Origin: Kordiimonas laminariae
Lineage (GTDB): Bacteria > Pseudomonadota > Alphaproteobacteria > Sphingomonadales > Kordiimonadaceae
NCBI RefSeq assembly: GCF_023008165.1
Contig: NZ_JAKQZA010000001.1
Span: 544,796 to 608,795 of the forward strand
DNA length: 64,000 nt
Direction of reading: 5' to 3'
The position numbers and the translations under genes are program-made. The notes below the pieces were generated by a model that worked only from the letters and a program-made list of their open reading frames with translations, had not been told where the DNA came from and did not search any database. Below are positions 1 through 64,000 of this stretch, piece after piece; position 1 is the stretch's first letter, and every line of letters starts with the position of its first letter.

Positions 1-195
1 ATCCCTTGCTTTATCCGCCTGCTCACCCGGCGCATAAGCTTCAAAGAGGATTTTACCATCCACCGCAACAATACCGCCCTTTACACCTTTGTGCTTACCC
101 TCACTGATTTCCTCGCCAACAAGGCTGATATCATCAGCAAAGGCTGAAGTGCATAATGCTAAAATGAGGAATATTACGGTTCCGAATCTTTGCAT
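1..195 (-). CDS. Serine hydrolase (beta-lactamase-like), N-terminal part only
   Basis: The first 65 codons of a minus-strand gene that runs off the left window edge. Residues 1-20 form a signal peptide ending ALCTSAFA before DD, so the product is exported. After it, GGIVAVDGKILFEAYAPG resembles the opening strands of class C beta-lactamase-like serine hydrolases (PF00144), where a phrase of the type 'VAVDGKIVFEAY' precedes the SxxK motif. The catalytic motifs lie outside the window, so the family call is tentative. The ATG follows the stop of the OmpA-domain gene by 8 bases, with AAGAG as ribosome site, so the two are probably co-transcribed. Confidence 0.55.
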   Translation of the reverse strand, partial: MQRFGTVIFLILALCTSAFADDISLVGEEISEGKHKGVKGGIVAVDGKILFEAYAPGEQADKARD

Positions 196-203
196 AAAAA
201 CTC

Positions 204-1292
204 TTATCTTTGGGTCAGGCGCATTTCAATTCTACGGTTACGGCTATAAGCAAATACATTATCATCAGGATCAATCGGCTGGAATTCACCAAAGCCTGCG
301 GCTGCTAACCTATTCGCTGGTACACCCGCTTCAATAAGGAATTCCACCACGCTAATGGCTCGCGCCGCTGATAGTTCCCAATTGCTCCGGAACTGCGCTG
401 TTGAAATCGGGCGTTTATCTGTATGGCCATCAACCCGTAATACCCACTGGAGCTCCGATGGAATCTGGCTTGAAATTTCAATCAGTGTTTCGGCAAATTT
501 CCGAAGCTCCGCGCGACCTTCTGGACCCAGGTCGGCCTGTCCGCTTGCGAACAGCAACTCTGAAGCAAATACAAAGCGGTCACCTTCAATGCGAATTTCA
601 GGGCGTGTAGACAGCACTTCTTTAAGCCGTCCAAAGAATTCTGAACGGTATCCTGCCAATTCTTCCACTTTGCTGGCGAGAGCACGGTTCAACCTGCGGC
701 CCATATCCACGATCACTGCCTGATTACGGCGGTCCCGCTCTTCACTAGCCTGCAAAGCAGCTTCAAGACGCCCAAGCTGTTCCCTGAGCACATTAATATT
801 ATTCTGTAGTTGCGCCACCTGCTGCTGCGCACGCTGGGAAATCGCCTTTTCTTCCGCCAGTGCTCCAGACGAGATTTTATGCTTAAGCTCCAGATCACTG
901 GCGAGTTTTTCAAAACGCTCACGCGCTTCTGTCATTTCTTCAAGCCGTGTATCAGAAGACGAAAGCGCGCTGCGTACTGCCTCAAGATCAGCACTTAATT
1001 TATCACGGTCTGCATTGGCAGCATTCAATGAAGAAGAGAGGTTAGCCACATTCTCCCTAAGCGAGCTATTAGCCTGCTGCTCAAGTTTCAAAAGATTCCC
1101 GAGTTGAGCCACCTGCCCTCTGAGTTCAGCAAGAGCCTGATCACGGCCTGAAAGTGCCTGCCCAAGGAAAAACTGCGAAAGCACAAACATGGATAGCAAG
1201 AAGATAATCACCAACAAGAGCGAGGACAATGCATCCACAAACCCCGGCCAGCTACTATCCCCTTGAGCGCCTATTTTACGCCGAGCAAACAT
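204..1292 (-). CDS. MotB/TolR-like protein with coiled coil and C-terminal OmpA domain
   Basis: A 362-residue inner-membrane protein. A short cytoplasmic N-terminus leads into one membrane helix (about 18-44). That helix carries Asp20 in PGFVDALSSLL, the position where MotB, TolR and ExbD hold their proton-accepting Asp. Residues about 50-205 are heptad-rich and probably a periplasmic coiled coil. Residues about 240-362 are an OmpA/MotB peptidoglycan-binding domain, with VDGHTDKRP at 287-295 and the late NRRIE motif. The gene starts 5 bases after the stop of the MotA/TolQ-like gene, so the two should form a stator-type complex. No flagellar or Tol-Pal genes are near. The pair resembles chromosomal pairs annotated as 'MotA/TolQ/ExbB proton channel' plus 'peptidoglycan-binding protein'. 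What it drives is unknown. Confidence 0.85.
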   Translation of the reverse strand: MFARRKIGAQGDSSWPGFVDALSSLLLVIIFLLSMFVLSQFFLGQALSGRDQALAELRGQVAQLGNLLKLEQQANSSLRENVANLSSSLNAANADRDKLSADLEAVRSALSSSDTRLEEMTEARERFEKLASDLELKHKISSGALAEEKAISQRAQQQVAQLQNNINVLREQLGRLEAALQASEERDRRNQAVIVDMGRRLNRALASKVEELAGYRSEFFGRLKEVLSTRPEIRIEGDRFVFASELLFASGQADLGPEGRAELRKFAETLIEISSQIPSELQWVLRVDGHTDKRPISTAQFRSNWELSAARAISVVEFLIEAGVPANRLAAAGFGEFQPIDPDDNVFAYSRNRRIEMRLTQR

Positions 1293-1297
1293 CTAGC

Positions 1298-2464
1298 TTA
1301 TTGCTCCCCATCACGGCGGCTATCCAGCCCTGCTGCAATCGTGCGCGATAAAAGCTTCAATTCACTGCGGAGTTCATCCACAGTGTTTTCACTGTTGCGA
1401 GACTGTTCTTCAATCAAACGCTTGATACCCAGATCAAGATTTCGGATATGCCCTTTGGTGGCATCATCCATCGCAGGAGCTGGTGCAGGCACATCATGCG
1501 GCTTTGCTTGCGCGGCAGCCAATTGCTGGATTGCTGTTGCCAGTGACCGGTTAGTTTCATCGCTATGACGCACAAGCTCTGCCTGCGCTTCCATTTTATC
1601 AGAAAGACTGGCGAGTGTTTCTGCGATAGCAATCATAGACGACTGTGTTTGATTACGAGCATCTTCAGACTGCTTAAGCGTACGCTGCAAACGGTCAATG
1701 CCGTCAGCCGTCTGCTCCATAAGCGCTGTCATATAGCTGTTTGGACTGGCGACACCTTCAGACATTTCACTGCGGGAAAGATGAGTTACAGAAGCGAGCC
1801 AATCTTCCACATTATTATAGAAACGCGTTTGCGCCTGGCTGGCTTGCAAATCCATAAATCCAAGAATCAAACTACCAGCTAGGCCAAAAAGCGAGCTTGA
1901 AAAAGCCGTCCCCATACCTGCGAGCGGCGTCTCAAGCCCAGCCTTAAGTTCGTCGAACATCAATGCCATATCACCGCCATCAACGGTGAGGCTGTTAATG
2001 GTTCCACCAATTGCGCCAATAGTTCCGAGAAGCCCCCAGAATGTACCAAGCAAACCAAGGAAAATAAGGAGCTGCGTGAAATAACGGCTAATTTCACGGC
2101 TTTCTTCAAGACGAGAAGCGATCCCATCCAACACAGACCGCATGGAAAGAGTGGACAAACGCATACCGCCCTCTTCCTGTGCTGCCAGTAGTTGAGCAGC
2201 GGGCGCCATAAGTTTTGGTGTTACTGATGTGGTCGTACTATCACGGCGTTTAAAGACATTGATCCATTCAATTTCCGGTTTCAGATCAAACACCCGGCGG
2301 AACGCAAAACCAGCACCGATAAGGAGAGTGAAAACTATAACCCCATTCAGAGCTATATTGGCCATAAATGCATCAACCAGCGCATCCCTCAGGAGCACAC
2401 CCAACAGCACCACAGCAAGTGAAAATAGTGCCATGCGTGTTATGAAATTGTTTGGCTTTTGCAT
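1298..2464 (-). CDS. MotA/TolQ/ExbB proton-channel family protein with long cytoplasmic tail
   Basis: A 388-residue protein from the ATG at 2464, chosen because GGGGAG lies 10 bases upstream; an in-frame start at 2494 is possible. Four membrane helices are predicted (about 11-27, 36-56, 129-152, 182-204). The last two carry the glycine-rich channel signature of the family, GLLGTFWGLLGTIGAIGG at 137-154 and GMGTAFSSSLFGLAGS at 183-198. From about 205 to 388 there is a long polar tail with a likely coiled coil (about 250-320), a short Pro-Ala linker and a second helical stretch. That tail is absent from ExbB and TolQ but recalls the extended motor subunits of ZorA type. It is the first gene of the motor pair. 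Confidence 0.85.
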   Translation of the reverse strand: MQKPNNFITRMALFSLAVVLLGVLLRDALVDAFMANIALNGVIVFTLLIGAGFAFRRVFDLKPEIEWINVFKRRDSTTTSVTPKLMAPAAQLLAAQEEGGMRLSTLSMRSVLDGIASRLEESREISRYFTQLLIFLGLLGTFWGLLGTIGAIGGTINSLTVDGGDMALMFDELKAGLETPLAGMGTAFSSSLFGLAGSLILGFMDLQASQAQTRFYNNVEDWLASVTHLSRSEMSEGVASPNSYMTALMEQTADGIDRLQRTLKQSEDARNQTQSSMIAIAETLASLSDKMEAQAELVRHSDETNRSLATAIQQLAAAQAKPHDVPAPAPAMDDATKGHIRNLDLGIKRLIEEQSRNSENTVDELRSELKLLSRTIAAGLDSRRDGEQ

Positions 2465-2615
2465 GCCTGCAACTCTCCCCGGCGAAGAAATCAAATGGTA
2501 CCAACACGTTGGAATACATACCAGCCTAGTTTAAGGGCGAAATTATGACTTGCAATGCCTAGCTTCAGGAAAGCGTATTTTTATCGCTCTTATCTCCCGT
2601 GAAAGGGCTTCAATG

Positions 2616-2657
2616 AAACAAAAAGGGCAGGAGAGGATCACTATACCCCTCCTGCCC
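2616..2657 (-). terminator. Rho-independent terminator after suhB
   Basis: Inverted repeat GGGCAGGAG (2625-2633) with CTCCTGCCC (2649-2657). Read on the minus strand the 9-bp stem is followed by TTTTTG, 40 bases after the suhB stop. Confidence 0.85.
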
Positions 2658-2695
2658 GAAAGCATCAAATTCCACCATAAGGTAGTTTTTATATT

Positions 2696-3508
2696 TTAGC
2701 CTTGCTTTAAACCACGACGCGCACGTTTGATCACACGTTGCATCGGCATATGAAGCTGATCGTTGGCTGCAATGATATCACCTGTTTTCAGCATATCTGT
2801 ACCGCCGTTTAGATCAGTTACATAACCGCCTGCTTCTTTCACCATTAGAATACCAGCTGCGATATCCCATGGCTGAAGGTTCGACTCCCAGAAACCATCA
2901 TAACGGCCAGCAGCAACATATGCGAGATCAAGTGTTGCAGCACCAAAACGGCGAATACCGGCAACAGACGGCATAAACTCAGCAAGCTCAGCTTTAAACT
3001 CATCGTGCCCTTCACGGCCCTTAAACGGAATACCTGTGGATAGAAGCGCTTCATCCATACGCTTACGGCCAGATACACGAAGGCGGCTATCGTTCAGGTA
3101 AGCACCTTGGCCTTTTTCAGCCCAGAACAGCTCATCAGTAAGCGGCGCATAAATAACACCCGCTGTGATTTCACCGCGCTCTTCCACAGCTACTGTCATC
3201 GCAAAGTGCGGAAGACCGTGCAGGAAGTTTGTTGTGCCGTCAAGCGGGTCAATGATGAAGCGAACATCATCACGTTTGCCTTTAACTTCACCACGCTCTT
3301 CCATAAGGAAACCGAAATCCGGGCGTACGCGCTGCAACTCTTCAAACAGGGTATCTTCTGCTCGCTTATCAGCCATAGATACAAAATCTGCTGGACCCTT
3401 GCGGGAAACCTGCAATTGTTCAACTTCACCGAAATCGCGGCGCAGGCTGCGGCTCGCTTTCATTACGGCAGAGACCATCACGTTAATTAGGGGGGAACGA
3501 CGGGCCAT
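2696..3508 (-). CDS. suhB: Inositol monophosphatase family protein SuhB
   Basis: A 270-residue cytosolic Mg-dependent phosphatase of the inositol monophosphatase family. The metal-site motifs are present: Glu70/Glu71 in FLMEERG, DPLDGTTN at 87-94 (Asp87, Asp90) and PWDIAAG with Asp215. Length matches E. coli SuhB, which hydrolyses myo-inositol-1-phosphate and also helps rRNA antitermination; whether this copy does both cannot be told from sequence. It lies downstream of efp on the same strand, but a strong hairpin separates them, so it probably has its own promoter or depends on read-through. The ATG at 3508 has AGAGAG upstream. Confidence 0.92.
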   Translation of the reverse strand: MARRSPLINVMVSAVMKASRSLRRDFGEVEQLQVSRKGPADFVSMADKRAEDTLFEELQRVRPDFGFLMEERGEVKGKRDDVRFIIDPLDGTTNFLHGLPHFAMTVAVEERGEITAGVIYAPLTDELFWAEKGQGAYLNDSRLRVSGRKRMDEALLSTGIPFKGREGHDEFKAELAEFMPSVAGIRRFGAATLDLAYVAAGRYDGFWESNLQPWDIAAGILMVKEAGGYVTDLNGGTDMLKTGDIIAANDQLHMPMQRVIKRARRGLKQG

Positions 3509-3534
3509 GGGGGTTCTCTCTATAAATCTTTATT

Positions 3535-3577
3535 AAAACACATAACCTGCTTCGCTGTGTTTTCGGCGAAACAGGTT
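3535..3577 (-). terminator. Rho-independent terminator after efp
   Basis: Inverted repeat of 12 bases (3544-3555 with 3566-3577, one G-U pair). On the minus strand it is followed by a T-rich run (GTGTTTTAATAAAG). It sits 24 bases beyond the efp stop, between efp and suhB. Confidence 0.75.
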
Positions 3578-3601
3578 ACGGCAATAATCATTAAAAAGCT
3601 G

Positions 3602-4165
3602 TTAGTCAGCGCGGCTTACGTATTCGCGCTCAGCTGTGGATACGACAATCTTGTCACCTGCTTTGATGAATGGTGGCACACCAACGCGCAGACCATTATC
3701 TAGTTCAGCAGGTTTATAGCTTGAAGAAACTGTCTGGCCTTTCACAACAGGTTCAGTTTCAACAACTTCAAGAGTTACTTTATCAGGAAGGCTAACGCCT
3801 AGTGGCTTTTCTTCATGGAATTCGATCTGAACCTGCATACCATCCTGAAGGAATACAGTGTCATCACCAATATCTTCTGAAGAGAGAGAAATCTGCTCGT
3901 ATGTATCACCATCCATAAATGTGTACATATCACCATCAGCAAACAGGAACTGATAATCTTTTTGCTCAAGAACAGCGCGTTCCACTTTTTCGCTGGAACG
4001 GAAACGTTCGTTAAGCTTGCTGCCATTGATCAGGTTTTTAAGTTCAACCTGCAGGTAAGCACCGCCTTTGCCCGGCTGCGTGTGTGCAATTTTTACTGCG
4101 CGCCACAATTCACCATTATGAATAATTACATTACCCGGACGGATAGAGTTACCATCTATCTTCAT
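3602..4165 (-). CDS. efp: Elongation factor P
   Basis: A 187-residue translation factor that relieves ribosome stalling at polyproline. The start is the ATG at 4165 ([13 protein letters not shown]); the open frame extends further upstream, but family members begin here and AAGG lies upstream. The tip of domain I carries PGKGGAY with Lys33, the residue normally beta-lysylated by EpmA (or otherwise modified). No epmA or epmB is visible in the window. The C-terminus has the usual OB-fold ending ([17 protein letters not shown]). Divergent from the XRE regulator across 312 bases. Confidence 0.96.
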
Positions 4166-4429
4166 GGAACAGCCTTTCAGATTTCTCAAAGTCAAAGAAC
4201 AAAATTGGGCGGGGGATAGCAGATTTATCAAGAGAAAGCAATCAGGGAAAACAAACTGAAGAGTGATTCACAGTGTTTTTCACCATCTTGAATTCAATCC
4301 CCTGATAATCATAGCGGATGTTATGAAATAACGATTATCCCCACTGGGATATAAGCATAATTAATATAAAGACTTTTCCCGGCATGCAGCTATGAAGGTA
4401 AATCATGCTACAATAAAGAGTTCCCCATA

Positions 4430-4446
4430 ATTAACTTTTAGTTAAT
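4430..4446. promoter_or_regulatory. Perfect palindrome / CtrA-type box upstream of the XRE gene
   Basis: ATTAACT-TTT-AGTTAAT, a 7+3+7 perfect inverted repeat 31 bases before the ATG of the XRE regulator. It also reads as TTAA-N7-TTAA (4431-4445), the full CtrA consensus known from Caulobacter and other alphaproteobacteria. It could instead be the XRE protein's own operator. No binding evidence. Confidence 0.5.
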
Positions 4447-4477
4447 AATAAAGCCCTGTAGCTTAGAGGGGGAGTTC

Positions 4478-4843
4478 ATGGCTGATCCAGTAGATATCGC
4501 TGTTGGCGAGCGAATAAGGCAGCTTCGCAAGGAGCGCCACATCACACAAACAGAATTAGGCGCCGCAGTCGGGTTAACGTTCCAGCAAATTCAAAAATAC
4601 GAAAAAGCCAAAAATCGAATCTCTGCCAGCAAACTTGTTCAAATCGCTGACATCTTCAACGTAGACGTTTCTGAACTTTTTAAAGGCAGCATGGCCTATG
4701 AAGATGTGCCAGAATCAGAAGAGATCGCAGAGCTCATTAAATATACCGAAAGAATGCCAGATCATGTGCGTAGTCAATTCCTTAACCTGATGGAAGCAAT
4801 TGCACAGGCCCCGGAAACTACCTCACAGGTCGACCTCTTATAA
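4478..4843 (+). CDS. XRE-family helix-turn-helix transcriptional regulator
   Basis: A 121-residue protein. Residues about 10-66 form a Cro/C1-type HTH (GERIRQLRKERHITQTELG, then LTFQQIQKYEKAKNRIS). The C-terminal half (about 70-121) is acidic and helical with no sensor domain that I recognise. Proteins of this build are common in alphaproteobacterial chromosomes and are not tied to prophage. GAGGGGGAG lies 5 bases upstream of the ATG. The palindrome at 4430-4446 is a plausible operator. It sits with the next gene between efp and thiE, on the opposite strand to both. Targets unknown. Confidence 0.88.
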   Translation: MADPVDIAVGERIRQLRKERHITQTELGAAVGLTFQQIQKYEKAKNRISASKLVQIADIFNVDVSELFKGSMAYEDVPESEEIAELIKYTERMPDHVRSQFLNLMEAIAQAPETTSQVDLL

Positions 4844-4940
4844 CGGAACTGTTATCGTTATCAATTAGATGTGAATTGGTTTCAACTAAACATAGTTTCA
4901 TAAGCACCCTTGTGTTTATTAATAAAGTTCAGGGGAGCTT

Positions 4941-5495
4941 ATGTTTAAAAAAATTCTAAGCGGCATTGTACTGCTGATTGCAAGCAGTTTCCCTGCCGCC
5001 GCATCCGATTTGGGGCCGGCTGTTGGCTCTAAAATCCCACACAATCTTGAAGTGATGGATCAAAAAGGCCAGCAACAGTCTTTTTCATCGCTTACTGGTG
5101 AAAATGGCACAGTATTGGTGTTCTTCCGCTCAGCAAAGTGGTGCCCATATTGTCAGCGCCAGCTTATCAACATCGAGAAGTCAGCTGCAGAAGAAATTCG
5201 TAAGCGTGGTTTCAATGTTGTTGGTGTTAGCTATGACAGCGTGAAGGTACTTGATAAATTCACCAAAAAACGCGGTATCAGCTATCCGCTGCTTTCCGAT
5301 GATGGTTCTGCAATCATCAAGTCATTTGGTGTACTCAATGAAAAGTACAAACCCGGTGACCGTGTATACGGTATTCCGCACCCAATTATCTTGATCACCG
5401 ACAACAGCGGTACAATCAAAGCCAAGTTGTTTGAAGAAGGCTATAAAAACAGACCAGAGACAGAAGTTATTCTCTCTGAGCTGGATAAGCTTTAA
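4941..5495 (+). CDS. Exported peroxiredoxin-like / AhpC-TSA family protein
   Basis: A 184-residue thioredoxin-fold protein. Residues 1-21 are a signal peptide ending SSFPAAAS, so it acts in the periplasm or outside the cytosol. The AhpC/TSA-type fold follows, with a CxxC pair, Cys68 and Cys71, in AKWCPYCQRQL. That arrangement is typical of peroxiredoxin-like and TlpA-type proteins and differs from classical 2-Cys Prx. Likely role: thiol-dependent peroxide reduction or disulfide reduction; the electron donor is unknown. CAGGGGAG precedes the ATG. A strong terminator closes the gene. Confidence 0.8.
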   Translation: MFKKILSGIVLLIASSFPAAASDLGPAVGSKIPHNLEVMDQKGQQQSFSSLTGENGTVLVFFRSAKWCPYCQRQLINIEKSAAEEIRKRGFNVVGVSYDSVKVLDKFTKKRGISYPLLSDDGSAIIKSFGVLNEKYKPGDRVYGIPHPIILITDNSGTIKAKLFEEGYKNRPETEVILSELDKL

Positions 5496-5500
5496 AACAG

Positions 5501-5529
5501 AAAACGCGGCCTCAAAGCCGCGTTTTTTT
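5501..5529. terminator. Bidirectional terminator between the Prx-like gene and thiE
   Basis: AACGCGGC-CTCAAA-GCCGCGTT with A4 on the left and T7 on the right. It serves the plus-strand peroxiredoxin gene and, read the other way, the convergent thiE gene. Confidence 0.93.
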
Positions 5530-5534
5530 ATTGC

Positions 5535-6173
5535 CTAGCTGTTAAGAGCCTGATGGTAGGCTTTCACGGCGGCTACAGGACCCGCTTCATGCTGCCAAAC
5601 ACCCGCGCATACCGCTACAAAATGTGCGCCTGCATCCGCAACACTGCGGCAGTTCTCTGTTGTGATACCACCAATTGCCACACACGGGATATCTGTTACT
5701 TCTTCCCACATCTGTAGAATTTCAATTTCCGCAGGTTCTGCATTTGCTTTTGTCACGCTTGGGAAGAACGCTCCGAAAGCCACATAATTAGCACCACCCT
5801 CACCTGCCTCATAGGCCAGATGACGGCTGTTATGGCAGGTGACGCCGATATCAAAATCCTCGCCGAGGATATTGCGTGCGTCTTCCAGGCTCATATCATC
5901 TTGTCCGATATGAACACCATCAGCACCAATAGCCTTTGCAATATCCACTCGGTCATTAATGATCACTGCAACATCATGCTTGTGGCAAACATCTTTCAGC
6001 TGGCTCGCAATATCCGTGAAAGTTTCATCATCTACATCTTTGAGGCGGACCTGCACCACAGGCACCATTTCGGTTGCTAGAACAGCATCCAAATCGGCAG
6101 CAAAAGCCGCCACATCATCAAGTGTATCAGGTGTTAACAGATACAGTTCACAAGGTTCTTTGGTTTTTGCCAT
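5535..6173 (-). CDS. thiE: Thiamine-phosphate synthase
   Basis: A 212-residue TIM-barrel enzyme joining the hydroxymethylpyrimidine pyrophosphate and thiazole phosphate halves of thiamine. Visible motifs: VQVRLKD near 42-48, INDRVDIA, DGVHIGQDD (Mg/pyrophosphate binding), YVAFGAFFPSVTK and IGGIT. No other thi gene and no TPP riboswitch is visible here. It follows fbaB on the same strand, but a hairpin lies between them. AGGACC precedes the ATG. The neighbourhood with fbaB, suhB and efp recalls a gene order seen in other alphaproteobacteria; that conservation is from memory. Confidence 0.92.
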   Translation of the reverse strand: MAKTKEPCELYLLTPDTLDDVAAFAADLDAVLATEMVPVVQVRLKDVDDETFTDIASQLKDVCHKHDVAVIINDRVDIAKAIGADGVHIGQDDMSLEDARNILGEDFDIGVTCHNSRHLAYEAGEGGANYVAFGAFFPSVTKANAEPAEIEILQMWEEVTDIPCVAIGGITTENCRSVADAGAHFVAVCAGVWQHEAGPVAAVKAYHQALNS

Positions 6174-6193
6174 TTCTTTTGGTCCTCAATAAC

Positions 6194-6228
6194 TTAAAAG
6201 CCCTTCCCCCACACTATAGGGAAAGGGC
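6194..6228 (-). terminator. Terminator after fbaB
   Basis: Inverted repeat GCCCTTCCCC (6200-6209) with GGGAAAGGGC (6219-6228), one G-U pair, followed on the minus strand by TTTTAAG. It lies between the fbaB stop and the thiE start and may only partly terminate. Confidence 0.75.
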
Positions 6229-6260
6229 CAAAATTCTAAAGAGCTTTATAAGCTATAGGC

Positions 6261-7181
6261 TTATGCTTTGCCTTTGTAGATATCAATAATCTCATTCAGC
6301 ATAGCAATTGCTTCCTCGCGTGGACGCTGGAACGTGTTACGGCCAATAATAGAACCGTTACCGCCACCATCGCGGATCGCACGAGCATCATCATAAACGC
6401 TGTTAGCACCTTTTTTCGCGCCACCAGAGAATACAACAACACGGCGACCGTTGAAGGAAGAACGCATCACTTCGCGAACGCGTGCTGCCTGATCAGAAAG
6501 ATCGATACCAGCGTCTTCGAAAGCCTTCTTCGCTTCTGGCTGCTCAAGGTGAGCACTTGGAAGCTTCACTTTAATGATGTGTGCGCCAAGTTCAGCTGCG
6601 ATGTGAGCTGCATAAGCGCCAACATCCATTGCTGTTTCGCCGTCCTTAGACAGATCACCACCACGTGGGTATGACCAAAGAACAACAGCGAGGCCTTTCG
6701 CCTTCGCTTCTTCAGCAATCATCTGGAACTCTTCAAACAGGTCCAGTGCATGCTCAGAACCCGGGTAAACAGTAAAGCCAACTGCAGAGCAACCAAGGCG
6801 GATAGCATCATCCACAGAAGCGTTTACTGATTGGTCTTTTGTTGTTGCCCAGCTGTTAGAGCTGTTAATTTTCAGGATAGTCGGAATTTGTCCTGCATAT
6901 GTATCAGCGCCAGCTTCTAGCATCCCAAGCGTAGATGCATAAGCGTTAAGGCCTGCATCAATAGCGAGCTGGTAGTGATAGTGAGGATCATACGCCGGAG
7001 CGTTTGGTGCAAATGAACGTGCCGGACCGTGTTCAAAGCCTTGGTCCACTGGTAGAATAATCATTTTACCAGTACCAGCAAGCTTACCTGTGCACAAAAT
7101 GCGCGCTAGGTTTGCTTTAGTACCTGGATTATCAGATTCGTAGTTTGCGAGAATATTTTTGACAGTTCTAGTAACTCTCAT
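6261..7181 (-). CDS. fbaB: Class I fructose-bisphosphate aldolase (DhnA type)
   Basis: A 306-residue Schiff-base aldolase of the archaeal/DhnA group, cleaving fructose 1,6-bisphosphate in glycolysis and making it in gluconeogenesis. Residues include the DQGFEHG motif at 46-52, the SYPRG segment near 170-174, HIIKVKLPS with the likely Schiff-base Lys204, and the phosphate-site glycines FSGGAKKG. It is shorter than E. coli FbaB (about 350). AGGGGG lies before the ATG. With tkt, gap and pgk it makes up a glycolytic set, but a plus-strand two-gene module separates it from pgk. Confidence 0.9.
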   Translation of the reverse strand: MRVTRTVKNILANYESDNPGTKANLARILCTGKLAGTGKMIILPVDQGFEHGPARSFAPNAPAYDPHYHYQLAIDAGLNAYASTLGMLEAGADTYAGQIPTILKINSSNSWATTKDQSVNASVDDAIRLGCSAVGFTVYPGSEHALDLFEEFQMIAEEAKAKGLAVVLWSYPRGGDLSKDGETAMDVGAYAAHIAAELGAHIIKVKLPSAHLEQPEAKKAFEDAGIDLSDQAARVREVMRSSFNGRRVVVFSGGAKKGANSVYDDARAIRDGGGNGSIIGRNTFQRPREEAIAMLNEIIDIYKGKA

Positions 7182-7373
7182 TGGGGCCCCCTAAAGGATC
7201 TATAGTGTTTATATAGGCGGTGCTTTGTGCGCCCTTGATACACAAACTCCCTAGCATTCGCAACGTTTGAAGGCGCATAATTCCATCTTTAATGACTGGT
7301 TAACTGATACCAGATAAGGTTATTATGCGACAAGGGGCGAGTAGACTAATATTTTATCAACATATTGGACTAT

Positions 7374-8378
7374 ATGAAACGCACTCAAAATATTGGTTGG
7401 ACTAAGGTTTTTCAGAGATACCTGCGCGTATCTGCCTTATTTTTTGCTTGCTGCCTCACCGCAGCATGCGAACAATCTGAACCTAATCAACCCCTCAGGG
7501 TTTCAAGTAGCAACTGGCCGGGGTATGAACCGCTCTATATTGCTGAGGCTCTAAACTTCTATTCCGGTAAAGATATTCATCTCATCGAAACACCAGCCTC
7601 AATGGTGTTAATGCAAAGCTTGCAAGCCGGTACAGTGGATGCCGCAGCTATATCCTTAAGCCGCGCCCTTACCTTCATTCAGCAAGGGCAAGATATCTCC
7701 ATTATCCTGGTTCTGGATTGGTCCAATGGGGCTGATCAGATTTTAGCCCGTCCACCAATAAAATCCATTGAAGATATCACCAGCGCAAATGTCGCGGCAG
7801 AAGCCAATACGGTTAACATGTTCCTTCTGCTGCGAGCACTGGAAAACAATGGCATGTCACTTGATGATATAAATTTTGCCCCCATGGAAAATGAGGTGCT
7901 CGCCTCTTCCTATGCAGCTGGTGAAATTGATGTTGCCTCCGCCTTTGGGCCAGCTATCAACGATATGACCCAAATGGGTGCCCGGAAGATTTTTGATAGC
8001 TCACAAATACCAGGCGAAATTCTGGATGTGCTTATTGTCCGAACCCAATACCTGGAACAAAACCCGTCCAAAGTTACAAAGCTTGTACAAGGCTGGTTAA
8101 AGGCTGTTGAATATATATCTAACCAAGAAACTGGCAGTGATCTACCTGCTGGCCTTCTGAAACCTGAAGATTTTCAGGCAGTAAAAAACCAAGTTAAACT
8201 TGCTGGAACCGCTGAAAACACCACGTTCCTAGGGGATGATGCCAGACGCTTGAAAGACACCATAGAAAAACGGTTGATGGCATTTCAGGCTATCAGTGAC
8301 CGGATGCAGTTTTCGTCTATGCCGAAGATTAATACGAAACCTTTTGAAGACGCCAAAGCGCTAGAAACAGAAAATTAG
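7374..8378 (+). CDS. Substrate-binding lipoprotein (ABC transporter NMT1/THI5-like)
   Basis: A 334-residue protein from the ATG at 7374 (an in-frame TTG at 7365 is possible; no strong ribosome site for either). A type II signal peptide ends LTAAC with Cys32, so it is probably lipid-anchored in the periplasm. The mature part is an SsuA/NMT1/THI5-like binding fold: SNWPGYEPLYIAEAL, then MQSLQAGTVDAAAISLSRAL. In this family such proteins bind pyrimidines, sulfonates or related small molecules. No ABC permease or ATPase gene accompanies it. The next gene, 9 bases on, is a hybrid histidine kinase, so a sensing role is as likely as transport. Ligand unknown. Confidence 0.83.
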   Translation: MKRTQNIGWTKVFQRYLRVSALFFACCLTAACEQSEPNQPLRVSSSNWPGYEPLYIAEALNFYSGKDIHLIETPASMVLMQSLQAGTVDAAAISLSRALTFIQQGQDISIILVLDWSNGADQILARPPIKSIEDITSANVAAEANTVNMFLLLRALENNGMSLDDINFAPMENEVLASSYAAGEIDVASAFGPAINDMTQMGARKIFDSSQIPGEILDVLIVRTQYLEQNPSKVTKLVQGWLKAVEYISNQETGSDLPAGLLKPEDFQAVKNQVKLAGTAENTTFLGDDARRLKDTIEKRLMAFQAISDRMQFSSMPKINTKPFEDAKALETEN

Positions 8379-8387
8379 AATTATCCA

Positions 8388-10331
8388 ATGTTGAAGAACA
8401 TTTCACTCAGGCATCTTATTCCACTGCTATTTTTTAGCGGCAGCCTGATGCTTGTGGTGTTCTTCTATACAGTTGGCTTCCCTGTTGCCCAAAAAGAAGC
8501 TGTAGATCTCAGCAAACGCCAAGCGCTTACCTTCCTTCAAATTCAGCAATCCAGATTCATTGAGCTTTTGTATCTGGATGATACCAGCGAACTTGAGAAA
8601 GAGATTTATTTCGCGAACAACGATCCTGCTATCAAACGGCTATTCATTGTAGATGAAAATCTCATCGTACAATATTCAAACCGTTCCCGAAATATCGGTG
8701 AACCTCTAAGCTCTACAAACTCGCCATACACCAAGGCAGAGATTGATAAGGTTAATGACACCCTTACCCTATCAGTAGAATGGCATGATAAGGATGAAAC
8801 ACTACTCACAGGGTATGCAGCCCTAAGACACACAGTTGGAAGTGACCAGAAACGATGGACGCTGATTATCGTTCATGATTTTTCCAACTTGAACAAATCC
8901 ATCACCGATATTGCTGCAATTCCTTCTGAATTACTTGCAACACTGATGCTTGTTTTATCGGTTATCGCTATTATTCTTCTTCGGCGTCATCTGGATATGC
9001 GCCTTTCACCTTTATTAGGTGCTGCGGCCAAACTTGCAAAAAATAAAAAAGGTGCTCGCTCTAACCTTGTTGGCGCTGACGAATTTGCAGAAATTGGCCG
9101 AGCTTTCGACCAAATGGCGGAGAAGGTTGAACAGTCTCTTTCCGAGCTGGAAGATGCCAAAAATGATGCAGAACTTGCCAATCTGGCAAAAAATAACTTC
9201 CTAAGCTTCATGAGCCATGAAATCCAAACACCTCTTGCGGGACTGCTTGGTTTCATTGACCTTCTCGGAGAATCAGAGCTGGATGAAGAAGCCCGAATTT
9301 ATCTTCGCTCTACAGAAGCATCCGCACGCACACTTTCTGGCCTGATCAGTAACTTGCTTGAAACCAGTCGACTTGAAGCAGGGACTGTGAAACCAGCATC
9401 CGAAGCGTTCTGTATCAATTCTCTTATTCAGGATATCGTAGACAGCACTATCATGCAGGCCAAAAAGAAAGGGTTGGCTATAAGGGTTACATCTAATCAG
9501 GATGACCCAATCTGGTTGGAAAGCGATCCTATTCTCATTCGGAAGATACTCGTAAACCTCACGGATAACGCTGTTCGTTTCACCGAAGAAGGTTCAATTA
9601 CCATCGCAGTTAACAGTGAGCCTGTTGATGCTTCACGTATGCTGCTGAATGTATCAGTATCTGATACTGGCATCGGCATTGCCCCAACTGAGCAAAAACA
9701 TCTCTTTGATCGTTTCTACCGTTCGAATGATCAGCGGATCAAAAACTATAAAGGTGCGGGTATTGGGTTGACTATCTGTAAAGATATTGCGGATATCCTC
9801 CACGCTGATATCCATGTATCAAGCGTTTTGGAAGAAGGATCCACATTCAGTTTGGAAATGGAAGTGCCTATTGCTGATCCACAGTCCGACTTCAGTTATT
9901 CAGCCTTAACTGCTCGCGAACAGCAACCGCTTAATATTCTACTTGTTGAGCATTCAGAATTAACACGCTCTTTCCTCATCAGCCTTCTCAAAAAGCTTGG
10001 GCACAGAGTTTATCCCTGCAAGAATGCGCCTGAAGCCATACAAGCGATGAAAGACTTGCTGATTTATCCTAATCTCCCCCCTATCGATTTGGCCTTTATT
10101 GATATTCATATGCCCATTATGGACGGTGAAGAAACCATGCATGAAATCCGGGGTATGGACTCCCGCTTTAAGCACCTGCCAATGATCGCTACATCAACCC
10201 AGAATGATCCGCTGACCAGAGAAAAACTACTTGTTGCTGGTTTTAATGGGTTTATTTCCAAACCCATCAGCAAAGAGCATTTGATGGAAGAAATCTTCAA
10301 TCTCTCTCGCCTGCAAACTCACCGGGTATAA
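8388..10331 (+). CDS. Hybrid sensor histidine kinase with C-terminal receiver
   Basis: A 647-residue inner-membrane kinase. Helix 1 at about 11-29, a periplasmic sensor region about 30-175 of no type I can name, helix 2 about 178-198, HAMP about 199-250. HisKA has His277 in FMSHEIQTPL. HATPase has Asn394 in LTDNAVRF, DTGIGIAP and GAGIGLTIC. The receiver domain (about 515-640) has phospho-acceptor Asp572, Thr602 and Lys625. The usual acidic pair at the start of the receiver is Glu521-His522, so one Mg ligand is changed. No phosphotransfer protein or separate regulator is encoded next to it. It sits 9 bases after the binding-lipoprotein gene and is probably co-transcribed with it. Confidence 0.93.
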   Translation: MLKNISLRHLIPLLFFSGSLMLVVFFYTVGFPVAQKEAVDLSKRQALTFLQIQQSRFIELLYLDDTSELEKEIYFANNDPAIKRLFIVDENLIVQYSNRSRNIGEPLSSTNSPYTKAEIDKVNDTLTLSVEWHDKDETLLTGYAALRHTVGSDQKRWTLIIVHDFSNLNKSITDIAAIPSELLATLMLVLSVIAIILLRRHLDMRLSPLLGAAAKLAKNKKGARSNLVGADEFAEIGRAFDQMAEKVEQSLSELEDAKNDAELANLAKNNFLSFMSHEIQTPLAGLLGFIDLLGESELDEEARIYLRSTEASARTLSGLISNLLETSRLEAGTVKPASEAFCINSLIQDIVDSTIMQAKKKGLAIRVTSNQDDPIWLESDPILIRKILVNLTDNAVRFTEEGSITIAVNSEPVDASRMLLNVSVSDTGIGIAPTEQKHLFDRFYRSNDQRIKNYKGAGIGLTICKDIADILHADIHVSSVLEEGSTFSLEMEVPIADPQSDFSYSALTAREQQPLNILLVEHSELTRSFLISLLKKLGHRVYPCKNAPEAIQAMKDLLIYPNLPPIDLAFIDIHMPIMDGEETMHEIRGMDSRFKHLPMIATSTQNDPLTREKLLVAGFNGFISKPISKEHLMEEIFNLSRLQTHRV

Positions 10332-10357
10332 AAAAAGGCCCGCACATGCGAGCCTTT
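10330..10357 (-). terminator. Terminator after pgk
   Basis: On the minus strand AAAGGCTCGC-ATGT-GCGGGCCTTT (one G-T pair) followed by T-rich sequence. It abuts the stop codon of the convergent histidine kinase gene. Confidence 0.85.
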
Positions 10358-10378
10358 CCTGAAACGTTTTAAGAAGCT

Positions 10379-11542
10379 TTAGCCAAGCGCCGCGACACCC
10401 GGAAGCTCTTTGCCTTCCATCCACTCAAGGAATGCGCCACCAGCTGTGGAAATGTGTGTAAACTGTTCTTTCACACCAGCATGGGCAAGTGCCGCTACTG
10501 TATCACCACCCCCTGCAACAGTGAGAAGAGAACCTGCTTCTGAAAGCTCGCCAGCAGCCTTTGCTAGCGCAACTGTAGCCGCGTCAAATGGTTCCATTTC
10601 AAACGCACCCATTGGGCCGTTCCATACAAGTGTTTTGGATACCTTAAGCACCTCAGCAAGGTCAGCAACAGTTGCAGATCCTGCATCAAGGATCATCTCA
10701 GCACCAGATACAGCATCTGCGCCTTTAGTTTCGTTTGCAGCGTGCGCTTTAAATTCAGTTGCTACAACAACATCAGATGGCAAGTGCACCTTACAGCCAG
10801 CATCCTTAGCCTTGGAAAGAATGGTAAGGGCCGTATCTTTCAAATCTTTCTCACAAAGGCTGGCACCGATATCCATACCTTGTGCGAAAAGGAATGTATT
10901 AGCCATGCCGCCACCGATGATCAGATGATCAACTTGCTCCACAAGGTTTTCAAGAACTGCAAGCTTTGACGAAACTTTGGCACCACCCACAACAGCAACA
11001 ACAGGTTTCACAGGCGTACCAAGCGCATTTTCAAGCGCTTTCAGTTCAGCGCCCATGGTTTCACCAGCAGCAGCAGGAAGCAACTTTGCAATAGCAGCCG
11101 TTGAAGCATGAGCACGGTGCGCCGCTGAGAATGCATCATTTACATACACATCGCCGAGTTCAGCGAATTTTGCCGCCAATTCAGGATCATTCTTTTCTTC
11201 GCCTTCAAAGAAACGCGTGTTTTCGAGAACAACCACATCATCAGCTGGCAGATCATCGCCCAGTTCAGCAAAACCAACGCTGCGACCAAGAACATCAGCA
11301 AGTGCTGGCACAACTGGTTTCAAGGACATCTCAGGCACCACTTTACCCTTAGGGCGACCAAAGTGTGCCAGAAGAACCGAACGGCCACCAGCGGCTGCGA
11401 TTGCGTCCACTGTTGGCTTCACTGCGTGAAGACGAGTTGCATCTGTTACCTTGCCGTCCTGCATTGGTACGTTGATATCCACACGCACAACAGCAGTTTT
11501 ACCTGTAAGGTCACCAAGGTCTTTTATTGTTTTGAAAGCCAT
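10379..11542 (-). CDS. pgk: Phosphoglycerate kinase
   Basis: A 387-residue glycolytic enzyme transferring phosphate from 1,3-bisphosphoglycerate to ADP. The ATG at 11542 is chosen over an in-frame GTG at 11551 because GAGAG is 9 bases upstream and the family begins here. Signatures: VVRVDINVP near the N-terminus, HFGRPKGK, the hinge region, and the C-terminal nucleotide site GGGDTVAAL with [12 protein letters not shown]. Downstream of gap on the same strand with a terminator hairpin between them. Confidence 0.97.
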
Positions 11543-11570
11543 TTTTATCACTCTCGAAGAAGGCTGATAG

Positions 11571-11598
11571 TAAAAAGGGCGATCAACTGACCGCCCTT
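11571..11598 (-). terminator. Terminator hairpin between gap and pgk
   Basis: On the minus strand AAGGGCG-N10-CGCCCTTTTTA. It lies 23 bases past the gap stop, so gap mRNA may end here and pgk may be transcribed partly by read-through. Confidence 0.75.
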
Positions 11599-11620
11599 AT
11601 AATCACTTAAATGAAAGAGC

Positions 11621-12625
11621 TTAGAGGCTCGCCATTTTCACAGCTGTATCAGCCATACGGTTGGAGAAGCCCCACTCGTTATCATACCATGTCAGGATAC
11701 GAACGAATGTGCCGTCTGTTACCTTTGTCTGGCTTGAATCAAATGTTGAGCTGTTTGCATTGTGGTTAAAGTCGATAGAAACCGCAGGCATATCTTCATA
11801 GCCAAGAACGCCTTTCATACCGCCTTCAGCAGCAGCTTTGATCGCTTCATTGATTTCTTCCGCTGTTGTCGCTCGGCCAGCATCAAACTTAAGGTCTACA
11901 AGAGATACGTTTGGTGTTGGAACACGAACCGCCGAACCATCAAGCTTGCCAGCAAGCTCAGGAAGAACAAGGCCAACAGCTTTAGCAGCACCCGTTGATG
12001 TTGGGATCATGCTTAGTGCAGCCGCACGTGCGCGGCGCGGGTCTGAATGCAGTGTATCAAGAACAGGCTGGTCACCAGTATAAGCGTGAACAGTTGTCAT
12101 GTAACCGCGCTCAATGCCAACAAGGTCGTTAAGCACTTTAGCAACTGGCGACAGACAGTTTGTTGTACAAGACGCATTTGATACGATTGTATCTTCTGCT
12201 GTCAGATCACCATCATTCACGCCGTATACGATTGTTTTATCTGCATTTGCGCCAGGCGCTGAGATAAGAACTTTTTTCGCGCCTGCTGTTAGGTGCATTG
12301 CTGCTTTTTCGCGAGCTGTGAAAATGCCTGTACATTCCATTGCAACATCAACATTTTCATCACCCCAAGGAAGCTCTTCAGGGTTACGGATAGCAGTAAC
12401 GCGGATGCGGTCACCGTTCACAACGATTGCATCGCCGTCTACTTTCACGTCACCAGGGAATGGACCATGAACGCTATCACGCTTGAGAAGGTAAGCGTTC
12501 ATCTCCACATCACCAAGATCGTTGATCGCTACAACTTTGATATCTGTGCGACCGCTTTCATAGATAGCGCGAAGAACGTTACGGCCGATGCGGCCAAATC
12601 CGTTAATGGAAACACGTACAGTCAT
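11621..12625 (-). CDS. gap: Glyceraldehyde-3-phosphate dehydrogenase
   Basis: A 334-residue NAD(P)-dependent enzyme oxidising and phosphorylating glyceraldehyde 3-phosphate. The ATG at 12625 has GGAGG 8 bases upstream; the open frame extends 12 codons more. NGFGRIGRN at 8-16 is the nucleotide-binding loop. The active site has Cys153 in [12 protein letters not shown] and His180 in [11 protein letters not shown]. Asn35-Asp36 after the second strand suggests NAD preference. Standard length. In line with tkt (upstream) and pgk (downstream). Confidence 0.97.
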
Positions 12626-12680
12626 TGAGGTTGTCCTCCAAATAGTGGTGTATTCGTACAAACAAAATATTTGTAATTAA

Positions 12681-14684
12681 TTAGAGCTTCTCGCGCACAG
12701 CTGCAACCAATGCATCAGCTGTAATTCCGAAATGCTCATATAGTTCATCAGCTGGAGCCGAAGCACCAAACGTGGTCATACCGATATTCACGCCGTCAAG
12801 GCCAGTATAACGCTCCCAACCGAATGTAGTTCCCGCTTCGATAGAAGCTTTCAAAGCAGTAGCAGGCAGTACCTCTGCTTTATAAGCTACATCTTGCTGA
12901 TCAAACAGATCCGTACACGGCATGGAAACAACACGCGTTGGCACACCATCTGCCTGAAGTGTATCACGCGCTGCTGCTGCGATTTCAACTTCAGAACCTG
13001 TTGCGATCAACACAACTTTCGCCTCGCCGCCTTCTGCTTCATGCAGAACATAACCACCTTTAGCACAGAGATTTTCATCTGTGTGTGTGGTACGCTGCTG
13101 AATAAGGCCCTGGCGTGTAAGAGATAGAATGCTTGGTGTTTCTTTAGCTTCCAGTGAAAGCGCCCAACATTCAGCTGTTTCAACAGCATCACATGGACGG
13201 AAAACATTCACATTCGGCATCGTGCGCAGGCTCATCACATGCTCAACTGGCTGGTGTGTCGGGCCATCTTCACCAAGACCAATGCTATCGTGTGTCATCA
13301 CATAAATCGCGCGCTGCTTCATAAGAGCCGCAAGACGAATGGCCGGACGAGCATAGTCGGTGAATACCATGAACGTACCACCGTACGGAATGTGCTGATT
13401 GTATAGCGCAAGGCCATTCATCGCCGCACACATTTCAAATTCGCGGATACCGTAATACATATAACGACCAGAGAAATCATCAGAAGTGATGCCTTCTGTC
13501 TGGCTTGTTTTTGTAAGGTTCGAACCCGTAAGGTCTGCGGAACCACCAATTGTTTCAGGTACAACACCATTGATCACTTCAAGCGCCATCTGGCTTGCTT
13601 TACGTGTCGCAACTTTTACAGGCTCAGCAGCAAGCTGGGCTTTATATTCGTTGATCGCTGTTGTGAAACCTGCTGGAAGGTCTTTATTCTGACGGCGATC
13701 AAAATCTTCTTTCACGAACTGATCAAGCGCACCGAATTTATCTTTCCATGCGGCAGAAGCGCTTGCACCCTTTGCACCAACAGCGCGCCATGCGTTCAGC
13801 ACATCTTCCGGAACTACGAATGGTTCAGCGTCCCAACCAAGGAACTCGCGTGTTGCAGCGATTTCATCGTCACCAAGTGGTGCGCCGTGTGTTGCTGATG
13901 TACCTTGCTTATTTGGTGCGCCGTAACCGATTGTAGTACGGCATGCAATCATGGAAGGCTTATCTGCTTCTTTAGCAAGGCCAATTGCAACCTCAATCGC
14001 TTCCATATCGTGGCCATCTACCGCCTGAACGTGCCAGCCAGCCGCTTCGAAACGCGCCATCATATCTTCACTTGATGACAGATCGATCGAACCATCGATA
14101 GAAATAGAGTTATCATCCCAAAGCACGATCATCTTCGATAGATTTAAGTGACCTGCAAGAGAGATAGCTTCCTGAGAAACACCTTCCATCAAACAGCCGT
14201 CACCCGCCAACACATATGTGTGGTGGTTGGTAATATCATCACCGTATTCAGCGTTTGATAGTCGCTCACCGATTGCCATACCAACAGATGTTGCTAGGCC
14301 TTGGCCTAGCGGACCAGTTGTCGTTTCAACACCCGGGCACTCACCGAACTCTGGGTGGCCAGCGGTTGGGCTATGAAGCTGACGGAAGTTTTTAATATCT
14401 TCCATTGTCGGGTTTTCGTAACCAGTTAGGTGCAGGAGCGAATAGATCAGCATTGAGCCGTGGCCAGCTGACAATACAAAACGATCCCGGTTTGGCCATG
14501 TTGGCCACGCGGGATCGAAATTCATAAACTTAGAGAAAAGAACTGTTGCTACATCGGCCATTCCCATTGGCATACCAGGGTGGCCCGAATTCGCTTTTTG
14601 GATTGCATCCATGGACAAAGCGCGGATCGCATTTGCCATTTTTTGCTCAAGATCATTTTCAGCTTGGAGTGAAATATCGCTCAT
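12681..14684 (-). CDS. tkt: Transketolase
   Basis: A 667-residue thiamine-diphosphate enzyme moving two-carbon units in the pentose phosphate pathway. ATG at 14684 (an in-frame TTG lies 9 bases upstream). Motifs: NSGHPGMPMG with His35, GPLGQGLATSVGMA, the TPP-binding GDGCLMEGVSQEA, and the pyrimidine-domain motif DSIGLGEDGPTHQP. First gene of the tkt-gap-pgk series and divergent from the coiled-coil/zapA operon. Its product needs thiamine diphosphate, and thiE lies 7 kb away in the same cluster. Confidence 0.97.
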   Translation of the reverse strand: MSDISLQAENDLEQKMANAIRALSMDAIQKANSGHPGMPMGMADVATVLFSKFMNFDPAWPTWPNRDRFVLSAGHGSMLIYSLLHLTGYENPTMEDIKNFRQLHSPTAGHPEFGECPGVETTTGPLGQGLATSVGMAIGERLSNAEYGDDITNHHTYVLAGDGCLMEGVSQEAISLAGHLNLSKMIVLWDDNSISIDGSIDLSSSEDMMARFEAAGWHVQAVDGHDMEAIEVAIGLAKEADKPSMIACRTTIGYGAPNKQGTSATHGAPLGDDEIAATREFLGWDAEPFVVPEDVLNAWRAVGAKGASASAAWKDKFGALDQFVKEDFDRRQNKDLPAGFTTAINEYKAQLAAEPVKVATRKASQMALEVINGVVPETIGGSADLTGSNLTKTSQTEGITSDDFSGRYMYYGIREFEMCAAMNGLALYNQHIPYGGTFMVFTDYARPAIRLAALMKQRAIYVMTHDSIGLGEDGPTHQPVEHVMSLRTMPNVNVFRPCDAVETAECWALSLEAKETPSILSLTRQGLIQQRTTHTDENLCAKGGYVLHEAEGGEAKVVLIATGSEVEIAAAARDTLQADGVPTRVVSMPCTDLFDQQDVAYKAEVLPATALKASIEAGTTFGWERYTGLDGVNIGMTTFGASAPADELYEHFGITADALVAAVREKL

Positions 14685-14927
14685 TTCTATCAACTTGTCT
14701 TTTTGGCCCTAAAAAGGCGACGTGAAAATCGCGGTCAAAATGGCGGGGAAGAACTGCATAGTCAACCTTTGTGAGCGTTATTTAGCAGTGTTTTTCTTAC
14801 TTTCAGATGCAACAATGCTTGTGTATGATTGACGACAGTCCTGCAAACACCCTATCTTCAAGAGAAATTAGCTTTTTGCACACTGATATTATCGGCTCTA
14901 ACGCCGTTGGTAAGTTGAGACAAGAAA

Positions 14928-15413
14928 ATGACAGAGCACACATCTTCACAGGAATTAGAAGCAGCAAGAGCGCGACTCGAAACAGCTCTTTCAGGCTTGG
15001 CTCAAGGTGTAGTTACAACACGTGAAGCTCTAAATTCTGCCGCTAGCATTACAAACGAGAAAGTTCAGCTAGCCGAACGCGTTGCAAAACTGGAAGCGGA
15101 AAATCTGAAGCTACATGAACAAATTGCAGCCTATGCTCTGCAAACACCTTCTGCAGATATAGAAAGGCAATTAACAACTGTACAAGAAGAAAAAGCCTCA
15201 CTTGAGCAAAACTACAAATTACTTAAAACCAAGTATGCTGACCTGCTGGAAGCCCAGGAAACACCCAAACCTGTAGATATTAATTTGAGTGCTCAAATAG
15301 AAATGCAGCGTATGAAAAAGATGTTGGAAGAGATGCAGGCAGAAAAAGAGATGATCAAGGCCGAACTTGACAAGGCGATCGCTAATCTTGACCCACTGGC
15401 AGGAGATGTATAA
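14928..15413 (+). CDS. Coiled-coil protein upstream of zapA (DUF4164-like)
   Basis: A 161-residue, almost wholly helical protein with heptads along residues about 8-150, for example KVQLAERVAKLEAENLKL. No signal peptide or membrane helix. Its stop TAA shares one base with the zapA ATG (TAATG), so the two are translationally coupled. In many alphaproteobacteria a small coiled-coil gene sits in this position before zapA. A role beside ZapA at the division site is inferred from position only. Confidence 0.75.
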   Translation: MTEHTSSQELEAARARLETALSGLAQGVVTTREALNSAASITNEKVQLAERVAKLEAENLKLHEQIAAYALQTPSADIERQLTTVQEEKASLEQNYKLLKTKYADLLEAQETPKPVDINLSAQIEMQRMKKMLEEMQAEKEMIKAELDKAIANLDPLAGDV

Positions 15414-15730
15414 TGGCCCAGATTAGTGTGAACGTTAACGGTAAGCCTTATCCACTCGCTTGCGCTGAAGGTGATGAAGACCGCATCCGAAAACTTGCCG
15501 CTTATGTAGATACTAAAGCTCGTGATCTTGCTGGCAAACTTGGACACATCAACGAATCTCGCCTGCTACTAATGGCAGCTGTTCTAATTGCTGATGAGTT
15601 GCATGAAGCGCTCGAGAATGGCGGCAATGGTGGACTAATGAGTGCTATTTCAGAATCTGACCTCGCTAAAATCCTGAATGAAGTCTCTTCAGAAGTAGAA
15701 GGTATTGCAGAAAAGCTCACAAACGCTTAA
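15413..15730 (+). CDS. zapA: Cell division protein ZapA
   Basis: A 105-residue FtsZ-ring stabiliser. The N-terminal globular domain carries ISVNVNGKPYPLAC and EDRIRKLAAYVD, typical of ZapA. The rest is a C-terminal helix for dimer/tetramer formation. The start overlaps the previous stop by one base. The 6S RNA gene begins within 10 bases of its stop, as in many proteobacteria. Confidence 0.92.
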   Translation: MAQISVNVNGKPYPLACAEGDEDRIRKLAAYVDTKARDLAGKLGHINESRLLLMAAVLIADELHEALENGGNGGLMSAISESDLAKILNEVSSEVEGIAEKLTNA

Positions 15731-15737
15731 GTATGCG

Positions 15738-15902
15738 GCGCGGGCACTGCGCTGTGCGTGCGATATGCAGTAATTCCCGGGGCTATAAACACTCCTAGGG
15801 AGCTGTCACTGGTTAGAACCGTGGTTCTTCTCATACGGCGCCCACCTGATTTATCAGGTTCCGGAGAGTACAAACGTCAGAACGGCAGAGGTGGTCCCGC
15901 AC
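15738..15902 (+). ncRNA. ssrS: 6S RNA
   Basis: About 165 bases between zapA and the 5-formyl-THF cyclo-ligase gene, the classic location of 6S RNA. The ends can pair (GCGGG near 15740-15744 with CCCGC at 15896-15900). The interior can form a long, interrupted hairpin, which fits the open-promoter mimic that sequesters housekeeping RNA polymerase in stationary phase. Ends are approximate. The call rests on synteny, length and terminal pairing; no covariance model was run. Confidence 0.85.
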
Positions 15903-15918
15903 CCACCAGAAAGACACT

Positions 15919-16500
15919 ATGAAAAGACCAACAAGTAAAGCTGATCTCCGCGCCGAAGCGAAACGCATGCGTGCAGGTGCCGCGCAAATGTATGCTCTTG
16001 AGGCCGCAGAAAAAGCGTCAAAACATGGCCTGCAGATGTTTTCCAGTTTCAACAAAGGCGCTATTATTGCGGGCTATTGGCCAATTGGAGATGAGCTTGA
16101 TCCGCGGTTTTTGATGTTGGCACTTGAACAGGCTGGATACCGCATCGCTTTACCGGTCGTAAGCACAGAAAATGCACCGCTTACCTTTCGCCTATGGGGG
16201 CAAGGCGACCCGCTTGAGAAAGGTGCCCTAGGCACCATGCAACCCGTTAAAGATGCACCTAAAGTTACTCCAAATGCTCTATTAGCACCGCTGCTCGCTT
16301 TTGATGAGGATTGTTACCGCCTTGGCTGGGGTGGCGGCTACTATGACCGCACGCTGGCAGCTCATACGGAAATTAAAGCCTTCGGGTTTGCATACGGGGC
16401 ACAATTTGTGGAAAACTTGCCAAGAAGTGAATTTGATTGGCCAATGCAGGGTATTATCACCGAAGAAGGTGTTATTCTCCCCCGCAAAAAAATGATGTAA
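15919..16500 (+). CDS. fau: 5-formyltetrahydrofolate cyclo-ligase
   Basis: A 193-residue ATP-dependent enzyme turning 5-formyl-THF into 5,10-methenyl-THF. Motifs: GYWPIGDELDPR near 51-62, then GWGGGYYDRTL near 136-146, the family's phosphate/folate site. AGAAAG precedes the ATG, which follows the 6S RNA 3' end by about 17 bases. In E. coli the same gene (ygfA/fau) is co-transcribed with ssrS and the order is kept here. Confidence 0.94.
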   Translation: MKRPTSKADLRAEAKRMRAGAAQMYALEAAEKASKHGLQMFSSFNKGAIIAGYWPIGDELDPRFLMLALEQAGYRIALPVVSTENAPLTFRLWGQGDPLEKGALGTMQPVKDAPKVTPNALLAPLLAFDEDCYRLGWGGGYYDRTLAAHTEIKAFGFAYGAQFVENLPRSEFDWPMQGIITEEGVILPRKKMM

Positions 16501-16526
16501 CGGGTAAGAAATTAGAAAGAAAAAAT

Positions 16527-17342
16527 ATGCGTTTACTATTTCTGGGGGATTTGATGGGCCGTTCTGGCAGAAACGCTGCTACAGATGCCCTGCCTGATCT
16601 CCGCCAAAAACTGAAACTGGATTTCGTTATTGTAAACGCTGAGAACGCCGCCTCTGGATTTGGGACTACAAGCAAAATTGCCGGACAGGTTATTCAGGCT
16701 GGTGCCGATGTCATCTCTGGTGGCAATCACACATTCGACCAGAAAGAACTACTTACAGCTATTGGTGCTGATGGCCGCATTCTTCGCCCGGTGAATTACC
16801 CACCCGGCACCCCGGGGCGCGGCTACAATATCTATGATGCACCACGAGGCAAGAAGGTACTGGTTATCAACGCCATGGGCCGTGTGTTTATGAACGCTAT
16901 GGATTGCCCGTTTCGTGCTGTAGATGACATTCTGAAAAAATACCGCCTTGGCGCTACTGTGGACGCCATTGTTGTAGATTTTCACGGTGAAGCTACAAGT
17001 GAAAAGATGGCTATGGGCCAATATCTGGATGGCCGGGTAAGTCTTGTAGTGGGTACTCACAGCCATATTCCAACTGCAGACTGCCAGATTTTTGATAAAG
17101 GCACAGCCTACCAAACCGATGCCGGGATGTGCGGTGATTACAATAGTGTTATCGGCATGGACAAAGAAGAACCTATCAGCCGTTTCCTGACCAAGATGAA
17201 TAAAGAGCGGTACAATCCTGCAAGTGGTGAAGCAACGGTATGCGGCACGTTTGTCGAAACAGATGATCGCACAGGCCTCGCCAAACGCATTGAACCCGTG
17301 CGCATGGGTCCTCGCCTTATGGAACATATCCCAAGGATATAG
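16527..17342 (+). CDS. YmdB-type metallophosphoesterase (TIGR00282)
   Basis: A 271-residue calcineurin-like phosphoesterase. The ATG at 16527 gives MRLLFLGDLMGRSGRN, the family's N-terminus; the open frame extends 30 codons upstream over the previous gene. Di-metal ligands are visible: Asp8, the VNAENAASG motif, GGNHTFD, DFHGEATSEK and VGTHSHIPTAD. Bacillus YmdB is a cyclic-nucleotide phosphodiesterase affecting biofilm and motility; the substrate in alphaproteobacteria is not established. Follows fau by 26 bases on the same strand. Confidence 0.9.
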   Translation: MRLLFLGDLMGRSGRNAATDALPDLRQKLKLDFVIVNAENAASGFGTTSKIAGQVIQAGADVISGGNHTFDQKELLTAIGADGRILRPVNYPPGTPGRGYNIYDAPRGKKVLVINAMGRVFMNAMDCPFRAVDDILKKYRLGATVDAIVVDFHGEATSEKMAMGQYLDGRVSLVVGTHSHIPTADCQIFDKGTAYQTDAGMCGDYNSVIGMDKEEPISRFLTKMNKERYNPASGEATVCGTFVETDDRTGLAKRIEPVRMGPRLMEHIPRI

Positions 17343-17349
17343 CAATTTT

Positions 17350-18024
17350 ATGAATACATCCTCGACATACTACAGCAACATTAACACTGAATTGCTAGAC
17401 ATTTGCCATAATGCTACCAACGTCATTGAGTTTGGATGTGGTGAAGGGCAATTTCTCAGACGTTATAAAGAAATAAATCCTGCTTCCAGGTGTGTAGGTT
17501 TCGAGCTTTTTGAACCTGCTGCAAACGTTGCAAAACAACATCTTGATCATATTATTGTTGGCAACGCCGAAGAACGAGACCTTGGGTATGATGGATACAC
17601 TCATGAGCATTTTGATCTGATCATCTACGGCGATGTTTTAGAACATTTTATAGATCCCTGGACTTCACTAAAACGTCATAGTCAATTTTTAAAATCAGGT
17701 GGTCACGTTTGCGCATGTATTCCTAACACGTCTCATTGGAGTATAATTTTCAACTTGGTGAATGGTCAGTTCCCATACGCTGATGCAGGCCTATTAGACA
17801 AAACGCACTTAAGATTTTTCACAAAAGCTACAATTATCAGCATGTTTGAAGCCTGTGGCTTTGAACTTGAATTTGTTAAGCCTAGAAAATTTCAAACACA
17901 AAACACTAATAATGCAATCAAACAATTAGCTAAACTTTTTAACAAACCCGCTGAAGAAATATCGCACAACAGAATAGAAGATTGGTCTACTTTCCAATTT
18001 TTAGTTAAGGCTAAAAAAATATAA
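17350..18024 (+). CDS. Class I SAM-dependent methyltransferase, AT-rich
   Basis: A 224-residue protein starting at the ATG at 17350 (the open frame extends upstream over the phosphoesterase gene), with AAGGA 13 bases before it. Motif I is VIEFGCGEGQFLRRY, then FDLIIYGDVLEHFIDPW and GGHVCACIPNTSHWS. This is the Methyltransf_23-type pattern often found in O-antigen or glycan loci. Base use differs from its neighbours: 17881-17940 has only 15 G or C in 60. It starts 7 bases after the phosphoesterase stop, so it may ride on that operon. Likely recently acquired; substrate unknown. Confidence 0.8.
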   Translation: MNTSSTYYSNINTELLDICHNATNVIEFGCGEGQFLRRYKEINPASRCVGFELFEPAANVAKQHLDHIIVGNAEERDLGYDGYTHEHFDLIIYGDVLEHFIDPWTSLKRHSQFLKSGGHVCACIPNTSHWSIIFNLVNGQFPYADAGLLDKTHLRFFTKATIISMFEACGFELEFVKPRKFQTQNTNNAIKQLAKLFNKPAEEISHNRIEDWSTFQFLVKAKKI

Positions 18025-18078
18025 CCTTTACCCAAAACGTGTTTCAAAAAAATCCTAATTCATTGCTGGCGTAGTACT

Positions 18079-18891
18079 TTACAAGAACCTACCTACAACA
18101 TCTTTGTATGAACGGCTTACTTTTAATTCAACGCCGCACATAAGGGTCAGAAAACACTCGCCGTTTGAATGAGGGCGCACTTCTTTCACTTTATCCAAGT
18201 TAACAATAGTAGATCGGTGAACACGCTGGAAAACACGAGGATCAAGGCGCTTTTCCATGGTTTTCATGGTCTCTCGAAGAATATGGGTTTTCTCACCCAC
18301 ATGAATACACATATAATCGCCAGCCGCGTCTACATAATCAACATCTGCAACATCCACAATCGTGATATGCCCGCGATCTTTAATACGAAGATGCGGATCA
18401 TAACGCTCCTCTTTATGCTCTACAGGCTTTTCCAGAATAGCGGTGAGCGCTTCTTTGGGGGGCTCATCCATGCTTTCAATCAAATCTACAAGGCGCGCAT
18501 TTTGTTCAATTGCAATACGCTGGCTAAGCGCTTCACGCACACGTACGATAGCTTCTTCAAGCCGTTCTTCTTCAACTGGTTTCAAAAGATAATCAAGCGC
18601 ATGGGCTTCAAACGCTTCAAAGGCATACTGATCAAAAGCAGTTACAAAAACAATAAGCGGAATTTCCGTTTGCCCAACAAGTGAACGCACAACCGAAAAC
18701 CCATCAAAGCCGGGCATTTGGATATCGAGGAAAACCAGATCAGGCTTTTGTTCTTTAATTGCTTTCACGGCTTCCCGGCCATTTGAACATGTTCCGATGA
18801 TTTCCAAATCATCAAATTTTTCAAGGCGTAGCGTTAACCCGCGGATCGCAAGTGGTTCATCATCCACCAAAAGCGCTCTGATTTTAGCCAT
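18079..18891 (-). CDS. LytTR-family response regulator
   Basis: A 270-residue regulator. Receiver domain 1-120 has the acidic pair Asp10/Asp11, phospho-acceptor Asp56 in FLDIQMPG, Thr84 and Lys104. A linker about 121-160 is followed by a LytTR DNA-binding domain about 165-270 (ITIVDVADVDYVDAAGDY, then FQRVHRSTIVNLDKV). LytTR regulators bind paired direct repeats. AGGGGAAG precedes the ATG. Last gene of the operon RND pump, adaptor, LytS kinase, regulator, so it probably controls the pump; targets not shown. Confidence 0.93.
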   Translation of the reverse strand: MAKIRALLVDDEPLAIRGLTLRLEKFDDLEIIGTCSNGREAVKAIKEQKPDLVFLDIQMPGFDGFSVVRSLVGQTEIPLIVFVTAFDQYAFEAFEAHALDYLLKPVEEERLEEAIVRVREALSQRIAIEQNARLVDLIESMDEPPKEALTAILEKPVEHKEERYDPHLRIKDRGHITIVDVADVDYVDAAGDYMCIHVGEKTHILRETMKTMEKRLDPRVFQRVHRSTIVNLDKVKEVRPHSNGECFLTLMCGVELKVSRSYKDVVGRFL

Positions 18892-18951
18892 ATATTCTTC
18901 CCCTATCGAGCCTTAGCAACGGCATTTTCACATCATTATGTAAACATAAAA

Positions 18952-20145
18952 TTAGCGGTCACAAGGTAGTTCAATAAAAATACCTAAACCAGTTGGGTCC
19001 ATATTCCTGAGTGTAATCTCATGATCATCACCGTAAATCTGCATCAAGCGCTCGCGTGTGTTGGCAATACCAACACCGGAACCAGATTTACTCACGATAT
19101 TTGTTAAGTCTTCCATACCCGGGCCAGTATCGGTAAGCGCCACCTTCAGGCGTCCGTCATCTACATCGGCACTTACCTTGATAGTACCTCCATCAATAGA
19201 AGGCGCTATTGCATACTTGATAGCATTCTCAATAAGAGGCTGTAGAAGCAAACTTGGTATCAAGGCATCACGCGCTTTTTCACCAATATCAAATTCAAGA
19301 AGCAATCTATCCTGAAAACGAACTTTCTCAATATCCAGATAAAGCCCAAGCGCATGTAGTTCCTGATCAAGTGTTACCCGCTGGGTAGGTTGATTCACAA
19401 GTGTATAACGTAGAAAGCTGGAAAGCTTCGTGAGCATACGGTTTGCGTCAGCTTCTGATTTTTCCAGTACCAACGTAGAAATGGCATTCAGCGTATTAAA
19501 CAAAAAATGGGGGTTAAGCTGATAGCGGAGCATCTTCAACTGCGCTTGGTGTGCCATTGCCGTTGCTTTAAGCACCTGTTCTTTTTGTTCCTGAAGACTG
19601 GTATAATAGTGATATCCGAAATAGATGGCAGACCACGCCAAAAGCACTGTAATTTCAAACATGGCGTTGCCCAACAAGCGAATGCCACCAATTAACTCCA
19701 TGTCTTCGACAAGCAGAGGCCCCACCTGAAGTTCCGCCCATGAAAACACAAGCCCAAGTCCTGCACATGTCACAATGATACCCAAGAGCGTCACCGCCAA
19801 TGACATGTTTCTAACCACGCGGTATATGGAACGCATTACCAGAGAAAGTCCCACACCCAAAAGCAGGACAAAAACTACAAAACCTAAATATTCAGGAAAA
19901 GTTTCGCTGTTAATAACCGCCTGGAGCGTGCGCAGCATTGCATAACCGGTCCAGCCGGCGGCCTGAAAAGTCCAGAAAGTTCGGTCTTTTGTACCAAAAA
20001 AACGTTCTACTAACTTCATAGTCCCAGAGCGGCCTTCCATGCTGGTTGCAGCCGAATGGGTTGGCTGCTTCAAATCGATTTCTGAAGCAGCATTATGATT
20101 AGGAGAAGGCGTATCGCCAACCTTGTTTTTATTTTTTTTGGTCAT
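18952..20145 (-). CDS. LytS/YehU-like sensor histidine kinase (His_kinase PF06580)
   Basis: A 397-residue membrane kinase. An N-terminal polar tail (1-50) is followed by four probable membrane helices between about 57 and 178. The dimer/phospho-acceptor segment is YQLNPHFLFNTLNAIS with His213. The HATPase domain has LIENAIKYA, DTGPGMED and SGVGIANTRERL. No periplasmic sensor domain is apparent, so the signal may be sensed in or near the membrane. GGAG precedes the ATG. It lies between the adaptor gene (21 bases upstream) and the LytTR gene and should be that regulator's partner. Confidence 0.92.
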   Translation of the reverse strand: MTKKNKNKVGDTPSPNHNAASEIDLKQPTHSAATSMEGRSGTMKLVERFFGTKDRTFWTFQAAGWTGYAMLRTLQAVINSETFPEYLGFVVFVLLLGVGLSLVMRSIYRVVRNMSLAVTLLGIIVTCAGLGLVFSWAELQVGPLLVEDMELIGGIRLLGNAMFEITVLLAWSAIYFGYHYYTSLQEQKEQVLKATAMAHQAQLKMLRYQLNPHFLFNTLNAISTLVLEKSEADANRMLTKLSSFLRYTLVNQPTQRVTLDQELHALGLYLDIEKVRFQDRLLLEFDIGEKARDALIPSLLLQPLIENAIKYAIAPSIDGGTIKVSADVDDGRLKVALTDTGPGMEDLTNIVSKSGSGVGIANTRERLMQIYGDDHEITLRNMDPTGLGIFIELPCDR

Positions 20146-20166
20146 GATACTCCAAACAATAATAAC

Positions 20167-21258
20167 TTAGCGGCTGGTTGTTACTTCATCTCGTAGTTTA
20201 ACCTGTTGCCCGGAGCGCAAGCGTTCACCCCCACGGATCACTACACGATCACCGTTAGAGATATTACCAACAACAGCTACAAGTGCGCCATTTGCGGCAC
20301 CTGTGCGAACTGTTAACCGCTCTGCCGTATTATCTTCTTTCACTCGGAATACATAAGTACCCTCACGGCGAAGAACCAATGCATCTCTTGGCACAGCCAC
20401 TACCTGTTCAGGTGCGCTGGACGGCAGGCCAATCTGTACTGCGGCCCCAACAACAAAAGCAGCCCCTTCGGGTACTTCCACGCGAATCTCCATAGTCCGG
20501 CTTACCGCATCACCAACAGGGATCAGTGCTCTGATCGTTGCGTCAGAAAAGCTACCTCCCTGACGAAGAGCAACACGCTGATTATCAGAAAGAACACTTG
20601 CAAGATTCACTGGTGCCTGAGCACTTACTTCTAAATGACTTGTATCTACAAGACGAACAATTTCACGGCCCGGGGCACTATATTCCCCAGCCTGTGCCAA
20701 ACGCTCAACAACCCGGCCCGGGAATGGTGCCCGCACTTTAGTTCGGTCAAGATCAACACGGGTTTGATCCAAGTTAAGCTTTGCCTGTGCGAGCTCTTCC
20801 TTGGTCATATCAAGCTGGCTTTGCGCTTCATCCACACGGCTTACTGGCGTGTGATTGGTTTCTGCGAGTTCTTTCACTCGCTTTAGATCAGCTTCGAGAA
20901 AACGAATCCGTGCTTCAAGCCTTTTGATTTGGGATTTATTTCTTTCCAGTTGAAGCTTAAGGTTCCGGTTATCAATTTCAGCAATTACATCGCCTTTTTG
21001 AACAGCGGTTCCCTCAGGTACAACACTCATCACCCGACCAGCAATTTCTGCGGCGATACGGCTATCGTTTCTGCTCACAACTGTGCCCGGCATAAATACC
21101 TGTGGCGCCATTACCTCAGTACTGGCCTCAGCAATTTCCACCACCGCGGGTGGTGGCCCATTTTGCGCTATAGCAGGGTTCATTGCCATTAAGCCAATGC
21201 CACACAAGATGGCAACCCGGGTCTTCATACGGTTTTGTAATCTGTTCAGAATAGTCAT
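20167..21258 (-). CDS. RND efflux periplasmic adaptor (MFP) subunit
   Basis: A 363-residue membrane-fusion protein from the ATG at 21258, with GAGGA 8 bases upstream; the open frame extends upstream. A signal sequence ends about residue 32 (NPAIAQ). Lipoyl/barrel-sandwich halves (MSVVPEGTAVQKGDVIAEID and VRAPFPGRVVERLAQAGEY) flank a helical hairpin about 85-165, then the beta-barrel and membrane-proximal domains. It links the RND pump to an outer-membrane channel; no TolC-like gene is in the window. Starts 13 bases after the pump stop. Confidence 0.93.
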   Translation of the reverse strand: MTILNRLQNRMKTRVAILCGIGLMAMNPAIAQNGPPPAVVEIAEASTEVMAPQVFMPGTVVSRNDSRIAAEIAGRVMSVVPEGTAVQKGDVIAEIDNRNLKLQLERNKSQIKRLEARIRFLEADLKRVKELAETNHTPVSRVDEAQSQLDMTKEELAQAKLNLDQTRVDLDRTKVRAPFPGRVVERLAQAGEYSAPGREIVRLVDTSHLEVSAQAPVNLASVLSDNQRVALRQGGSFSDATIRALIPVGDAVSRTMEIRVEVPEGAAFVVGAAVQIGLPSSAPEQVVAVPRDALVLRREGTYVFRVKEDNTAERLTVRTGAANGALVAVVGNISNGDRVVIRGGERLRSGQQVKLRDEVTTSR

Positions 21259-21271
21259 CTTATATCCTCGC

Positions 21272-24200
21272 TTATTCTGCTGGTTGCAGACTTTTTGTTG
21301 GTGCTTCAATCTTGGGAGCTGTCAGGCGTAGCAAGCACGGCAATAGCAACAAGGTGAAGATTGTTGATACACTCATCCCGCCCACAATTGTTGTTGCCAT
21401 ACCACGGTAAATATCACTACCCGCGCCTGGGAACAGTACGAGCGGCAGCATGCCCATAATGGATGTGAGCGTGCTCATGAAAATTGGGCGCAGGCGAAGT
21501 GCGAGCGCGCGCTCGATCGCTTGTTCACGGCTCAAACCTTCAGCCTCGCCTGCGCGTGTCTGCGCCACCAACAAGATCGCATTATTCACCACAAGCCCCA
21601 GCAAGATGATGAAGCCGATCATTGTCAGGAGATCTAGCGGCGCAAAGTTAATTTGGTTCAATATCCAAAGAGCAAGCACACCACCCATGCTGGCAAGCGG
21701 GATCGTAATCACCACAAAGATTGCATCTTTTGGTGATTTGAACAGTGCTGCCAAAATCATAAACAATAAGCCGAGAGCCAAAACAAAGTTGATAGTGAGT
21801 GAGCCAACAGCACGGTCAAGCGCATCAGCACTACCACCATAAGAGATGGTCGCATCAGCAGGCAGTAGCGGCCTGATTTGCGGTTCAACCTGCTCTTTCA
21901 GGATCGTAACCATATCTTCCAGAGCCATACCATCAGGCTGGTTAATATTGAAAGTTACCGTACGCTTGCGGTCCACACGCTGAATGAAAGTTGGGCCTAC
22001 ACCACGCTCGATATTCACTAACTCGCCAAGCGGTACTATCCCGCCACGTGGTGTTGAAATCGGGATAGATTCAAGCATTTCAGGATCTGTCCATTCCTGA
22101 GATTTCAAAATCATATCCACACGACGTTCACCGTCAAAATGTTCACCAAGCCACTGACCATCGCCAAGCGCACGGATAATCCGAGCAATATCATTCCGGC
22201 CATAACCTACTTCCGCCAAGCGTCTGTCATTTGGGTTGATTTTCAGTTCAGGTGAAATCACGTTTGGATCCGGGTTCGGGCGTGCACGCGCACCAGGCAC
22301 AGCCTCGCCGATAATGCGGCCTGCCTGTAATGTTACATCACGTAGCCCATCAAGATCACGGGAATGTATATTCAGTTGAACTGAACCACCGCCACCGAAG
22401 CCGCCGAACAAGTTACCTTGCTGCGCAAACGCCTGGACATCAGGGAAACCAGCTAGAATTTCGTTTTGAACGATTTCTTCCAGTTCTTTAACTTTACCTT
22501 GGTCTTTCGCACGAACGCCAAGCGATCCACCCTGACCATTCGGGAAAGTAATGATGTAATAGTTTTTGAGCGCAGGCTCTTTAACACCGTCCATATAAGG
22601 TTGAAGACGTTCTACGATTACCTGCGCAACCTCTCTGTCCACAGTTTCTGTGTTTGCACCGGACGGGAACATAATGAACGCATCAACCGCATCCCGTTTC
22701 ACGGGTGGCAGATAATTCAGGTTCGGCAGAAGCGAGTAACTAAGGAATACCGCACCACCAATCAAACCCGTGATGATACCAGCACGGCGCATTGGTGTAC
22801 CTGTAATACGCATAATGCGCGCGGAGAAACGTTCAGCACGTTCACCGGCATCATCATTTTTAGGTAGTTTTTTTAGCCAGTGCTCGGCAACTACCGGCAG
22901 CACAGTCACCGCCACAACAAGCGAAAGCCCAACACCAATTGCAATGGTGAGTGCCAAATCAGCAAACAGTTGGCCTTCCACATCCTTCAGGAACAGGATC
23001 GGCACAAAAATAGCCACTGTTGTCGCTGTGGAAGCCAGAAGTGCACCCCAAACCTGACTTGCCCCCATAAGGGATGCCATGTTTGGCTTCTCACCTCGTT
23101 CACGGAGCCTTACAATATTTTCCAGCACAACAATAGCCGCATCAAGCACCATACCCGTTGCGAACGCTAGACCTGCAAGCGAGATTACATTCACTGTTCG
23201 CCCAAAGAGAGCGAGAACAATGATAGTGGAGAGCAGACAAATCGGAATTGTAAGCGCAATCAACAAGGTTGCACGCACCTGACGAAGGAACCACCAAAGC
23301 ACGCCAACCGCCAGCAACACACCAATCAACAGGTTGCTGGAAAGAAGGTTGATCGCGCGGTTAATGAATACGGACGGATCAAAAGATTTCTGAATAGAAA
23401 TACCTTGGTCTGCGAGCATACCTGCATTCAGCTCATCCAGTACCTTTGTCAGTCTATCAATTGTTGCCAGCACGTTCGCACCACTTTCACGCACCACACG
23501 CATACCAATGGCTTTGTTACCGTTCTGGTAAACCACCTGAGTAGCATCTGGTGGTGCAACAGAGATCGTCGCGATATCACCAAGTGTCACCGGGCTGCCG
23601 TCTCTCCAATCCAGAATAAGTTCCCGGAGTTCATCCGGCTCATAGCGGCCCTGGAAATTCATAAGGTACCGCCTGCGCCCTACTTCCATATAGCCGCCTG
23701 AACTATCCACTGTACGGCCGATACGGCGTGTAAGCGTGTTGATATCAATACCCAGCTGAGCGGCCCTTACTGCGTCGAATTCAATCTGCAACTGGTCACC
23801 AAGGCCGGCGCCCGCTTCAACAGAAATATCCGCAATACCTTCGATTGCTTCAAGACGCGGAACAACTTCATCCTCGATGAAAGGAACATATTCCTCTTGG
23901 CGAAGGGCACTTCCCTCACGGAACTGTGTGAACAGATAAATAAGTGTTTCAGAAGCTGGGCCACCGCCACCATTCATGACCACACGAGGCCTGTCTGCGT
24001 CCGCTGGAAGTGGTGGTAATCGGTTAAGACGACTGATCACTTCAATAAGTGCATGGTCCATATCTGCTTCAAGGGTAAACTCAAGCGAAACAAAGCCAAA
24101 TGAAGGGTTCGAGAAGGAGCGCATTTCCTCAAGCCCCGGCACGCCCTGCATCACTTCTTCAATTGGCTCGATGATTTCTGATTCTATCTCAGACGGACTG

Positions 24201-24361
24201 GCAGCACGCCAGAAAACCTGTACGCCCAGTTGCGGACGTTCGATAGCAGGGAACAGTTGAACTGGCAGCTTGGTAAGCATAACGCCCCCAAGAACCAGTG
24301 CGATCATAGCAAGCACGATAACGGCTGCTGGATTCTTCAAACTTTTTTCGGTGAGCTGCAT
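21272..24361 (-). CDS. RND-family efflux permease (AcrB/HAE1-like)
   Basis: A 1029-residue proton-driven inner-membrane pump with the duplicated RND plan: one N-terminal helix, a large periplasmic loop, helices 2-7, a second loop and helices 8-12. In helix 4 the proton-relay region reads ATGMVLDAAIVVLENI: Asp407 is kept, but the second Asp of the AcrB DD pair is Ala408, as in CusA-type pumps. The rest looks HAE1-like, so substrates cannot be told; drugs, lipids or metals are possible. GAGGT precedes the ATG. First gene of the four-gene operon with the LytS/LytTR pair. Confidence 0.93.
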   Translation of the reverse strand: MQLTEKSLKNPAAVIVLAMIALVLGGVMLTKLPVQLFPAIERPQLGVQVFWRAASPSEIESEIIEPIEEVMQGVPGLEEMRSFSNPSFGFVSLEFTLEADMDHALIEVISRLNRLPPLPADADRPRVVMNGGGGPASETLIYLFTQFREGSALRQEEYVPFIEDEVVPRLEAIEGIADISVEAGAGLGDQLQIEFDAVRAAQLGIDINTLTRRIGRTVDSSGGYMEVGRRRYLMNFQGRYEPDELRELILDWRDGSPVTLGDIATISVAPPDATQVVYQNGNKAIGMRVVRESGANVLATIDRLTKVLDELNAGMLADQGISIQKSFDPSVFINRAINLLSSNLLIGVLLAVGVLWWFLRQVRATLLIALTIPICLLSTIIVLALFGRTVNVISLAGLAFATGMVLDAAIVVLENIVRLRERGEKPNMASLMGASQVWGALLASTATTVAIFVPILFLKDVEGQLFADLALTIAIGVGLSLVVAVTVLPVVAEHWLKKLPKNDDAGERAERFSARIMRITGTPMRRAGIITGLIGGAVFLSYSLLPNLNYLPPVKRDAVDAFIMFPSGANTETVDREVAQVIVERLQPYMDGVKEPALKNYYIITFPNGQGGSLGVRAKDQGKVKELEEIVQNEILAGFPDVQAFAQQGNLFGGFGGGGSVQLNIHSRDLDGLRDVTLQAGRIIGEAVPGARARPNPDPNVISPELKINPNDRRLAEVGYGRNDIARIIRALGDGQWLGEHFDGERRVDMILKSQEWTDPEMLESIPISTPRGGIVPLGELVNIERGVGPTFIQRVDRKRTVTFNINQPDGMALEDMVTILKEQVEPQIRPLLPADATISYGGSADALDRAVGSLTINFVLALGLLFMILAALFKSPKDAIFVVITIPLASMGGVLALWILNQINFAPLDLLTMIGFIILLGLVVNNAILLVAQTRAGEAEGLSREQAIERALALRLRPIFMSTLTSIMGMLPLVLFPGAGSDIYRGMATTIVGGMSVSTIFTLLLLPCLLRLTAPKIEAPTKSLQPAE

Positions 24362-24500
24362 GATTTACCTCGCGTCAAATGGCTTTTTAGCTCTTTGAAA
24401 CGGGTATGCGCCTAATTGCTGATTTAAGAAATTCTTATGCGCTAAATGGAAAGCAAAGTGCGATAGAATGTAACATCTTTATACCAAAGATCATACGTTC

Positions 24501-24526
24501 AAACTAAAGTGACACCCCTTTAGTTT
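24501..24526. terminator. Hairpin downstream of the DUF6491 gene
   Basis: Perfect 9-bp arms AAACTAAAG (24501-24509) and CTTTAGTTT (24518-24526), loop of 8. It lies just after the DUF6491 stop and before the pump gene. The T-tract is poor, so termination is likely weak. Confidence 0.45.
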
Positions 24527-24530
24527 ATCT

Positions 24531-24971
24531 TTATTTATCGCCGTTTTCCTCTTTTGGTTTCCGTATATATTCCTGAAATTCCCCAAGGCTGCAGCTTGCC
24601 CAGGTTTGACCAAAAGAATCGAGGACAGAAATAACTTCGCCGCGGCAAAGCTGCCCGGTATGGCTGCGATAAGCAAAGCGTTCTTCAGAAAGCAGTCGGG
24701 GGCACTTCCTACTCATTTTATTCACATACCCACGTCGCCCGGTTGCGCGAAAAAAAATGGTTTGATCATCAAGAACCTGAGTATCGCGAATCTGGGAATA
24801 AGACACACATTTGCGCATTTTACCCGTAGGCTGATAACGCTCATTCAGTTTAGCCACACGTTCTGCCGTCAACTTTTCCTGCCGAGATTGTTTCTTATCA
24901 TCGGCTGCATGAACAGCGCCGATAAGCATCACTCCCAGAGCAAATATAAAAATTAAAGACAAGGCTCTCAT
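24531..24971 (-). CDS. Exported DUF6491-like protein
   Basis: A 146-residue protein from the ATG at 24971 (GGGA upstream; the open frame extends 8 codons). The signal peptide ends GAVHAAD. The mature part has CVSYSQIRDTQVLDDQTIFF, then RKCPRLLSEERFAYRS and LCRGEVISVLD with a late Cys. This is the four-cysteine pattern I associate with DUF6491, small secreted proteins of unknown function in marine alpha- and gammaproteobacteria. 169 bases separate it from the pump gene on the same strand. Function unknown. Confidence 0.65.
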   Translation of the reverse strand: MRALSLIFIFALGVMLIGAVHAADDKKQSRQEKLTAERVAKLNERYQPTGKMRKCVSYSQIRDTQVLDDQTIFFRATGRRGYVNKMSRKCPRLLSEERFAYRSHTGQLCRGEVISVLDSFGQTWASCSLGEFQEYIRKPKEENGDK

Positions 24972-25038
24972 CACAGATCCCAACACAGTTAACAAACCTA
25001 ACCTAGCGATGTAGCATTAATATTGGCTGAACAGCGGT

Positions 25039-25551
25039 TCATACCAATTTATCCATTTCCTGCTGCATGCGTAATCTCAGGTCTGCCCCCAAGTTTGCTA
25101 GGGCAATCTGCTCACTTTTCCCAACGGTTTCAAGCTTATCATCAAAAGCAAGGCCGTGAACCTGCGCAATCTGTAGTAAATAGGCAACAAACGCATCGGC
25201 CCGTGCTCGAATGATCCACTGAAATGGTTTTGTTGGAGCACCCTGTTCGGAACAAGCCGTAGAAAATTCAGCCACCAAGTGCGGTAGAAGAGCATCGCCG
25301 ATTGTTTTCAGGCCAATACAGAAAGCTTCAAATGGTGGCAGCTCATCAAGCCCTTCCACTCGCGGCATATCCTGCTGGCAGGATGCAATAGCCTCTAGTT
25401 CTTCCACCATTTCCTGCAATTTAGCGTCAAGGCATCTTGCAATTTCATCAGCAACCGATTGTTCGGCAGGTGATAGAATCGAGCGGCCAGAAGCCTCCAA
25501 ACCACGCAGGCTTGCGCTCAAAAAATCAATTATCGACGCTTGTTCTATCAT
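25039..25551 (-). CDS. Hypothetical cytosolic protein
   Basis: I do not recognise this gene. From the ATG at 25551 (AGAAAG 7 bases upstream) it gives 170 residues; in-frame starts at 25587 (ATG) and 25605 (TTG) are possible. It is acidic and helix-rich, with no signal peptide or membrane helix. Three Cys residues are scattered with no metal motif. Codon use looks like its neighbours. It lies 67 bases upstream of the DUF6491 gene on the same strand and divergent from the candidate sRNA. Confidence 0.6.
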   Translation of the reverse strand: MIEQASIIDFLSASLRGLEASGRSILSPAEQSVADEIARCLDAKLQEMVEELEAIASCQQDMPRVEGLDELPPFEAFCIGLKTIGDALLPHLVAEFSTACSEQGAPTKPFQWIIRARADAFVAYLLQIAQVHGLAFDDKLETVGKSEQIALANLGADLRLRMQQEMDKLV

Positions 25552-25734
25552 GCCATCACTTTCTATTTGCCATAGTTCTATAGCCATATGTGGGGATTTC
25601 AGCAAGGAAATGCAGCGCTTTAGACCGATCTGTCACAGAGAGTTTAAAAAAAATGTACTTTTTTCATTTTTGCGATTGATTATTAATATCATGCGTGTTT
25701 ATATGATTTTGCAAGCGACGCAATCAAGGGAGCT

Positions 25735-25876
25735 GAACTTGCACGCCGGACCTGACAGCGGCGTTAATACCATAGGTGGGTTCCTGTTGGCCCTGGATAT
25801 CCCACCGCTCTCCTTTTGTTTTCCTAAGGCAAAAGACAAGGCCGCTTCCACGCCATGGGAAGCGGCCTTTTATTTT
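25735..25876 (+). ncRNA. Candidate small RNA with three stem-loops
   Basis: This 320-base gap between two minus-strand genes has no credible reading frame but holds three ordered hairpins on the plus strand. They are ACGCCG/CGGCGT (25743-25764, 10-base loop), GGTGGG/CCCACC (25775-25806, 20-base loop) and a GC-rich terminator (25838-25869) followed by TTTTATTTT. AT-rich, promoter-like sequence precedes about 25730. The layout resembles trans-acting alphaproteobacterial sRNAs of the alpha-r8/MmgR ('suhB') kind. Homology is not shown; the 5' end is a guess. Confidence 0.6.
25838..25876 (+). terminator. Terminator of the candidate sRNA
   Basis: Perfect 12-bp stem AAGGCCGCTTCC (25838-25849) with GGAAGCGGCCTT (25858-25869), 8-base loop, then TTATTTTG. 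No plus-strand coding gene lies upstream for it to serve, which is the main argument for an RNA gene here. Confidence 0.88.
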
Positions 25877-25927
25877 GTATATTGGCCAACACAATGAAAA
25901 TGCCCCCGTGTACTTAGCAATGATACC

Positions 25928-26338
25928 TTAAGGGCTGTTGTAATGAGTGGCAGGAAAGAGGTATTTTCGCCCATTATTTTGGACAAGTAGAAGTCCCTCT
26001 GCATGCCATTCCATCATTCTAATTTCCTGACTTTCAAAAATTTTTATAATCCCGCCAACACCAAACCGAAACACGCCTCTAGATGAAATCCGGATATGAG
26101 CAAAGCAAGTATGGATAATAAACCCGTATAATATCCCTAGAAACACTACAAAGAGTGCTCCTGCGTACAGATATTGAACATTCCCCCACCCGCTAAAATC
26201 ATATTCAATAAAGTTCTCAAAAGGGAAAATGCCAAGAATTATCCCAAGCATACAACCCTGTACTATTGTGCCTAAAAATCGGCGTAAAGGCTTACGATAC
26301 AACACTATATTGATTTTCTGCAGGTCCATTCCCATCAT
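25928..26338 (-). CDS. Hypothetical membrane protein
   Basis: I do not recognise this 136-residue protein. The start is one of three clustered codons (GTG 26341, ATG 26338, ATG 26335), with AGG just upstream. Two membrane helices are clear (about 22-38 and 58-80), followed by a C-terminal beta-rich cytosolic segment of about 55 residues that might be a PH-like fold. More AT-rich than the pnt genes nearby. Between the sRNA candidate and pntB, on pntB's strand but after pntB's terminator. Function unknown. Confidence 0.6.
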   Translation of the reverse strand: MMGMDLQKINIVLYRKPLRRFLGTIVQGCMLGIILGIFPFENFIEYDFSGWGNVQYLYAGALFVVFLGILYGFIIHTCFAHIRISSRGVFRFGVGGIIKIFESQEIRMMEWHAEGLLLVQNNGRKYLFPATHYNSP

Positions 26339-26414
26339 CACGACCTATCATCTTTATACTTTAAGCAAACCTAAGCTGTCGTCTTTGGCAAAGCAATTCT
26401 TCATATATTCAAAC

Positions 26415-26441
26415 AATAAAAAACGGGGCAAAAACACCCCG
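26415..26441 (-). terminator. Terminator after pntB
   Basis: On the minus strand CGGGG-N8-CCCCG followed by TTTTTTATTG, 27 bases past the pntB stop. Confidence 0.85.
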
Positions 26442-26467
26442 CTTTCCTAGTTTCATCCTAAACGCAC

Positions 26468-27889
26468 TTAGTTCAGAGATTTCACAATCTCTTCCACCAT
26501 CTTCTTCGCATCTGCAAAGAGCATCATGGTGTTATCCCGGAAGAAAAGTTCGTTATCCACACCAGCATAACCGCTTCCCATAGAACGCTTCACAAACAAT
26601 ACTGTGCCTGCTTTTTCCACATCCAGGATAGGCATACCGTAGATGGCGGATTGAGGATCGGTTTTCGCGGCCGGGTTGGTTACATCATTTGCACCAATCA
26701 CAAACGCCACATCTGCACCAGCGAACTCGCTGTTGATATCCTCAAGCTCAAACACTTCATCATACGGCACGTTGGCTTCCGCAAGCAGCACGTTCATATG
26801 TCCTGGCATACGGCCTGCGACAGGGTGAATAGCATAAGAAACCTTCACACCTTCCGCCTTCAGCATATCAACCATTTCTTTGAGAGCATGCTGTGCCTGC
26901 GCTACCGCCATACCGTAACCCGGCACAATGATAACCTTACCAGCGTTCTTCATAATGAAGGCTGCATCATCAGCGGACCCTTGTTTCACAGGGCGCTGTT
27001 CACCGCCACCTACGGCAGCAGCCGCGCTATCATCAGCACCAAAACCACCAAGGATCACAGAGATAAAGCTGCGGTTCATGCCTTTACACATAATGTAAGA
27101 AAGGATGGCACCGGATGAGCCCACAAGAGCACCCGTTACGATAAGCGCTGTGTTTTGCAGCGTAAATCCAATACCAGCTGCAGCCCAGCCAGAATATGAA
27201 TTAAGCATGGAAACCACCACTGGCATATCAGCACCACCAATTGGGATAATCAGCAGGAAACCGATAACAAAACTTGCTGCAATGATATACCACATCAGCA
27301 TACCGCCACCGGATGCTGCACCACTGCTCATAGCAAAGGCAGCAATCATACCAATAATACCAAGGCCAAGTACCGCATTAATCACATGGCGACCCGGCAG
27401 CATAATCGGTGCACCAGACATAAGGCCCTGAAGTTTCGCGAACGCGATTATAGAACCAGAGAAGGTAATTGCGCCAATCGCTGCACCAAGGGACATTTCA
27501 ATCCGGCTGGCCATGAAAATCTGGCCAAGGCTATCGGTAATACCGAAAGACACAGGATTAAGGAAAGCCGCAGCAGCCACAAGAACTGCAGCCAAGCCAA
27601 CCAAGCTGTGGAAAGCTGCTACAAGCTGCGGCATTGCTGTCATGGCAATACGGCGAGCGATGATGAAGCCGATTACACCACCAACAGCGATGGAACCAAT
27701 GATCCAGTCATAGGAAACCACCTCTGGGTTCAACACCGTGGTGATAATGGCAATCGCCATACCAATCATGCCGTAAGTGTTACCTTTGCGGCTTGTCTCC
27801 GGGCTTGAAAGCCCTCGAAGTGACAGGATGAAGAGAACAGCAGCAACAAGATATGCAACGGCTGTTAAGTCAGCATGTAACTGGTTCAT
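26468..27889 (-). CDS. pntB: NAD(P) transhydrogenase subunit beta
   Basis: A 473-residue membrane subunit of the proton-translocating transhydrogenase, which uses the proton gradient to reduce NADP+ with NADH. Eight to nine membrane helices occupy about 1-270. The C-terminal NADP-binding domain III starts near 300 with KVIIVPGYGMAVAQAQH and contains AGRMPGHMNVLLAEANVPY and VIGANDVTNPAA. The start overlaps the pntAB stop by four bases (ATGA), with GGAGGTGA upstream. Confidence 0.96.
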   Translation of the reverse strand: MNQLHADLTAVAYLVAAVLFILSLRGLSSPETSRKGNTYGMIGMAIAIITTVLNPEVVSYDWIIGSIAVGGVIGFIIARRIAMTAMPQLVAAFHSLVGLAAVLVAAAAFLNPVSFGITDSLGQIFMASRIEMSLGAAIGAITFSGSIIAFAKLQGLMSGAPIMLPGRHVINAVLGLGIIGMIAAFAMSSGAASGGGMLMWYIIAASFVIGFLLIIPIGGADMPVVVSMLNSYSGWAAAGIGFTLQNTALIVTGALVGSSGAILSYIMCKGMNRSFISVILGGFGADDSAAAAVGGGEQRPVKQGSADDAAFIMKNAGKVIIVPGYGMAVAQAQHALKEMVDMLKAEGVKVSYAIHPVAGRMPGHMNVLLAEANVPYDEVFELEDINSEFAGADVAFVIGANDVTNPAAKTDPQSAIYGMPILDVEKAGTVLFVKRSMGSGYAGVDNELFFRDNTMMLFADAKKMVEEIVKSLN

Positions 27890-28209
27890 TTGTCACCTCC
27901 CTTACCTTCGGAAGGCTTTTTCTTTTTATACATGGCGAGCATGCGCTGGGTAACCGCAAAACCACCAAAGATATTCACCGCTGCAAGCGCAATCGCGATT
28001 GAGCCAAGAATTTTGGAAAGTGTCATGCCCTCAGGGCCAGCAGCGATAAGCGCACCCACGATAATCACACTTGAAATAGCGTTTGTTACCGCCATCAACG
28101 GCGTGTGGAGAGCCGGAGTTACGGACCACACAACATAGTAGCCCACGAAAATAGCCATCACAAAAACAGTGAATTGCTGAATGAATGGATTTACGAGAAT
28201 TTCATGCAT
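27886..28209 (-). CDS. pntAB: NAD(P) transhydrogenase subunit alpha-2
   Basis: A 107-residue membrane subunit with three to four helices, equivalent to the C-terminal membrane part of E. coli PntA. In Rhodospirillum rubrum and other alphaproteobacteria this part is a separate protein, as here. Contains SVTPALHTPLMAVTNAISS, conserved in domain II. It starts one base after the pntAA stop and overlaps pntB by four, so all three are tightly coupled. Confidence 0.94.
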   Translation of the reverse strand: MHEILVNPFIQQFTVFVMAIFVGYYVVWSVTPALHTPLMAVTNAISSVIIVGALIAAGPEGMTLSKILGSIAIALAAVNIFGGFAVTQRMLAMYKKKKPSEGKGGDK

Positions 28210-28210
28210 G

Positions 28211-29341
28211 TTATGAAGCCTCCTGAAGGCGTTCGCTTACCACTGCACCGTCTTTGGTAATCAGCGATTCAGCAACAACTTCATCTTCAAAATCAATTTC
28301 AAGCGCACCTTCTTTCACGTGGGGCGTGATATAGTGCACAAGGTTACGGGCATAAAGCGCGGACGCATCTGTCGCGAGGCGCGACGGCACATTAAGGTGC
28401 CCGACAATTTTCACGCCGTGGGCTTCCACAATCTCACCGGGTTTCGATAAGGCACAGTTGCCGCCCATTTCCACGGCTAGGTCAACAATCACACTGCCCG
28501 GCTTCATGGTTTTAAGCATTTCTTCTGTGATAAGCTTAGGCGCCGGACGTCCGGGGATAAGTGCTGTGGTAATTGCAATATCCTGCTTCGCCAGCGTTTC
28601 AGCGATGAGCGCAGCCTGCTTGGCTTTATAATCGTCACTCATTTCCTTCGCATAACCGCCAGATGTTTCAGCAGCAGCTGTTTCTTCATCCTCGACCATC
28701 ACGAAGGTACCACCAAGGCTTTCTACTTGTTCCTTGGCAGCCGGGCGCACATCCGTCGCACTTACAACCGCACCAAGGCGTTTTGCTGTAGCAATCGCCT
28801 GAAGACCTGCAACACCTGCGCCCATCACCATTACCTTGGCTGGGGCAACTGTACCTGCAGCCGTCATCATCATCGGGAATGCACGGCTAAATTCAGCAGC
28901 TGCATCAAGCACCGCTTTATAGCCTGCGAGGTTTGACTGAGATGACAGTACATCCATGGACTGCGCCCGTGTAATACGCGGTACAAATTCCATAGCAACC
29001 GCCATCAAACCAGCCTCTGCGTATGCTTTCACACGGTCCTTTTCAACAAACGGGTTCAAAACGGCAAGCTGAAGTGCGCCTTTTTTGGCTTTTGCCGCAT
29101 CTTCTGCTTCAATGCCTTGAACGGAAAAAATAACATCAGCGCCATCAAGAGCTGATCCGATATCAGCAGAAATGGTGGCACCAGCTTCTTTAAATGCATC
29201 ATCAGGGATTGATGCTGATTGGCCTGCCCCGGCTTCTACATGAACATCGAAGCCAAGGCCTTTGAGTTTTTTAATCGTCTCAGGAGTTGCTGCGACACGC
29301 TTTTCAGCCTCTCGCTTCTCCCGAACAACCGCTAACTTCAT
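28211..29341 (-). CDS. pntAA: NAD(P) transhydrogenase subunit alpha-1
   Basis: A 376-residue cytosolic NADH-binding domain I. ATG at 29341 (MKLAVVREKR) with GGAGAA upstream; the open frame extends 11 codons. The substrate-binding half has RVAATPETIKKLK. The NAD fold has KVMVMGAGVAGLQAIATAKR followed by Asp in ATDVRP. First gene of the three-gene operon, which should be the main membrane-linked NADPH source encoded here. Confidence 0.95.
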   Translation of the reverse strand: MKLAVVREKREAEKRVAATPETIKKLKGLGFDVHVEAGAGQSASIPDDAFKEAGATISADIGSALDGADVIFSVQGIEAEDAAKAKKGALQLAVLNPFVEKDRVKAYAEAGLMAVAMEFVPRITRAQSMDVLSSQSNLAGYKAVLDAAAEFSRAFPMMMTAAGTVAPAKVMVMGAGVAGLQAIATAKRLGAVVSATDVRPAAKEQVESLGGTFVMVEDEETAAAETSGGYAKEMSDDYKAKQAALIAETLAKQDIAITTALIPGRPAPKLITEEMLKTMKPGSVIVDLAVEMGGNCALSKPGEIVEAHGVKIVGHLNVPSRLATDASALYARNLVHYITPHVKEGALEIDFEDEVVAESLITKDGAVVSERLQEAS

Positions 29342-29663
29342 TGGGTTTTCTCCAAAATAAACGGTTAATATCAATCAATTAAAGGCTCTCCGGCTCCAGC
29401 ATTAGTTATTACTGATTATATGCCCCCTCTGACGGGCCTTCAGCGCCTTGCACTAGTAGGTAATGCAAATACCTAATTGAGCAACATAATTTCATAAACA
29501 AGGGTATCATCTTATCAAAAAAAACACATCACTGTGATCGACTTGCACGATTACATGCTATTTTACGCTACGTCACAAACGCATACACATTAATACAATA
29601 AGATGTTTGTTTACTATGTCCTGAAATGATACACCTTGAATATTCTTTTTATTTGGGGGCTTT
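29342..29663. other. Divergent intergenic region, pntAA / NtrC-family regulator
   Basis: 322 bases with no credible gene. It holds two divergent promoters and an inverted repeat TAGGTA-N7-TACCTA (29457-29475) that could be an operator. No sigma-54 -24/-12 element was found by eye. Confidence 0.5.
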
Positions 29664-31115
29664 ATGCTGGGTAAACGTGTTTTAATTGTTGAAGATGAGC
29701 TCACTCAACTTGCGCTTCTTGAAGGGGTTATTACCCGCGCAGGTTACGATGTGGAAAAAGCCATGTCAGGCAGCGAAGCCATTAAACGCCTTAACACGAG
29801 CCCTGCACCACACATTGATATTATGCTACTTGATCTTGTAATGCCGGGCAAAAGCGGTATTGAAGTACTTGGTGAAATCAGGCCGAAATTCCCCAATTTG
29901 CCAGTGATTATGCTAACGGCGCATTCCTCTATTAATACAGTAGTGGACGCTATGCGAGCAGGCGCCAATGATTTCATCGTAAAGCCTGCCAGCGCTGAAC
30001 GTATTCGTTCAGCTATGGAAGCGTCTCTGAAAACCACAGCACTCGTTGGTGAAATCGGCCCTATGCAGGAAAGCATTGGCCCGCTTTCTTTCGATAATCT
30101 AGTAGGTGATAGCCCTGCCATGCAGCGGGCAACAAAGCTTGCACAAAAAGCAGCCAAAGCAAGTATTCCTGTGCTTATCGAAGGGGAATCAGGGGTTGGT
30201 AAAGAAGTGTTTGCTCGCGCTATTCATGATGCAAGCGACCGGTCCGGCAAACCATTTGTTGCAGTAAACTGTGGCGCTATCCCTGAAAATTTGGTGGAAA
30301 GTATTTTGTTCGGGCACGAAAAAGGAGCTTTCACCGGCGCGACCGAAAAACGTCTTGGTAAATTCCAGGAAGCAAACGGCGGCACTCTGTTTCTTGATGA
30401 AGTTGGTGAACTTCCCCTTGACATTCAGGTGAAACTCCTCCGCGCTTTACAGGAAAAAGAGATTGATCCAGTAGGCGGAAAACAGTCTATTAAAGTGGAT
30501 ATAAGGGTCGTTTCGGCAACGAATCGAAACTTGGTTGAACGCATCAGTGAAGGCGCGTTCAGAGAAGATCTTTTCTACCGGCTGAATGTTTACCCCATTC
30601 TGCTGCCCCCACTTCGGGAACGTAAAAGCGATATCCCGGCCCTTACAGACCATTTCCTTGAAAAGATTTCTTCCATGGAAGGACTTGACCAACGCAGAAT
30701 TTCTGCAACGGCTCTGGCCGCGGTTTCAGCCTATGATTGGCCCGGCAATATCAGGCAACTTCAGAATATGTTGTTCCGTGCGGTCATCTTATCTGAAGGT
30801 GATGTGCTTACCCCAGATGATTTCCCCTCTCTGTTTGCTGACACTCAGCAAAATTATGTTCCTGAAGTAAATATAGCCCAGCCTGCGCATTACGCACCCG
30901 CGCCGCAAATGATTCCACAATCAGGTCAAACTGGCGCCACACTTTTCCTTCACACAGAAGATGGACATATGAAGTCCCTTGAGGAACTGGAAGCTGCAAT
31001 TATTGCAGCAGCGCTCGAGCGTTATGACGGCCGTATGGCTGAAATTGCGAGGCGCTTAAAAATTGGACGCTCCACCTTATACCGCAAAGTTGCTGAATAC
31101 GGTTTAGATAAGTGA
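29664..31115 (+). CDS. NtrC-family sigma-54-dependent response regulator
   Basis: A 483-residue regulator. Receiver 1-120 has Glu10/Asp11, Asp57, Thr85 and Lys107. AAA+ domain about 143-380 has Walker A GESGVGK (174-180), the sigma-54 contact loop GAFTGA intact at 221-226, and Walker B TLFLDEVGEL. A Fis-type HTH occupies about 440-483 (MAEIARRLKIGRSTLYRKV). It should activate sigma-54 promoters after phosphorylation. No cognate kinase is adjacent. It resembles orphan regulators of this class in alphaproteobacteria; targets unknown. Confidence 0.94.
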   Translation: MLGKRVLIVEDELTQLALLEGVITRAGYDVEKAMSGSEAIKRLNTSPAPHIDIMLLDLVMPGKSGIEVLGEIRPKFPNLPVIMLTAHSSINTVVDAMRAGANDFIVKPASAERIRSAMEASLKTTALVGEIGPMQESIGPLSFDNLVGDSPAMQRATKLAQKAAKASIPVLIEGESGVGKEVFARAIHDASDRSGKPFVAVNCGAIPENLVESILFGHEKGAFTGATEKRLGKFQEANGGTLFLDEVGELPLDIQVKLLRALQEKEIDPVGGKQSIKVDIRVVSATNRNLVERISEGAFREDLFYRLNVYPILLPPLRERKSDIPALTDHFLEKISSMEGLDQRRISATALAAVSAYDWPGNIRQLQNMLFRAVILSEGDVLTPDDFPSLFADTQQNYVPEVNIAQPAHYAPAPQMIPQSGQTGATLFLHTEDGHMKSLEELEAAIIAAALERYDGRMAEIARRLKIGRSTLYRKVAEYGLDK

Positions 31116-31122
31116 GAACGAT

Positions 31123-31743
31123 GTGACAGACACACATAAAATTACAACGCTGGAAGAATTACAAACCCTGTACGGCCAGCCAGCACAAGCATCACTTGAT
31201 AAAGAAACCGATCACCTAACGGATACATATAAAAAATGGCTGGAGCATGCGCCTTTTTATGCTTTTTCCAGTCAGGGTGATGATTTTCTGGATTGTTCAC
31301 CTCGCGGGGATAAGCAAGGCGAGCTTTTTAAAATAGCTGACCCCAAAACTATCATGCTCCCTGATCGGCGAGGCAACAACCGCATTGATACACTCAGGAA
31401 TATTATTAAAAACCCGAATGTCGCTTTACTTTTCCTTATCCCCGGCGTTGGTGAAACACTGCGTATTAAAGGTAAAGCAACCATCACGGCTGATCCCAAA
31501 TTGCTGGAAAACTTCAGCGAGAATGGCAAACCACCAAAAACTGTTATCATCGTGAAAATCGACAAGGTATATTTTCAGTGTGCGCGAGCCATTAAACGCT
31601 CTGCTCTTTGGGAAAAGGTACCTGAAGATAATCTTGATACTGTTCCAACCGCTGGTCAGATGATAAAAGCCACTGATCAAAGTTTTGATGCAGAAAGTTA
31701 TGATGCCATTTTGCCTAAACGGCAGGCAGAAACACTCTATTAA
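31123..31743 (+). CDS. PPOX-class FMN-dependent flavoprotein (MSMEG_1061-like)
   Basis: A 206-residue protein of the pyridoxamine-phosphate-oxidase-like split-barrel fold. It starts at a GTG 7 bases after the NtrC gene stop; no in-frame ATG is near. Motifs: FYAFSSQGDDFLDCSPRGD near 46-64, IMLPDRRGNNRIDTLRNI and VALLFLIPGVGETLRIKGKA, typical of the MSMEG_1061 subgroup, then VYFQCARAIKRSALW. Probably FMN- or F420-like cofactor binding with an unknown redox substrate. Co-transcription with the NtrC regulator is likely from spacing. Confidence 0.82.
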   Translation: MTDTHKITTLEELQTLYGQPAQASLDKETDHLTDTYKKWLEHAPFYAFSSQGDDFLDCSPRGDKQGELFKIADPKTIMLPDRRGNNRIDTLRNIIKNPNVALLFLIPGVGETLRIKGKATITADPKLLENFSENGKPPKTVIIVKIDKVYFQCARAIKRSALWEKVPEDNLDTVPTAGQMIKATDQSFDAESYDAILPKRQAETLY

Positions 31744-31776
31744 CAGCGCACAGAAAACTTAGGGGAAGCTCATTAT

Positions 31777-32610
31777 ATGATTGGTGTATTTGATTCAGGT
31801 TCCGGCGGTATCACAGTTCTTGATGCACTTACCAAACGCCTGCCTGATCAGGATTTTCTTTATCTTGGTGATCACGCCAATGCACCATACGGCCACCGTA
31901 CAAGCGAACAGATTGTGGAGATGACCAAAACTTCTGTCGATTACCTCATGCGGGAAGGGTGCTCGCTTGTACTGCTTGCGTGTAATACTGCCGCCGCCGT
32001 TGCGCTCCGCACGCTCCAGCAAAACTGGCTCGAAACCGCTTACCCGGGCAACCGTATCCTCGGCGTACTTGTGCCAATGGTTGAAGCTCTCACCGGCGTG
32101 CCGTGGTCACAGGAACGCCCTCATGCGGATGATAACAGGAATCACCGCATCACCCTTTTTGCCACGCGTAAAACCATTGAAAGCGGCGCTTATGTAGAAG
32201 AAGTGCTAAAGCGCGCACCACAAATCAAGCTAACAGGAAAAGCCTGCCCAGGCTTAGTAGACGCTATCGAAGGCGGCGCTGGCGACGCCCCTCTTTCCGG
32301 CCTTATATCCGGTTTTGTATCTGAAACCCTTGAAACTAACCCTGATGCTGTGGTGCTAGGCTGCACACATTTTCCGCTGGTGAAGCATTATTTTGAAACT
32401 GCACTACCAGATCATGTTTCTCTCTATAGCCAGCCAGAAATTGTCGCAGATTCGCTCGCGGATTACTTAAAACGACACCCACATTTCCACAGCAAAGGCC
32501 AAGGCAATATTCGCCTACTTACAACAGGGGATCCAAAAGCCGTGAATAAGACCAACCTGTTCTTGCCCAATCACTTGAATCAATTTCATCAAGCGAAACT
32601 GAACGTATAA
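31777..32610 (+). CDS. murI: Glutamate racemase
   Basis: A 277-residue enzyme making D-glutamate for peptidoglycan. Motifs: GVFDSGSGG (3-11), DHANAPYG, the first catalytic Cys69 in LLACNTA and the second, Cys196, in VLGCTHFPL. Between them lies an inserted charged segment near 110-124 (SQERPHADDN onwards) that makes it slightly longer than compact homologues. AGGGGAAG precedes the ATG. Confidence 0.95.
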   Translation: MIGVFDSGSGGITVLDALTKRLPDQDFLYLGDHANAPYGHRTSEQIVEMTKTSVDYLMREGCSLVLLACNTAAAVALRTLQQNWLETAYPGNRILGVLVPMVEALTGVPWSQERPHADDNRNHRITLFATRKTIESGAYVEEVLKRAPQIKLTGKACPGLVDAIEGGAGDAPLSGLISGFVSETLETNPDAVVLGCTHFPLVKHYFETALPDHVSLYSQPEIVADSLADYLKRHPHFHSKGQGNIRLLTTGDPKAVNKTNLFLPNHLNQFHQAKLNV

Positions 32611-32647
32611 AAAAGCCACTCTCCATTTCTGAAAAGCGGCTTTTTTT
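32609..32647. terminator. Bidirectional terminator between murI and gapR
   Basis: AAAAAGCC-loop-GGCTTTTTTT just after the murI stop; the A-run on the left lets it also end the convergent gapR transcript. Confidence 0.85.
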
Positions 32648-32669
32648 AAATTATAGCAAATAACAAAGA

Positions 32670-32978
32670 TTATTCTTCGTCACCCGCGCCTTCATTAGCT
32701 TCGCCAACACCAGTACCAGCTGGTTCAGGGCGCATGCCGCCTTCAATAGCGTGCATATAAACATCTAGAAGCGCTTCTTGTTCCTGTCGGTCCGCCTGAT
32801 CCATCTTGCGCAGTGAAATTACTTTACGCATGATTTTCACATCGAAGCCAACAGCCTTAGCGCCTGCGTAAACTTCCTTGATATCTTCTGCGATACCTTT
32901 TTTCTCTTCTTCCAGACGCTCAATACGCTCAATAAATCCGCGCAGCTGTTCACCAGCAACACCACCTGCTTGAACCAT
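32670..32978 (-). CDS. gapR: Nucleoid-associated protein GapR (DUF2312)
   Basis: A 102-residue DUF2312 protein. The ATG at 32978 has AAGGGAG upstream; the open frame extends 22 codons. The body [20 protein letters not shown], then [15 protein letters not shown], matches GapR. In Caulobacter GapR is a tetrameric clamp on overtwisted, AT-rich DNA needed for replication and chromosome function. The acidic/Gly-rich tail after residue 80 ([18 protein letters not shown]) is longer than the usual end. Confidence 0.9.
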
Positions 32979-33113
32979 TCGGTTAACTCCCTTGGGTAAT
33001 CTCAAAATTGGCAGCACTATAGGCCTCCACCCATAGCGGTTCAATCAAGTTTTTTGTTTACCGAAATTTGTAATGAAGGCAGAGTATATCACCGTTAAGG
33101 GGCTTATGAATTT

Positions 33114-34607
33114 ATGCATTCTATATCAGATATTTTTGTAGTTGGTGGGGGTATAAACGGGGCAGGAATTGCGCGCGATGCAGCAGGCCGGGGGCTTAAG
33201 GTCACCCTCGCTGAAAAAGATGATCTTGCCTCGCATACATCTTCAGCCAGCTCCAAACTTATCCACGGCGGCTTGAGGTATCTTGAGCATTATGAATTTA
33301 AATTAGTAAGAGAATCGCTTATTGAGCGGGAAATACTGTTGCAATCTGCACCGCATCTTATCAGGCCTATGCGGTTTATTCTGCCACATCATAAAGGCCT
33401 GAGGCCCGCATTTATTCTACGGCTTGGTCTTTTCCTTTATGACTATATCGGCGGCAGAAAACTTCTCCCCCCTACAGAAGTAAGAGCGCTTAGGAAACAC
33501 ACCAGTGGTGCGCCCCTTAAGGAGCGCTACACAAAAGGTTTTGAATATAGCGATTGCTGGGTGGATGACGCACGTCTTGTTGTGCTTACTACCCGAGACG
33601 CTGCAGATAAAGGAGCCAATATCCTAACGCAGCATGAAGTGATTAAAGCCACCCGAGAAAACGGGCTTTGGCACATAACCGTGCGCAACAGCCAAAATAA
33701 AGAAACTACATACAGGTCGAAAGCTCTCGTGAATGCAGCCGGCCCATGGGTTGATGATATCGAAGCAAAATCTTTCCCCGCACCTGACAGCCGCAAAAAC
33801 ATTCGCATGGTGAAAGGCAGCCATGTTATCGTGCCGAAAATCTATGATGGTGCTCAGGCTTACACATTTCAGGGGAGTGATAACCGTGTGGTGTTTGCCA
33901 TTCCTTACGAAGAAGATTACACCCTTATCGGCACAACGGATGTACCTTTTGAAGCTGACCCCAATTCCGTGGAAATTAACGACACAGAAAAAGAATACCT
34001 GTGCCAGCTAGCCAGTGATTATTTCCGACGCACCATCAAACCAGAGAGCATAGTGTGGAGCTATTCAGGTGTTCGTCCCCTCGTTGATGACGGTGAGAAA
34101 AATGCCTCAAAGACCACTCGGGATTATGTGCTTGAGTTAGATACAAAAGAGAATGCCCCGCTTCTCAGCATATATGGCGGTAAAATAACTACCTTCCGGC
34201 ACCTGGCCGAAGAAGCACTGGAAAAACTGAAACCTCTTCTCGGGTTTGATAAAGGCACCTGGACCAAAGATGCCCATTTGCCTGGCGCTGTTGGTCTTAA
34301 TTATGCGGATATGGATTTCTTCAACACTCGCATCAAGCATGATTATCCCTTCCTGCCGCGCGCCCTTCGCCTAAGATTCATTGAAGCATACGGCAACGAT
34401 ATCCACAGCATCCTCGAAGGTTGTACTTCTATAGAAGACATGGGCAAGCATTTTGGCGCCTGTCTTTATGAGGCAGAATTGAAGTTTATGCGGGACAGAG
34501 AATGGGCCACTTGCGCTGAAGATGCGCTATGGCGCAGGTCAAAATTAGGGCTGCGTTTAACCGCTGCTGAAATCGAAGGCGTGAAAAACTGGTTTCAGGG
34601 TAAATAA
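33114..34607 (+). CDS. glpD: Glycerol-3-phosphate dehydrogenase
   Basis: A 497-residue FAD enzyme at the inner membrane, oxidising sn-glycerol 3-phosphate to dihydroxyacetone phosphate and passing electrons to ubiquinone. FAD motif DIFVVGGGINGAGIARDAAG at 6-25, ASSKLIHGGLRYLEHYEF, and the C-terminal ISIYGGKITTFR-type segment (LSIYGGKITTFRHLAEEAL). Slightly AT-richer stretches but otherwise normal. AAGGGG lies upstream. No glpK or glpF is in the window. Confidence 0.94.
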   Translation: MHSISDIFVVGGGINGAGIARDAAGRGLKVTLAEKDDLASHTSSASSKLIHGGLRYLEHYEFKLVRESLIEREILLQSAPHLIRPMRFILPHHKGLRPAFILRLGLFLYDYIGGRKLLPPTEVRALRKHTSGAPLKERYTKGFEYSDCWVDDARLVVLTTRDAADKGANILTQHEVIKATRENGLWHITVRNSQNKETTYRSKALVNAAGPWVDDIEAKSFPAPDSRKNIRMVKGSHVIVPKIYDGAQAYTFQGSDNRVVFAIPYEEDYTLIGTTDVPFEADPNSVEINDTEKEYLCQLASDYFRRTIKPESIVWSYSGVRPLVDDGEKNASKTTRDYVLELDTKENAPLLSIYGGKITTFRHLAEEALEKLKPLLGFDKGTWTKDAHLPGAVGLNYADMDFFNTRIKHDYPFLPRALRLRFIEAYGNDIHSILEGCTSIEDMGKHFGACLYEAELKFMRDREWATCAEDALWRRSKLGLRLTAAEIEGVKNWFQGK

Positions 34608-34631
34608 AAAAGGCCGCCGATGACGACCTTT
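34606..34631 (-). terminator. Terminator after the DUF1244 gene
   Basis: On the minus strand AAAGGTCGTC-N-GGCGGCCTTTTTT with two G-T pairs, 12 bases past the DUF1244 stop and abutting the convergent glpD stop. Confidence 0.75.
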
Positions 34632-34642
34632 CCTACATTCAA

Positions 34643-34954
34643 TTAAGCTTCACCGCGTGCTGCTTTATTTTTCGCAACGCTTTCATTCATCAATGCGAGC
34701 TGTTCTTCAGTTGCAGGCGATTGATATGCCTTTTTATACTCACCATAAGGCATACCGTAGATACGCTCACGCGCTTCATCTTTGCTCACGTCAACACCTG
34801 CGTCCGCCGCCGCTTCAGCATACCAATCAGATAGACAATTACGGCAAAACCCGCCATATCCCATCAAATCGATATTCTGTACATCTTTGCGGTCATCCAG
34901 ATGCTTCAGGAGCCGGCGAAATACTGCTGCTTCAATTGCTTGTTCTTTACTCAT
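34643..34954 (-). CDS. DUF1244 family protein
   Basis: A 103-residue protein with the DUF1244 signature DLMGYGGFCRNCLSDWY (two Cys spaced CxxC) and IYGMPYGEYKKAYQ. Small cytosolic proteins of this family are widespread in alphaproteobacteria; function unknown, metal binding by the CxxC pair is possible. AGGAG precedes the ATG. It starts 10 bases after the stop of the amidohydrolase gene, so the two form an operon. Confidence 0.9.
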   Translation of the reverse strand: MSKEQAIEAAVFRRLLKHLDDRKDVQNIDLMGYGGFCRNCLSDWYAEAAADAGVDVSKDEARERIYGMPYGEYKKAYQSPATEEQLALMNESVAKNKAARGEA

Positions 34955-34964
34955 TTATCTGCTC

Positions 34965-35732
34965 CTAAAAATATTCACGTTTCATGAGATCAGCCCGCCC
35001 CATACATTCATCAAGGCATTCTGCAAGTAGCGCTGCCCACTGGGTAACCATGTTATCATCCGCAAGCAAATCCTGCCGGATTTCAATAGTCGTTTGCGGC
35101 AAACCACGATCAGCCCCATGCCGCTGCATGGTATAATAAAGGTCCTGCCCTGAATATGGCTCATTATCCCCAATGGTAAGATCTGTCTCACGTTCAAGAA
35201 GGCCGATCATCGCTTGCGCGAGCCGTTGATCCTTGTTCCACAAGAAACCGATCTGCCAAGGCCTGTCGAAACTATCCATATGCGGTGTGAAACTGTGCAT
35301 ACCAATCACGATCGGGTTAACGCCCGCTTCCAGGTGCCGTTCAATCACTGCATCTGCTGCTTGGTGGAACGGATCATAAAACGCTTCCTTACGGTTTTGA
35401 ATATCTTCAACACTCAGGTTTTGGTTTCCCGGAATGAGGGTGCCATCACTTTCAAGTGGAATAAGCGTGTTGTGATCAGGTTCCCGGTTAGCATCAAGTA
35501 CAAGCCGCGAAGCCTTAGCAACTACGGCAGAAACACCCATCATTTCGCACATTTTGCGAGTAACAGCTTCCGCGCCAATATCCCATGCAATATGACGCTT
35601 CAGTTCTTCAGCAGGCAATCCCAGATTATTCAAATCCGCAGGGATATGATTGCTGGCGTGTTCACACAAAATTACCAAATTTTCCGTAGCGTCAGGATTG
35701 ATGATTTCTGGCGCGTATGCTGCTACAGTCAT
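34965..35732 (-). CDS. N-formylglutamate amidohydrolase family protein
   Basis: A 255-residue zinc-dependent amidohydrolase (FGase, PF05013). Motifs: CEHASNHIP near 23-31, HIAWDIGAEAVTRKM, SRLVLDANRE and IGMHSFTP. In histidine breakdown the family releases glutamate from N-formylglutamate, but no hut gene is near and many homologues beside DUF1244 have no assigned substrate, so 'family' is as far as I go. Divergent from pyk. Confidence 0.88.
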   Translation of the reverse strand: MTVAAYAPEIINPDATENLVILCEHASNHIPADLNNLGLPAEELKRHIAWDIGAEAVTRKMCEMMGVSAVVAKASRLVLDANREPDHNTLIPLESDGTLIPGNQNLSVEDIQNRKEAFYDPFHQAADAVIERHLEAGVNPIVIGMHSFTPHMDSFDRPWQIGFLWNKDQRLAQAMIGLLERETDLTIGDNEPYSGQDLYYTMQRHGADRGLPQTTIEIRQDLLADDNMVTQWAALLAECLDECMGRADLMKREYF

Positions 35733-35874
35733 GAGAAGGGCCTAACATATATGATTATTTAGTTTCAGTTGAAAAAATAACTGGACCTTTCACAAGGTTT
35801 AAAGCAGCATGCGCAAAAATTAAAGCCCCCATATGCATGCAAGTTGAACTATAACCCCCTTTCTGGAGGCAACA

Positions 35875-37332
35875 TTGACCGCCTATACCCATACTGAGTT
35901 TTCCGCATTCCGACGTGAGCGTAAAACTCGTATTGTCGCCACCCTTGGCCCAGCATCAAGTTCTCATGAACGTATTAAAGCTCTCTTTGAAGCAGGTGTT
36001 GACGTATTCCGCCTGAATATGAGCCACGGTGACCATGCTGGCAAAGAAGACCTTGTAAAGATTATCCGCAGTGTTGAAGAAGAAGTTGGTCGTCCTATCG
36101 CCATTCTTGCAGACCTGCAGGGCCCAAAACTACGCTGTGGCACGTTCGCGGATGGTAAAGTCCTTCTTGAAGAAGGCCAACGTTTCACGCTTGATCTTAC
36201 CGATGTACCAGGCACGAAAGAACGTGTTGGCCTACCACACAAAGAAATCTTTGATGCAATCGAGGTTGGCACAAACATCCTTCTTGATGATGGTAAAATC
36301 CGCCTTGAAGTTACTGAAATCGAAGACGGCAAAGCCCACACAGCTGTGCTTGTAGGTGGCTACCTTTCAGACCGCAAAGGCGTGAATGTTCCAAATGCGG
36401 TTCTCCCGCTTGCTGCCCTCACAGAAAAAGACCGAGCTGATCTCGCATTTGCCCTAAAAGCCGGTGCTGACTGGATTGCACTTTCCTTTGTGCAGCGCTC
36501 TGCCGATGTTGCGGAAGCGAAAAAACTGGTTGGCGGCAAAGCTGCCGTTATGGCGAAGATTGAAAAACCAGCAGCTGTTGATGCTCTTGATGAAATCATC
36601 GAGCTTTCAGACGGTGTGATGGTGGCCCGCGGTGATTTGGGTGTTGAAGAACCTGTTGAAAAGGTTCCGGGTATCCAGAAGAAAATTATCCGTAAAGCAC
36701 GCCACGCTGGCAAGCCTGTTGTGGTTGCCACACAGATGCTCGAATCCATGATTCAGTCACCTGTACCGACACGTGCGGAAGTAACTGATGTCGCAACAGC
36801 TGTTGCAGATGGTGCGGACGCTGTGATGCTTTCTGCTGAATCAGCTGTTGGTGATTTCCCATGTGAAGCGGTAGCTGTAATGGACCGGGTAGCAAAGCGT
36901 GTGGAAGCAGAACCAGATTATATGGCCACAGGTCAGGAACTGGCGAATGCCAATTCCCGCACAGAAGATGCGATTACAGCAGCTGCACGTCAGGTTACTA
37001 AATCAATCGGTGCTGAAGCAATCGTAACTTTCACCACATCTGGCGCCACAGCGATCCGAGCATCACGTGAGCGCCCAAGTGCACCAATCCTTACACTAAC
37101 ACCAAGCACACCTATCGCGCGCCGCATGGCGATTGTATGGGGCCTGCATACGGTGAAGACCAAGGATGTAGATTCGTTTGAAGAAATGATTGGCAAAGCT
37201 AAGCGCATGGCGCTGCGTAGTAACCTTGCCAAAGCTGGTGACCGCATTGTGGTAACCGCTGGTGTACCATTCGGCACACCGGGCGCTACAAACGTACTGC
37301 ATATTGCATGGGTGGATGGCAGCGAGGTTTAA
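35875..37332 (+). CDS. pyk: Pyruvate kinase, TTG start
   Basis: A 485-residue enzyme making pyruvate and ATP from phosphoenolpyruvate. The start is a TTG at 35875 with a full GGAGG 6 bases upstream and no alternative ATG before the conserved TRIVATLGPASS, so the rare codon is well supported. Active-site motifs: MSHGDH, ADLQGPKLRCG, MAKIEKPAAVDALDEII and MVARGDLGVE. C-terminal regulatory domain from about 350. The stop is 4 bases from the stop of the convergent HAD gene. Confidence 0.96.
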   Translation: MTAYTHTEFSAFRRERKTRIVATLGPASSSHERIKALFEAGVDVFRLNMSHGDHAGKEDLVKIIRSVEEEVGRPIAILADLQGPKLRCGTFADGKVLLEEGQRFTLDLTDVPGTKERVGLPHKEIFDAIEVGTNILLDDGKIRLEVTEIEDGKAHTAVLVGGYLSDRKGVNVPNAVLPLAALTEKDRADLAFALKAGADWIALSFVQRSADVAEAKKLVGGKAAVMAKIEKPAAVDALDEIIELSDGVMVARGDLGVEEPVEKVPGIQKKIIRKARHAGKPVVVATQMLESMIQSPVPTRAEVTDVATAVADGADAVMLSAESAVGDFPCEAVAVMDRVAKRVEAEPDYMATGQELANANSRTEDAITAAARQVTKSIGAEAIVTFTTSGATAIRASRERPSAPILTLTPSTPIARRMAIVWGLHTVKTKDVDSFEEMIGKAKRMALRSNLAKAGDRIVVTAGVPFGTPGATNVLHIAWVDGSEV

Positions 37333-37336
37333 CACC

Positions 37337-37945
37337 TTAAAGCAGGCCTCTCGCCTCCAAATCAGCAAGTAATTTTGCAGGGTCAGTAAAATGATGGCCC
37401 TGCATTTTTTTTGCCTCAGCGGCTTCCACATTCTCCAGCCGATCATCCACATAAAGAGTGGCTTCAGCATCAAGGCTGTATCGGTCTATAGCGATTTGGA
37501 AAATAGCCGGGTCAGGTTTCACAAGCTTTTCCTCACCGGAAACCACAACACCTTCAAATAAATCTGTAAAAGCATATTCGCGGCAAAAGGGAGGCCATTT
37601 CTCCGCAGAGAAATTTGTAAGCGCATAAACACGGATGCCTCGTTCCACGAGTCTCTCAAGGATATGGACTGTTCCGTCTATCTGGCCACTGATGGTTTCT
37701 GTCCAGCGGGTATCATATACTTTGATAAGGTCTTCATACTTAGGGAAGCGCATAGCAAGCTCTGAAGTGCCTTCCTTGAAGCTTTTACCCCTATCATGCT
37801 CCGTGTGCCACTCAAGGGTCACCACGTCCTTTAGAAAACGATCTAATTCATCGCCATCAGGAATAAGCTTCTCATAAAGGAACCGAGGGTCCCAATGCAC
37901 AAACACATTACCAATATCAAACAGTACAGTTTTAATAGCTGCCAT
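37337..37945 (-). CDS. HAD-family phosphatase (YihX-like)
   Basis: A 202-residue HAD hydrolase. Motif I VLFDIGNVFVHWD with nucleophile Asp10 (the DxGN form of the YihX/epoxide-hydrolase-like group), motif II ALTNFS, motif III Lys in EKLVKPDP, motif IV YVDDRLEN. An alpha-helical cap sits between motifs I and II. E. coli YihX dephosphorylates alpha-glucose-1-phosphate; the substrate here is unknown. Downstream of rpmJ but separated by a strong terminator. Confidence 0.9.
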   Translation of the reverse strand: MAAIKTVLFDIGNVFVHWDPRFLYEKLIPDGDELDRFLKDVVTLEWHTEHDRGKSFKEGTSELAMRFPKYEDLIKVYDTRWTETISGQIDGTVHILERLVERGIRVYALTNFSAEKWPPFCREYAFTDLFEGVVVSGEEKLVKPDPAIFQIAIDRYSLDAEATLYVDDRLENVEAAEAKKMQGHHFTDPAKLLADLEARGLL

Positions 37946-37963
37946 TGCTCAACCCCACAAACA

Positions 37964-38000
37964 CAAAAACCGCGCAACTCTACATGAGAGTGCGCGGTTT
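37964..38000 (-). terminator. Terminator after rpmJ
   Basis: AAACCGCGCaACTCT with AGAGTGCGCGGTTT around a short loop; on the minus strand it is followed by TTTTTGTG. Between rpmJ and the HAD gene. Confidence 0.88.
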
Positions 38001-38028
38001 AATCAATAATGCTCTGGCTAGTCTAGGA

Positions 38029-38154
38029 TTAGCCTTGGCGCGCTTTAAAACGACGCTGAGTCTTATTAATTACGTATGTGCGGCCCTTACGACGAATCAC
38101 ACGGCAATCGCGGTGACGAGACTTTAGGGACTTCAGGCTGTTGCGAACTTTCAT
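38029..38154 (-). CDS. rpmJ: 50S ribosomal protein L36
   Basis: A 41-residue protein beginning [20 protein letters not shown] and continuing [20 protein letters not shown], rich in Arg and Lys. It is the longer, zinc-free (C-minus, YkgO-like) form of L36 typical of alphaproteobacteria: only one Cys is present rather than the CxxC..CxxxxH set. It is a lone gene with its own terminator. Confidence 0.93.
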
Positions 38155-38421
38155 AGCGCGGGCCCTTCCTTAAACCAGTTAACAATTACACCGACCCAGA
38201 AAACCGGGAATCGGCGGGAACAACGAATCTGTTATTCCTCGAATCCATTGGCGGCGGAACATAAGGGGGGATGCCCAATCTGTCAATAGGTTGCGCCCTG
38301 TTTCATAGAAGAAAATAGCACTTTCAAAAGGAAGGCGCTTCCCGCCTTGGCAGAAAGCGCCTCAAATTCCCCTGTTAGATAGCAAGGGTAGTCCTCTCAC
38401 GCATATGCGTCAGTAAGATGA

Positions 38422-38440
38422 TAGTACAGTATCTGTACTA
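38422..38440. promoter_or_regulatory. 19-bp perfect palindrome, putative operator
   Basis: TAGTACAG-TAT-CTGTACTA, perfect 8-bp arms around a 3-base centre, about 150 bases before the M14 carboxypeptidase gene, followed by ATTTTTC. Either a dimeric-repressor site or a short hairpin terminator. The half-site order is opposite to the E. coli LexA box. Confidence 0.5.
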
Positions 38441-38462
38441 ATTTTTCACGTTTTTTCGATAC

Positions 38463-38499
38463 GAACCTTAGCGTTTCCCTATGGTTTCCGTTAAGGTTC
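38463..38499. repeat. Inverted repeat GAACCTTA/TAAGGTTC
   Basis: Perfect 8-bp arms (38463-38470 and 38492-38499) separated by 21 bases, 90 bases upstream of the carboxypeptidase start. Could be two half-sites two helical turns apart, or a leader hairpin. Confidence 0.4.
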
Positions 38500-38588
38500 A
38501 CAAACTTGCTGATTGACCAAAGCCCCTAAAAGGCGATAGGCAAAGGCAAATTACATTTATTGAGAAACCAAGCTCAGGAGCCACAAGC

Positions 38589-39713
38589 ATGCTTATTTCA
38601 AGTGCGTTTGATAGTGGAAATATCGAAATTATTAAGGCGGATGATCCGTCAGATGTGCGACTCGCAATTCGTAAGGACAATAATTCCGATTTTTATCAGT
38701 GGTTCCACTTCCGTGTTTCCGGTGTGGAAGATACCCCTTGCAAGCTTACAATCGAAAATGCAGGTGGGGCAGCTTACGCAGAAGGCTGGGAAGAATATAA
38801 AGTTTGCGCTTCCTATGACAGAGAAAGCTGGTTCCGCATTGAAACCGAATATGACGGCACCGCCCTTTCATGGGAAATTGAGCCAGAGCAAGACAGCCTC
38901 TATTTCGCATATTTCGCGCCGTTTTCCATGGAACGCCATTCGGATATGGTCGCAGAAGTTTCAGATAGCCCACTTGTTTCCACAAGCGTACTTGGCCACA
39001 CACTAGACGGCCAGGATTTAGACCTTGTAGAAATTGGCTACGGCCCTGAAGGCCGGAAGAAAGTATGGCTTATCGCCCGCCAACATCCTGGTGAAAGCAT
39101 GGCAGAATGGTGGATGGAAGGTGCCTTTGATTATCTTCTTGATCAAGATAACCCAGTTGCCACAGCTCTTCTCGAAAAGTGCCATTTCTATATTGTGCCT
39201 AACATGAACCCAGATGGTTCAAAACGCGGTCATCTGCGTACGAATGCAGCTGGTGCCAACCTGAACCGTGAATGGGCAAACCCAAGCATGGACCGCAGCC
39301 CGGAAGTTTACCTTGTACGTGAAAAGATGGCAGAGACAGGTGTTGATTTCCATCTGGATGTACACGGTGATGAAGCACTGCCTTATAATTTTATCGCAGG
39401 CTTCGAAGGCATTCCTTCGCTTACAGAAAAACAGATGAAACTTCTGAAAATGTATCAAGATTTGCTTTGCATCATCTCGCCAGATTTCCAGCAGGAATTC
39501 GGTTATGACGTTGATGCCCCGGGTTCAGCAGACATGAAGAAATGTACTGATTATGTGGCTGAAACACATGGCTGTTTGGCAATGACTTTGGAAATGCCAT
39601 TCAAAGATAATGATGACCTACCAGATCCAGAATTTGGCTGGAGCCCACAGCGTTGCCGCCATCTGGCACGCGCATGTATTGATACACTCCACCATATGGC
39701 AGATGAGCTATAA
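38589..39713 (+). CDS. M14 family zinc carboxypeptidase (cytosolic carboxypeptidase-like)
   Basis: A 374-residue protein. The N-terminal beta-sandwich (about 1-125, YQWFHFRVSGV) is typical of the cytosolic carboxypeptidase/AGBL branch. The peptidase domain has zinc ligands His166 and Glu169 in RQHPGES and His259 in HLDVHGDE, substrate-binding NREW (226-229) and catalytic Glu335 in TLEMPF. No signal peptide, so it acts in the cytosol. CAGGAG precedes the ATG. In eukaryotes this branch trims C-terminal Glu from tubulin; bacterial substrates are unknown. Single gene. Confidence 0.9.
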   Translation: MLISSAFDSGNIEIIKADDPSDVRLAIRKDNNSDFYQWFHFRVSGVEDTPCKLTIENAGGAAYAEGWEEYKVCASYDRESWFRIETEYDGTALSWEIEPEQDSLYFAYFAPFSMERHSDMVAEVSDSPLVSTSVLGHTLDGQDLDLVEIGYGPEGRKKVWLIARQHPGESMAEWWMEGAFDYLLDQDNPVATALLEKCHFYIVPNMNPDGSKRGHLRTNAAGANLNREWANPSMDRSPEVYLVREKMAETGVDFHLDVHGDEALPYNFIAGFEGIPSLTEKQMKLLKMYQDLLCIISPDFQQEFGYDVDAPGSADMKKCTDYVAETHGCLAMTLEMPFKDNDDLPDPEFGWSPQRCRHLARACIDTLHHMADEL

Positions 39714-39728
39714 GCTTAAAATAATTTA

Positions 39729-39762
39729 GAAAAATCAGCCTTAGTTAAATTGGCTAAGGCTG
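39729..39762 (-). terminator. Terminator overlapping the apt stop codon
   Basis: CAGCCTTAG (39736-39744) with CTAAGGCTG (39754-39762), followed on the minus strand by ATTTTTC. The upstream arm is the last codons of apt and the downstream arm contains its TAA. Confidence 0.85.
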
Positions 39763-40286
39763 AAAACTTCATAGCCATCGCTTTCAAGCGCATCATGGCC
39801 GCCCAGATTCGCTAAATCGACCGCGAAGGCGCACATAACAATCTCACCGCCAATACGCTCAATCAGCTTAACGCCAGCTTTTGCTGTACCACCAGTTGCC
39901 AGCACGTCATCCACGAGAAGAACACGCTGCCCTTTTTGGATTGCATCGCTGTGAATTTCTAAAATTTCCTCACCATATTCCAGTTCATATGCTTCAGAAA
40001 TGGTATCAGCAGGAAGCTTCCCTTTTTTCCGGATAGCAACAAAACCGCACCGCAGGCGATCAGCAAGCGCGCCACCAATGATAAAACCACGTGCATCAAT
40101 ACCAGCCACCGCATCAATACGGTACCCAGTTAGCTTTTGCTGAAACTTATCCAGCAGTAAGCGAAAACCTTCCGCATCAGCAAACAGGCTTGTTACATCT
40201 TTGAACTCAATGCCCGGCTTTGGGAAATCCGGGATCGTGCGGATATATCCATCAATTCGTTGCTGTTCTATCACTTGCTGTCTCAC
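39741..40286 (-). CDS. apt: Adenine phosphoribosyltransferase
   Basis: A 181-residue purine salvage enzyme joining adenine and PRPP to AMP. Motifs: IRTIPDFPKPGIEFKDVT near the N-terminus, AGIDARGFIIGGALA, and the PRPP loop VLLVDDVLATGGTA. The stop codon is inside the terminator hairpin. Confidence 0.95.
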   Translation of the reverse strand: MRQQVIEQQRIDGYIRTIPDFPKPGIEFKDVTSLFADAEGFRLLLDKFQQKLTGYRIDAVAGIDARGFIIGGALADRLRCGFVAIRKKGKLPADTISEAYELEYGEEILEIHSDAIQKGQRVLLVDDVLATGGTAKAGVKLIERIGGEIVMCAFAVDLANLGGHDALESDGYEVFSLSQFN

Positions 40287-40661
40287 TCATCATTACAGTT
40301 ATTACCGCCTCAGTTCTTGATGCTGAGTTCCCATTAACTTTTGCTTACTCCACCCACAAGAATGTGTATTGCATTCGCAAGGGCAAAACTAAACAATCTC
40401 AAAAAACAGCGATATTTTTCCAATCGCACCCTAAATAAACTTTAGAATAGAGGCTTTCTAAACTGTTATCTATAAACTGATGCTACACATTTATTTCACA
40501 AACCCGTGTGTAAGCGCGCGCTTATTATCACCTAAAATTAGGTTTTCAGAACGCTGGGTTTAGGTAATCTTTTGTGGCAATGAAGCAGTTGACCAAAGAG
40601 CAGAAACTTGACACAAGCCACCAGATACCCAAACTGGTCTAAGGAAACGATGTAAAAAGTA
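40287..40661. other. 375-base intergenic region, apt / DedA gene
   Basis: No gene that I can support. AT-rich in the middle. Small inverted repeats TTTAGAA/TTCTAAA (40441-40462) and ACCTAA-AA-TTAGGT (near 40531-40544) are present but short. Presumably holds both divergent promoters. Confidence 0.4.
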
Positions 40662-41321
40662 ATGGATTTGTCACCAGAAAATATCATCCAGCTACTGGAA
40701 AGTCTGGCGCATGACCCGCTATTGCTGGGTTTAGCACTTGCTTTAGCCACCTTCGCTACAGAAGACGGTACCCTAATTGCTGGCAGCATTCTCGTTGGTA
40801 TGGGAGTGGTTAGCCCGCTATTTGCCATAACAGCAATTGCCACAGGCATTCTGGTTGGTGATATCGGGCTTTACGGCCTTGGCTGGACAGCCAGAGATAA
40901 TAATTATCTGCGTAAAAAACTGCCAATTGGCAAAACCAGAAAATTAAGACGCTGGTTAAAGGGCAAAGAATCGGGCGTGCTTTTCTTTTCGCGCTTCACA
41001 CCCGGCACTCGCTTAGTAACCTACCTGACATTCGGTTTTTTGAAGCTATCTTTCACTCGTTTTGTGATTGTTATGGGCGCAGCAGCCATCGTCTGGGTTA
41101 CCGCAATGGTGCTGTTCGTCAGCGAAATCCAGCAGGCATTTTCTGAATACGGCAGTATCGCCAGTATTTCTGCAGCTGTTATTGTTGCCTTAGCCATGAT
41201 CATCCTTATTCCTCGCTTTATTAAGACGTCAGGCCTATCAACCCAATTGCCTGATCCTACAGAGGAAAAAGAAGACCTACCATTACCCCCTAATTTTGAG
41301 ACTTCACGTGGAAGCAACTAG
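40662..41321 (+). CDS. DedA/VTT-domain membrane protein
   Basis: A 219-residue inner-membrane protein of the DedA (SNARE-associated, VTT) family. The core LALATFATEDGTLIAGSILV with an acidic pair, then VLFFSRFTPGTRLVTYLTFG with the family's two Arg, fits the proposed lipid scramblase/flippase motif. Four to five membrane helices; the Pro/Glu-rich tail after about 190 is cytosolic. DedA proteins flip undecaprenyl phosphate or phosphatidylethanolamine in other bacteria. The 3' end overlaps the ATP-grasp gene. Confidence 0.82.
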   Translation: MDLSPENIIQLLESLAHDPLLLGLALALATFATEDGTLIAGSILVGMGVVSPLFAITAIATGILVGDIGLYGLGWTARDNNYLRKKLPIGKTRKLRRWLKGKESGVLFFSRFTPGTRLVTYLTFGFLKLSFTRFVIVMGAAAIVWVTAMVLFVSEIQQAFSEYGSIASISAAVIVALAMIILIPRFIKTSGLSTQLPDPTEEKEDLPLPPNFETSRGSN

Positions 41322-42441
41322 CTTAAAAACACAACATAACAATGAACCACATGCTGGTATGCCTGCGCTTGATGCGTCAGCTGCTGATATCTCATGGTTT
41401 GAGTTCGCCCCATCGCATCTTTTTTATACTCCCATAGCGCTTTATTGCGGCTGGCTGATGCTGCGTCATATGGGCTTAACCCTTCCAACCAACACAAACC
41501 CACATTTGCCTTTCTCAGGTCTCGTTGGCGAAAGCAAATATGAAGTGATGGAAGAGATTACGGGCTCTGCACGGGATTATGTTTCCCCGTATGTAAAATG
41601 CGTCCGCTGGAGCGGCGATGGCGCTCTGAAGCGCAGCCTGAAGGACGCAAGACAAGCAATGAAAGAAGCAGGCCTTGCCCTACCTCTTGTAGCCAAGCCT
41701 GATATGGGTATGCGCGGGGCCGGAGTGCAACTCGTTAAAACAGATGCAGAGCTTGATGCATATATTGAAAGCTATCCGGCTGGCGCTGAATTTATGCTGC
41801 AGGCCCTTGTGGATGAAGAAGGTGAAGCTGGGGTTTATTACATCAAGCATCCTGGTGAAGAAAAAGGCCAAATCATCAGCCTAACCCTTAAATATTTCCC
41901 TCGTGTGTATGGTGACGGCAAAGCTACCCTTCGGGAACTTATTATGGCAGACCCGCGCGCAGGCAAGGTACCACACTTATATTTAGAGCGGCACAAAGAT
42001 CGCCTTGATGAAGTTATTCCTTCTGGTGAAGCAATTAAGCTGGCATTTGCAGGCAACCACAGCAAGGGCACTATTTTCAGAAACGGCAACGAACATATCA
42101 CCGAAGGTATGGTGAAACGTTTTGACGAAATTGCCAAAACCATGAACGAATTCCACGTAGGCCGTTTTGATGTACGCTTTGGAAGTTTTGATAAGTTCCA
42201 GAATGGGGAAGATTTCAAAATCATAGAAGTGAATGGTGCTGGTGGCGAGCCAACACATATATGGGATTCGCGTACAACCTTGTGGCAAGCCTATAAAACG
42301 CTGATGCAGCAATATGGGCACTTATATGCTATTGGTGCAAAAAACAGGAAGCGGGGCCATGCCCCTACGTCATTGAGAAAACTTGCAAAAGCTTGGTGGC
42401 GTGAAAAACAACTAACAAAACAATATCCAATAACACACTAA
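41308..42441 (+). CDS. ATP-grasp domain protein (D-Ala-D-Ala ligase-like)
   Basis: About 377 residues from a GTG at 41308 (GAG 7 bases upstream); a TTG at 41296 and an ATG at 41359 are alternatives. The first two overlap the DedA gene, implying coupling. The N-terminus has a hydrophobic WFEFAPSHLFYTPIALY stretch that may associate with the membrane. The ATP-grasp fold follows: LVAKPDMGMRGAGVQ (ATP-binding strand), FMLQALVDEEGEAGVYYIK, and Mg ligands in FKIIEVNGAGGEPTHIW. The family is annotated as D-alanine-D-alanine-ligase-like, but its real substrates are unknown. Confidence 0.78.
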   Translation: MEATSLKTQHNNEPHAGMPALDASAADISWFEFAPSHLFYTPIALYCGWLMLRHMGLTLPTNTNPHLPFSGLVGESKYEVMEEITGSARDYVSPYVKCVRWSGDGALKRSLKDARQAMKEAGLALPLVAKPDMGMRGAGVQLVKTDAELDAYIESYPAGAEFMLQALVDEEGEAGVYYIKHPGEEKGQIISLTLKYFPRVYGDGKATLRELIMADPRAGKVPHLYLERHKDRLDEVIPSGEAIKLAFAGNHSKGTIFRNGNEHITEGMVKRFDEIAKTMNEFHVGRFDVRFGSFDKFQNGEDFKIIEVNGAGGEPTHIWDSRTTLWQAYKTLMQQYGHLYAIGAKNRKRGHAPTSLRKLAKAWWREKQLTKQYPITH

Positions 42442-42487
42442 ATCGCACAACTGGGGCATAACCAGAACTAAAGGAAGAGAGAGCATC

Positions 42488-42952
42488 ATGGATTTTATTA
42501 AGAAACATCATGAATGGGCTTTAGTTATTTTTATGGTAGCAATTTTGGGGGGCAGCCTGCCTTTCAAATTTGAAATCTTGGAGGCCACTGAACCTCAACA
42601 TATATTTACTACAATCGGCACCTGGCTTGGTATGAATTGGTTCTCTCAGTACGGTGCGATGATCACTGGTGTGATTGAACTTGCTGCTTCAATTTTACTG
42701 ATTATCCCAAACCTACGCCTATACGGTGCGATTCTGGCCGCAGGCACAATGGCTGGTGCGATCTTCTTCCACCTTTTCAGCCCGCTTGGCTGGGTGGTAC
42801 GCTTTACAGATGAAGCCGGTGTAGAGCACGTGGATGACACACTCGCTAATACTGCTGTGATCGTTTTGATTTTTGCACTTTACATGCTGTATCGCCGTCA
42901 GGATGAAATTATGGCGCTGCTTGGCAAGAAGCCAGAAGCGACAGAAGCATAA
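42488..42952 (+). CDS. Small integral membrane protein (DoxX-like)
   Basis: A 154-residue protein with four membrane helices (about 10-24, 57-76, 80-98, 117-136), the DoxX-like layout. The loop after helix 3 is VRFTDEAGVEHVDD. GGAAGAGAGAG precedes the ATG. It follows the ATP-grasp gene by 46 bases, so it may belong to that operon, and ends in a strong terminator. Function unknown. Confidence 0.7.
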   Translation: MDFIKKHHEWALVIFMVAILGGSLPFKFEILEATEPQHIFTTIGTWLGMNWFSQYGAMITGVIELAASILLIIPNLRLYGAILAAGTMAGAIFFHLFSPLGWVVRFTDEAGVEHVDDTLANTAVIVLIFALYMLYRRQDEIMALLGKKPEATEA

Positions 42953-42954
42953 AC

Positions 42955-42985
42955 AAAAAGGGGCGCTACAAAGCGCCCTTTTTTA
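42955..42985. terminator. Bidirectional terminator, DoxX-like gene / DUF2336 gene
   Basis: AAAAAGGGGCGC-TACAAA-GCGCCCTTTTTT. Serves the plus-strand gene and, read in reverse, the convergent DUF2336 gene. Confidence 0.92.
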
Positions 42986-43006
42986 TACCCACTTTCAATA
43001 GAACGG

Positions 43007-43945
43007 TTATTGGCTATTAACGATCCGGTGGTAATCCTGAGCAGCTGATTTATTGATCTTCGCCTTTTGCATCAGGCCAACAAAGGCTTTTGTATCACCT
43101 GCATAGAGAACTTCCCGTACAGCACCCAATGTTAACCCTGTTTCGAGAGCTAGCATGCTTTCCAAAAAGGCCAAACAACCACGGCCGGCGATATCTTTCA
43201 CCAGATCATGGGTAAGCCTACCAGAACGTTTCAGGTCAATAACATAAGCATGCACCTGTGTTGGGCTGGCTTTTTCCAGCTGCCGCCACATCGCCTCAAA
43301 CATGCTATTACCTGTCACTTCCTCGGCAACAGATCGATCAATACTGTAGTGCTCCACAAGTGCAGTTCTGCACTCAGCAGAAACCTTATGCATGATCATT
43401 TCAACAGTAGACAATGGAAGATCTGTGCGGCGAGAAAGGTGATCCATCACGCCTTGGTTTTCCGCATGTTTCTTAACCAAAATATCGCAGGTTTGATCTG
43501 ATAGCGTGATATGGTCATTCCGCACCACATATGTGGCAGTTTTATCAGAGCCCACTGTTACAATCGCCTGACATGTCTGAGGCCCTAAGTCAGGGCGACG
43601 TGCGAGCGTAACGTGAGCATATTCTTCAAGATGCGGTACAAGACCCGCAAGCTGCATATCAGTGAAGGCCAAGGTGGACGCAAGAAACGGGCATGCCACA
43701 CTTTCTACATCAGACGCCAGTTTGGCCGCCAAGTCATAAGGCAGAGCGTTGCATGTACGAAGTTCGAAAGCGAGTGTTTCACGCACTTGCAGCGCGATAT
43801 CCTGCGCCAGCATTCTGGCAACATTTTCTACTGTAGCGCGCTCTTCTTCAGAGTGCTCATCACGTAAAAATGCAGAAATACGCTTGGCAAGAACAACCTT
43901 CTCAAGCGTTGCAGCATTTACAATGTCTACAGTGTTTAAACTCAT
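43007..43945 (-). CDS. DUF2336 protein, copy 1
   Basis: A 312-residue cytosolic protein from the ATG at 43945 (GGAG 8 bases upstream). Helix-rich with DUF2336 features: RATVENVARMLAQDIALQVRE, then HLSRRTDLPLSTVEMIMHKVS, and GRGCLAFLESMLALETGL near the end. DUF2336 proteins occur in alphaproteobacteria and are thought to have HEAT-like helical repeats; function is unknown. It is a paralogue of the gene at 44083-45048, sharing the same order of motifs. Confidence 0.85.
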   Translation of the reverse strand: MSLNTVDIVNAATLEKVVLAKRISAFLRDEHSEEERATVENVARMLAQDIALQVRETLAFELRTCNALPYDLAAKLASDVESVACPFLASTLAFTDMQLAGLVPHLEEYAHVTLARRPDLGPQTCQAIVTVGSDKTATYVVRNDHITLSDQTCDILVKKHAENQGVMDHLSRRTDLPLSTVEMIMHKVSAECRTALVEHYSIDRSVAEEVTGNSMFEAMWRQLEKASPTQVHAYVIDLKRSGRLTHDLVKDIAGRGCLAFLESMLALETGLTLGAVREVLYAGDTKAFVGLMQKAKINKSAAQDYHRIVNSQ

Positions 43946-44082
43946 TAACCAGCTCCAAAACATCCGGAACATTCAATGTTCCGAAACAAAGTATGGCATT
44001 CTTTAACTTTATAAAAGCTGAATCATTGGATAAAATTTTTCTCTATCCAGTTTTACACTTCAAACCCTTACAGAGTATAAAG

Positions 44083-45048
44083 TTATGCCGCTTTTTTACC
44101 TTCCGGCAAATAGTTTGCCTTCGCAATCTTCAAGTATTGAGGTGCAAACTTCTTATCAACATTTGCCATCTGCATCAGACGAACAAATGCAGCTTGATCT
44201 TCAAGACTGAGCATTTCTTTCACCCGCCCAGTTGGCAAACCCGCTTCAAGCGCAAGTGCGCTTTCAAGGAATGTTAAACACCCGCGATTTGCCACCTTGA
44301 TAGTCAATGGATGATTAAGCCGTCTTTCATCTCTTAAATCTGTTACATAGCCGTGGATCTGGCTTGCTGTAGCCCCGGCTACTTTCTGCCACATAGCTTC
44401 AAACTGAGTATTTTCAGCCAGCTCGTCTGCCACCACATTCTGAATAGAATATGTTTCAACAAGCATATTCCGGCAGTGGGTGGACACTTTATTCACAATC
44501 TTTTCGATAATAATCAGCGGTAAATCATTACGAGCCGAGAACTGATCCATTACCCGTACATTATCCTGGAATCTACGTACCAAGATGCTGCAGTTTTTCT
44601 CCGGCATTTCTATTCTGTCATTTCGGACAAGGCTGGTAACACCTTGTTCAGAAGATGATTTAATCAATGCTTCCTGTACATCATCACTCAGGTCTGTCCG
44701 GCGCGCGATTGCTGCACGGGCATATTCTTTTAACTGAGGGATTAGCCGAATAAGCGTTGCTGTGGAAAAAGCATTGGTTTCTTCTAAAAACGGGCTGGAA
44801 ACCGGTTCAATATCCCGCGCAATTTTCTCAGCCAGATCCGGTGCTAAATCATCACACTTGCGAAGTTCAAAAGCTAAAGTTTCACGCACATATCGGCAAA
44901 CATCTTCGGCAAGTTTACGGGCAGCGGCTTCCACAGTTGTGCGTTCTTCAGCATTATGGTCACCACACAAGAACTGGCCCACCTGCTTGGCAAGAAGCAT
45001 TTTTTCTAATTTCGCTACATCTACCAATGCACTCTTTCCCGCATTCAC
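44083..45048 (-). CDS. DUF2336 protein, copy 2
   Basis: A 321-residue paralogue of the next gene. Shared landmarks are the ERTTVEAAARKLAEDVCRYV segment, RETLAFELRKCDDLAPDLAE, the RNDLPLIIIEKIVNKVS helix pair and NRGCLTFLESALALEAGLP. Copy 2 has a longer basic C-terminus (ANYLPEGKKAA). Both lie on the minus strand with 137 bases between them, so this is an old tandem duplication with considerable divergence. No signal peptide or membrane helix. Function unknown. Confidence 0.85.
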   Translation of the reverse strand: MNAGKSALVDVAKLEKMLLAKQVGQFLCGDHNAEERTTVEAAARKLAEDVCRYVRETLAFELRKCDDLAPDLAEKIARDIEPVSSPFLEETNAFSTATLIRLIPQLKEYARAAIARRTDLSDDVQEALIKSSSEQGVTSLVRNDRIEMPEKNCSILVRRFQDNVRVMDQFSARNDLPLIIIEKIVNKVSTHCRNMLVETYSIQNVVADELAENTQFEAMWQKVAGATASQIHGYVTDLRDERRLNHPLTIKVANRGCLTFLESALALEAGLPTGRVKEMLSLEDQAAFVRLMQMANVDKKFAPQYLKIAKANYLPEGKKAA

Positions 45049-45195
45049 CGGCTTATTTCACTTACGCCTGAAGTGACTTTAATTCCGATTCAATTGCCTG
45101 ATGAGAGAAAGAATAGTCAGATAAGATTGTTAATTAGTCAACTTATGGATAAATTTTTATCTATCATAGATAGAATCATTTTAATAAAATTGTTT

Positions 45196-46218
45196 CTAAA
45201 TTACTGCAAAGAATTGTTTCGCCGCACCGATATACCAGGGAGTGCCGGCATACTTACAGTGGAAACCCACGTGCCCCCCTTTCGGAAGTACGGCTGCTCC
45301 GGCTGCCACATCAGATGGCCAATTGGCATCTCTATAATCTTCAACAGGTATCCAAGGGTCATCGGCGCTATGAATAGCTAGAACAGGCTGCTTGATATCT
45401 GCAATAACTGATTTACAGGAAATACCCGAATAATAATCATCAGCCCCTTCAAAGCCGAAATATGGGCCAATGATATATTCATCAAATCCTCGGATAGTTT
45501 TAATATCCTCGAGAGCAATATCATGCGTTGGCGATTTTGTACCTTCGAGATCAGCTCGCATATTCTTAACGAGATAATCCACATAAACACCGTTTCTTCG
45601 GCGCTCCAGCTTTTGCTGGCTGGCTGACAGATCAAGGGGCGCAGATACAGATACACCAGCAATTAAATCAACAGGTAATGCACCTTCCCCTAAGGTCCGC
45701 AGTAGCAACTGCCCACCAAGCGAGAAACCCATGGCATAAATCTTATTCTCAAGGTGACACTTATGAACCGCCGAAAGAACCGATCTAAGATCTTTTGTTA
45801 ACCCCGCACTATAGGGCGGTTTTGAAGTTTCCCGGGAGGGCCCGACACCCCGAGCATTCATACGGAATACATGCCAGCCAAGCTGAGAGAAAGCTAGAGC
45901 CGTCTCTTTCATATAGTGGCTATCTTCATTCCCACCCAAACCGTGGATTAATACTAAAGATTTTTGCACTGAAGGTATTTGAGGCTCTGTAACCGCAACA
46001 CTTATGGCCTCTCCATTTTCAAGGGAGGCATAAAGACGGCTATGCATCTCAACTACAGGCTTGTTACGAGAAAAGCTATTACGAACGGTTTGAAGATCAG
46101 CCCCCAACCATGGGAACCGCTGTTTGAAAGGCGGCAATAGATCGCCACCCTGTTCTTTTAGAAATGCCTGTAAACCAGCGCCAACAATCTGCACTCTGTT
46201 TTCCCCTAAAAGCTCCAC
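45196..46218 (-). CDS. Alpha/beta hydrolase (YheT-like)
   Basis: A 340-residue hydrolase from a GTG start. The catalytic nucleophile is Ser166 in AMGFSLGGQ, preceded by the oxyanion region LVLIHGLGGNEDSHYM; the acid is in HSADDPW and the His in PKGGHVGFH. The layout is that of the YheT/ABHD1-3 group of esterases or lipases. No signal peptide. It starts 8 bases beyond the stop of the MBL gene and is likely co-transcribed with it. Substrate unknown. Confidence 0.88.
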   Translation of the reverse strand: MELLGENRVQIVGAGLQAFLKEQGGDLLPPFKQRFPWLGADLQTVRNSFSRNKPVVEMHSRLYASLENGEAISVAVTEPQIPSVQKSLVLIHGLGGNEDSHYMKETALAFSQLGWHVFRMNARGVGPSRETSKPPYSAGLTKDLRSVLSAVHKCHLENKIYAMGFSLGGQLLLRTLGEGALPVDLIAGVSVSAPLDLSASQQKLERRRNGVYVDYLVKNMRADLEGTKSPTHDIALEDIKTIRGFDEYIIGPYFGFEGADDYYSGISCKSVIADIKQPVLAIHSADDPWIPVEDYRDANWPSDVAAGAAVLPKGGHVGFHCKYAGTPWYIGAAKQFFAVI

Positions 46219-46225
46219 GCTTCAT

Positions 46226-47158
46226 TTAAGGGGCAACAACATCAAATGCAAAAGACTCTTTCACTGGCGCTATCATAGTGGCTTCTTCTTCAAGCAGTTC
46301 AATATGAGCTTGAACGCATCCTTTTGCCGCTTCAATCAGACGAGGCGTAAGATCCACATACAATTTCTCAACGATCTTTTCTGGGCACTTAAGGCCTTCG
46401 GCCATACAATCCGCCACCTGTGCATGCCGCATCATACGGTGTTCGCGCACTTCGCGGATACGACCATTCGGATTATCAACAGGATCACCATGGCTAGGCA
46501 GCATCAAAGATGCCTCACAGGCTTCCAGTACATTCAGGCTCTGCAGATATTCACCAAGGTGTCCAAGAGGCGGTACAACGACAGTTGTTGACCAGCCCAT
46601 TACATGATCACCAGAGAAGAGAACATCCTTATTCCACAGACGGTAACACATATGGTTTGGGAAGTGCCCCGGTGTGTGAAGCGCTTCAATGCGGTAATCA
46701 CCTTCACCCAACATCTGGCCGTGTGAAAGCGCCTCATCAGGAACGAAATCTTCATCAATATCTTCATCCGTCAGCGCAAGAATATCTTTAGAGAGAGCAC
46801 CAAAGCCATATGTTTTTGCCCCGGTAATCTCTTTCAGTGGATTAGCCGCTGGACTATGGTCCAAATGTGTGTGGGTCACGAGAATACCTTCAACACTGCG
46901 CCCGTTCACTGCAGCCAATACCGCATCAATATGCTTTTGGCTATTTGGGCCTGGATCAAGTATCCACACAGTCTCTTCACCAATCACATATGTATTTGTT
47001 CCGGGTCCGGTATAATCTTTCGGATTATCTGCAAGCACGCACAAAATGCCGTCCGCCACCTGTCTGATCAAACCATATTCCGCGTGTTTACGCAGCTCTT
47101 TTGCCACTAACGGACTTGCGACAGCCGATGGCTTATTGCTGGTATCTAGTTCCGACAC
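46226..47158 (-). CDS. MBL-fold metallo-hydrolase (LACTB2-like)
   Basis: A 310-residue metallo-beta-lactamase-fold protein from a GTG with GAGGG just upstream. Zinc motif VTHTHLDH (94-101), later His in HTPGHFPNHM, Asp in LFSGDHVMGWS and His in LPSHGDPV. The GPGTNTYVIG entry and a C-terminal winged-helix-like tail put it in the LACTB2/glyoxalase-II-related group. The substrate could be a nucleic acid or a thioester. First gene of the two-gene set with the YheT-like hydrolase; divergent from the TPP enzyme. Confidence 0.87.
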   Translation of the reverse strand: MSELDTSNKPSAVASPLVAKELRKHAEYGLIRQVADGILCVLADNPKDYTGPGTNTYVIGEETVWILDPGPNSQKHIDAVLAAVNGRSVEGILVTHTHLDHSPAANPLKEITGAKTYGFGALSKDILALTDEDIDEDFVPDEALSHGQMLGEGDYRIEALHTPGHFPNHMCYRLWNKDVLFSGDHVMGWSTTVVVPPLGHLGEYLQSLNVLEACEASLMLPSHGDPVDNPNGRIREVREHRMMRHAQVADCMAEGLKCPEKIVEKLYVDLTPRLIEAAKGCVQAHIELLEEEATMIAPVKESFAFDVVAP

Positions 47159-47385
47159 TCTACCCTCATACTGAATAACAATTCGAGTTCCCTAAACCAT
47201 ATGCGACATATATTTCCCATGAAACAGTAACCATTATTCACAGCTTGGTGAAGGTGCCTCAAATCTCATACCACAGCAGGTTTGATCCTGTGAAAAATAA
47301 TAATTTTCAAACTTTTAGTTCCATTTGATTTTTTTTTGGGCCAGCCTACGATCTTTCGAAGCGTTGCAGCCTGGGGAGGATAATT

Positions 47386-49041
47386 GTGGCGGACCAAGTT
47401 TCTGGCGGCGTAGCCCTAATTGATGCACTTATTGCAAACGGTGCAGACATCGCGTTTGGAGTTCCGGGGGAAAGCTACCTTGCCGCCCTTGATGCCCTAC
47501 ATGATACCGAAGATAAACTGCGTTTTATTACCTGCCGCCACGAAGCAGGTGCCGCCAACATGGCCGAAGCTTATGGCAAAATGACAGGCAAGCCCGGCAT
47601 CTGTTTCGTAACACGCGGCCCTGGCGCCACCCACGCGTCAATCGGTCTGCATACTGCTTTCCAGGATAGTACCCCAATGATTATGCTCATTGGGCAGGTT
47701 GCTGCTGATCAGGTAGAGCGAGAAGCTTTTCAGGAAATCGATTACCGCAGGTTCCTTTCTGAAGTAACCAAATGGACTGCGGAAATTAATGATGCCTCGC
47801 GTATTTCCGAATATATTGGCCGCGCATTCAGGGTTGCAACCTCAGGCAGGCCCGGGCCTGTTGCACTAGCCCTTCCAGAAGACATGCTACGTCAACTATG
47901 TGCTCCCCAGAAAACTGTGCCATACACCGCAGCCACTGCACACCCCGGAGCGGCTGATCTGGAAAACATGAAGTCCATGCTTCAGAACGCAAAACGCCCC
48001 TTTGTGCTCGCAGGCGGAAGTGGTTGGACAACTGAAGCTGTTAATATGCTGCAAAAATTTGCAGAAAAGAATAACTTACCTGTCGCCGCTTCCTTCCGCT
48101 GTCAGGACAGAATGGACAATCGCCACCCCAATTATGTGGGGGATATGGGGATCGGGGCAAATCCAAAACTTGTAAAACGCATGCAGGGCGCTGATGTTAT
48201 TCTAGCCCTTGGCCCTCGCTTAGGGGAAATGACAACAGACGGTTATGGCCGGATATCAGCCCCTGTTCCTGAACAAATCCTTATTCACATGCATCAAGGT
48301 GCAGAAGAACTTGGCCGAGTTTACCAACCTGATCTCGCGATCAATGCCACACCAACAACACTGCTCTCCCTTATCAAAGACTGGGACATCAGCAGCGTGG
48401 ATTGGGCAGATCATGTGGCAGATGCAAAAACCGAATATACAGAATGGCAACAGCCACTCCCAAATCCGGGGGATGTGCAGCTAGCTGAACTTTATGCTCA
48501 TATGCGTGAAGAATTACCTGCAGATACCATCTTCTGTAATGGTGCTGGTAATTACGCCAGCTGGCTCCACCGCTTTTATCAGTATAGAGGGTTTCCAACC
48601 CAGCTAGCTCCAACATCAGGGGCTATGGGCTACGGTGTGCCCGCGGCCATCGCAGCCAAGATCGTATCACCGGAAAAAACAGTAGTTTGCTGCGCAGGTG
48701 ATGGCTGCTTCATGATGAGCGTTATGGAACTTGCAACAGCTGCTCGTTACGGTGCAAATGTGATTTTCCTCGTGTTCAACAACAGCATGTTTGGCACTAT
48801 TCGCATGCATCAGGAAAAAAATTATCCCGAGCGCATTTCTGGCACAGAGCTTACTAATCCTGATTTTGTGCCTATGGCCGAAAGTTATGGCCTTCACGCT
48901 ACACGTATTGAAAGAACGGAAGACTTCGCGCCAGCGCTGAAAGCTGCGCAATCATCCGGCAAGCCAGCTCTTATTGAAGTGATGGTAGACCCTGAAGCCA
49001 TTGCACCCACCGCAACTATCAGTTCCCTCAGGCAGGTATAA
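47386..49041 (+). CDS. Thiamine-pyrophosphate enzyme, acetolactate-synthase-like
   Basis: A 551-residue protein from a GTG with GGGAGG 6-7 bases upstream. Three domains: pyrimidine-binding with Glu53 in TCRHEAGAANMAEAYG, a central FAD-like domain, and PP-binding with the CAGDGCFMMSVMELATAARY motif and FNN. Homologous to acetolactate synthase large subunits, but there is no small-subunit gene (ilvH) and no other branched-chain gene nearby. It may therefore be a decarboxylase/carboligase of other specificity. Needs thiamine diphosphate. Confidence 0.88.
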   Translation: MADQVSGGVALIDALIANGADIAFGVPGESYLAALDALHDTEDKLRFITCRHEAGAANMAEAYGKMTGKPGICFVTRGPGATHASIGLHTAFQDSTPMIMLIGQVAADQVEREAFQEIDYRRFLSEVTKWTAEINDASRISEYIGRAFRVATSGRPGPVALALPEDMLRQLCAPQKTVPYTAATAHPGAADLENMKSMLQNAKRPFVLAGGSGWTTEAVNMLQKFAEKNNLPVAASFRCQDRMDNRHPNYVGDMGIGANPKLVKRMQGADVILALGPRLGEMTTDGYGRISAPVPEQILIHMHQGAEELGRVYQPDLAINATPTTLLSLIKDWDISSVDWADHVADAKTEYTEWQQPLPNPGDVQLAELYAHMREELPADTIFCNGAGNYASWLHRFYQYRGFPTQLAPTSGAMGYGVPAAIAAKIVSPEKTVVCCAGDGCFMMSVMELATAARYGANVIFLVFNNSMFGTIRMHQEKNYPERISGTELTNPDFVPMAESYGLHATRIERTEDFAPALKAAQSSGKPALIEVMVDPEAIAPTATISSLRQV

Positions 49042-49061
49042 ATCACTATTAATAGTGATTT
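49040..49061. repeat. 22-bp perfect palindrome across the TPP-enzyme stop codon
   Basis: AAATCACTATT-AATAGTGATTT with no spacer; its first two bases are the last two of the TAA stop. AT-rich and without a T-run, so an operator or cruciform-forming site is as likely as a terminator. Confidence 0.5.
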
Positions 49062-49124
49062 GCACTGATTCGTGGATTGATTAGAAGCTTCAAATTTTCG
49101 TAAAATTTTCAAAGCATTACTATA

Positions 49125-49149
49125 AAAAGGGAATTTAATTTTCCCTTTT
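49125..49149 (+). terminator. Terminator-like hairpin after the TPP-enzyme gene
   Basis: AAAAGGGAA (49125-49133) with TTCCCTTTT (49141-49149), 7-base AT loop, T-run at the 3' arm. 84 bases past the stop. Confidence 0.55.
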
Positions 49150-49216
49150 CAGTTGTACAAATATCAGTAGTTTCGCCCCCACCTCAGGCTGTAGTTCAAG
49201 AGGTCGAAGGGAAGTA

Positions 49217-49510
49217 ATGACACTGAAACACATGGTGAACCTTGCCAAGCGGAAGCGAGATTCGGGCGGCAAGGAGGTTGTTACTCATATCGGGGGTCGT
49301 TTAGACAATGGTATTGAGTGGCTCGTCTCTCATGATGAGGCTGTTGAAAACATCCGTTCTGGCAGGTCTGAATATTTTATCAGCCTTAAAGACGGATCAG
49401 GCATCGAAAAACTAATAATCGGAACAAGCATTTACGGCGACACTTTTATAAAAAGTGAGCTTGATCGATATGAACCGCTGCGGCTATTGAAATTACCTGC
49501 AGATGCATAA
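49217..49510 (+). CDS. DUF3892 domain protein
   Basis: A 97-residue protein with GAAGGGAAG just before the ATG. The DUF3892 core is visible: VVTHIGGRLDNGIEWLVSHD, then AVENIRSGRSEYFISL, and the C-terminal EPLRLLKLPA. Small cytosolic proteins with this domain are widespread and of unknown function. Single gene with its own bidirectional terminator, convergent with rpsU. Confidence 0.75.
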   Translation: MTLKHMVNLAKRKRDSGGKEVVTHIGGRLDNGIEWLVSHDEAVENIRSGRSEYFISLKDGSGIEKLIIGTSIYGDTFIKSELDRYEPLRLLKLPADA

Positions 49511-49512
49511 AT

Positions 49513-49550
49513 AAAAAAACCCCTCAGGACATATCCCGAGGGGTTTTTTA
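49513..49550. terminator. Bidirectional terminator, DUF3892 gene / rpsU
   Basis: AAAAAAACCCCTC-loop-GAGGGGTTTTTT between the two convergent genes. Confidence 0.93.
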
Positions 49551-49578
49551 AATGCTTTATGCTGTTTTAAAAACCGAA

Positions 49579-49797
49579 TTAACGATTCTTAGTAACCAGA
49601 CCGTCACGCTCAAGGCGCTTACGCTCTAGCTTACGTGCACGACGTACAGCTGCAGCTTGCTCACGAGCCTTCTTTTCAGATGGCTTTTCGTAGAAGCGGC
49701 GCATTTTCATCTCGCGGTAAACACCTTCACGCTGAAGTTTTTTCTTCAGAGCACGAAGAGCTTGATCCACATTATTATCACGAACGGAAACCTCCAT
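49579..49797 (-). CDS. rpsU: 30S ribosomal protein S21
   Basis: A 72-residue protein from the ATG at 49797 with AAGGAG 10 bases upstream; the open frame extends 13 codons further. Begins [20 protein letters not shown] and continues with [16 protein letters not shown] and an Arg/Lys-rich tail, as expected of alphaproteobacterial S21. Lone gene, not in an rpsU-dnaG-rpoD operon. Confidence 0.95.
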
Positions 49798-50068
49798 GGG
49801 TTTCACACTCCTTCCATAGCCATAATTTACGAACAAGTTCGCATGGGCACGCGCTCTTTAGCAAATCCCCATGTATGGCACAAGTATTTTCAACACAAGT
49901 AGAGGTCTCTGCAAAGTTTCCTAACTGCAGCAACCTCTTTTCATGCTGAAAGTATACCATTTTTGAGGCCATAACGCAAAATTGCGGCACTATGTCTCTC
50001 GCATCAGGCACTTAAGCATGCTAAGAATATAGCTGATAAGTAAAAACCTGCGAATCGCGAGATACCTC

Positions 50069-50734
50069 ATGACTTCAGCTTCAGACGATAGAACACCACT
50101 TGAACTTCGCCTTCCACTACTGGAAGCGATTCTACCGCATGTAGCGTTCGATGGCTGGACAGAGACAGCGCTTAAAATGGCTGCAGAGGATTTAAATATC
50201 TCACGCGAGATGGCTGAACTTGCATTTCCTCGCGGTGTTATTGAAGTCCTAGAGCTGCATTTTGAAGAAGCAGATAAAACGCTCGCCGAAAAACTGGATG
50301 AGATGGACATTCAATCCATGAAAATCCGAGACCGTATTACAGTAGCCGTTCGCACGCGGCTTGAACAACAAACACCAAACCGCGAAGTTGTTAGAAGAGG
50401 CTTAGCAACACTTGCGATGCCGCAAAATCTGGCACTCGGCTCCAAAGCACTTTGGGCTACGTCGGATACCATGTGGCGCGCCGCGGGTGATACCAGCACA
50501 GATCATAACTGGTACACCAAGCGTATGACACTAAGCGGTGTTTACAGTGCCGTTGTAATGTATTGGCTGAACGATGAAAGCGAAGATTTCGCCGATACAT
50601 GGGCCTTTCTTGATCGCCGCATCGAAGATGTAATGAAAATCGAGAAAGCCAAGTTTCAAATGCGTAAAGCATGCGAAAAAATGCCTTCGCTTTCTGGCTT
50701 TCTTGGCCGCCTTCGTTACCCAACGAGCCACTAA
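50069..50734 (+). CDS. COQ9 family ubiquinone biosynthesis protein
   Basis: A 221-residue COQ9-like protein. The N-terminal TetR-like helices (LLEAILPHVAFDGWTETAL) and the COQ9 core ALWATSDTMWRAAGDTSTDHN followed by WYTKRMTLSGVYSA and FLDRRIEDV are clear. COQ9 binds lipids and presents ubiquinone intermediates to the hydroxylase COQ7. The DNA-recognition helix of the TetR fold is not expected to work. The stop is 2 bases from the Xer gene's likely TTG start. Confidence 0.9.
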   Translation: MTSASDDRTPLELRLPLLEAILPHVAFDGWTETALKMAAEDLNISREMAELAFPRGVIEVLELHFEEADKTLAEKLDEMDIQSMKIRDRITVAVRTRLEQQTPNREVVRRGLATLAMPQNLALGSKALWATSDTMWRAAGDTSTDHNWYTKRMTLSGVYSAVVMYWLNDESEDFADTWAFLDRRIEDVMKIEKAKFQMRKACEKMPSLSGFLGRLRYPTSH

Positions 50735-50736
50735 CC

Positions 50737-51690
50737 TTGGTCCCACAAAAACCGTTTCTGGATGGTGAAAGCCTTACGGGGCTGGATGATGCTGCACGCC
50801 TTTTATTGGAACGTTGGCACCGTTACCTTACTAGCGAAAAACGAATGTCTGCCCATACAGTTGATGGGTACGGCAGGGATTTCAGCAGCTTCATTCGGTT
50901 CATGGCATCCCATAAAGATATGGCTCTATCGCCTAATGCTTTAGGTTCGCTAACAATCCGCGATTTCCGGGCATTTCTGGCAAACAGACGTCAGGATGAT
51001 ATCTCAGCAAGAACAGCGGCTAGAAGCCTTTCAGCAGTTCGAAATTTTTACCGTTTTCTGGCACGCACCGAAGGCATTACTAATGATGCTATTAAAGCTG
51101 TTCAGGGGCCAAAAATTCCACACCGCGTGCCTCGCCCTTTAAATGAAGAAGGTGCAAAAACCGTACTTGAGGCAGCGGGTGATTTCGCGAAAACTGATTG
51201 GGAGGCCGCTCGAGATACCGCGGTTATCACACTTCTATATGCATGTGGTCTTCGTATAGGTGAGGCACTTTCCCTTAATATGGGCGATATCCCGCCGGGA
51301 GACAGCATGCGCATTATTGGTAAACGAGGCAAAGAGCGTATCGTTCCTCTGTTACCGGTAGTTCATAGTGCCGTTGACGACTACATAAGGAAATGCCCGC
51401 ATACGCTTGATATTGGTGAAGCCCTGTTCCGCGGCACCCGTGGTGGCAGGCTCAATGCCCGTGTTATCCAAACTACCATGCAGCAAGTTCGTGCAGTGCT
51501 GGGTCTGCCTGAAAGCGCAACGCCCCATGCAATGCGGCATAGTTTTGCAACCCATCTGCTATCCCGTGGGGGCGATCTGCGCACTATTCAGGAACTTCTC
51601 GGACACGCTGATCTCAAAGCGACACAAGTTTATACAGAAGTGGATAGCGCCCGCCTTCGTGATGTGTATGATAAAGCATTCCGCCGTTAG
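50737..51690 (+). CDS. xerC: Tyrosine recombinase XerC/XerD type
   Basis: About 317 residues from a TTG at 50737; no ATG fits the family's N-terminus, and the open frame continues upstream over COQ9 to 50671. SAM-like N-terminal domain, then the catalytic domain with Arg in ACGLRIGEAL, Lys in IIGKRGKERIVPL, HAMRHSFATHLL (His-x-x-Arg), GHADLKATQVY with His and the nucleophile Tyr. Length and tail point to the housekeeping dimer-resolution recombinase acting at dif rather than a phage integrase. XerC versus XerD cannot be settled without a tree. Confidence 0.87.
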   Translation: MVPQKPFLDGESLTGLDDAARLLLERWHRYLTSEKRMSAHTVDGYGRDFSSFIRFMASHKDMALSPNALGSLTIRDFRAFLANRRQDDISARTAARSLSAVRNFYRFLARTEGITNDAIKAVQGPKIPHRVPRPLNEEGAKTVLEAAGDFAKTDWEAARDTAVITLLYACGLRIGEALSLNMGDIPPGDSMRIIGKRGKERIVPLLPVVHSAVDDYIRKCPHTLDIGEALFRGTRGGRLNARVIQTTMQQVRAVLGLPESATPHAMRHSFATHLLSRGGDLRTIQELLGHADLKATQVYTEVDSARLRDVYDKAFRR

Positions 51691-51712
51691 TTAGTTTTGA
51701 GAGGATCGTTAC

Positions 51713-52006
51713 GTGGAGCAATTCAGAGGCTGGACTATAGCTGCCTTATATGGCGTTCTTGGCGTTATTTCACTTCTTATTCTCTACACCTGTTACCAGC
51801 TGTCGAACAACATAGCTGAAATACCAATGATACTTATCGGCTTGGCCTTTCTGAGCTTTACCTCTGCAATATTAAACCTGCGTGCCATGCTTCTATTCTT
51901 TAAGCACCTGAAGGAAAGCAGGGATATCCCAAAGCTGGATCTATGGCCTTTCCTGACCATCTCCATCACTCTCATCATCGCTATCAGGCTTTTCAGCGGC
52001 ATTTAG
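51713..52006 (+). CDS. Small hypothetical membrane protein
   Basis: I do not recognise this 97-residue protein. It starts at a GTG with AGAGGA 8 bases upstream, 22 bases after the Xer stop. Three membrane helices are predicted (about 8-28, 37-62, 76-95), joined by a charged loop KHLKESRDIPKLD. The good ribosome site and helices support it being real. Likely transcribed with xerC. Confidence 0.65.
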   Translation: MEQFRGWTIAALYGVLGVISLLILYTCYQLSNNIAEIPMILIGLAFLSFTSAILNLRAMLLFFKHLKESRDIPKLDLWPFLTISITLIIAIRLFSGI

Positions 52007-52060
52007 ATATAGGTCCGAAAACGGCGAGTATTTTAAAAAGCGTCTGCTATACTCACTGGC

Positions 52061-52633
52061 ATGAACGATACACCCAGACATATTCTCTATGATATTCTGC
52101 TGAAGAGAGACGCAAGGTATGACGGCAAGATGTTTTTTGCGGTTACCAGCACAGGAATATTTTGTAGACCAATCTGCCCGGCTCGAAAACCCAAGCCAGA
52201 GAATGTACTCTATTTTTCTGATGCAGATGCGCCGCGAATAGCAAGGTTCAGAGCCTGCAAACGCTGTCGCCCCGAAACACGCCCGGGAAGCCCTGCCTGG
52301 AAAGGTACCGAAGCCACAATCATTCGCGCCATGCGTATTCTTGCGCGCGGCGACAGCCCAGATAGTATGGCAGAACTGGCAGACGAACTTGGTGTTTCTG
52401 ACCGTCACTTAAGGAGGCTTTTCCAGAAACATTTGGGCCGGTCCCCCATCGAAATCAGAAATGAAAACCGTCTTAATCTCGCCGAAGCAATGCTTACGGA
52501 CCCAACTTCCCAGATTGCTGATATCGCTTTTGCATCCGGCTTCAAAAGCCTGAGGCGATTTAATACAGCATTCAGGCAACACTATAAAATATCCCCAAGT
52601 GAATGGAGAACTGCAAATGGCCACACTTTATAA
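52061..52633 (+). CDS. AdaA-type methylphosphotriester sensor / AraC-family activator
   Basis: A 190-residue protein matching the N-terminal half of E. coli Ada. The zinc domain (about 1-78) has Cys35, Cys39, Cys66 and Cys69 in TGIFCRPICPARKP and ACKRCRPE, the spacing of Ada's four zinc cysteines; Cys35 should accept the methyl group from DNA phosphotriesters. The AraC HTH pair occupies about 90-185 (MAELADELGVSDRHLRRLF, IADIAFASGFKSLRRFN). There is no ribosome site, but TGCTATACT lies 7 bases before the ATG, so the mRNA may be leaderless. Its 3' end overlaps the methyltransferase gene by 17 bases. Confidence 0.9.
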   Translation: MNDTPRHILYDILLKRDARYDGKMFFAVTSTGIFCRPICPARKPKPENVLYFSDADAPRIARFRACKRCRPETRPGSPAWKGTEATIIRAMRILARGDSPDSMAELADELGVSDRHLRRLFQKHLGRSPIEIRNENRLNLAEAMLTDPTSQIADIAFASGFKSLRRFNTAFRQHYKISPSEWRTANGHTL

Positions 52634-53120
52634 ATCTACCTTCTCCACACCTGTTGGGGGCCTCACCATCTTGCTGGAAGATAATACAATGGTGATTTGC
52701 GAATTTGCTGACCGTCAACACCGAGTGGAAGAACAGATAAAACGATTCTACCCAAACCATGAAATCACCGAAACACCACTTCCTGAAAGCCTCAGAGAAA
52801 AACTTGAAGCCTATTTCGCTGGTGATCGAGACATTCTGAACTCTATCCCATCAGGCCCGATTGGCACACCTTACGAACAATCCGTTTGGAAAGCGCTACA
52901 AGAGATACCTGCAGGCAACACTATGAGTTACGGCGAGCTAGCAAAACAGCTCGGCTCTAGCCCTCGAGCCATTGGGCGGGCAAATGGCAGAAATCCCGTA
53001 TGCCTTATCCATCCCTGTCACAGGGTTATTGGTGCTGATGGCAGTCTTACAGGCTACGCAGGTGGTCTTGACCGTAAAGAATGGCTATTGAAGCACGAAG
53101 GTGCAATTCTAAACCTCTAA
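52617..53120 (+). CDS. ogt: Methylated-DNA-[protein]-cysteine S-methyltransferase (AdaB/Ogt)
   Basis: A 167-residue suicide repair protein removing methyl groups from O6-methylguanine. ATG at 52617 with GGAG 8 bases upstream. N-terminal RNase-H-like region 1-75, then the HTH with Arg finger (SSPRAIGRANGRNPV) and the active site LIHPCHRVIG with Cys134. The 17-base overlap with adaA makes the pair one translational unit. Together they equal a split E. coli Ada, as in Bacillus subtilis adaA-adaB. Confidence 0.93.
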   Translation: MATLYKSTFSTPVGGLTILLEDNTMVICEFADRQHRVEEQIKRFYPNHEITETPLPESLREKLEAYFAGDRDILNSIPSGPIGTPYEQSVWKALQEIPAGNTMSYGELAKQLGSSPRAIGRANGRNPVCLIHPCHRVIGADGSLTGYAGGLDRKEWLLKHEGAILNL

Positions 53121-53200
53121 CTCACTCAACACGGTAAAGTTTGGCAATGCTCCCACTGGGCGCCAACCCTTTCGTATGCCCAGATAATAGGAAACATAAT

Positions 53201-53674
53201 ATGACCGCGCTCAAATTTATCGGTATCCCAACGGATGATGTTCAAGCTCTTCAATCAAACGGTAAGGATGCATACGGCATGGCACCAGAAGTTCACCCCT
53301 CATCCGGTCCCGGCTGTCACTGTCGCCACTGCCTGACTACCATCAAAGCGGAAGATGATATGTTAGTGCTCGCCTACCAGCCTTTTGAAGAAAATCAGCC
53401 CTACGCAGAAACGGGCCCAATCTTCCTGCATAAGGAAACTTGTGATGCTTATTCGAATACATCCGAGAAACCGGAAATCTTTAGCCGCTGGGATGAAGTA
53501 ATTGTGCGAGGCTATAGTAAAGATAACCGGATTGATTATCACGCCGCCAAGGTCATTAAAACTGCAGAATTGGAGCTCGAATGTAGAGCATTACTGAAAA
53601 ACCCCGAGGTGGCATATCTCCATGTTCGCACCACAAAATATCATTGCTTTCAGTGCCGTATAGAACGCGCCTGA
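53201..53674 (+). CDS. DUF1203 family protein
   Basis: A 157-residue protein from the ATG at 53201 (AGGAAA 8 bases upstream; the open frame extends 20 codons). DUF1203 signature: GCHCRHCLTTIKAEDDMLVL, ETGPIFLHKETCDAY and YLHVRTTKYHCFQCRIER. Six Cys and several His suggest metal binding. No known function. Plus strand, 80 bases after ogt. Its stop codon adjoins the FNR-like box of the next gene. Confidence 0.8.
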   Translation: MTALKFIGIPTDDVQALQSNGKDAYGMAPEVHPSSGPGCHCRHCLTTIKAEDDMLVLAYQPFEENQPYAETGPIFLHKETCDAYSNTSEKPEIFSRWDEVIVRGYSKDNRIDYHAAKVIKTAELELECRALLKNPEVAYLHVRTTKYHCFQCRIERA

Positions 53675-53690
53675 TTTGACCACAGTCAAA
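53675..53690 (+). promoter_or_regulatory. FNR/FixK-like box with downstream -10 element
   Basis: TTTGAC-CACA-GTCAAA, a perfect 6-4-6 inverted repeat of the CRP/FNR superfamily type (TTGAY-N4-RTCAA). TATAAT follows at 53711-53716, which would put the transcript start near 53723 and the box centre near -41, the class II activator position. It lies directly upstream of the universal stress protein gene. Confidence 0.7.
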
Positions 53691-53753
53691 TCCTTACAAA
53701 TCTACTCCTGTATAATATGGCTCATCGGAAGCAAATGATTCTGGAGACCAGAC

Positions 53754-54191
53754 ATGACCAAGCAACTTTATCTAGTAGCAGTAGATGGTAGTGAGTGGGG
53801 TGAGCGCGCTGCAAGGCATGCGGCCTTTATGGCAAAACAGACCGGAGCAGCGGTGAAACTCATCACTGTTATCCCTTGGTCTGGTTTCCAACCTATGACC
53901 CTTGATGAAATGGCACACCGCCCGCTGGAAAAAGCGGAAGAAGAGCGCCACGCCAAGGAAGACGTTTTGAAGCCGCTTGTTGAGAAATACGCCGCAGACG
54001 GTGTTGAAATTGATACCGAATTCCATTGGGGTGACCCTGTTGAGGTGATCCGCAAGCGGGTGAAAGACCTACATGTGAACCAGGTATTCATTGGTCGTCG
54101 TGGTCGCTCTCGGATTTCTGATCTACTGCTTGGCAGTGTTGCAAACAAGCTTGCGCACGTAATCGGCATTCCAATTGTGCTTGTGCCTTAA
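53754..54191 (+). CDS. Universal stress protein (UspA family)
   Basis: A 145-residue single-domain Usp. N-terminal LVAVDGSEWGERAARHA and the C-terminal ATP-binding loop GRRGRSRISDLLLGSVANKL, the G-2x-G-9x-G-S form of ATP-binding Usps, are complete. CTGGAGA precedes the ATG. The FNR/FixK-like box upstream suggests induction when oxygen is low, as for several Usp proteins in other proteobacteria. Convergent with lpdA. Confidence 0.92.
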   Translation: MTKQLYLVAVDGSEWGERAARHAAFMAKQTGAAVKLITVIPWSGFQPMTLDEMAHRPLEKAEEERHAKEDVLKPLVEKYAADGVEIDTEFHWGDPVEVIRKRVKDLHVNQVFIGRRGRSRISDLLLGSVANKLAHVIGIPIVLVP

Positions 54192-54215
54192 CCGCCAACG
54201 ACAACTTATAAAAAA

Positions 54216-54250
54216 TAAAGCCCCCGCAGAGCAATCTGCGAGGGCTTTTT
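54216..54250. terminator. Bidirectional terminator, usp / TCA operon
   Basis: AAAGCCCCCGCAGA-GCAA-TCTGCGAGGGCTTTTT. Ends usp on the plus strand and the mdh-to-lpdA operon on the minus strand. Confidence 0.92.
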
Positions 54251-54272
54251 AAATGCTTAAATCAGAAACTGA

Positions 54273-55679
54273 TTACATATGAATTGTGCGCTTGTGAACT
54301 GCGAGCGCTGCTTCTTTCATTGCTTCTGTTTCTGTTGGGTGCGCATGGCATGTAAGTGCGATATCTTCAGCAGATGCACCAAACTCCATCGCAGTTGCCG
54401 CTTGCGCAATCATATTACCAGCGTCAGCACCAATAATATGCACACCAAGAACGCGGTCTGTTTCTTTATCAGCAAGGATTTTCACAAAACCATCTGTTGC
54501 AAGATTGGCCTTCGCACGGCTGTTTGCTGTGAACGGGAACTTACCAGCATTGTAGGCTACGCCAGCTTCTTTAAGTTCTTCTTCCGTTTTACCAACAGAT
54601 GCCACTTCAGGGTATGTGTAAACAACACCCGGGATCACATCATGGTTCACATAACCAGTAAGGCCCGCGATATTTTCAGCCGCAGCAACACCTTCATCTT
54701 CCGCTTTGTGCGCAAGCATTGGGCCTTCAACCACATCACCGATCGCATAAACACCCGGTACATTTGTTGAGAAATCATGGCCGATTTTAATGCGCGAGCG
54801 CTCATCCATTTCAACGCCGATTGTCTCAAGGCCAAGGCCGTCTGTGTACGGACGGCGACCAATGGATACAAGAACCACATCAACCTCAAGCGTTGTTGCA
54901 TCGCCGCCTTTAACCGGCTCGAACGTTACTTTCGCACCCTTACCTGTTTTCTCAACAGCAGTTACCTTGGAAGAAAGTTTCAGGGTCATGCCCTGTTTCT
55001 TCAGCATACGGCCAAAGTTCTTGCGCACTTCCATATCCATGCCCGGCAGAACCTGGTCCATAAACTCAACAACAGTAACTTCACTGCCAAACCGGCGCCA
55101 AACAGAACCAAGCTCCAGGCCGATTACGCCACCACCGATAACAACCATGCTCTTCGGCACAGGGTTCAGTTCAAGCGCGCCTGTTGAAGAAACAATTGTT
55201 TTCTCATCAATTTCAACACCCGGCAGGTTCGCTACGTCACTACCTGTTGCAATGATAGTATTCTTCGCAGTGATTGTACGGGAACCACCTTCATTAAGGG
55301 CAACTTCAATGGTGTCTTTACCAGTGAATTTACCAGCGCCTTTGATCCACTCCACTTTGTTTTTCTTAAAGAGGAATTCGATACCGCCAGTAAGACCTTT
55401 TACAGTTTCGTCCTTTGTCGCAAGAACTTTCTCGATATCATAATCGAGGCCCTTAACGCTAAGACCGAACTTTTCAAAATCATGGTTTGCTTCGTCATAC
55501 AGGTGTGATGCATGTAGAAGCGCTTTAGAAGGCATACAGCCAACGTTAAGGCATGTGCCGCCCAGTGTTTCACGCTTTTCAATACATGCTGTCTTGAGGC
55601 CCAGCTGCGCCGCACGAATAGCTGCTACATAACCGCCAGGACCAGCGCCAATTACTACTACGTCAAATGTGTCAGACAT
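54273..55679 (-). CDS. lpdA: Dihydrolipoyl dehydrogenase (E3)
   Basis: A 468-residue FAD/NAD enzyme reoxidising dihydrolipoamide on the E2 subunit. ATG at 55679 (MSDTFDVVVIGAGPGG) with AAAAAGGGA upstream; the open frame extends 16 codons. The redox disulfide is Cys43/Cys48 in GGTCLNVGCMPSK. NAD fold SMVVIGGGVIGLELGSVW; C-terminal base in CHAHPTETEAMKEA. Last gene of the TCA operon, directly serving the 2-oxoglutarate dehydrogenase complex. Confidence 0.96.
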   Translation of the reverse strand: MSDTFDVVVIGAGPGGYVAAIRAAQLGLKTACIEKRETLGGTCLNVGCMPSKALLHASHLYDEANHDFEKFGLSVKGLDYDIEKVLATKDETVKGLTGGIEFLFKKNKVEWIKGAGKFTGKDTIEVALNEGGSRTITAKNTIIATGSDVANLPGVEIDEKTIVSSTGALELNPVPKSMVVIGGGVIGLELGSVWRRFGSEVTVVEFMDQVLPGMDMEVRKNFGRMLKKQGMTLKLSSKVTAVEKTGKGAKVTFEPVKGGDATTLEVDVVLVSIGRRPYTDGLGLETIGVEMDERSRIKIGHDFSTNVPGVYAIGDVVEGPMLAHKAEDEGVAAAENIAGLTGYVNHDVIPGVVYTYPEVASVGKTEEELKEAGVAYNAGKFPFTANSRAKANLATDGFVKILADKETDRVLGVHIIGADAGNMIAQAATAMEFGASAEDIALTCHAHPTETEAMKEAALAVHKRTIHM

Positions 55680-55703
55680 TTTATGTCCCTTTTTAACAAG
55701 AAC

Positions 55704-55729
55704 GGGTGGAACCACTGAATGCTCCACCC
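55704..55729. other. Intercistronic hairpin between sucB and lpdA
   Basis: GGGTGGA (55704-55710) with TCCACCC (55723-55729), loop of 12, no T-run. Possibly an mRNA stability or processing element. Confidence 0.4.
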
Positions 55730-55757
55730 ATTTAAATATTGATCAATCTGCCGATGC

Positions 55758-56999
55758 CTACATGTCCAGTAGAAGACGGGTTGGATCCTCAAGTGCTTCT
55801 TTCACGCGCACAAGGAAGGTCACCGCTTCACGGCCATCAATGATGCGGTGATCATATGAAAGCGCCAGATACATCATCGGGCGAATTTCAACCTGACCAT
55901 TAATTGCCATCGGGCGTTCCTGAATTTTGTGCATGCCAAGAATACCGGACTGCGGTGCATTCAGGATCGGGCTTGAAAGAAGTGAACCAAAGATACCACC
56001 GTTAGAGATAGTGAAGGTACCACCCTGCATATCTTCAATTGTCAGCTTACCGTCACGGGCTTTCTTACCGTAACCTGCAATCGCAAGTTCAGTATCCGCG
56101 AAAGACATATCCTGTGCATCACGAAGAACCGGAACAACCAGACCTTTAGGAGAAGATACCGCCACGCCAACGTTTGCGAAGTTGTTGTAAACAATTTCAT
56201 CGCCATCAATTTGTGCGTTTACAGCAGGTACTTCTTTAAGTGCCAGGCAACATGCTTTTGTGAAAAAACTCATGAAACCAAGCTTGATGTTGTGCTTTTT
56301 CGCGAACAGATCTTTGTATTTCGCGCGCGCTGCCATCACTGCTGTCATATCAACTTCATTGTAAGTTGTAAGCATCGCTGCAGTGTTTTGAGCATCCTTA
56401 AGGCGCTGAGCAATTGTTTTGCGAAGACGTGTCATCTTCACGCGCTCTTCGCGTGGCTCATTCGATACCGGGCCAGATGCTGCAACTGGTGCTGAAAGTG
56501 TACGAGCAGAGCCTGCTTCAATCGCTTTCATCACATCGCCTTTTGTAAGGCGACCATCTTTGCCTGTACCAGCAATTGATGTTGGATCAAGATTATAATC
56601 TTCAACAATGCGGCGAACAGCTGGAGACATTGGCATCAATGCTTCAGGTGCAGGCGCCGGAGCAGCCGCAGGTGCAGGCGCTGCCGCTGGGGCCGCTGCT
56701 GGCGCTGCCGCAGGGGCTGGAGCAGCAGCTTCAGCCTTTGGTGCCGCCGTTGCTGCGCCTTCAGTATCAATCTTCGCAATAAGTGCGCCGATTTCAACCG
56801 TATCGCCTTCAGCAACAATATGCTCAACAAGCACACCAGCCACAGGGCTTGGTACTTCCATCGCAACTTTATCAGTTTCTACTTCAACAATAGGCTCGTC
56901 TTGAGCCACGGCTTCACCAACTTGTTTCAGCCATGTGCCAATCGTACCCTCAGCGACAGATTCGCCCATTTGCGGGATTACAATTTCTTCGATTGCCAT
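55758..56999 (-). CDS. sucB: 2-oxoglutarate dehydrogenase E2, dihydrolipoyl succinyltransferase
   Basis: A 413-residue core subunit. Lipoyl domain 1-77 with lipoylated Lys44 in [11 protein letters not shown]; an Ala/Pro-rich swinging linker about 83-116; E3-binding domain about 118-155 ([20 protein letters not shown]); catalytic domain with [12 protein letters not shown], His384 and Asp388. One lipoyl domain, as usual for SucB. AGGAG precedes the ATG. Confidence 0.96.
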
Positions 57000-57058
57000 T
57001 GGGTGTGCTCCTACCCTTTATCAATAAGTCGAAAATTCAGACTAAAATTTGTTAAACC

Positions 57059-59965
57059 TTAACCACCAAGTGCTTCATTTACCAGCGCTGCTTGCTCGGC
57101 TGCGTGCTTGGACGCAAGGCCCGTTGCAGTAGCAGCACTTGCAGCACGGCCTGCATAAACAGGGCGCTTAACCTTCAGATCAAGGCTGATAAGAGTATCT
57201 TCAAGCGGTTCGTTAATATGGTTCCATGAACCCTGGTTCTTAGGTTCTTCCTGACACCAGATAATGCTTTCCGCATTCTTGAAGCGTGTAAGCTCTTTCG
57301 AAAGTGCATTCACAGGGAATGGGAAGAGCTGCTCAACACGAAGAAGATACGTATCATCCAGACCGCGCTTATCACGCTCATCAAGAAGGTCGTAGTAAAC
57401 CTTACCAGAACATAGAACCACACGCTTAATCTGATCATCAGATTTCAGTTTGATAGAACCACCAACTTCGTTTTCAGCATGGTCCCAAAGTACACGGTGG
57501 AACTGAGAGCCCGGGCCAAAATCTTCAAGGTTCGAAATACAGCGCTTGTGACGCAGAAGCGACTTAGGCGTCATAATCACAAGTGGCTTACGGAACGGGC
57601 GGTGCATCTGACGGCGCAGAACGTGGAAATAGTTCGCAGGCGTCGTACAGTTCACAACTTGCCAGTTATCTTCAGCAGAAAGCTGCAGATAACGCTCAAG
57701 ACGCGCTGATGAGTGCTCAGGCCCCTGACCTTCGTAACCGTGCGGTAGAAGAAGTGTCAGACCAGACATACGAAGCCATTTCGCTTCCGCAGAACTGATG
57801 AACTGATCGATAATAATCTGAGCGCCATTTGCGAAATCACCAAACTGACCTTCCCAAAGAGTAAGGGAATTTGGTTCCGCCATTGAGTAACCATACTCAA
57901 AGCCCATCACACCATATTCTGAGAGGTGACTATCCAGCACCTCAAAGTGTGCTTTATCTGAAATAGTTTTCAGTGGCACATAACGGTCTTCAGTTTTCTG
58001 ATCCACAAACACTGCATGGCGGTGTGAGAAAGTACCGCGACCACAGTCCTGACCAGAAAGACGAACACCGTAACCTTCACGAAGCAGCGTACCGAAAGCC
58101 ATTGCTTCCGCTGTTGCCCAGTCAAACCCAGCGCCTTCTTCAAACATCTTGTGTTTGTTATCCAGCACACGTTTCAGCGTACGGTGAATATTGAAACTCT
58201 CCGGGTACTGGGTGATATGCTCACCAACTTCGCGGAGCATAATTTCAGCAACACCTGTTTCAGCGCGGCGTTTTTCGTGGTCTTCATCAGCAAGACCAAG
58301 ACCTTGCCATTTACCTTCAAACCAGTCCGCTTTATTTACAGAATAATCTTTACCAGCTTCAAATTCGTCTTCGAGGTAGCTGATAAACTCGTTTTCCATG
58401 CTTGCAAACTGCTCGGCGGTAATAACACCAGCTGCAATCAAACGGTCAGCATACAGGTTCACAACGCTTGGGTGCTTCTTAATCGCAGCATACATAAGCG
58501 GCTGTGTGAACGCTGGTTCATCAGATTCGTTATGGCCAAAGCGGCGGTAACAGAACATATCGATCACAACATCACGCTTGAATTCCTGGCGGAATTCAGT
58601 CGCAAGTTTTGTTGCGAACACAACAGCTTCCGGATCATCACCATTCACATGGAAAATTGGTGCCTGCACCATTTTCGCCACATCTGATGGATATGGGCTT
58701 GAACGTGCAAACTGCGGGCTTGTTGTAAAGCCAATCTGGTTATTCACGATGAAGTGGACAGTACCACCTGTGTTATAACCACGAAGGCCAGACATACCGA
58801 AACATTCTGCAACAATACCCTGCCCTGCAAACGCTGCATCACCGTGCAGCAAAAGCGAAAGGGTTGTTTTATGTTCGCCAGTATCTTTTTTCTGTTCCTG
58901 CTTCGCGCGTGTTTTACCGATAACAACCGGGTTCACCGCTTCAAGGTGCGATGGGTTCGCGTTCAGGGACAGGTGAATTTTATTGCCGTCAAACTCACGG
59001 TCAGCAGATGTACCGAGGTGATATTTTACGTCACCAGAACCCTGCACATCATCAGGCTTGAAGCTACCGCCAGAGAACTCGTTAAAGATCGCACGGTACG
59101 GCTTCTGCATTACGTTCGCGAGAACGTTCAAGCGGCCACGGTGCGGCATACCGATGATGATTTCATCAAGACCGTGCTGACCACCGGTTTTCATAATAGC
59201 TTCGAGAGCCGGCACCATTGCTTCACCGCCATCAAGGCCGAAACGTTTGGTACCTGTGTATTTCTTGCCAAGGAAGCGTTCAAACTGAACAGCTTCAATC
59301 AGCTTGTTCAGGATCGCGATTTTACCCTTGTCAGTAAATTCGATCTCGTTATTGCGGCCTTCGATTTTACGTTGGATCCAGGATTTCTCATCCGGATCGT
59401 TAATATGCATAAATTCAACGCCGATGTTTGAACAATATGTACGCTTGAGGATGGCGATAATTTCGCGAACCGTTGCGGTTTCAATACCAAGCACACCGTC
59501 CATAAAGATAGGACGATCCATATCGTTCGGGCCGAAGCCGTACGTTGCCGGCTCCAGCTCAATGTTTGTTGGACGTTCTTCAAGTCCCAGAGGATCAAGG
59601 TTTGCCATCAGGTGGCCACGTACACGGTATGTACGTACCATCATCAGAGCGCGGATACTGTCGATTGTCGCTGCGCGCACATCTTCGCTTGAAAGCGAGG
59701 CGCCTTTAGGTTTGTCACCTTTGGCTTCAATGAACATGTCTGTCGCGTCGAGACCTGTTGTCAGGTCATCATCCGGGCGAAGTGGCCAATCAGACCGACC
59801 CCAGCTAGGGCCAGATGCTGAAATACCCGCTTCAAGGGAGGAGAAGTAATTCTGCCACCCCTGATCTACGGATGTAGGATCAGCAATATACTGTTCATAA
59901 AGTGTTTCAACGAATTGCGGGCTTACGCCTTCCAGCGCGGCGATTTGATCTAGGTCTGCACCCAT
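57059..59965 (-). CDS. sucA: 2-oxoglutarate dehydrogenase E1
   Basis: A 968-residue thiamine-diphosphate enzyme decarboxylating 2-oxoglutarate. The ATG at 59965 is chosen; a GTG at 59995 is in frame and neither has a clear ribosome site. N-terminal E2-contact segment (VSPQFVETLYEQYIADPTS), then the TPP domain with HGDAAFAGQGIVAE and the conserved GFTTSPQFARSSPYPSDVAK. The transketolase-like middle domain has HGYEGQGPEHSSARLERYLQ, and the C-terminal domain has IIWCQEEPKNQGSW. Confidence 0.96.
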   Translation of the reverse strand: MGADLDQIAALEGVSPQFVETLYEQYIADPTSVDQGWQNYFSSLEAGISASGPSWGRSDWPLRPDDDLTTGLDATDMFIEAKGDKPKGASLSSEDVRAATIDSIRALMMVRTYRVRGHLMANLDPLGLEERPTNIELEPATYGFGPNDMDRPIFMDGVLGIETATVREIIAILKRTYCSNIGVEFMHINDPDEKSWIQRKIEGRNNEIEFTDKGKIAILNKLIEAVQFERFLGKKYTGTKRFGLDGGEAMVPALEAIMKTGGQHGLDEIIIGMPHRGRLNVLANVMQKPYRAIFNEFSGGSFKPDDVQGSGDVKYHLGTSADREFDGNKIHLSLNANPSHLEAVNPVVIGKTRAKQEQKKDTGEHKTTLSLLLHGDAAFAGQGIVAECFGMSGLRGYNTGGTVHFIVNNQIGFTTSPQFARSSPYPSDVAKMVQAPIFHVNGDDPEAVVFATKLATEFRQEFKRDVVIDMFCYRRFGHNESDEPAFTQPLMYAAIKKHPSVVNLYADRLIAAGVITAEQFASMENEFISYLEDEFEAGKDYSVNKADWFEGKWQGLGLADEDHEKRRAETGVAEIMLREVGEHITQYPESFNIHRTLKRVLDNKHKMFEEGAGFDWATAEAMAFGTLLREGYGVRLSGQDCGRGTFSHRHAVFVDQKTEDRYVPLKTISDKAHFEVLDSHLSEYGVMGFEYGYSMAEPNSLTLWEGQFGDFANGAQIIIDQFISSAEAKWLRMSGLTLLLPHGYEGQGPEHSSARLERYLQLSAEDNWQVVNCTTPANYFHVLRRQMHRPFRKPLVIMTPKSLLRHKRCISNLEDFGPGSQFHRVLWDHAENEVGGSIKLKSDDQIKRVVLCSGKVYYDLLDERDKRGLDDTYLLRVEQLFPFPVNALSKELTRFKNAESIIWCQEEPKNQGSWNHINEPLEDTLISLDLKVKRPVYAGRAASAATATGLASKHAAEQAALVNEALGG

Positions 59966-60010
59966 GGGCAAAATGGTGCGGGTATAACGCCGCACCCCTC
60001 TGTTTAGTAG

Positions 60011-60886
60011 TTAAGCACCAATAGCTTGAAGAAGTGTTGTACCGAGGCCTGCCGGGCTGTCAGACACAACGATGCCAGCAGAACGCATAGCTTCGATCTT
60101 GTCTTCAGCGCCGCCCTGACCACCAGAAACAATAGCACCAGCATGGCCCATTGTACGGCCCGGAGGCGCTGTACGGCCAGCAATGAAACCTGCTACAGGC
60201 TTTTTCACTTTGCTTTGCTTCAGGAATTCAGCAGCTTCTTCTTCCGCGGAACCGCCGATTTCACCAATCATAATGATTGAGTGTGTATCTTCGTCACCAA
60301 GGAACATATCCAGACAATCGATAAAGTTTGTACCGTTTACTGGGTCACCACCGATACCAATACATGTAGACTGGCCAAGACCAGCAGCAGTTGTCTGTGC
60401 AACAGCTTCATATGTAAGTGTACCAGAGCGAGAAACGATACCAACGTTACCTGGCTTGTGAATGTGGCCCGGCATAATACCGATTTTACATTCGCCTGGA
60501 GTGATAACGCCTGGGCAGTTAGGGCCAACAAGACGTGTTTTAGAATTCTTAAGCGCGCGCTTCACACGAACCATATCCATCACAGGAATACCTTCCGTGA
60601 TACATACAGCAAGTTCGATTTCAGCATCGATTGCTTCAAGAATAGCGTCAGCAGCGAACGGGGGAGGAACGTAAATTACAGAAGCGTTCGCATCTGTTGC
60701 TTCACGTGCATCAGCCACTGTATCAAACACAGGAAGGTCAAGGTGCTTAGAGCCGCCTTTACCCGGTGTTACACCACCAACCATGTTTGTGCCGTATGCG
60801 ATTGCTTGCTCAGAGTGGAAAGTGCCTTGCGCACCAGTGAAACCCTGACAGATAACTTTTGTATCTTTTCCAACAAGAACAGACAT
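60011..60886 (-). CDS. sucD: Succinyl-CoA synthetase alpha subunit
   Basis: A 291-residue CoA-binding subunit. CoA motif [38 protein letters not shown], and the phosphorylated His248 in [14 protein letters not shown]. The start shares one base with the sucC stop (TAATG). Confidence 0.97.
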
Positions 60887-62055
60887 TACGCGGCCTCCTT
60901 CACGGCCTTAACGACTTTCTCAGCCGCATCATTTAGATCGTCAGCAGTGATGATCGGAAGGCCGCTTTCAGCCATGATCTTCTTGCCGAGTTCAACGTTT
61001 GTACCTTCAAGACGTACAACAAGTGGCACAGCCAGCGCTACTTCGCGAGCAGCTGCTACAACACCTTCCGCGATCACATCACAGCGCATGATACCGCCGA
61101 AGATGTTCACAAGGATGCCTTCTACGTTGTCGTCAGAAAGGATGATTTTAAATGCTTCGGTTACACGCTCTTTTGTTGCGCCACCACCAACATCAAGGAA
61201 GTTTGCAGGCTCACCGCCTTTAAGCTTAATGATGTCCATAGTTGCCATCGCAAGACCAGCACCGTTCACCATACAGCCGATGGAACCATCAAGGCTGATG
61301 TAGTTAAGGTCGTGCTTTGAAGCTTCGATTTCTTTTGGATCTTCTTCGCTCTCATCACGAAGTTCACGAACGTCAGCATGACGGAACAGAGCGTTACCAT
61401 CGAATGACATCTTCGCATCAAGAACAACCATCTTGTCATCTTCAGTAAGAACAAGTGGGTTCACTTCAAGAAGAGAGGCATCAAGGTCTGTGTATGCATT
61501 ATAAAGAGATGCCACAACTTTCTGACATTCTTTAGCAGCTGCACCTTCAAGGTTCAGACCGAACGCAACACGGCGACAGTGGTAAGGCTGAAGGCCAGTT
61601 ACCGGATCGATCGTGATTGTTACGATTTTCTCAGGAGTTGCTTCAGCAACTTCTTCAATATCCATACCGCCTTCCGTAGACGCCATGATCGCTAGCTTGC
61701 CAGATGCACGGTCAAGAAGCATGGAAAGGTAGAATTCGTTTTTGATAGCACAGCCATCTTCAACGTATACACGCTTTACTTCTTTACCTTCTGGGCCAGT
61801 CTGGTGTGTTACCAGTGTTTTGCCGATAAGTTCTTTTGCTGTTGCTTCAACATCATCAAGAGACTTAACAACTTTCACACCGCCCGCTTTACCGCGGCCA
61901 CCAGCGTGGATCTGCGCTTTAACAACCCAAACAGGACCGCCAAGCTCTTTTGCAGCGTCAACAGCTTCCGCTGCTGTGTAAGCGACACCGCCTGCAAGAA
62001 CAGGTGCGCCGTATTTTTTTAGCAGGCCTTTCGCCTGATACTCATGAATATTCAT
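60886..62055 (-). CDS. sucC: Succinyl-CoA synthetase beta subunit
   Basis: A 389-residue ATP-grasp subunit binding nucleotide. Starts [38 protein letters not shown] is the ATP-grasp loop, with [19 protein letters not shown] for Mg and [17 protein letters not shown] for the succinate/phosphate site. Downstream of mdh by 32 bases, coupled to sucD by a one-base overlap. Confidence 0.97.
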
Positions 62056-62087
62056 TATTCAAAACCCCTAAAGGAGTGCCCCTACTA

Positions 62088-63050
<963 letters not shown>

Positions 63051-63421
63051 TTAATTATGCTCCAGCAAAGTGTTTGGCGACAACGAGCTTGAGGTCGCTA
63101 CTGAAAACGAAAGAATATTCAAGGTGGTAACTAGCGCGTTTATGTCCCTCAGACAAGCCATGATTACTCTACCTAGCCCCGTATATGTTGACGAAACGTT
63201 ACCATAGTAAAAAAACACCCCATTTGCCGTACTTTTTCAGCCCATCAGCTATGCATTTAGTGCGTACCAGACACATAATTGGAAATATTCTTCAATTTTT
63301 TATGAACAAAACTCAACTGAATTAAAAGCCTAACCATCCACTAAGCGGAAATATCGGTGAAATTTAGCTTATTTTCTAACGACTCGAACCAAAAGCCCCT
63401 CATCAATGCAGAGAAACTATC
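63051..63421. other. 371-base intergenic region between zapE and mdh
   Basis: No credible gene. It should hold the promoter of the mdh-suc operon. I see no strong hairpin or terminator for zapE. GGTTCGAGTC on the minus strand resembles a tRNA T-loop but has no surrounding tRNA fold. Confidence 0.4.
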
Positions 63422-64000
63422 TTAAGCCTCTATACCGTGTCCCCTGGCAAGATAATCTTCTGACTGCATTTCCATCAAACGAGAAACGGTGCGTTCAAAT
63501 TCAAACGAGCCGTCACCAGCCGGGTAAAGTTCTTCTGGAGCTACCTCAGCAGAGCAAAGGAATTTAACGCCGTGCTCATAAAGCGCGTCGATGAAAGTTA
63601 CAAAACGCTTCGCTTCATTACGCTTCTCCTTGCTGAGCTGCGGGATCGCCACCATGATCACAGTGTGATAGGCACGAGCGATAGCCAAATAATCAGCGGA
63701 ACCGAGAGGATTGGCACACAAACGCTTGAATGAGAAAACCGCTACACCACGAGCAGCTTTCGGAACGAACAGCTTACGCCCCTGAACAGTTAACTCATCA
63801 GAAGGTACTTTATCTCGGTTCTCAACATCCCGGTCCGTCAGGCGAAAAAAGGCTTCAGAGAGCTTGGCCGTGGTTTCACTATTCACCGGGGTGTAATATG
63901 TATCCACCCCTTTAAGGCGGTCATAGCGGTAATCCGTTGGGCCATTTAAAGTAATCACGTCAAAATCGGCATTGAGTTTATCAATGAACGGCAAGAACAG
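63422..64000 (-). CDS. zapE: Cell division ATPase ZapE (AFG1-like), C-terminal part
   Basis: The last 192 codons of a minus-strand gene entering from the right edge; the frame is open through base 64000 (reading LFLPFIDKLN at the edge). FLPFI, VDTYYTPVNSETTAKLSEAF, GVAVFSFKRLCANPLGSADY and FVTFIDALYEHGVKFLCSAE match the second half of the AFG1/ZapE AAA+ family. The Walker A and B motifs are outside the window. In alphaproteobacteria zapE is commonly next to mdh, as here. Confidence 0.92.
   Translation of the reverse strand: MFLPFIDKLNADFDVITLNGPTDYRYDRLKGVDTYYTPVNSETTAKLSEAFFRLTDRDVENRDKVPSDELTVQGRKLFVPKAARGVAVFSFKRLCANPLGSADYLAIARAYHTVIMVAIPQLSKEKRNEAKRFVTFIDALYEHGVKFLCSAEVAPEELYPAGDGSFEFERTVSRLMEMQSEDYLARGHGIEA

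Follow-up and report, generated by a model that had tools for sequence, protein, structure and literature searches.

AbcR (alpha-r15) and the other alpha-r families are trans-acting alphaproteobacterial RNAs built of several hairpins. The RNAs of one of these groups, alpha-r8 (suhB/MmgR, Rfam RF00519), have a common single-stranded 10-mer core, UUUCCUCCCU, and keep a constant exposed stretch through which the small RNA SisA is reported to pair (PMC12559287). Our literature searches on Kordiimonas turned up a paper on coral bacteria but no small-RNA study, nor any work on pntB together with a small RNA and Sphingomonadales. Here we describe a locus from Kordiimonas laminariae, lying in a window of 64,000 nt (the whole stretch of DNA that was analysed; all coordinates refer to it), where no Rfam 15 family reached its threshold. 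With moderate confidence, and reasoning from sequence comparison, we favour its interpretation as a stand-alone intergenic small RNA (sRNA) gene of a new family restricted to Kordiimonas, whose product would act via constant loops that pair with RNAs. The features of the locus are as follows.

25667..25675, plus strand: T-rich block TTTTTGCGA, abutting the -35 hexamer on its 5' side and kept in the genus
25676..25687, plus strand: putative -35 hexamer TTGATT with the first six spacer bases, ATTAAT, recognised by homolog comparison
25699..25704, plus strand: putative -10 hexamer TTATAT after a 17-nt spacer, with TGT in front as in an extended -10
~25711..25873, plus strand: predicted sRNA transcript of ~160 nt, from the promoter and terminator positions; its 5' end at ~25711 is placed from the -10 hexamer, +/-3 nt
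25711..25742, plus strand: 5'-end hairpin GCAAG / CTTGC, from RNA folding
25743..25764, plus strand: hairpin A, a covarying 6-bp stem (ACGCCG, 25743-25748, with CGGCGT, 25759-25764) and the loop GACCUGACAG, in which CUGACAG is constant
25775..25806, plus strand: hairpin B, a covarying stem (GGTGGG, 25775-25780, with CCCACC, 25801-25806), a 20-nt loop containing TTCCTGTTGG and the constant UGGCCC, and an inner TCC/GGA helix (25782-25784 / 25795-25797)
25813..25835, plus strand: small hairpin C, CUUUUGUUUU / AAGGCAAAAG, 10 bp, from RNA folding
25838..25878, plus strand: intrinsic terminator, a 12-bp GC-rich stem with an 8-nt loop (AAGGCCGCTTCC...GGAAGCGGCCTT, 25838-25869) and a T-rich tail, TTATTTTGTA

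An earlier sequence-only reading had proposed an unannotated sRNA gene with several hairpins and exposed loops at 25606-25927. The gene does lie inside that span, at ~25667-25878 on the plus strand, and the remainder is flank. All the hairpins described then, and the 12-bp terminator, are present at the letters given for them, and RNA folding of the locus reproduces these helices. Folding also adds two that were not listed, the 5'-end hairpin and hairpin C (small hairpins 3' of hairpin B can be seen by eye in several homologs as counterparts of the latter), so that five hairpins are predicted in the whole RNA. The same reading had held that no plus-strand protein gene ends at the terminator, which agrees with our data: the flanking ORFs, 25039-25605 and 25928-26341, both run on the minus strand; for ORF 25550-25897, which is on the plus strand, neither a Pfam match nor a conserved frame was found. 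Elsewhere in the window, at 15741-15901 on the plus strand, there is a match to 6S RNA that scores 46.6 bits against a gathering score of 46.4.

A DNA search of 59 genomes (that of the window and 58 related ones) revealed a 99% identical copy in one genome, G013, and, in several genomes of the genus, matches to part of the sequence at the corresponding position; the weaker matches were mostly short and chance-like. Twelve loci had one common plan, and six of them were used to build a covariance model, R1. This model matched 17 of the 19 Kordiimonas genomes at E <= 0.1 (weakest accepted E, 0.0059), six of the 17 being its own building rows. In the family search, R1 matched 17 of 29 genomes and none of the 10 family genomes outside the genus, and a scan of these 10 with filters off, covering the 3.6 to 7 kb of sequence 3' of pntB, gave no match at E <= 1. 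At the level of the order, 18 of 296 sampled genomes were matched (the same 17 genus genomes and G194); at the level of the class, model R2, built from all 17 homologs, matched 3 of 385 sampled genomes, i.e. the window's own and two judged false. Both of these searches were run with stricter filters, which can lose weak matches. Weak matches in G001 (C45), G194, G523 and G441 were judged by eye to be coding or chance, with no promoter box seen in front of them; the one in G523 resembles the start of what is presumably a phosphoglycolate phosphatase gene. After reading of the weak matches, none beyond the genus was accepted among the 296 order and 385 class genomes sampled. Within the genomes searched, the RNA family is so far found only in the genus Kordiimonas.

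Folding energy gave a mixed result. For the whole transcript with its terminator, z was -4.5 with one choice of ends and -3.8 with another, and for the terminator alone -5.4 (all significant); the two middle hairpins reached only -0.3 and -0.7, which is not significant. The transcript of the window's genome without its terminator had z = -0.58 (24 of 100 shuffles equalled or exceeded its stability), and across the 17 homologs this value ranged from -4.78 to +0.84. For the 5' segment (25711..25742), some stem folds in each of the 17 homologs with very different letters, a count made without shuffle control. The energy of the RNA body alone is thus insufficient, and it is the covariation in the 17 homologs together with the conservation of the whole gene that raises the locus above chance.

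In a model-fitted alignment of the 17 distinct sequences, 96.0% of the cells are paired, and 11 of the 14 stem pairs have changes on both sides. Double-change cells number 50 (15.4 in shuffles), the covariation score is 0.595 (0.224 in shuffles), and sliding the stem partners lowers pairing to 23-50%. The changes on both sides affect four of the six pairs of hairpin A (98% of its cells being paired on alignment A6) and, in hairpin B, all five outer and two of the three inner pairs. As the alignment was fitted to the structure, these figures are inflated; therefore, a MAFFT alignment of six sequences that was not structure-fitted was counted as well, although the structure scored on it had been chosen on those same sequences. 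Here 91.5% of the cells are paired, eight pairs show double changes, and there are 13 double-change cells (4.4 in shuffles), a number that none of 500 shuffles attained. In further pair types, however, the alignment did not surpass the shuffles (211 of 500), and helix B was just 75% paired. Earlier MAFFT alignments (A1-A4) were not used for the model, since some stems were misplaced in them. A lack of stem conservation in relatives, which the sequence-only reading would have counted against its proposal, was not observed: the stems are kept in the homologs, and compensatory changes are present. While the stems differ, CUGACAG in loop A and UGGCCC in loop B are invariant in all 17 sequences.

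The putative promoter is recognised by comparison. TTGATT occupies the -35 position in 17 of 17 homologs, and the 12-mer TTGATTATTAAT is exact in 14. The T-rich block TTTTTGCGA is exact in nine homologs, takes the form TTTTTAATA or TTTTTGATA in five and is weaker in three. The -10 hexamer is preceded by TG in 14 of 17 homologs, with a 17-nt spacing that was imposed on all 17 and not searched for. The promoter is missing from the output of a simple sigma-70 scan, which returned 4 sites against 3.9 expected, all of them elsewhere. No second exact copy of the promoter block was present in any genome searched. When up to two mismatches were allowed, the 19-mer TTTGCGATTGATTATTAAT gave 17 matches in 19 genomes; 12 of these are the RNA's own promoter, and the other five have two mismatches each. 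A second copy of the block with two mismatches was observed in G011 (C4:187775-187793, plus strand; L081), ~890 nt away from the promoter of the RNA itself and oppositely oriented. A partial palindrome at ~25676-25691 suggested a Fur-type (iron-regulated) box, which was dropped because only the left half of the palindrome is conserved and coincides with the -35 hexamer. The promoter block may be a site where a regulator sets the timing of RNA synthesis. At the other end of the gene, a GC-rich terminator hairpin of at least 9 positions, with 3 to 7 T among the next 9 bases, is found in 16 of 17 homologs; the scripted search of the 17 revealed no convincing terminator hairpin in G005. In the 16 homologs with a terminator, the distance from the predicted start to the terminator is 149-187 nt.

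The gene is not protein coding. The distance from CTGACAG to TGGCCC varies within 30-38 nt without keeping to one frame: divided by three, it gives a remainder of 0, 1 and 2 in 5, 7 and 5 genomes, respectively. Together with the missing Pfam match, this led us to reject ORF 25550-25897 on the plus strand as a protein-coding gene. By kind, the locus corresponds to an intergenic stand-alone sRNA, with a putative promoter of its own (seen in comparison only), a predicted terminator, no conserved frame and conserved structure; promoter, terminator, synteny and covariation speak for the sRNA gene proposed earlier.

In all 17 homologs, pntB is located on the opposite strand, convergent with the RNA gene and at most ~6 kb away (farthest in G003). 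On the other side, the nearest larger conserved gene is a divergent one encoding an M1-peptidase domain in nine homologs (the domain was tested on the G017 copy); the divergent upstream gene is a homolog of the window's 25039-25605 in four and belongs to another minus-strand cluster in three, and none is listed in one. This survey used mechanical ORFs of >=70 aa common to >=4 genomes and disregarded short ORFs that lie within the peptidase gene. No plus-strand gene lies consistently downstream in the 17 homologs. The remaining two Kordiimonas genomes are G004 and G009. In G004 the same genes flank the site and the sequence is free of gaps, but the RNA is missing; in this genome (L132) the RNA is lost from an intact neighbourhood, a natural loss that could be used for comparison. 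No call was made for G009, whose contig stops 674 nt past pntB. The minus-strand ORF 25928-26341, situated between the RNA and pntB, encodes 137 aa without a Pfam match. A recent insertion here, or a deletion in G013, seems to account for it, as pntB in the near-identical G013 is 546 nt closer (at 180 nt, counted from where the model match starts, compared with 726 nt in G000).

What might such an RNA do? RNA polymerase would start near 25711 and stop near 25873, and the 5' hairpin and the terminator would protect the RNA ends. The constant loops would be the working surfaces, held open on stems that are free to change in sequence; pairing of these loops with mRNAs (or with another RNA) would alter translation or decay. 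Constant loops on drifting stems, combined with a promoter and terminator of its own, form the pattern of trans-acting sRNAs, and for this reason we consider that the RNA probably acts in trans through its two constant loops and regulates other genes.

Candidate targets were searched for with the complements of both loops. The complement of loop B, GGGCCAACAG, gave 108 matches in 8 genomes (56 for the reversed-pattern control). After removal of the RNA's own 8 copies 100 sites remained, and the flanks of 16 of the 100 were read. Among the sites in these 8 genomes there are nine orthologous sets of 2 to 4 sites each, none of them start-codon-like in the ORF table. For loop A, the complement GCTGTCAG followed by ATG within 18 nt was too frequent for use, and CTGTCAGGA followed by ATG within 11 nt gave 143 matches in 19 genomes. 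No enrichment was derived from the reversed-pattern control, which was much lower for GCTGTCAG and CTGTCAGGA, because its word composition differs. We examined 110 of the CTGTCAGGA loci, omitting 10 of the 11 sites of G013 (near-identical to G000) and some others; 40 of the 110 open a frame of >=60 codons. The 110 loci contain six sets of alike frames. One is ppk (identified with NCBIfam), in the close group G015, G016 and G010. Two others are single genes that G004, the genome without the RNA, shares with G009 and with G011, respectively. The remaining three are pairs of short frames, one from G008/G006 and two from G003/G014; a longer ORF runs opposite at least one of these pairs (L363/L383). 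The ppk gene is present in 18 genomes, with a readable start in 10; the loop-A complement is found at 3 of these 10 starts and is absent at the other 7. Since the ppk site is confined to three close genomes, it does not qualify as a conserved loop-A target, and exact-seed searches for either loop's complement revealed no target conserved across the genus. Another observation from the start regions is that CTGTCAGGAG is kept just before the starts of two orthologous gene pairs (L356, L358, L309, L317), the DNA further upstream being different; this sequence may be one that the genus prefers for ribosome binding.

The absence of conserved antisense sites in these searches would fit a protein-binding RNA, which remains the main rival to pairing in trans. 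The constant loops would then be recognition sites, and the RNA would titrate or scaffold a protein instead of pairing with mRNAs. The invariance of the loop letters, which might vary in an RNA with drifting targets, fits this possibility. However, inspection of the loops, which was not a systematic search, brought up no known protein site, and alpha-r8 RNAs have a constant exposed stretch as well, which SisA reportedly uses for pairing (PMC12559287). On balance we regard protein binding as unlikely, though worth keeping in mind. A bolder version of the trans-acting reading is rather doubtful. It envisages a regulator common to the genus whose seeds work in an unusual way, being two different invariant loops on freely drifting stems: the loop CCUGACAG would cover Shine-Dalgarno sequences of the form CUGUCAGGAG, UUGGCCC would act elsewhere or on a protein, and the promoter block would be dedicated to this RNA. 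Start regions with CUGUCAGGAG that loop A could cover do exist.

A further idea is that the constant letters are there for the fold of the RNA itself, with CUGACA of loop A forming a kissing interaction with UGUUGG of loop B. Six pairs, two of them G-U, are possible, and 96.9% of the aligned cells can pair. Two constant loops would give this figure in any case. There is zero covariation between the loops: a change in loop B is never accompanied by one in loop A, and the score is equalled by shuffles, which makes such an interaction improbable as the explanation for the constant letters.

Another alternative is regulation in cis, the RNA being a leader or attenuator for a plus-strand gene downstream. 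In G017, G014, G018 and G010 an ORF of cluster 23, on the plus strand and 906-948 bp long, begins just beyond the terminator, 174-191 nt from the point where the model match starts. The same ORF is farther off in G006 and G003, however, and is not listed within 5 kb in the other 11 homologs; in G000, G013, G001, G008, G015 and G016 the nearest downstream conserved gene that was recognised is the convergent pntB (the mixed mechanical cluster 0 being set aside). In 16 of 17 homologs, moreover, the unit ends in a terminator hairpin. The leader reading is therefore disfavoured by synteny, and we rate it as very improbable.

That only the terminator is functional, serving the minus-strand gene 25928-26341 with the other hairpins arising by chance, has next to no probability: the terminator hairpin was scored on the minus strand as well, and the middle hairpins alone fail to beat shuffles on energy, but this idea is contradicted by the compensatory changes in hairpins A and B, by the invariance of the loops and the promoter, and by the near-identical G013, which keeps the RNA although pntB stands at the shorter distance there.

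Equally negligible is the probability that the sRNA is a member of the alpha-r8 (suhB/MmgR) family. The likeness seen by the sequence-only reading stems from a similar plan, hairpins followed by a GC-rich terminator; a Rho-independent terminator, which belongs to the description of alpha-r8, is present here, but it is a trait of very many small RNAs. A search of 25600-25930 against Rfam at E <= 5 gave four weak matches to unrelated families, none of them RF00519. Genome-wide, RF00519 had 10 matches at E <= 1, none at the sRNA locus, and the sole one above the cut-off lies elsewhere, at C11:363917-363988 (55.7 bits, cut-off 41), ~207 kb from the sRNA locus (C11:570537). The core UUUCCUCCCU is absent from 25700-25880 and is present in that separate RF00519 locus (L031). 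On these three grounds membership was rejected, and the likeness to the alpha-r8/MmgR group did not hold.

The genus Kordiimonas thereby gains a previously undescribed sRNA family (no Rfam 15 match) with a covariance model, a predicted promoter and a predicted terminator, and the constant loops supply exact hypotheses for the mapping of targets. The locus also illustrates how a weak folding-energy case turns firm once relatives are compared.

In comparison with known systems, the Kordiimonas RNA is a new family of an ordinary kind. Like alpha-r8/MmgR/suhB (RF00519), it is an alphaproteobacterial sRNA that combines a weak hairpin and a constant exposed stretch with an intrinsic terminator, but it is about twice as long (~160 nt compared with 77 model positions) and has five predicted hairpins. 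The Caulobacter RNAs CrfA and SisA-D are likewise alphaproteobacterial sRNAs that use exposed stretches to pair with RNAs (PMC12559287); in contrast to them, a G/A-rich stretch able to face the alpha-r8 core is, by eye, not conserved in the Kordiimonas family. From AbcR (alpha-r15) and the other alpha-r families, the Kordiimonas RNA is set apart in that no Rfam family scores over its threshold at this locus.
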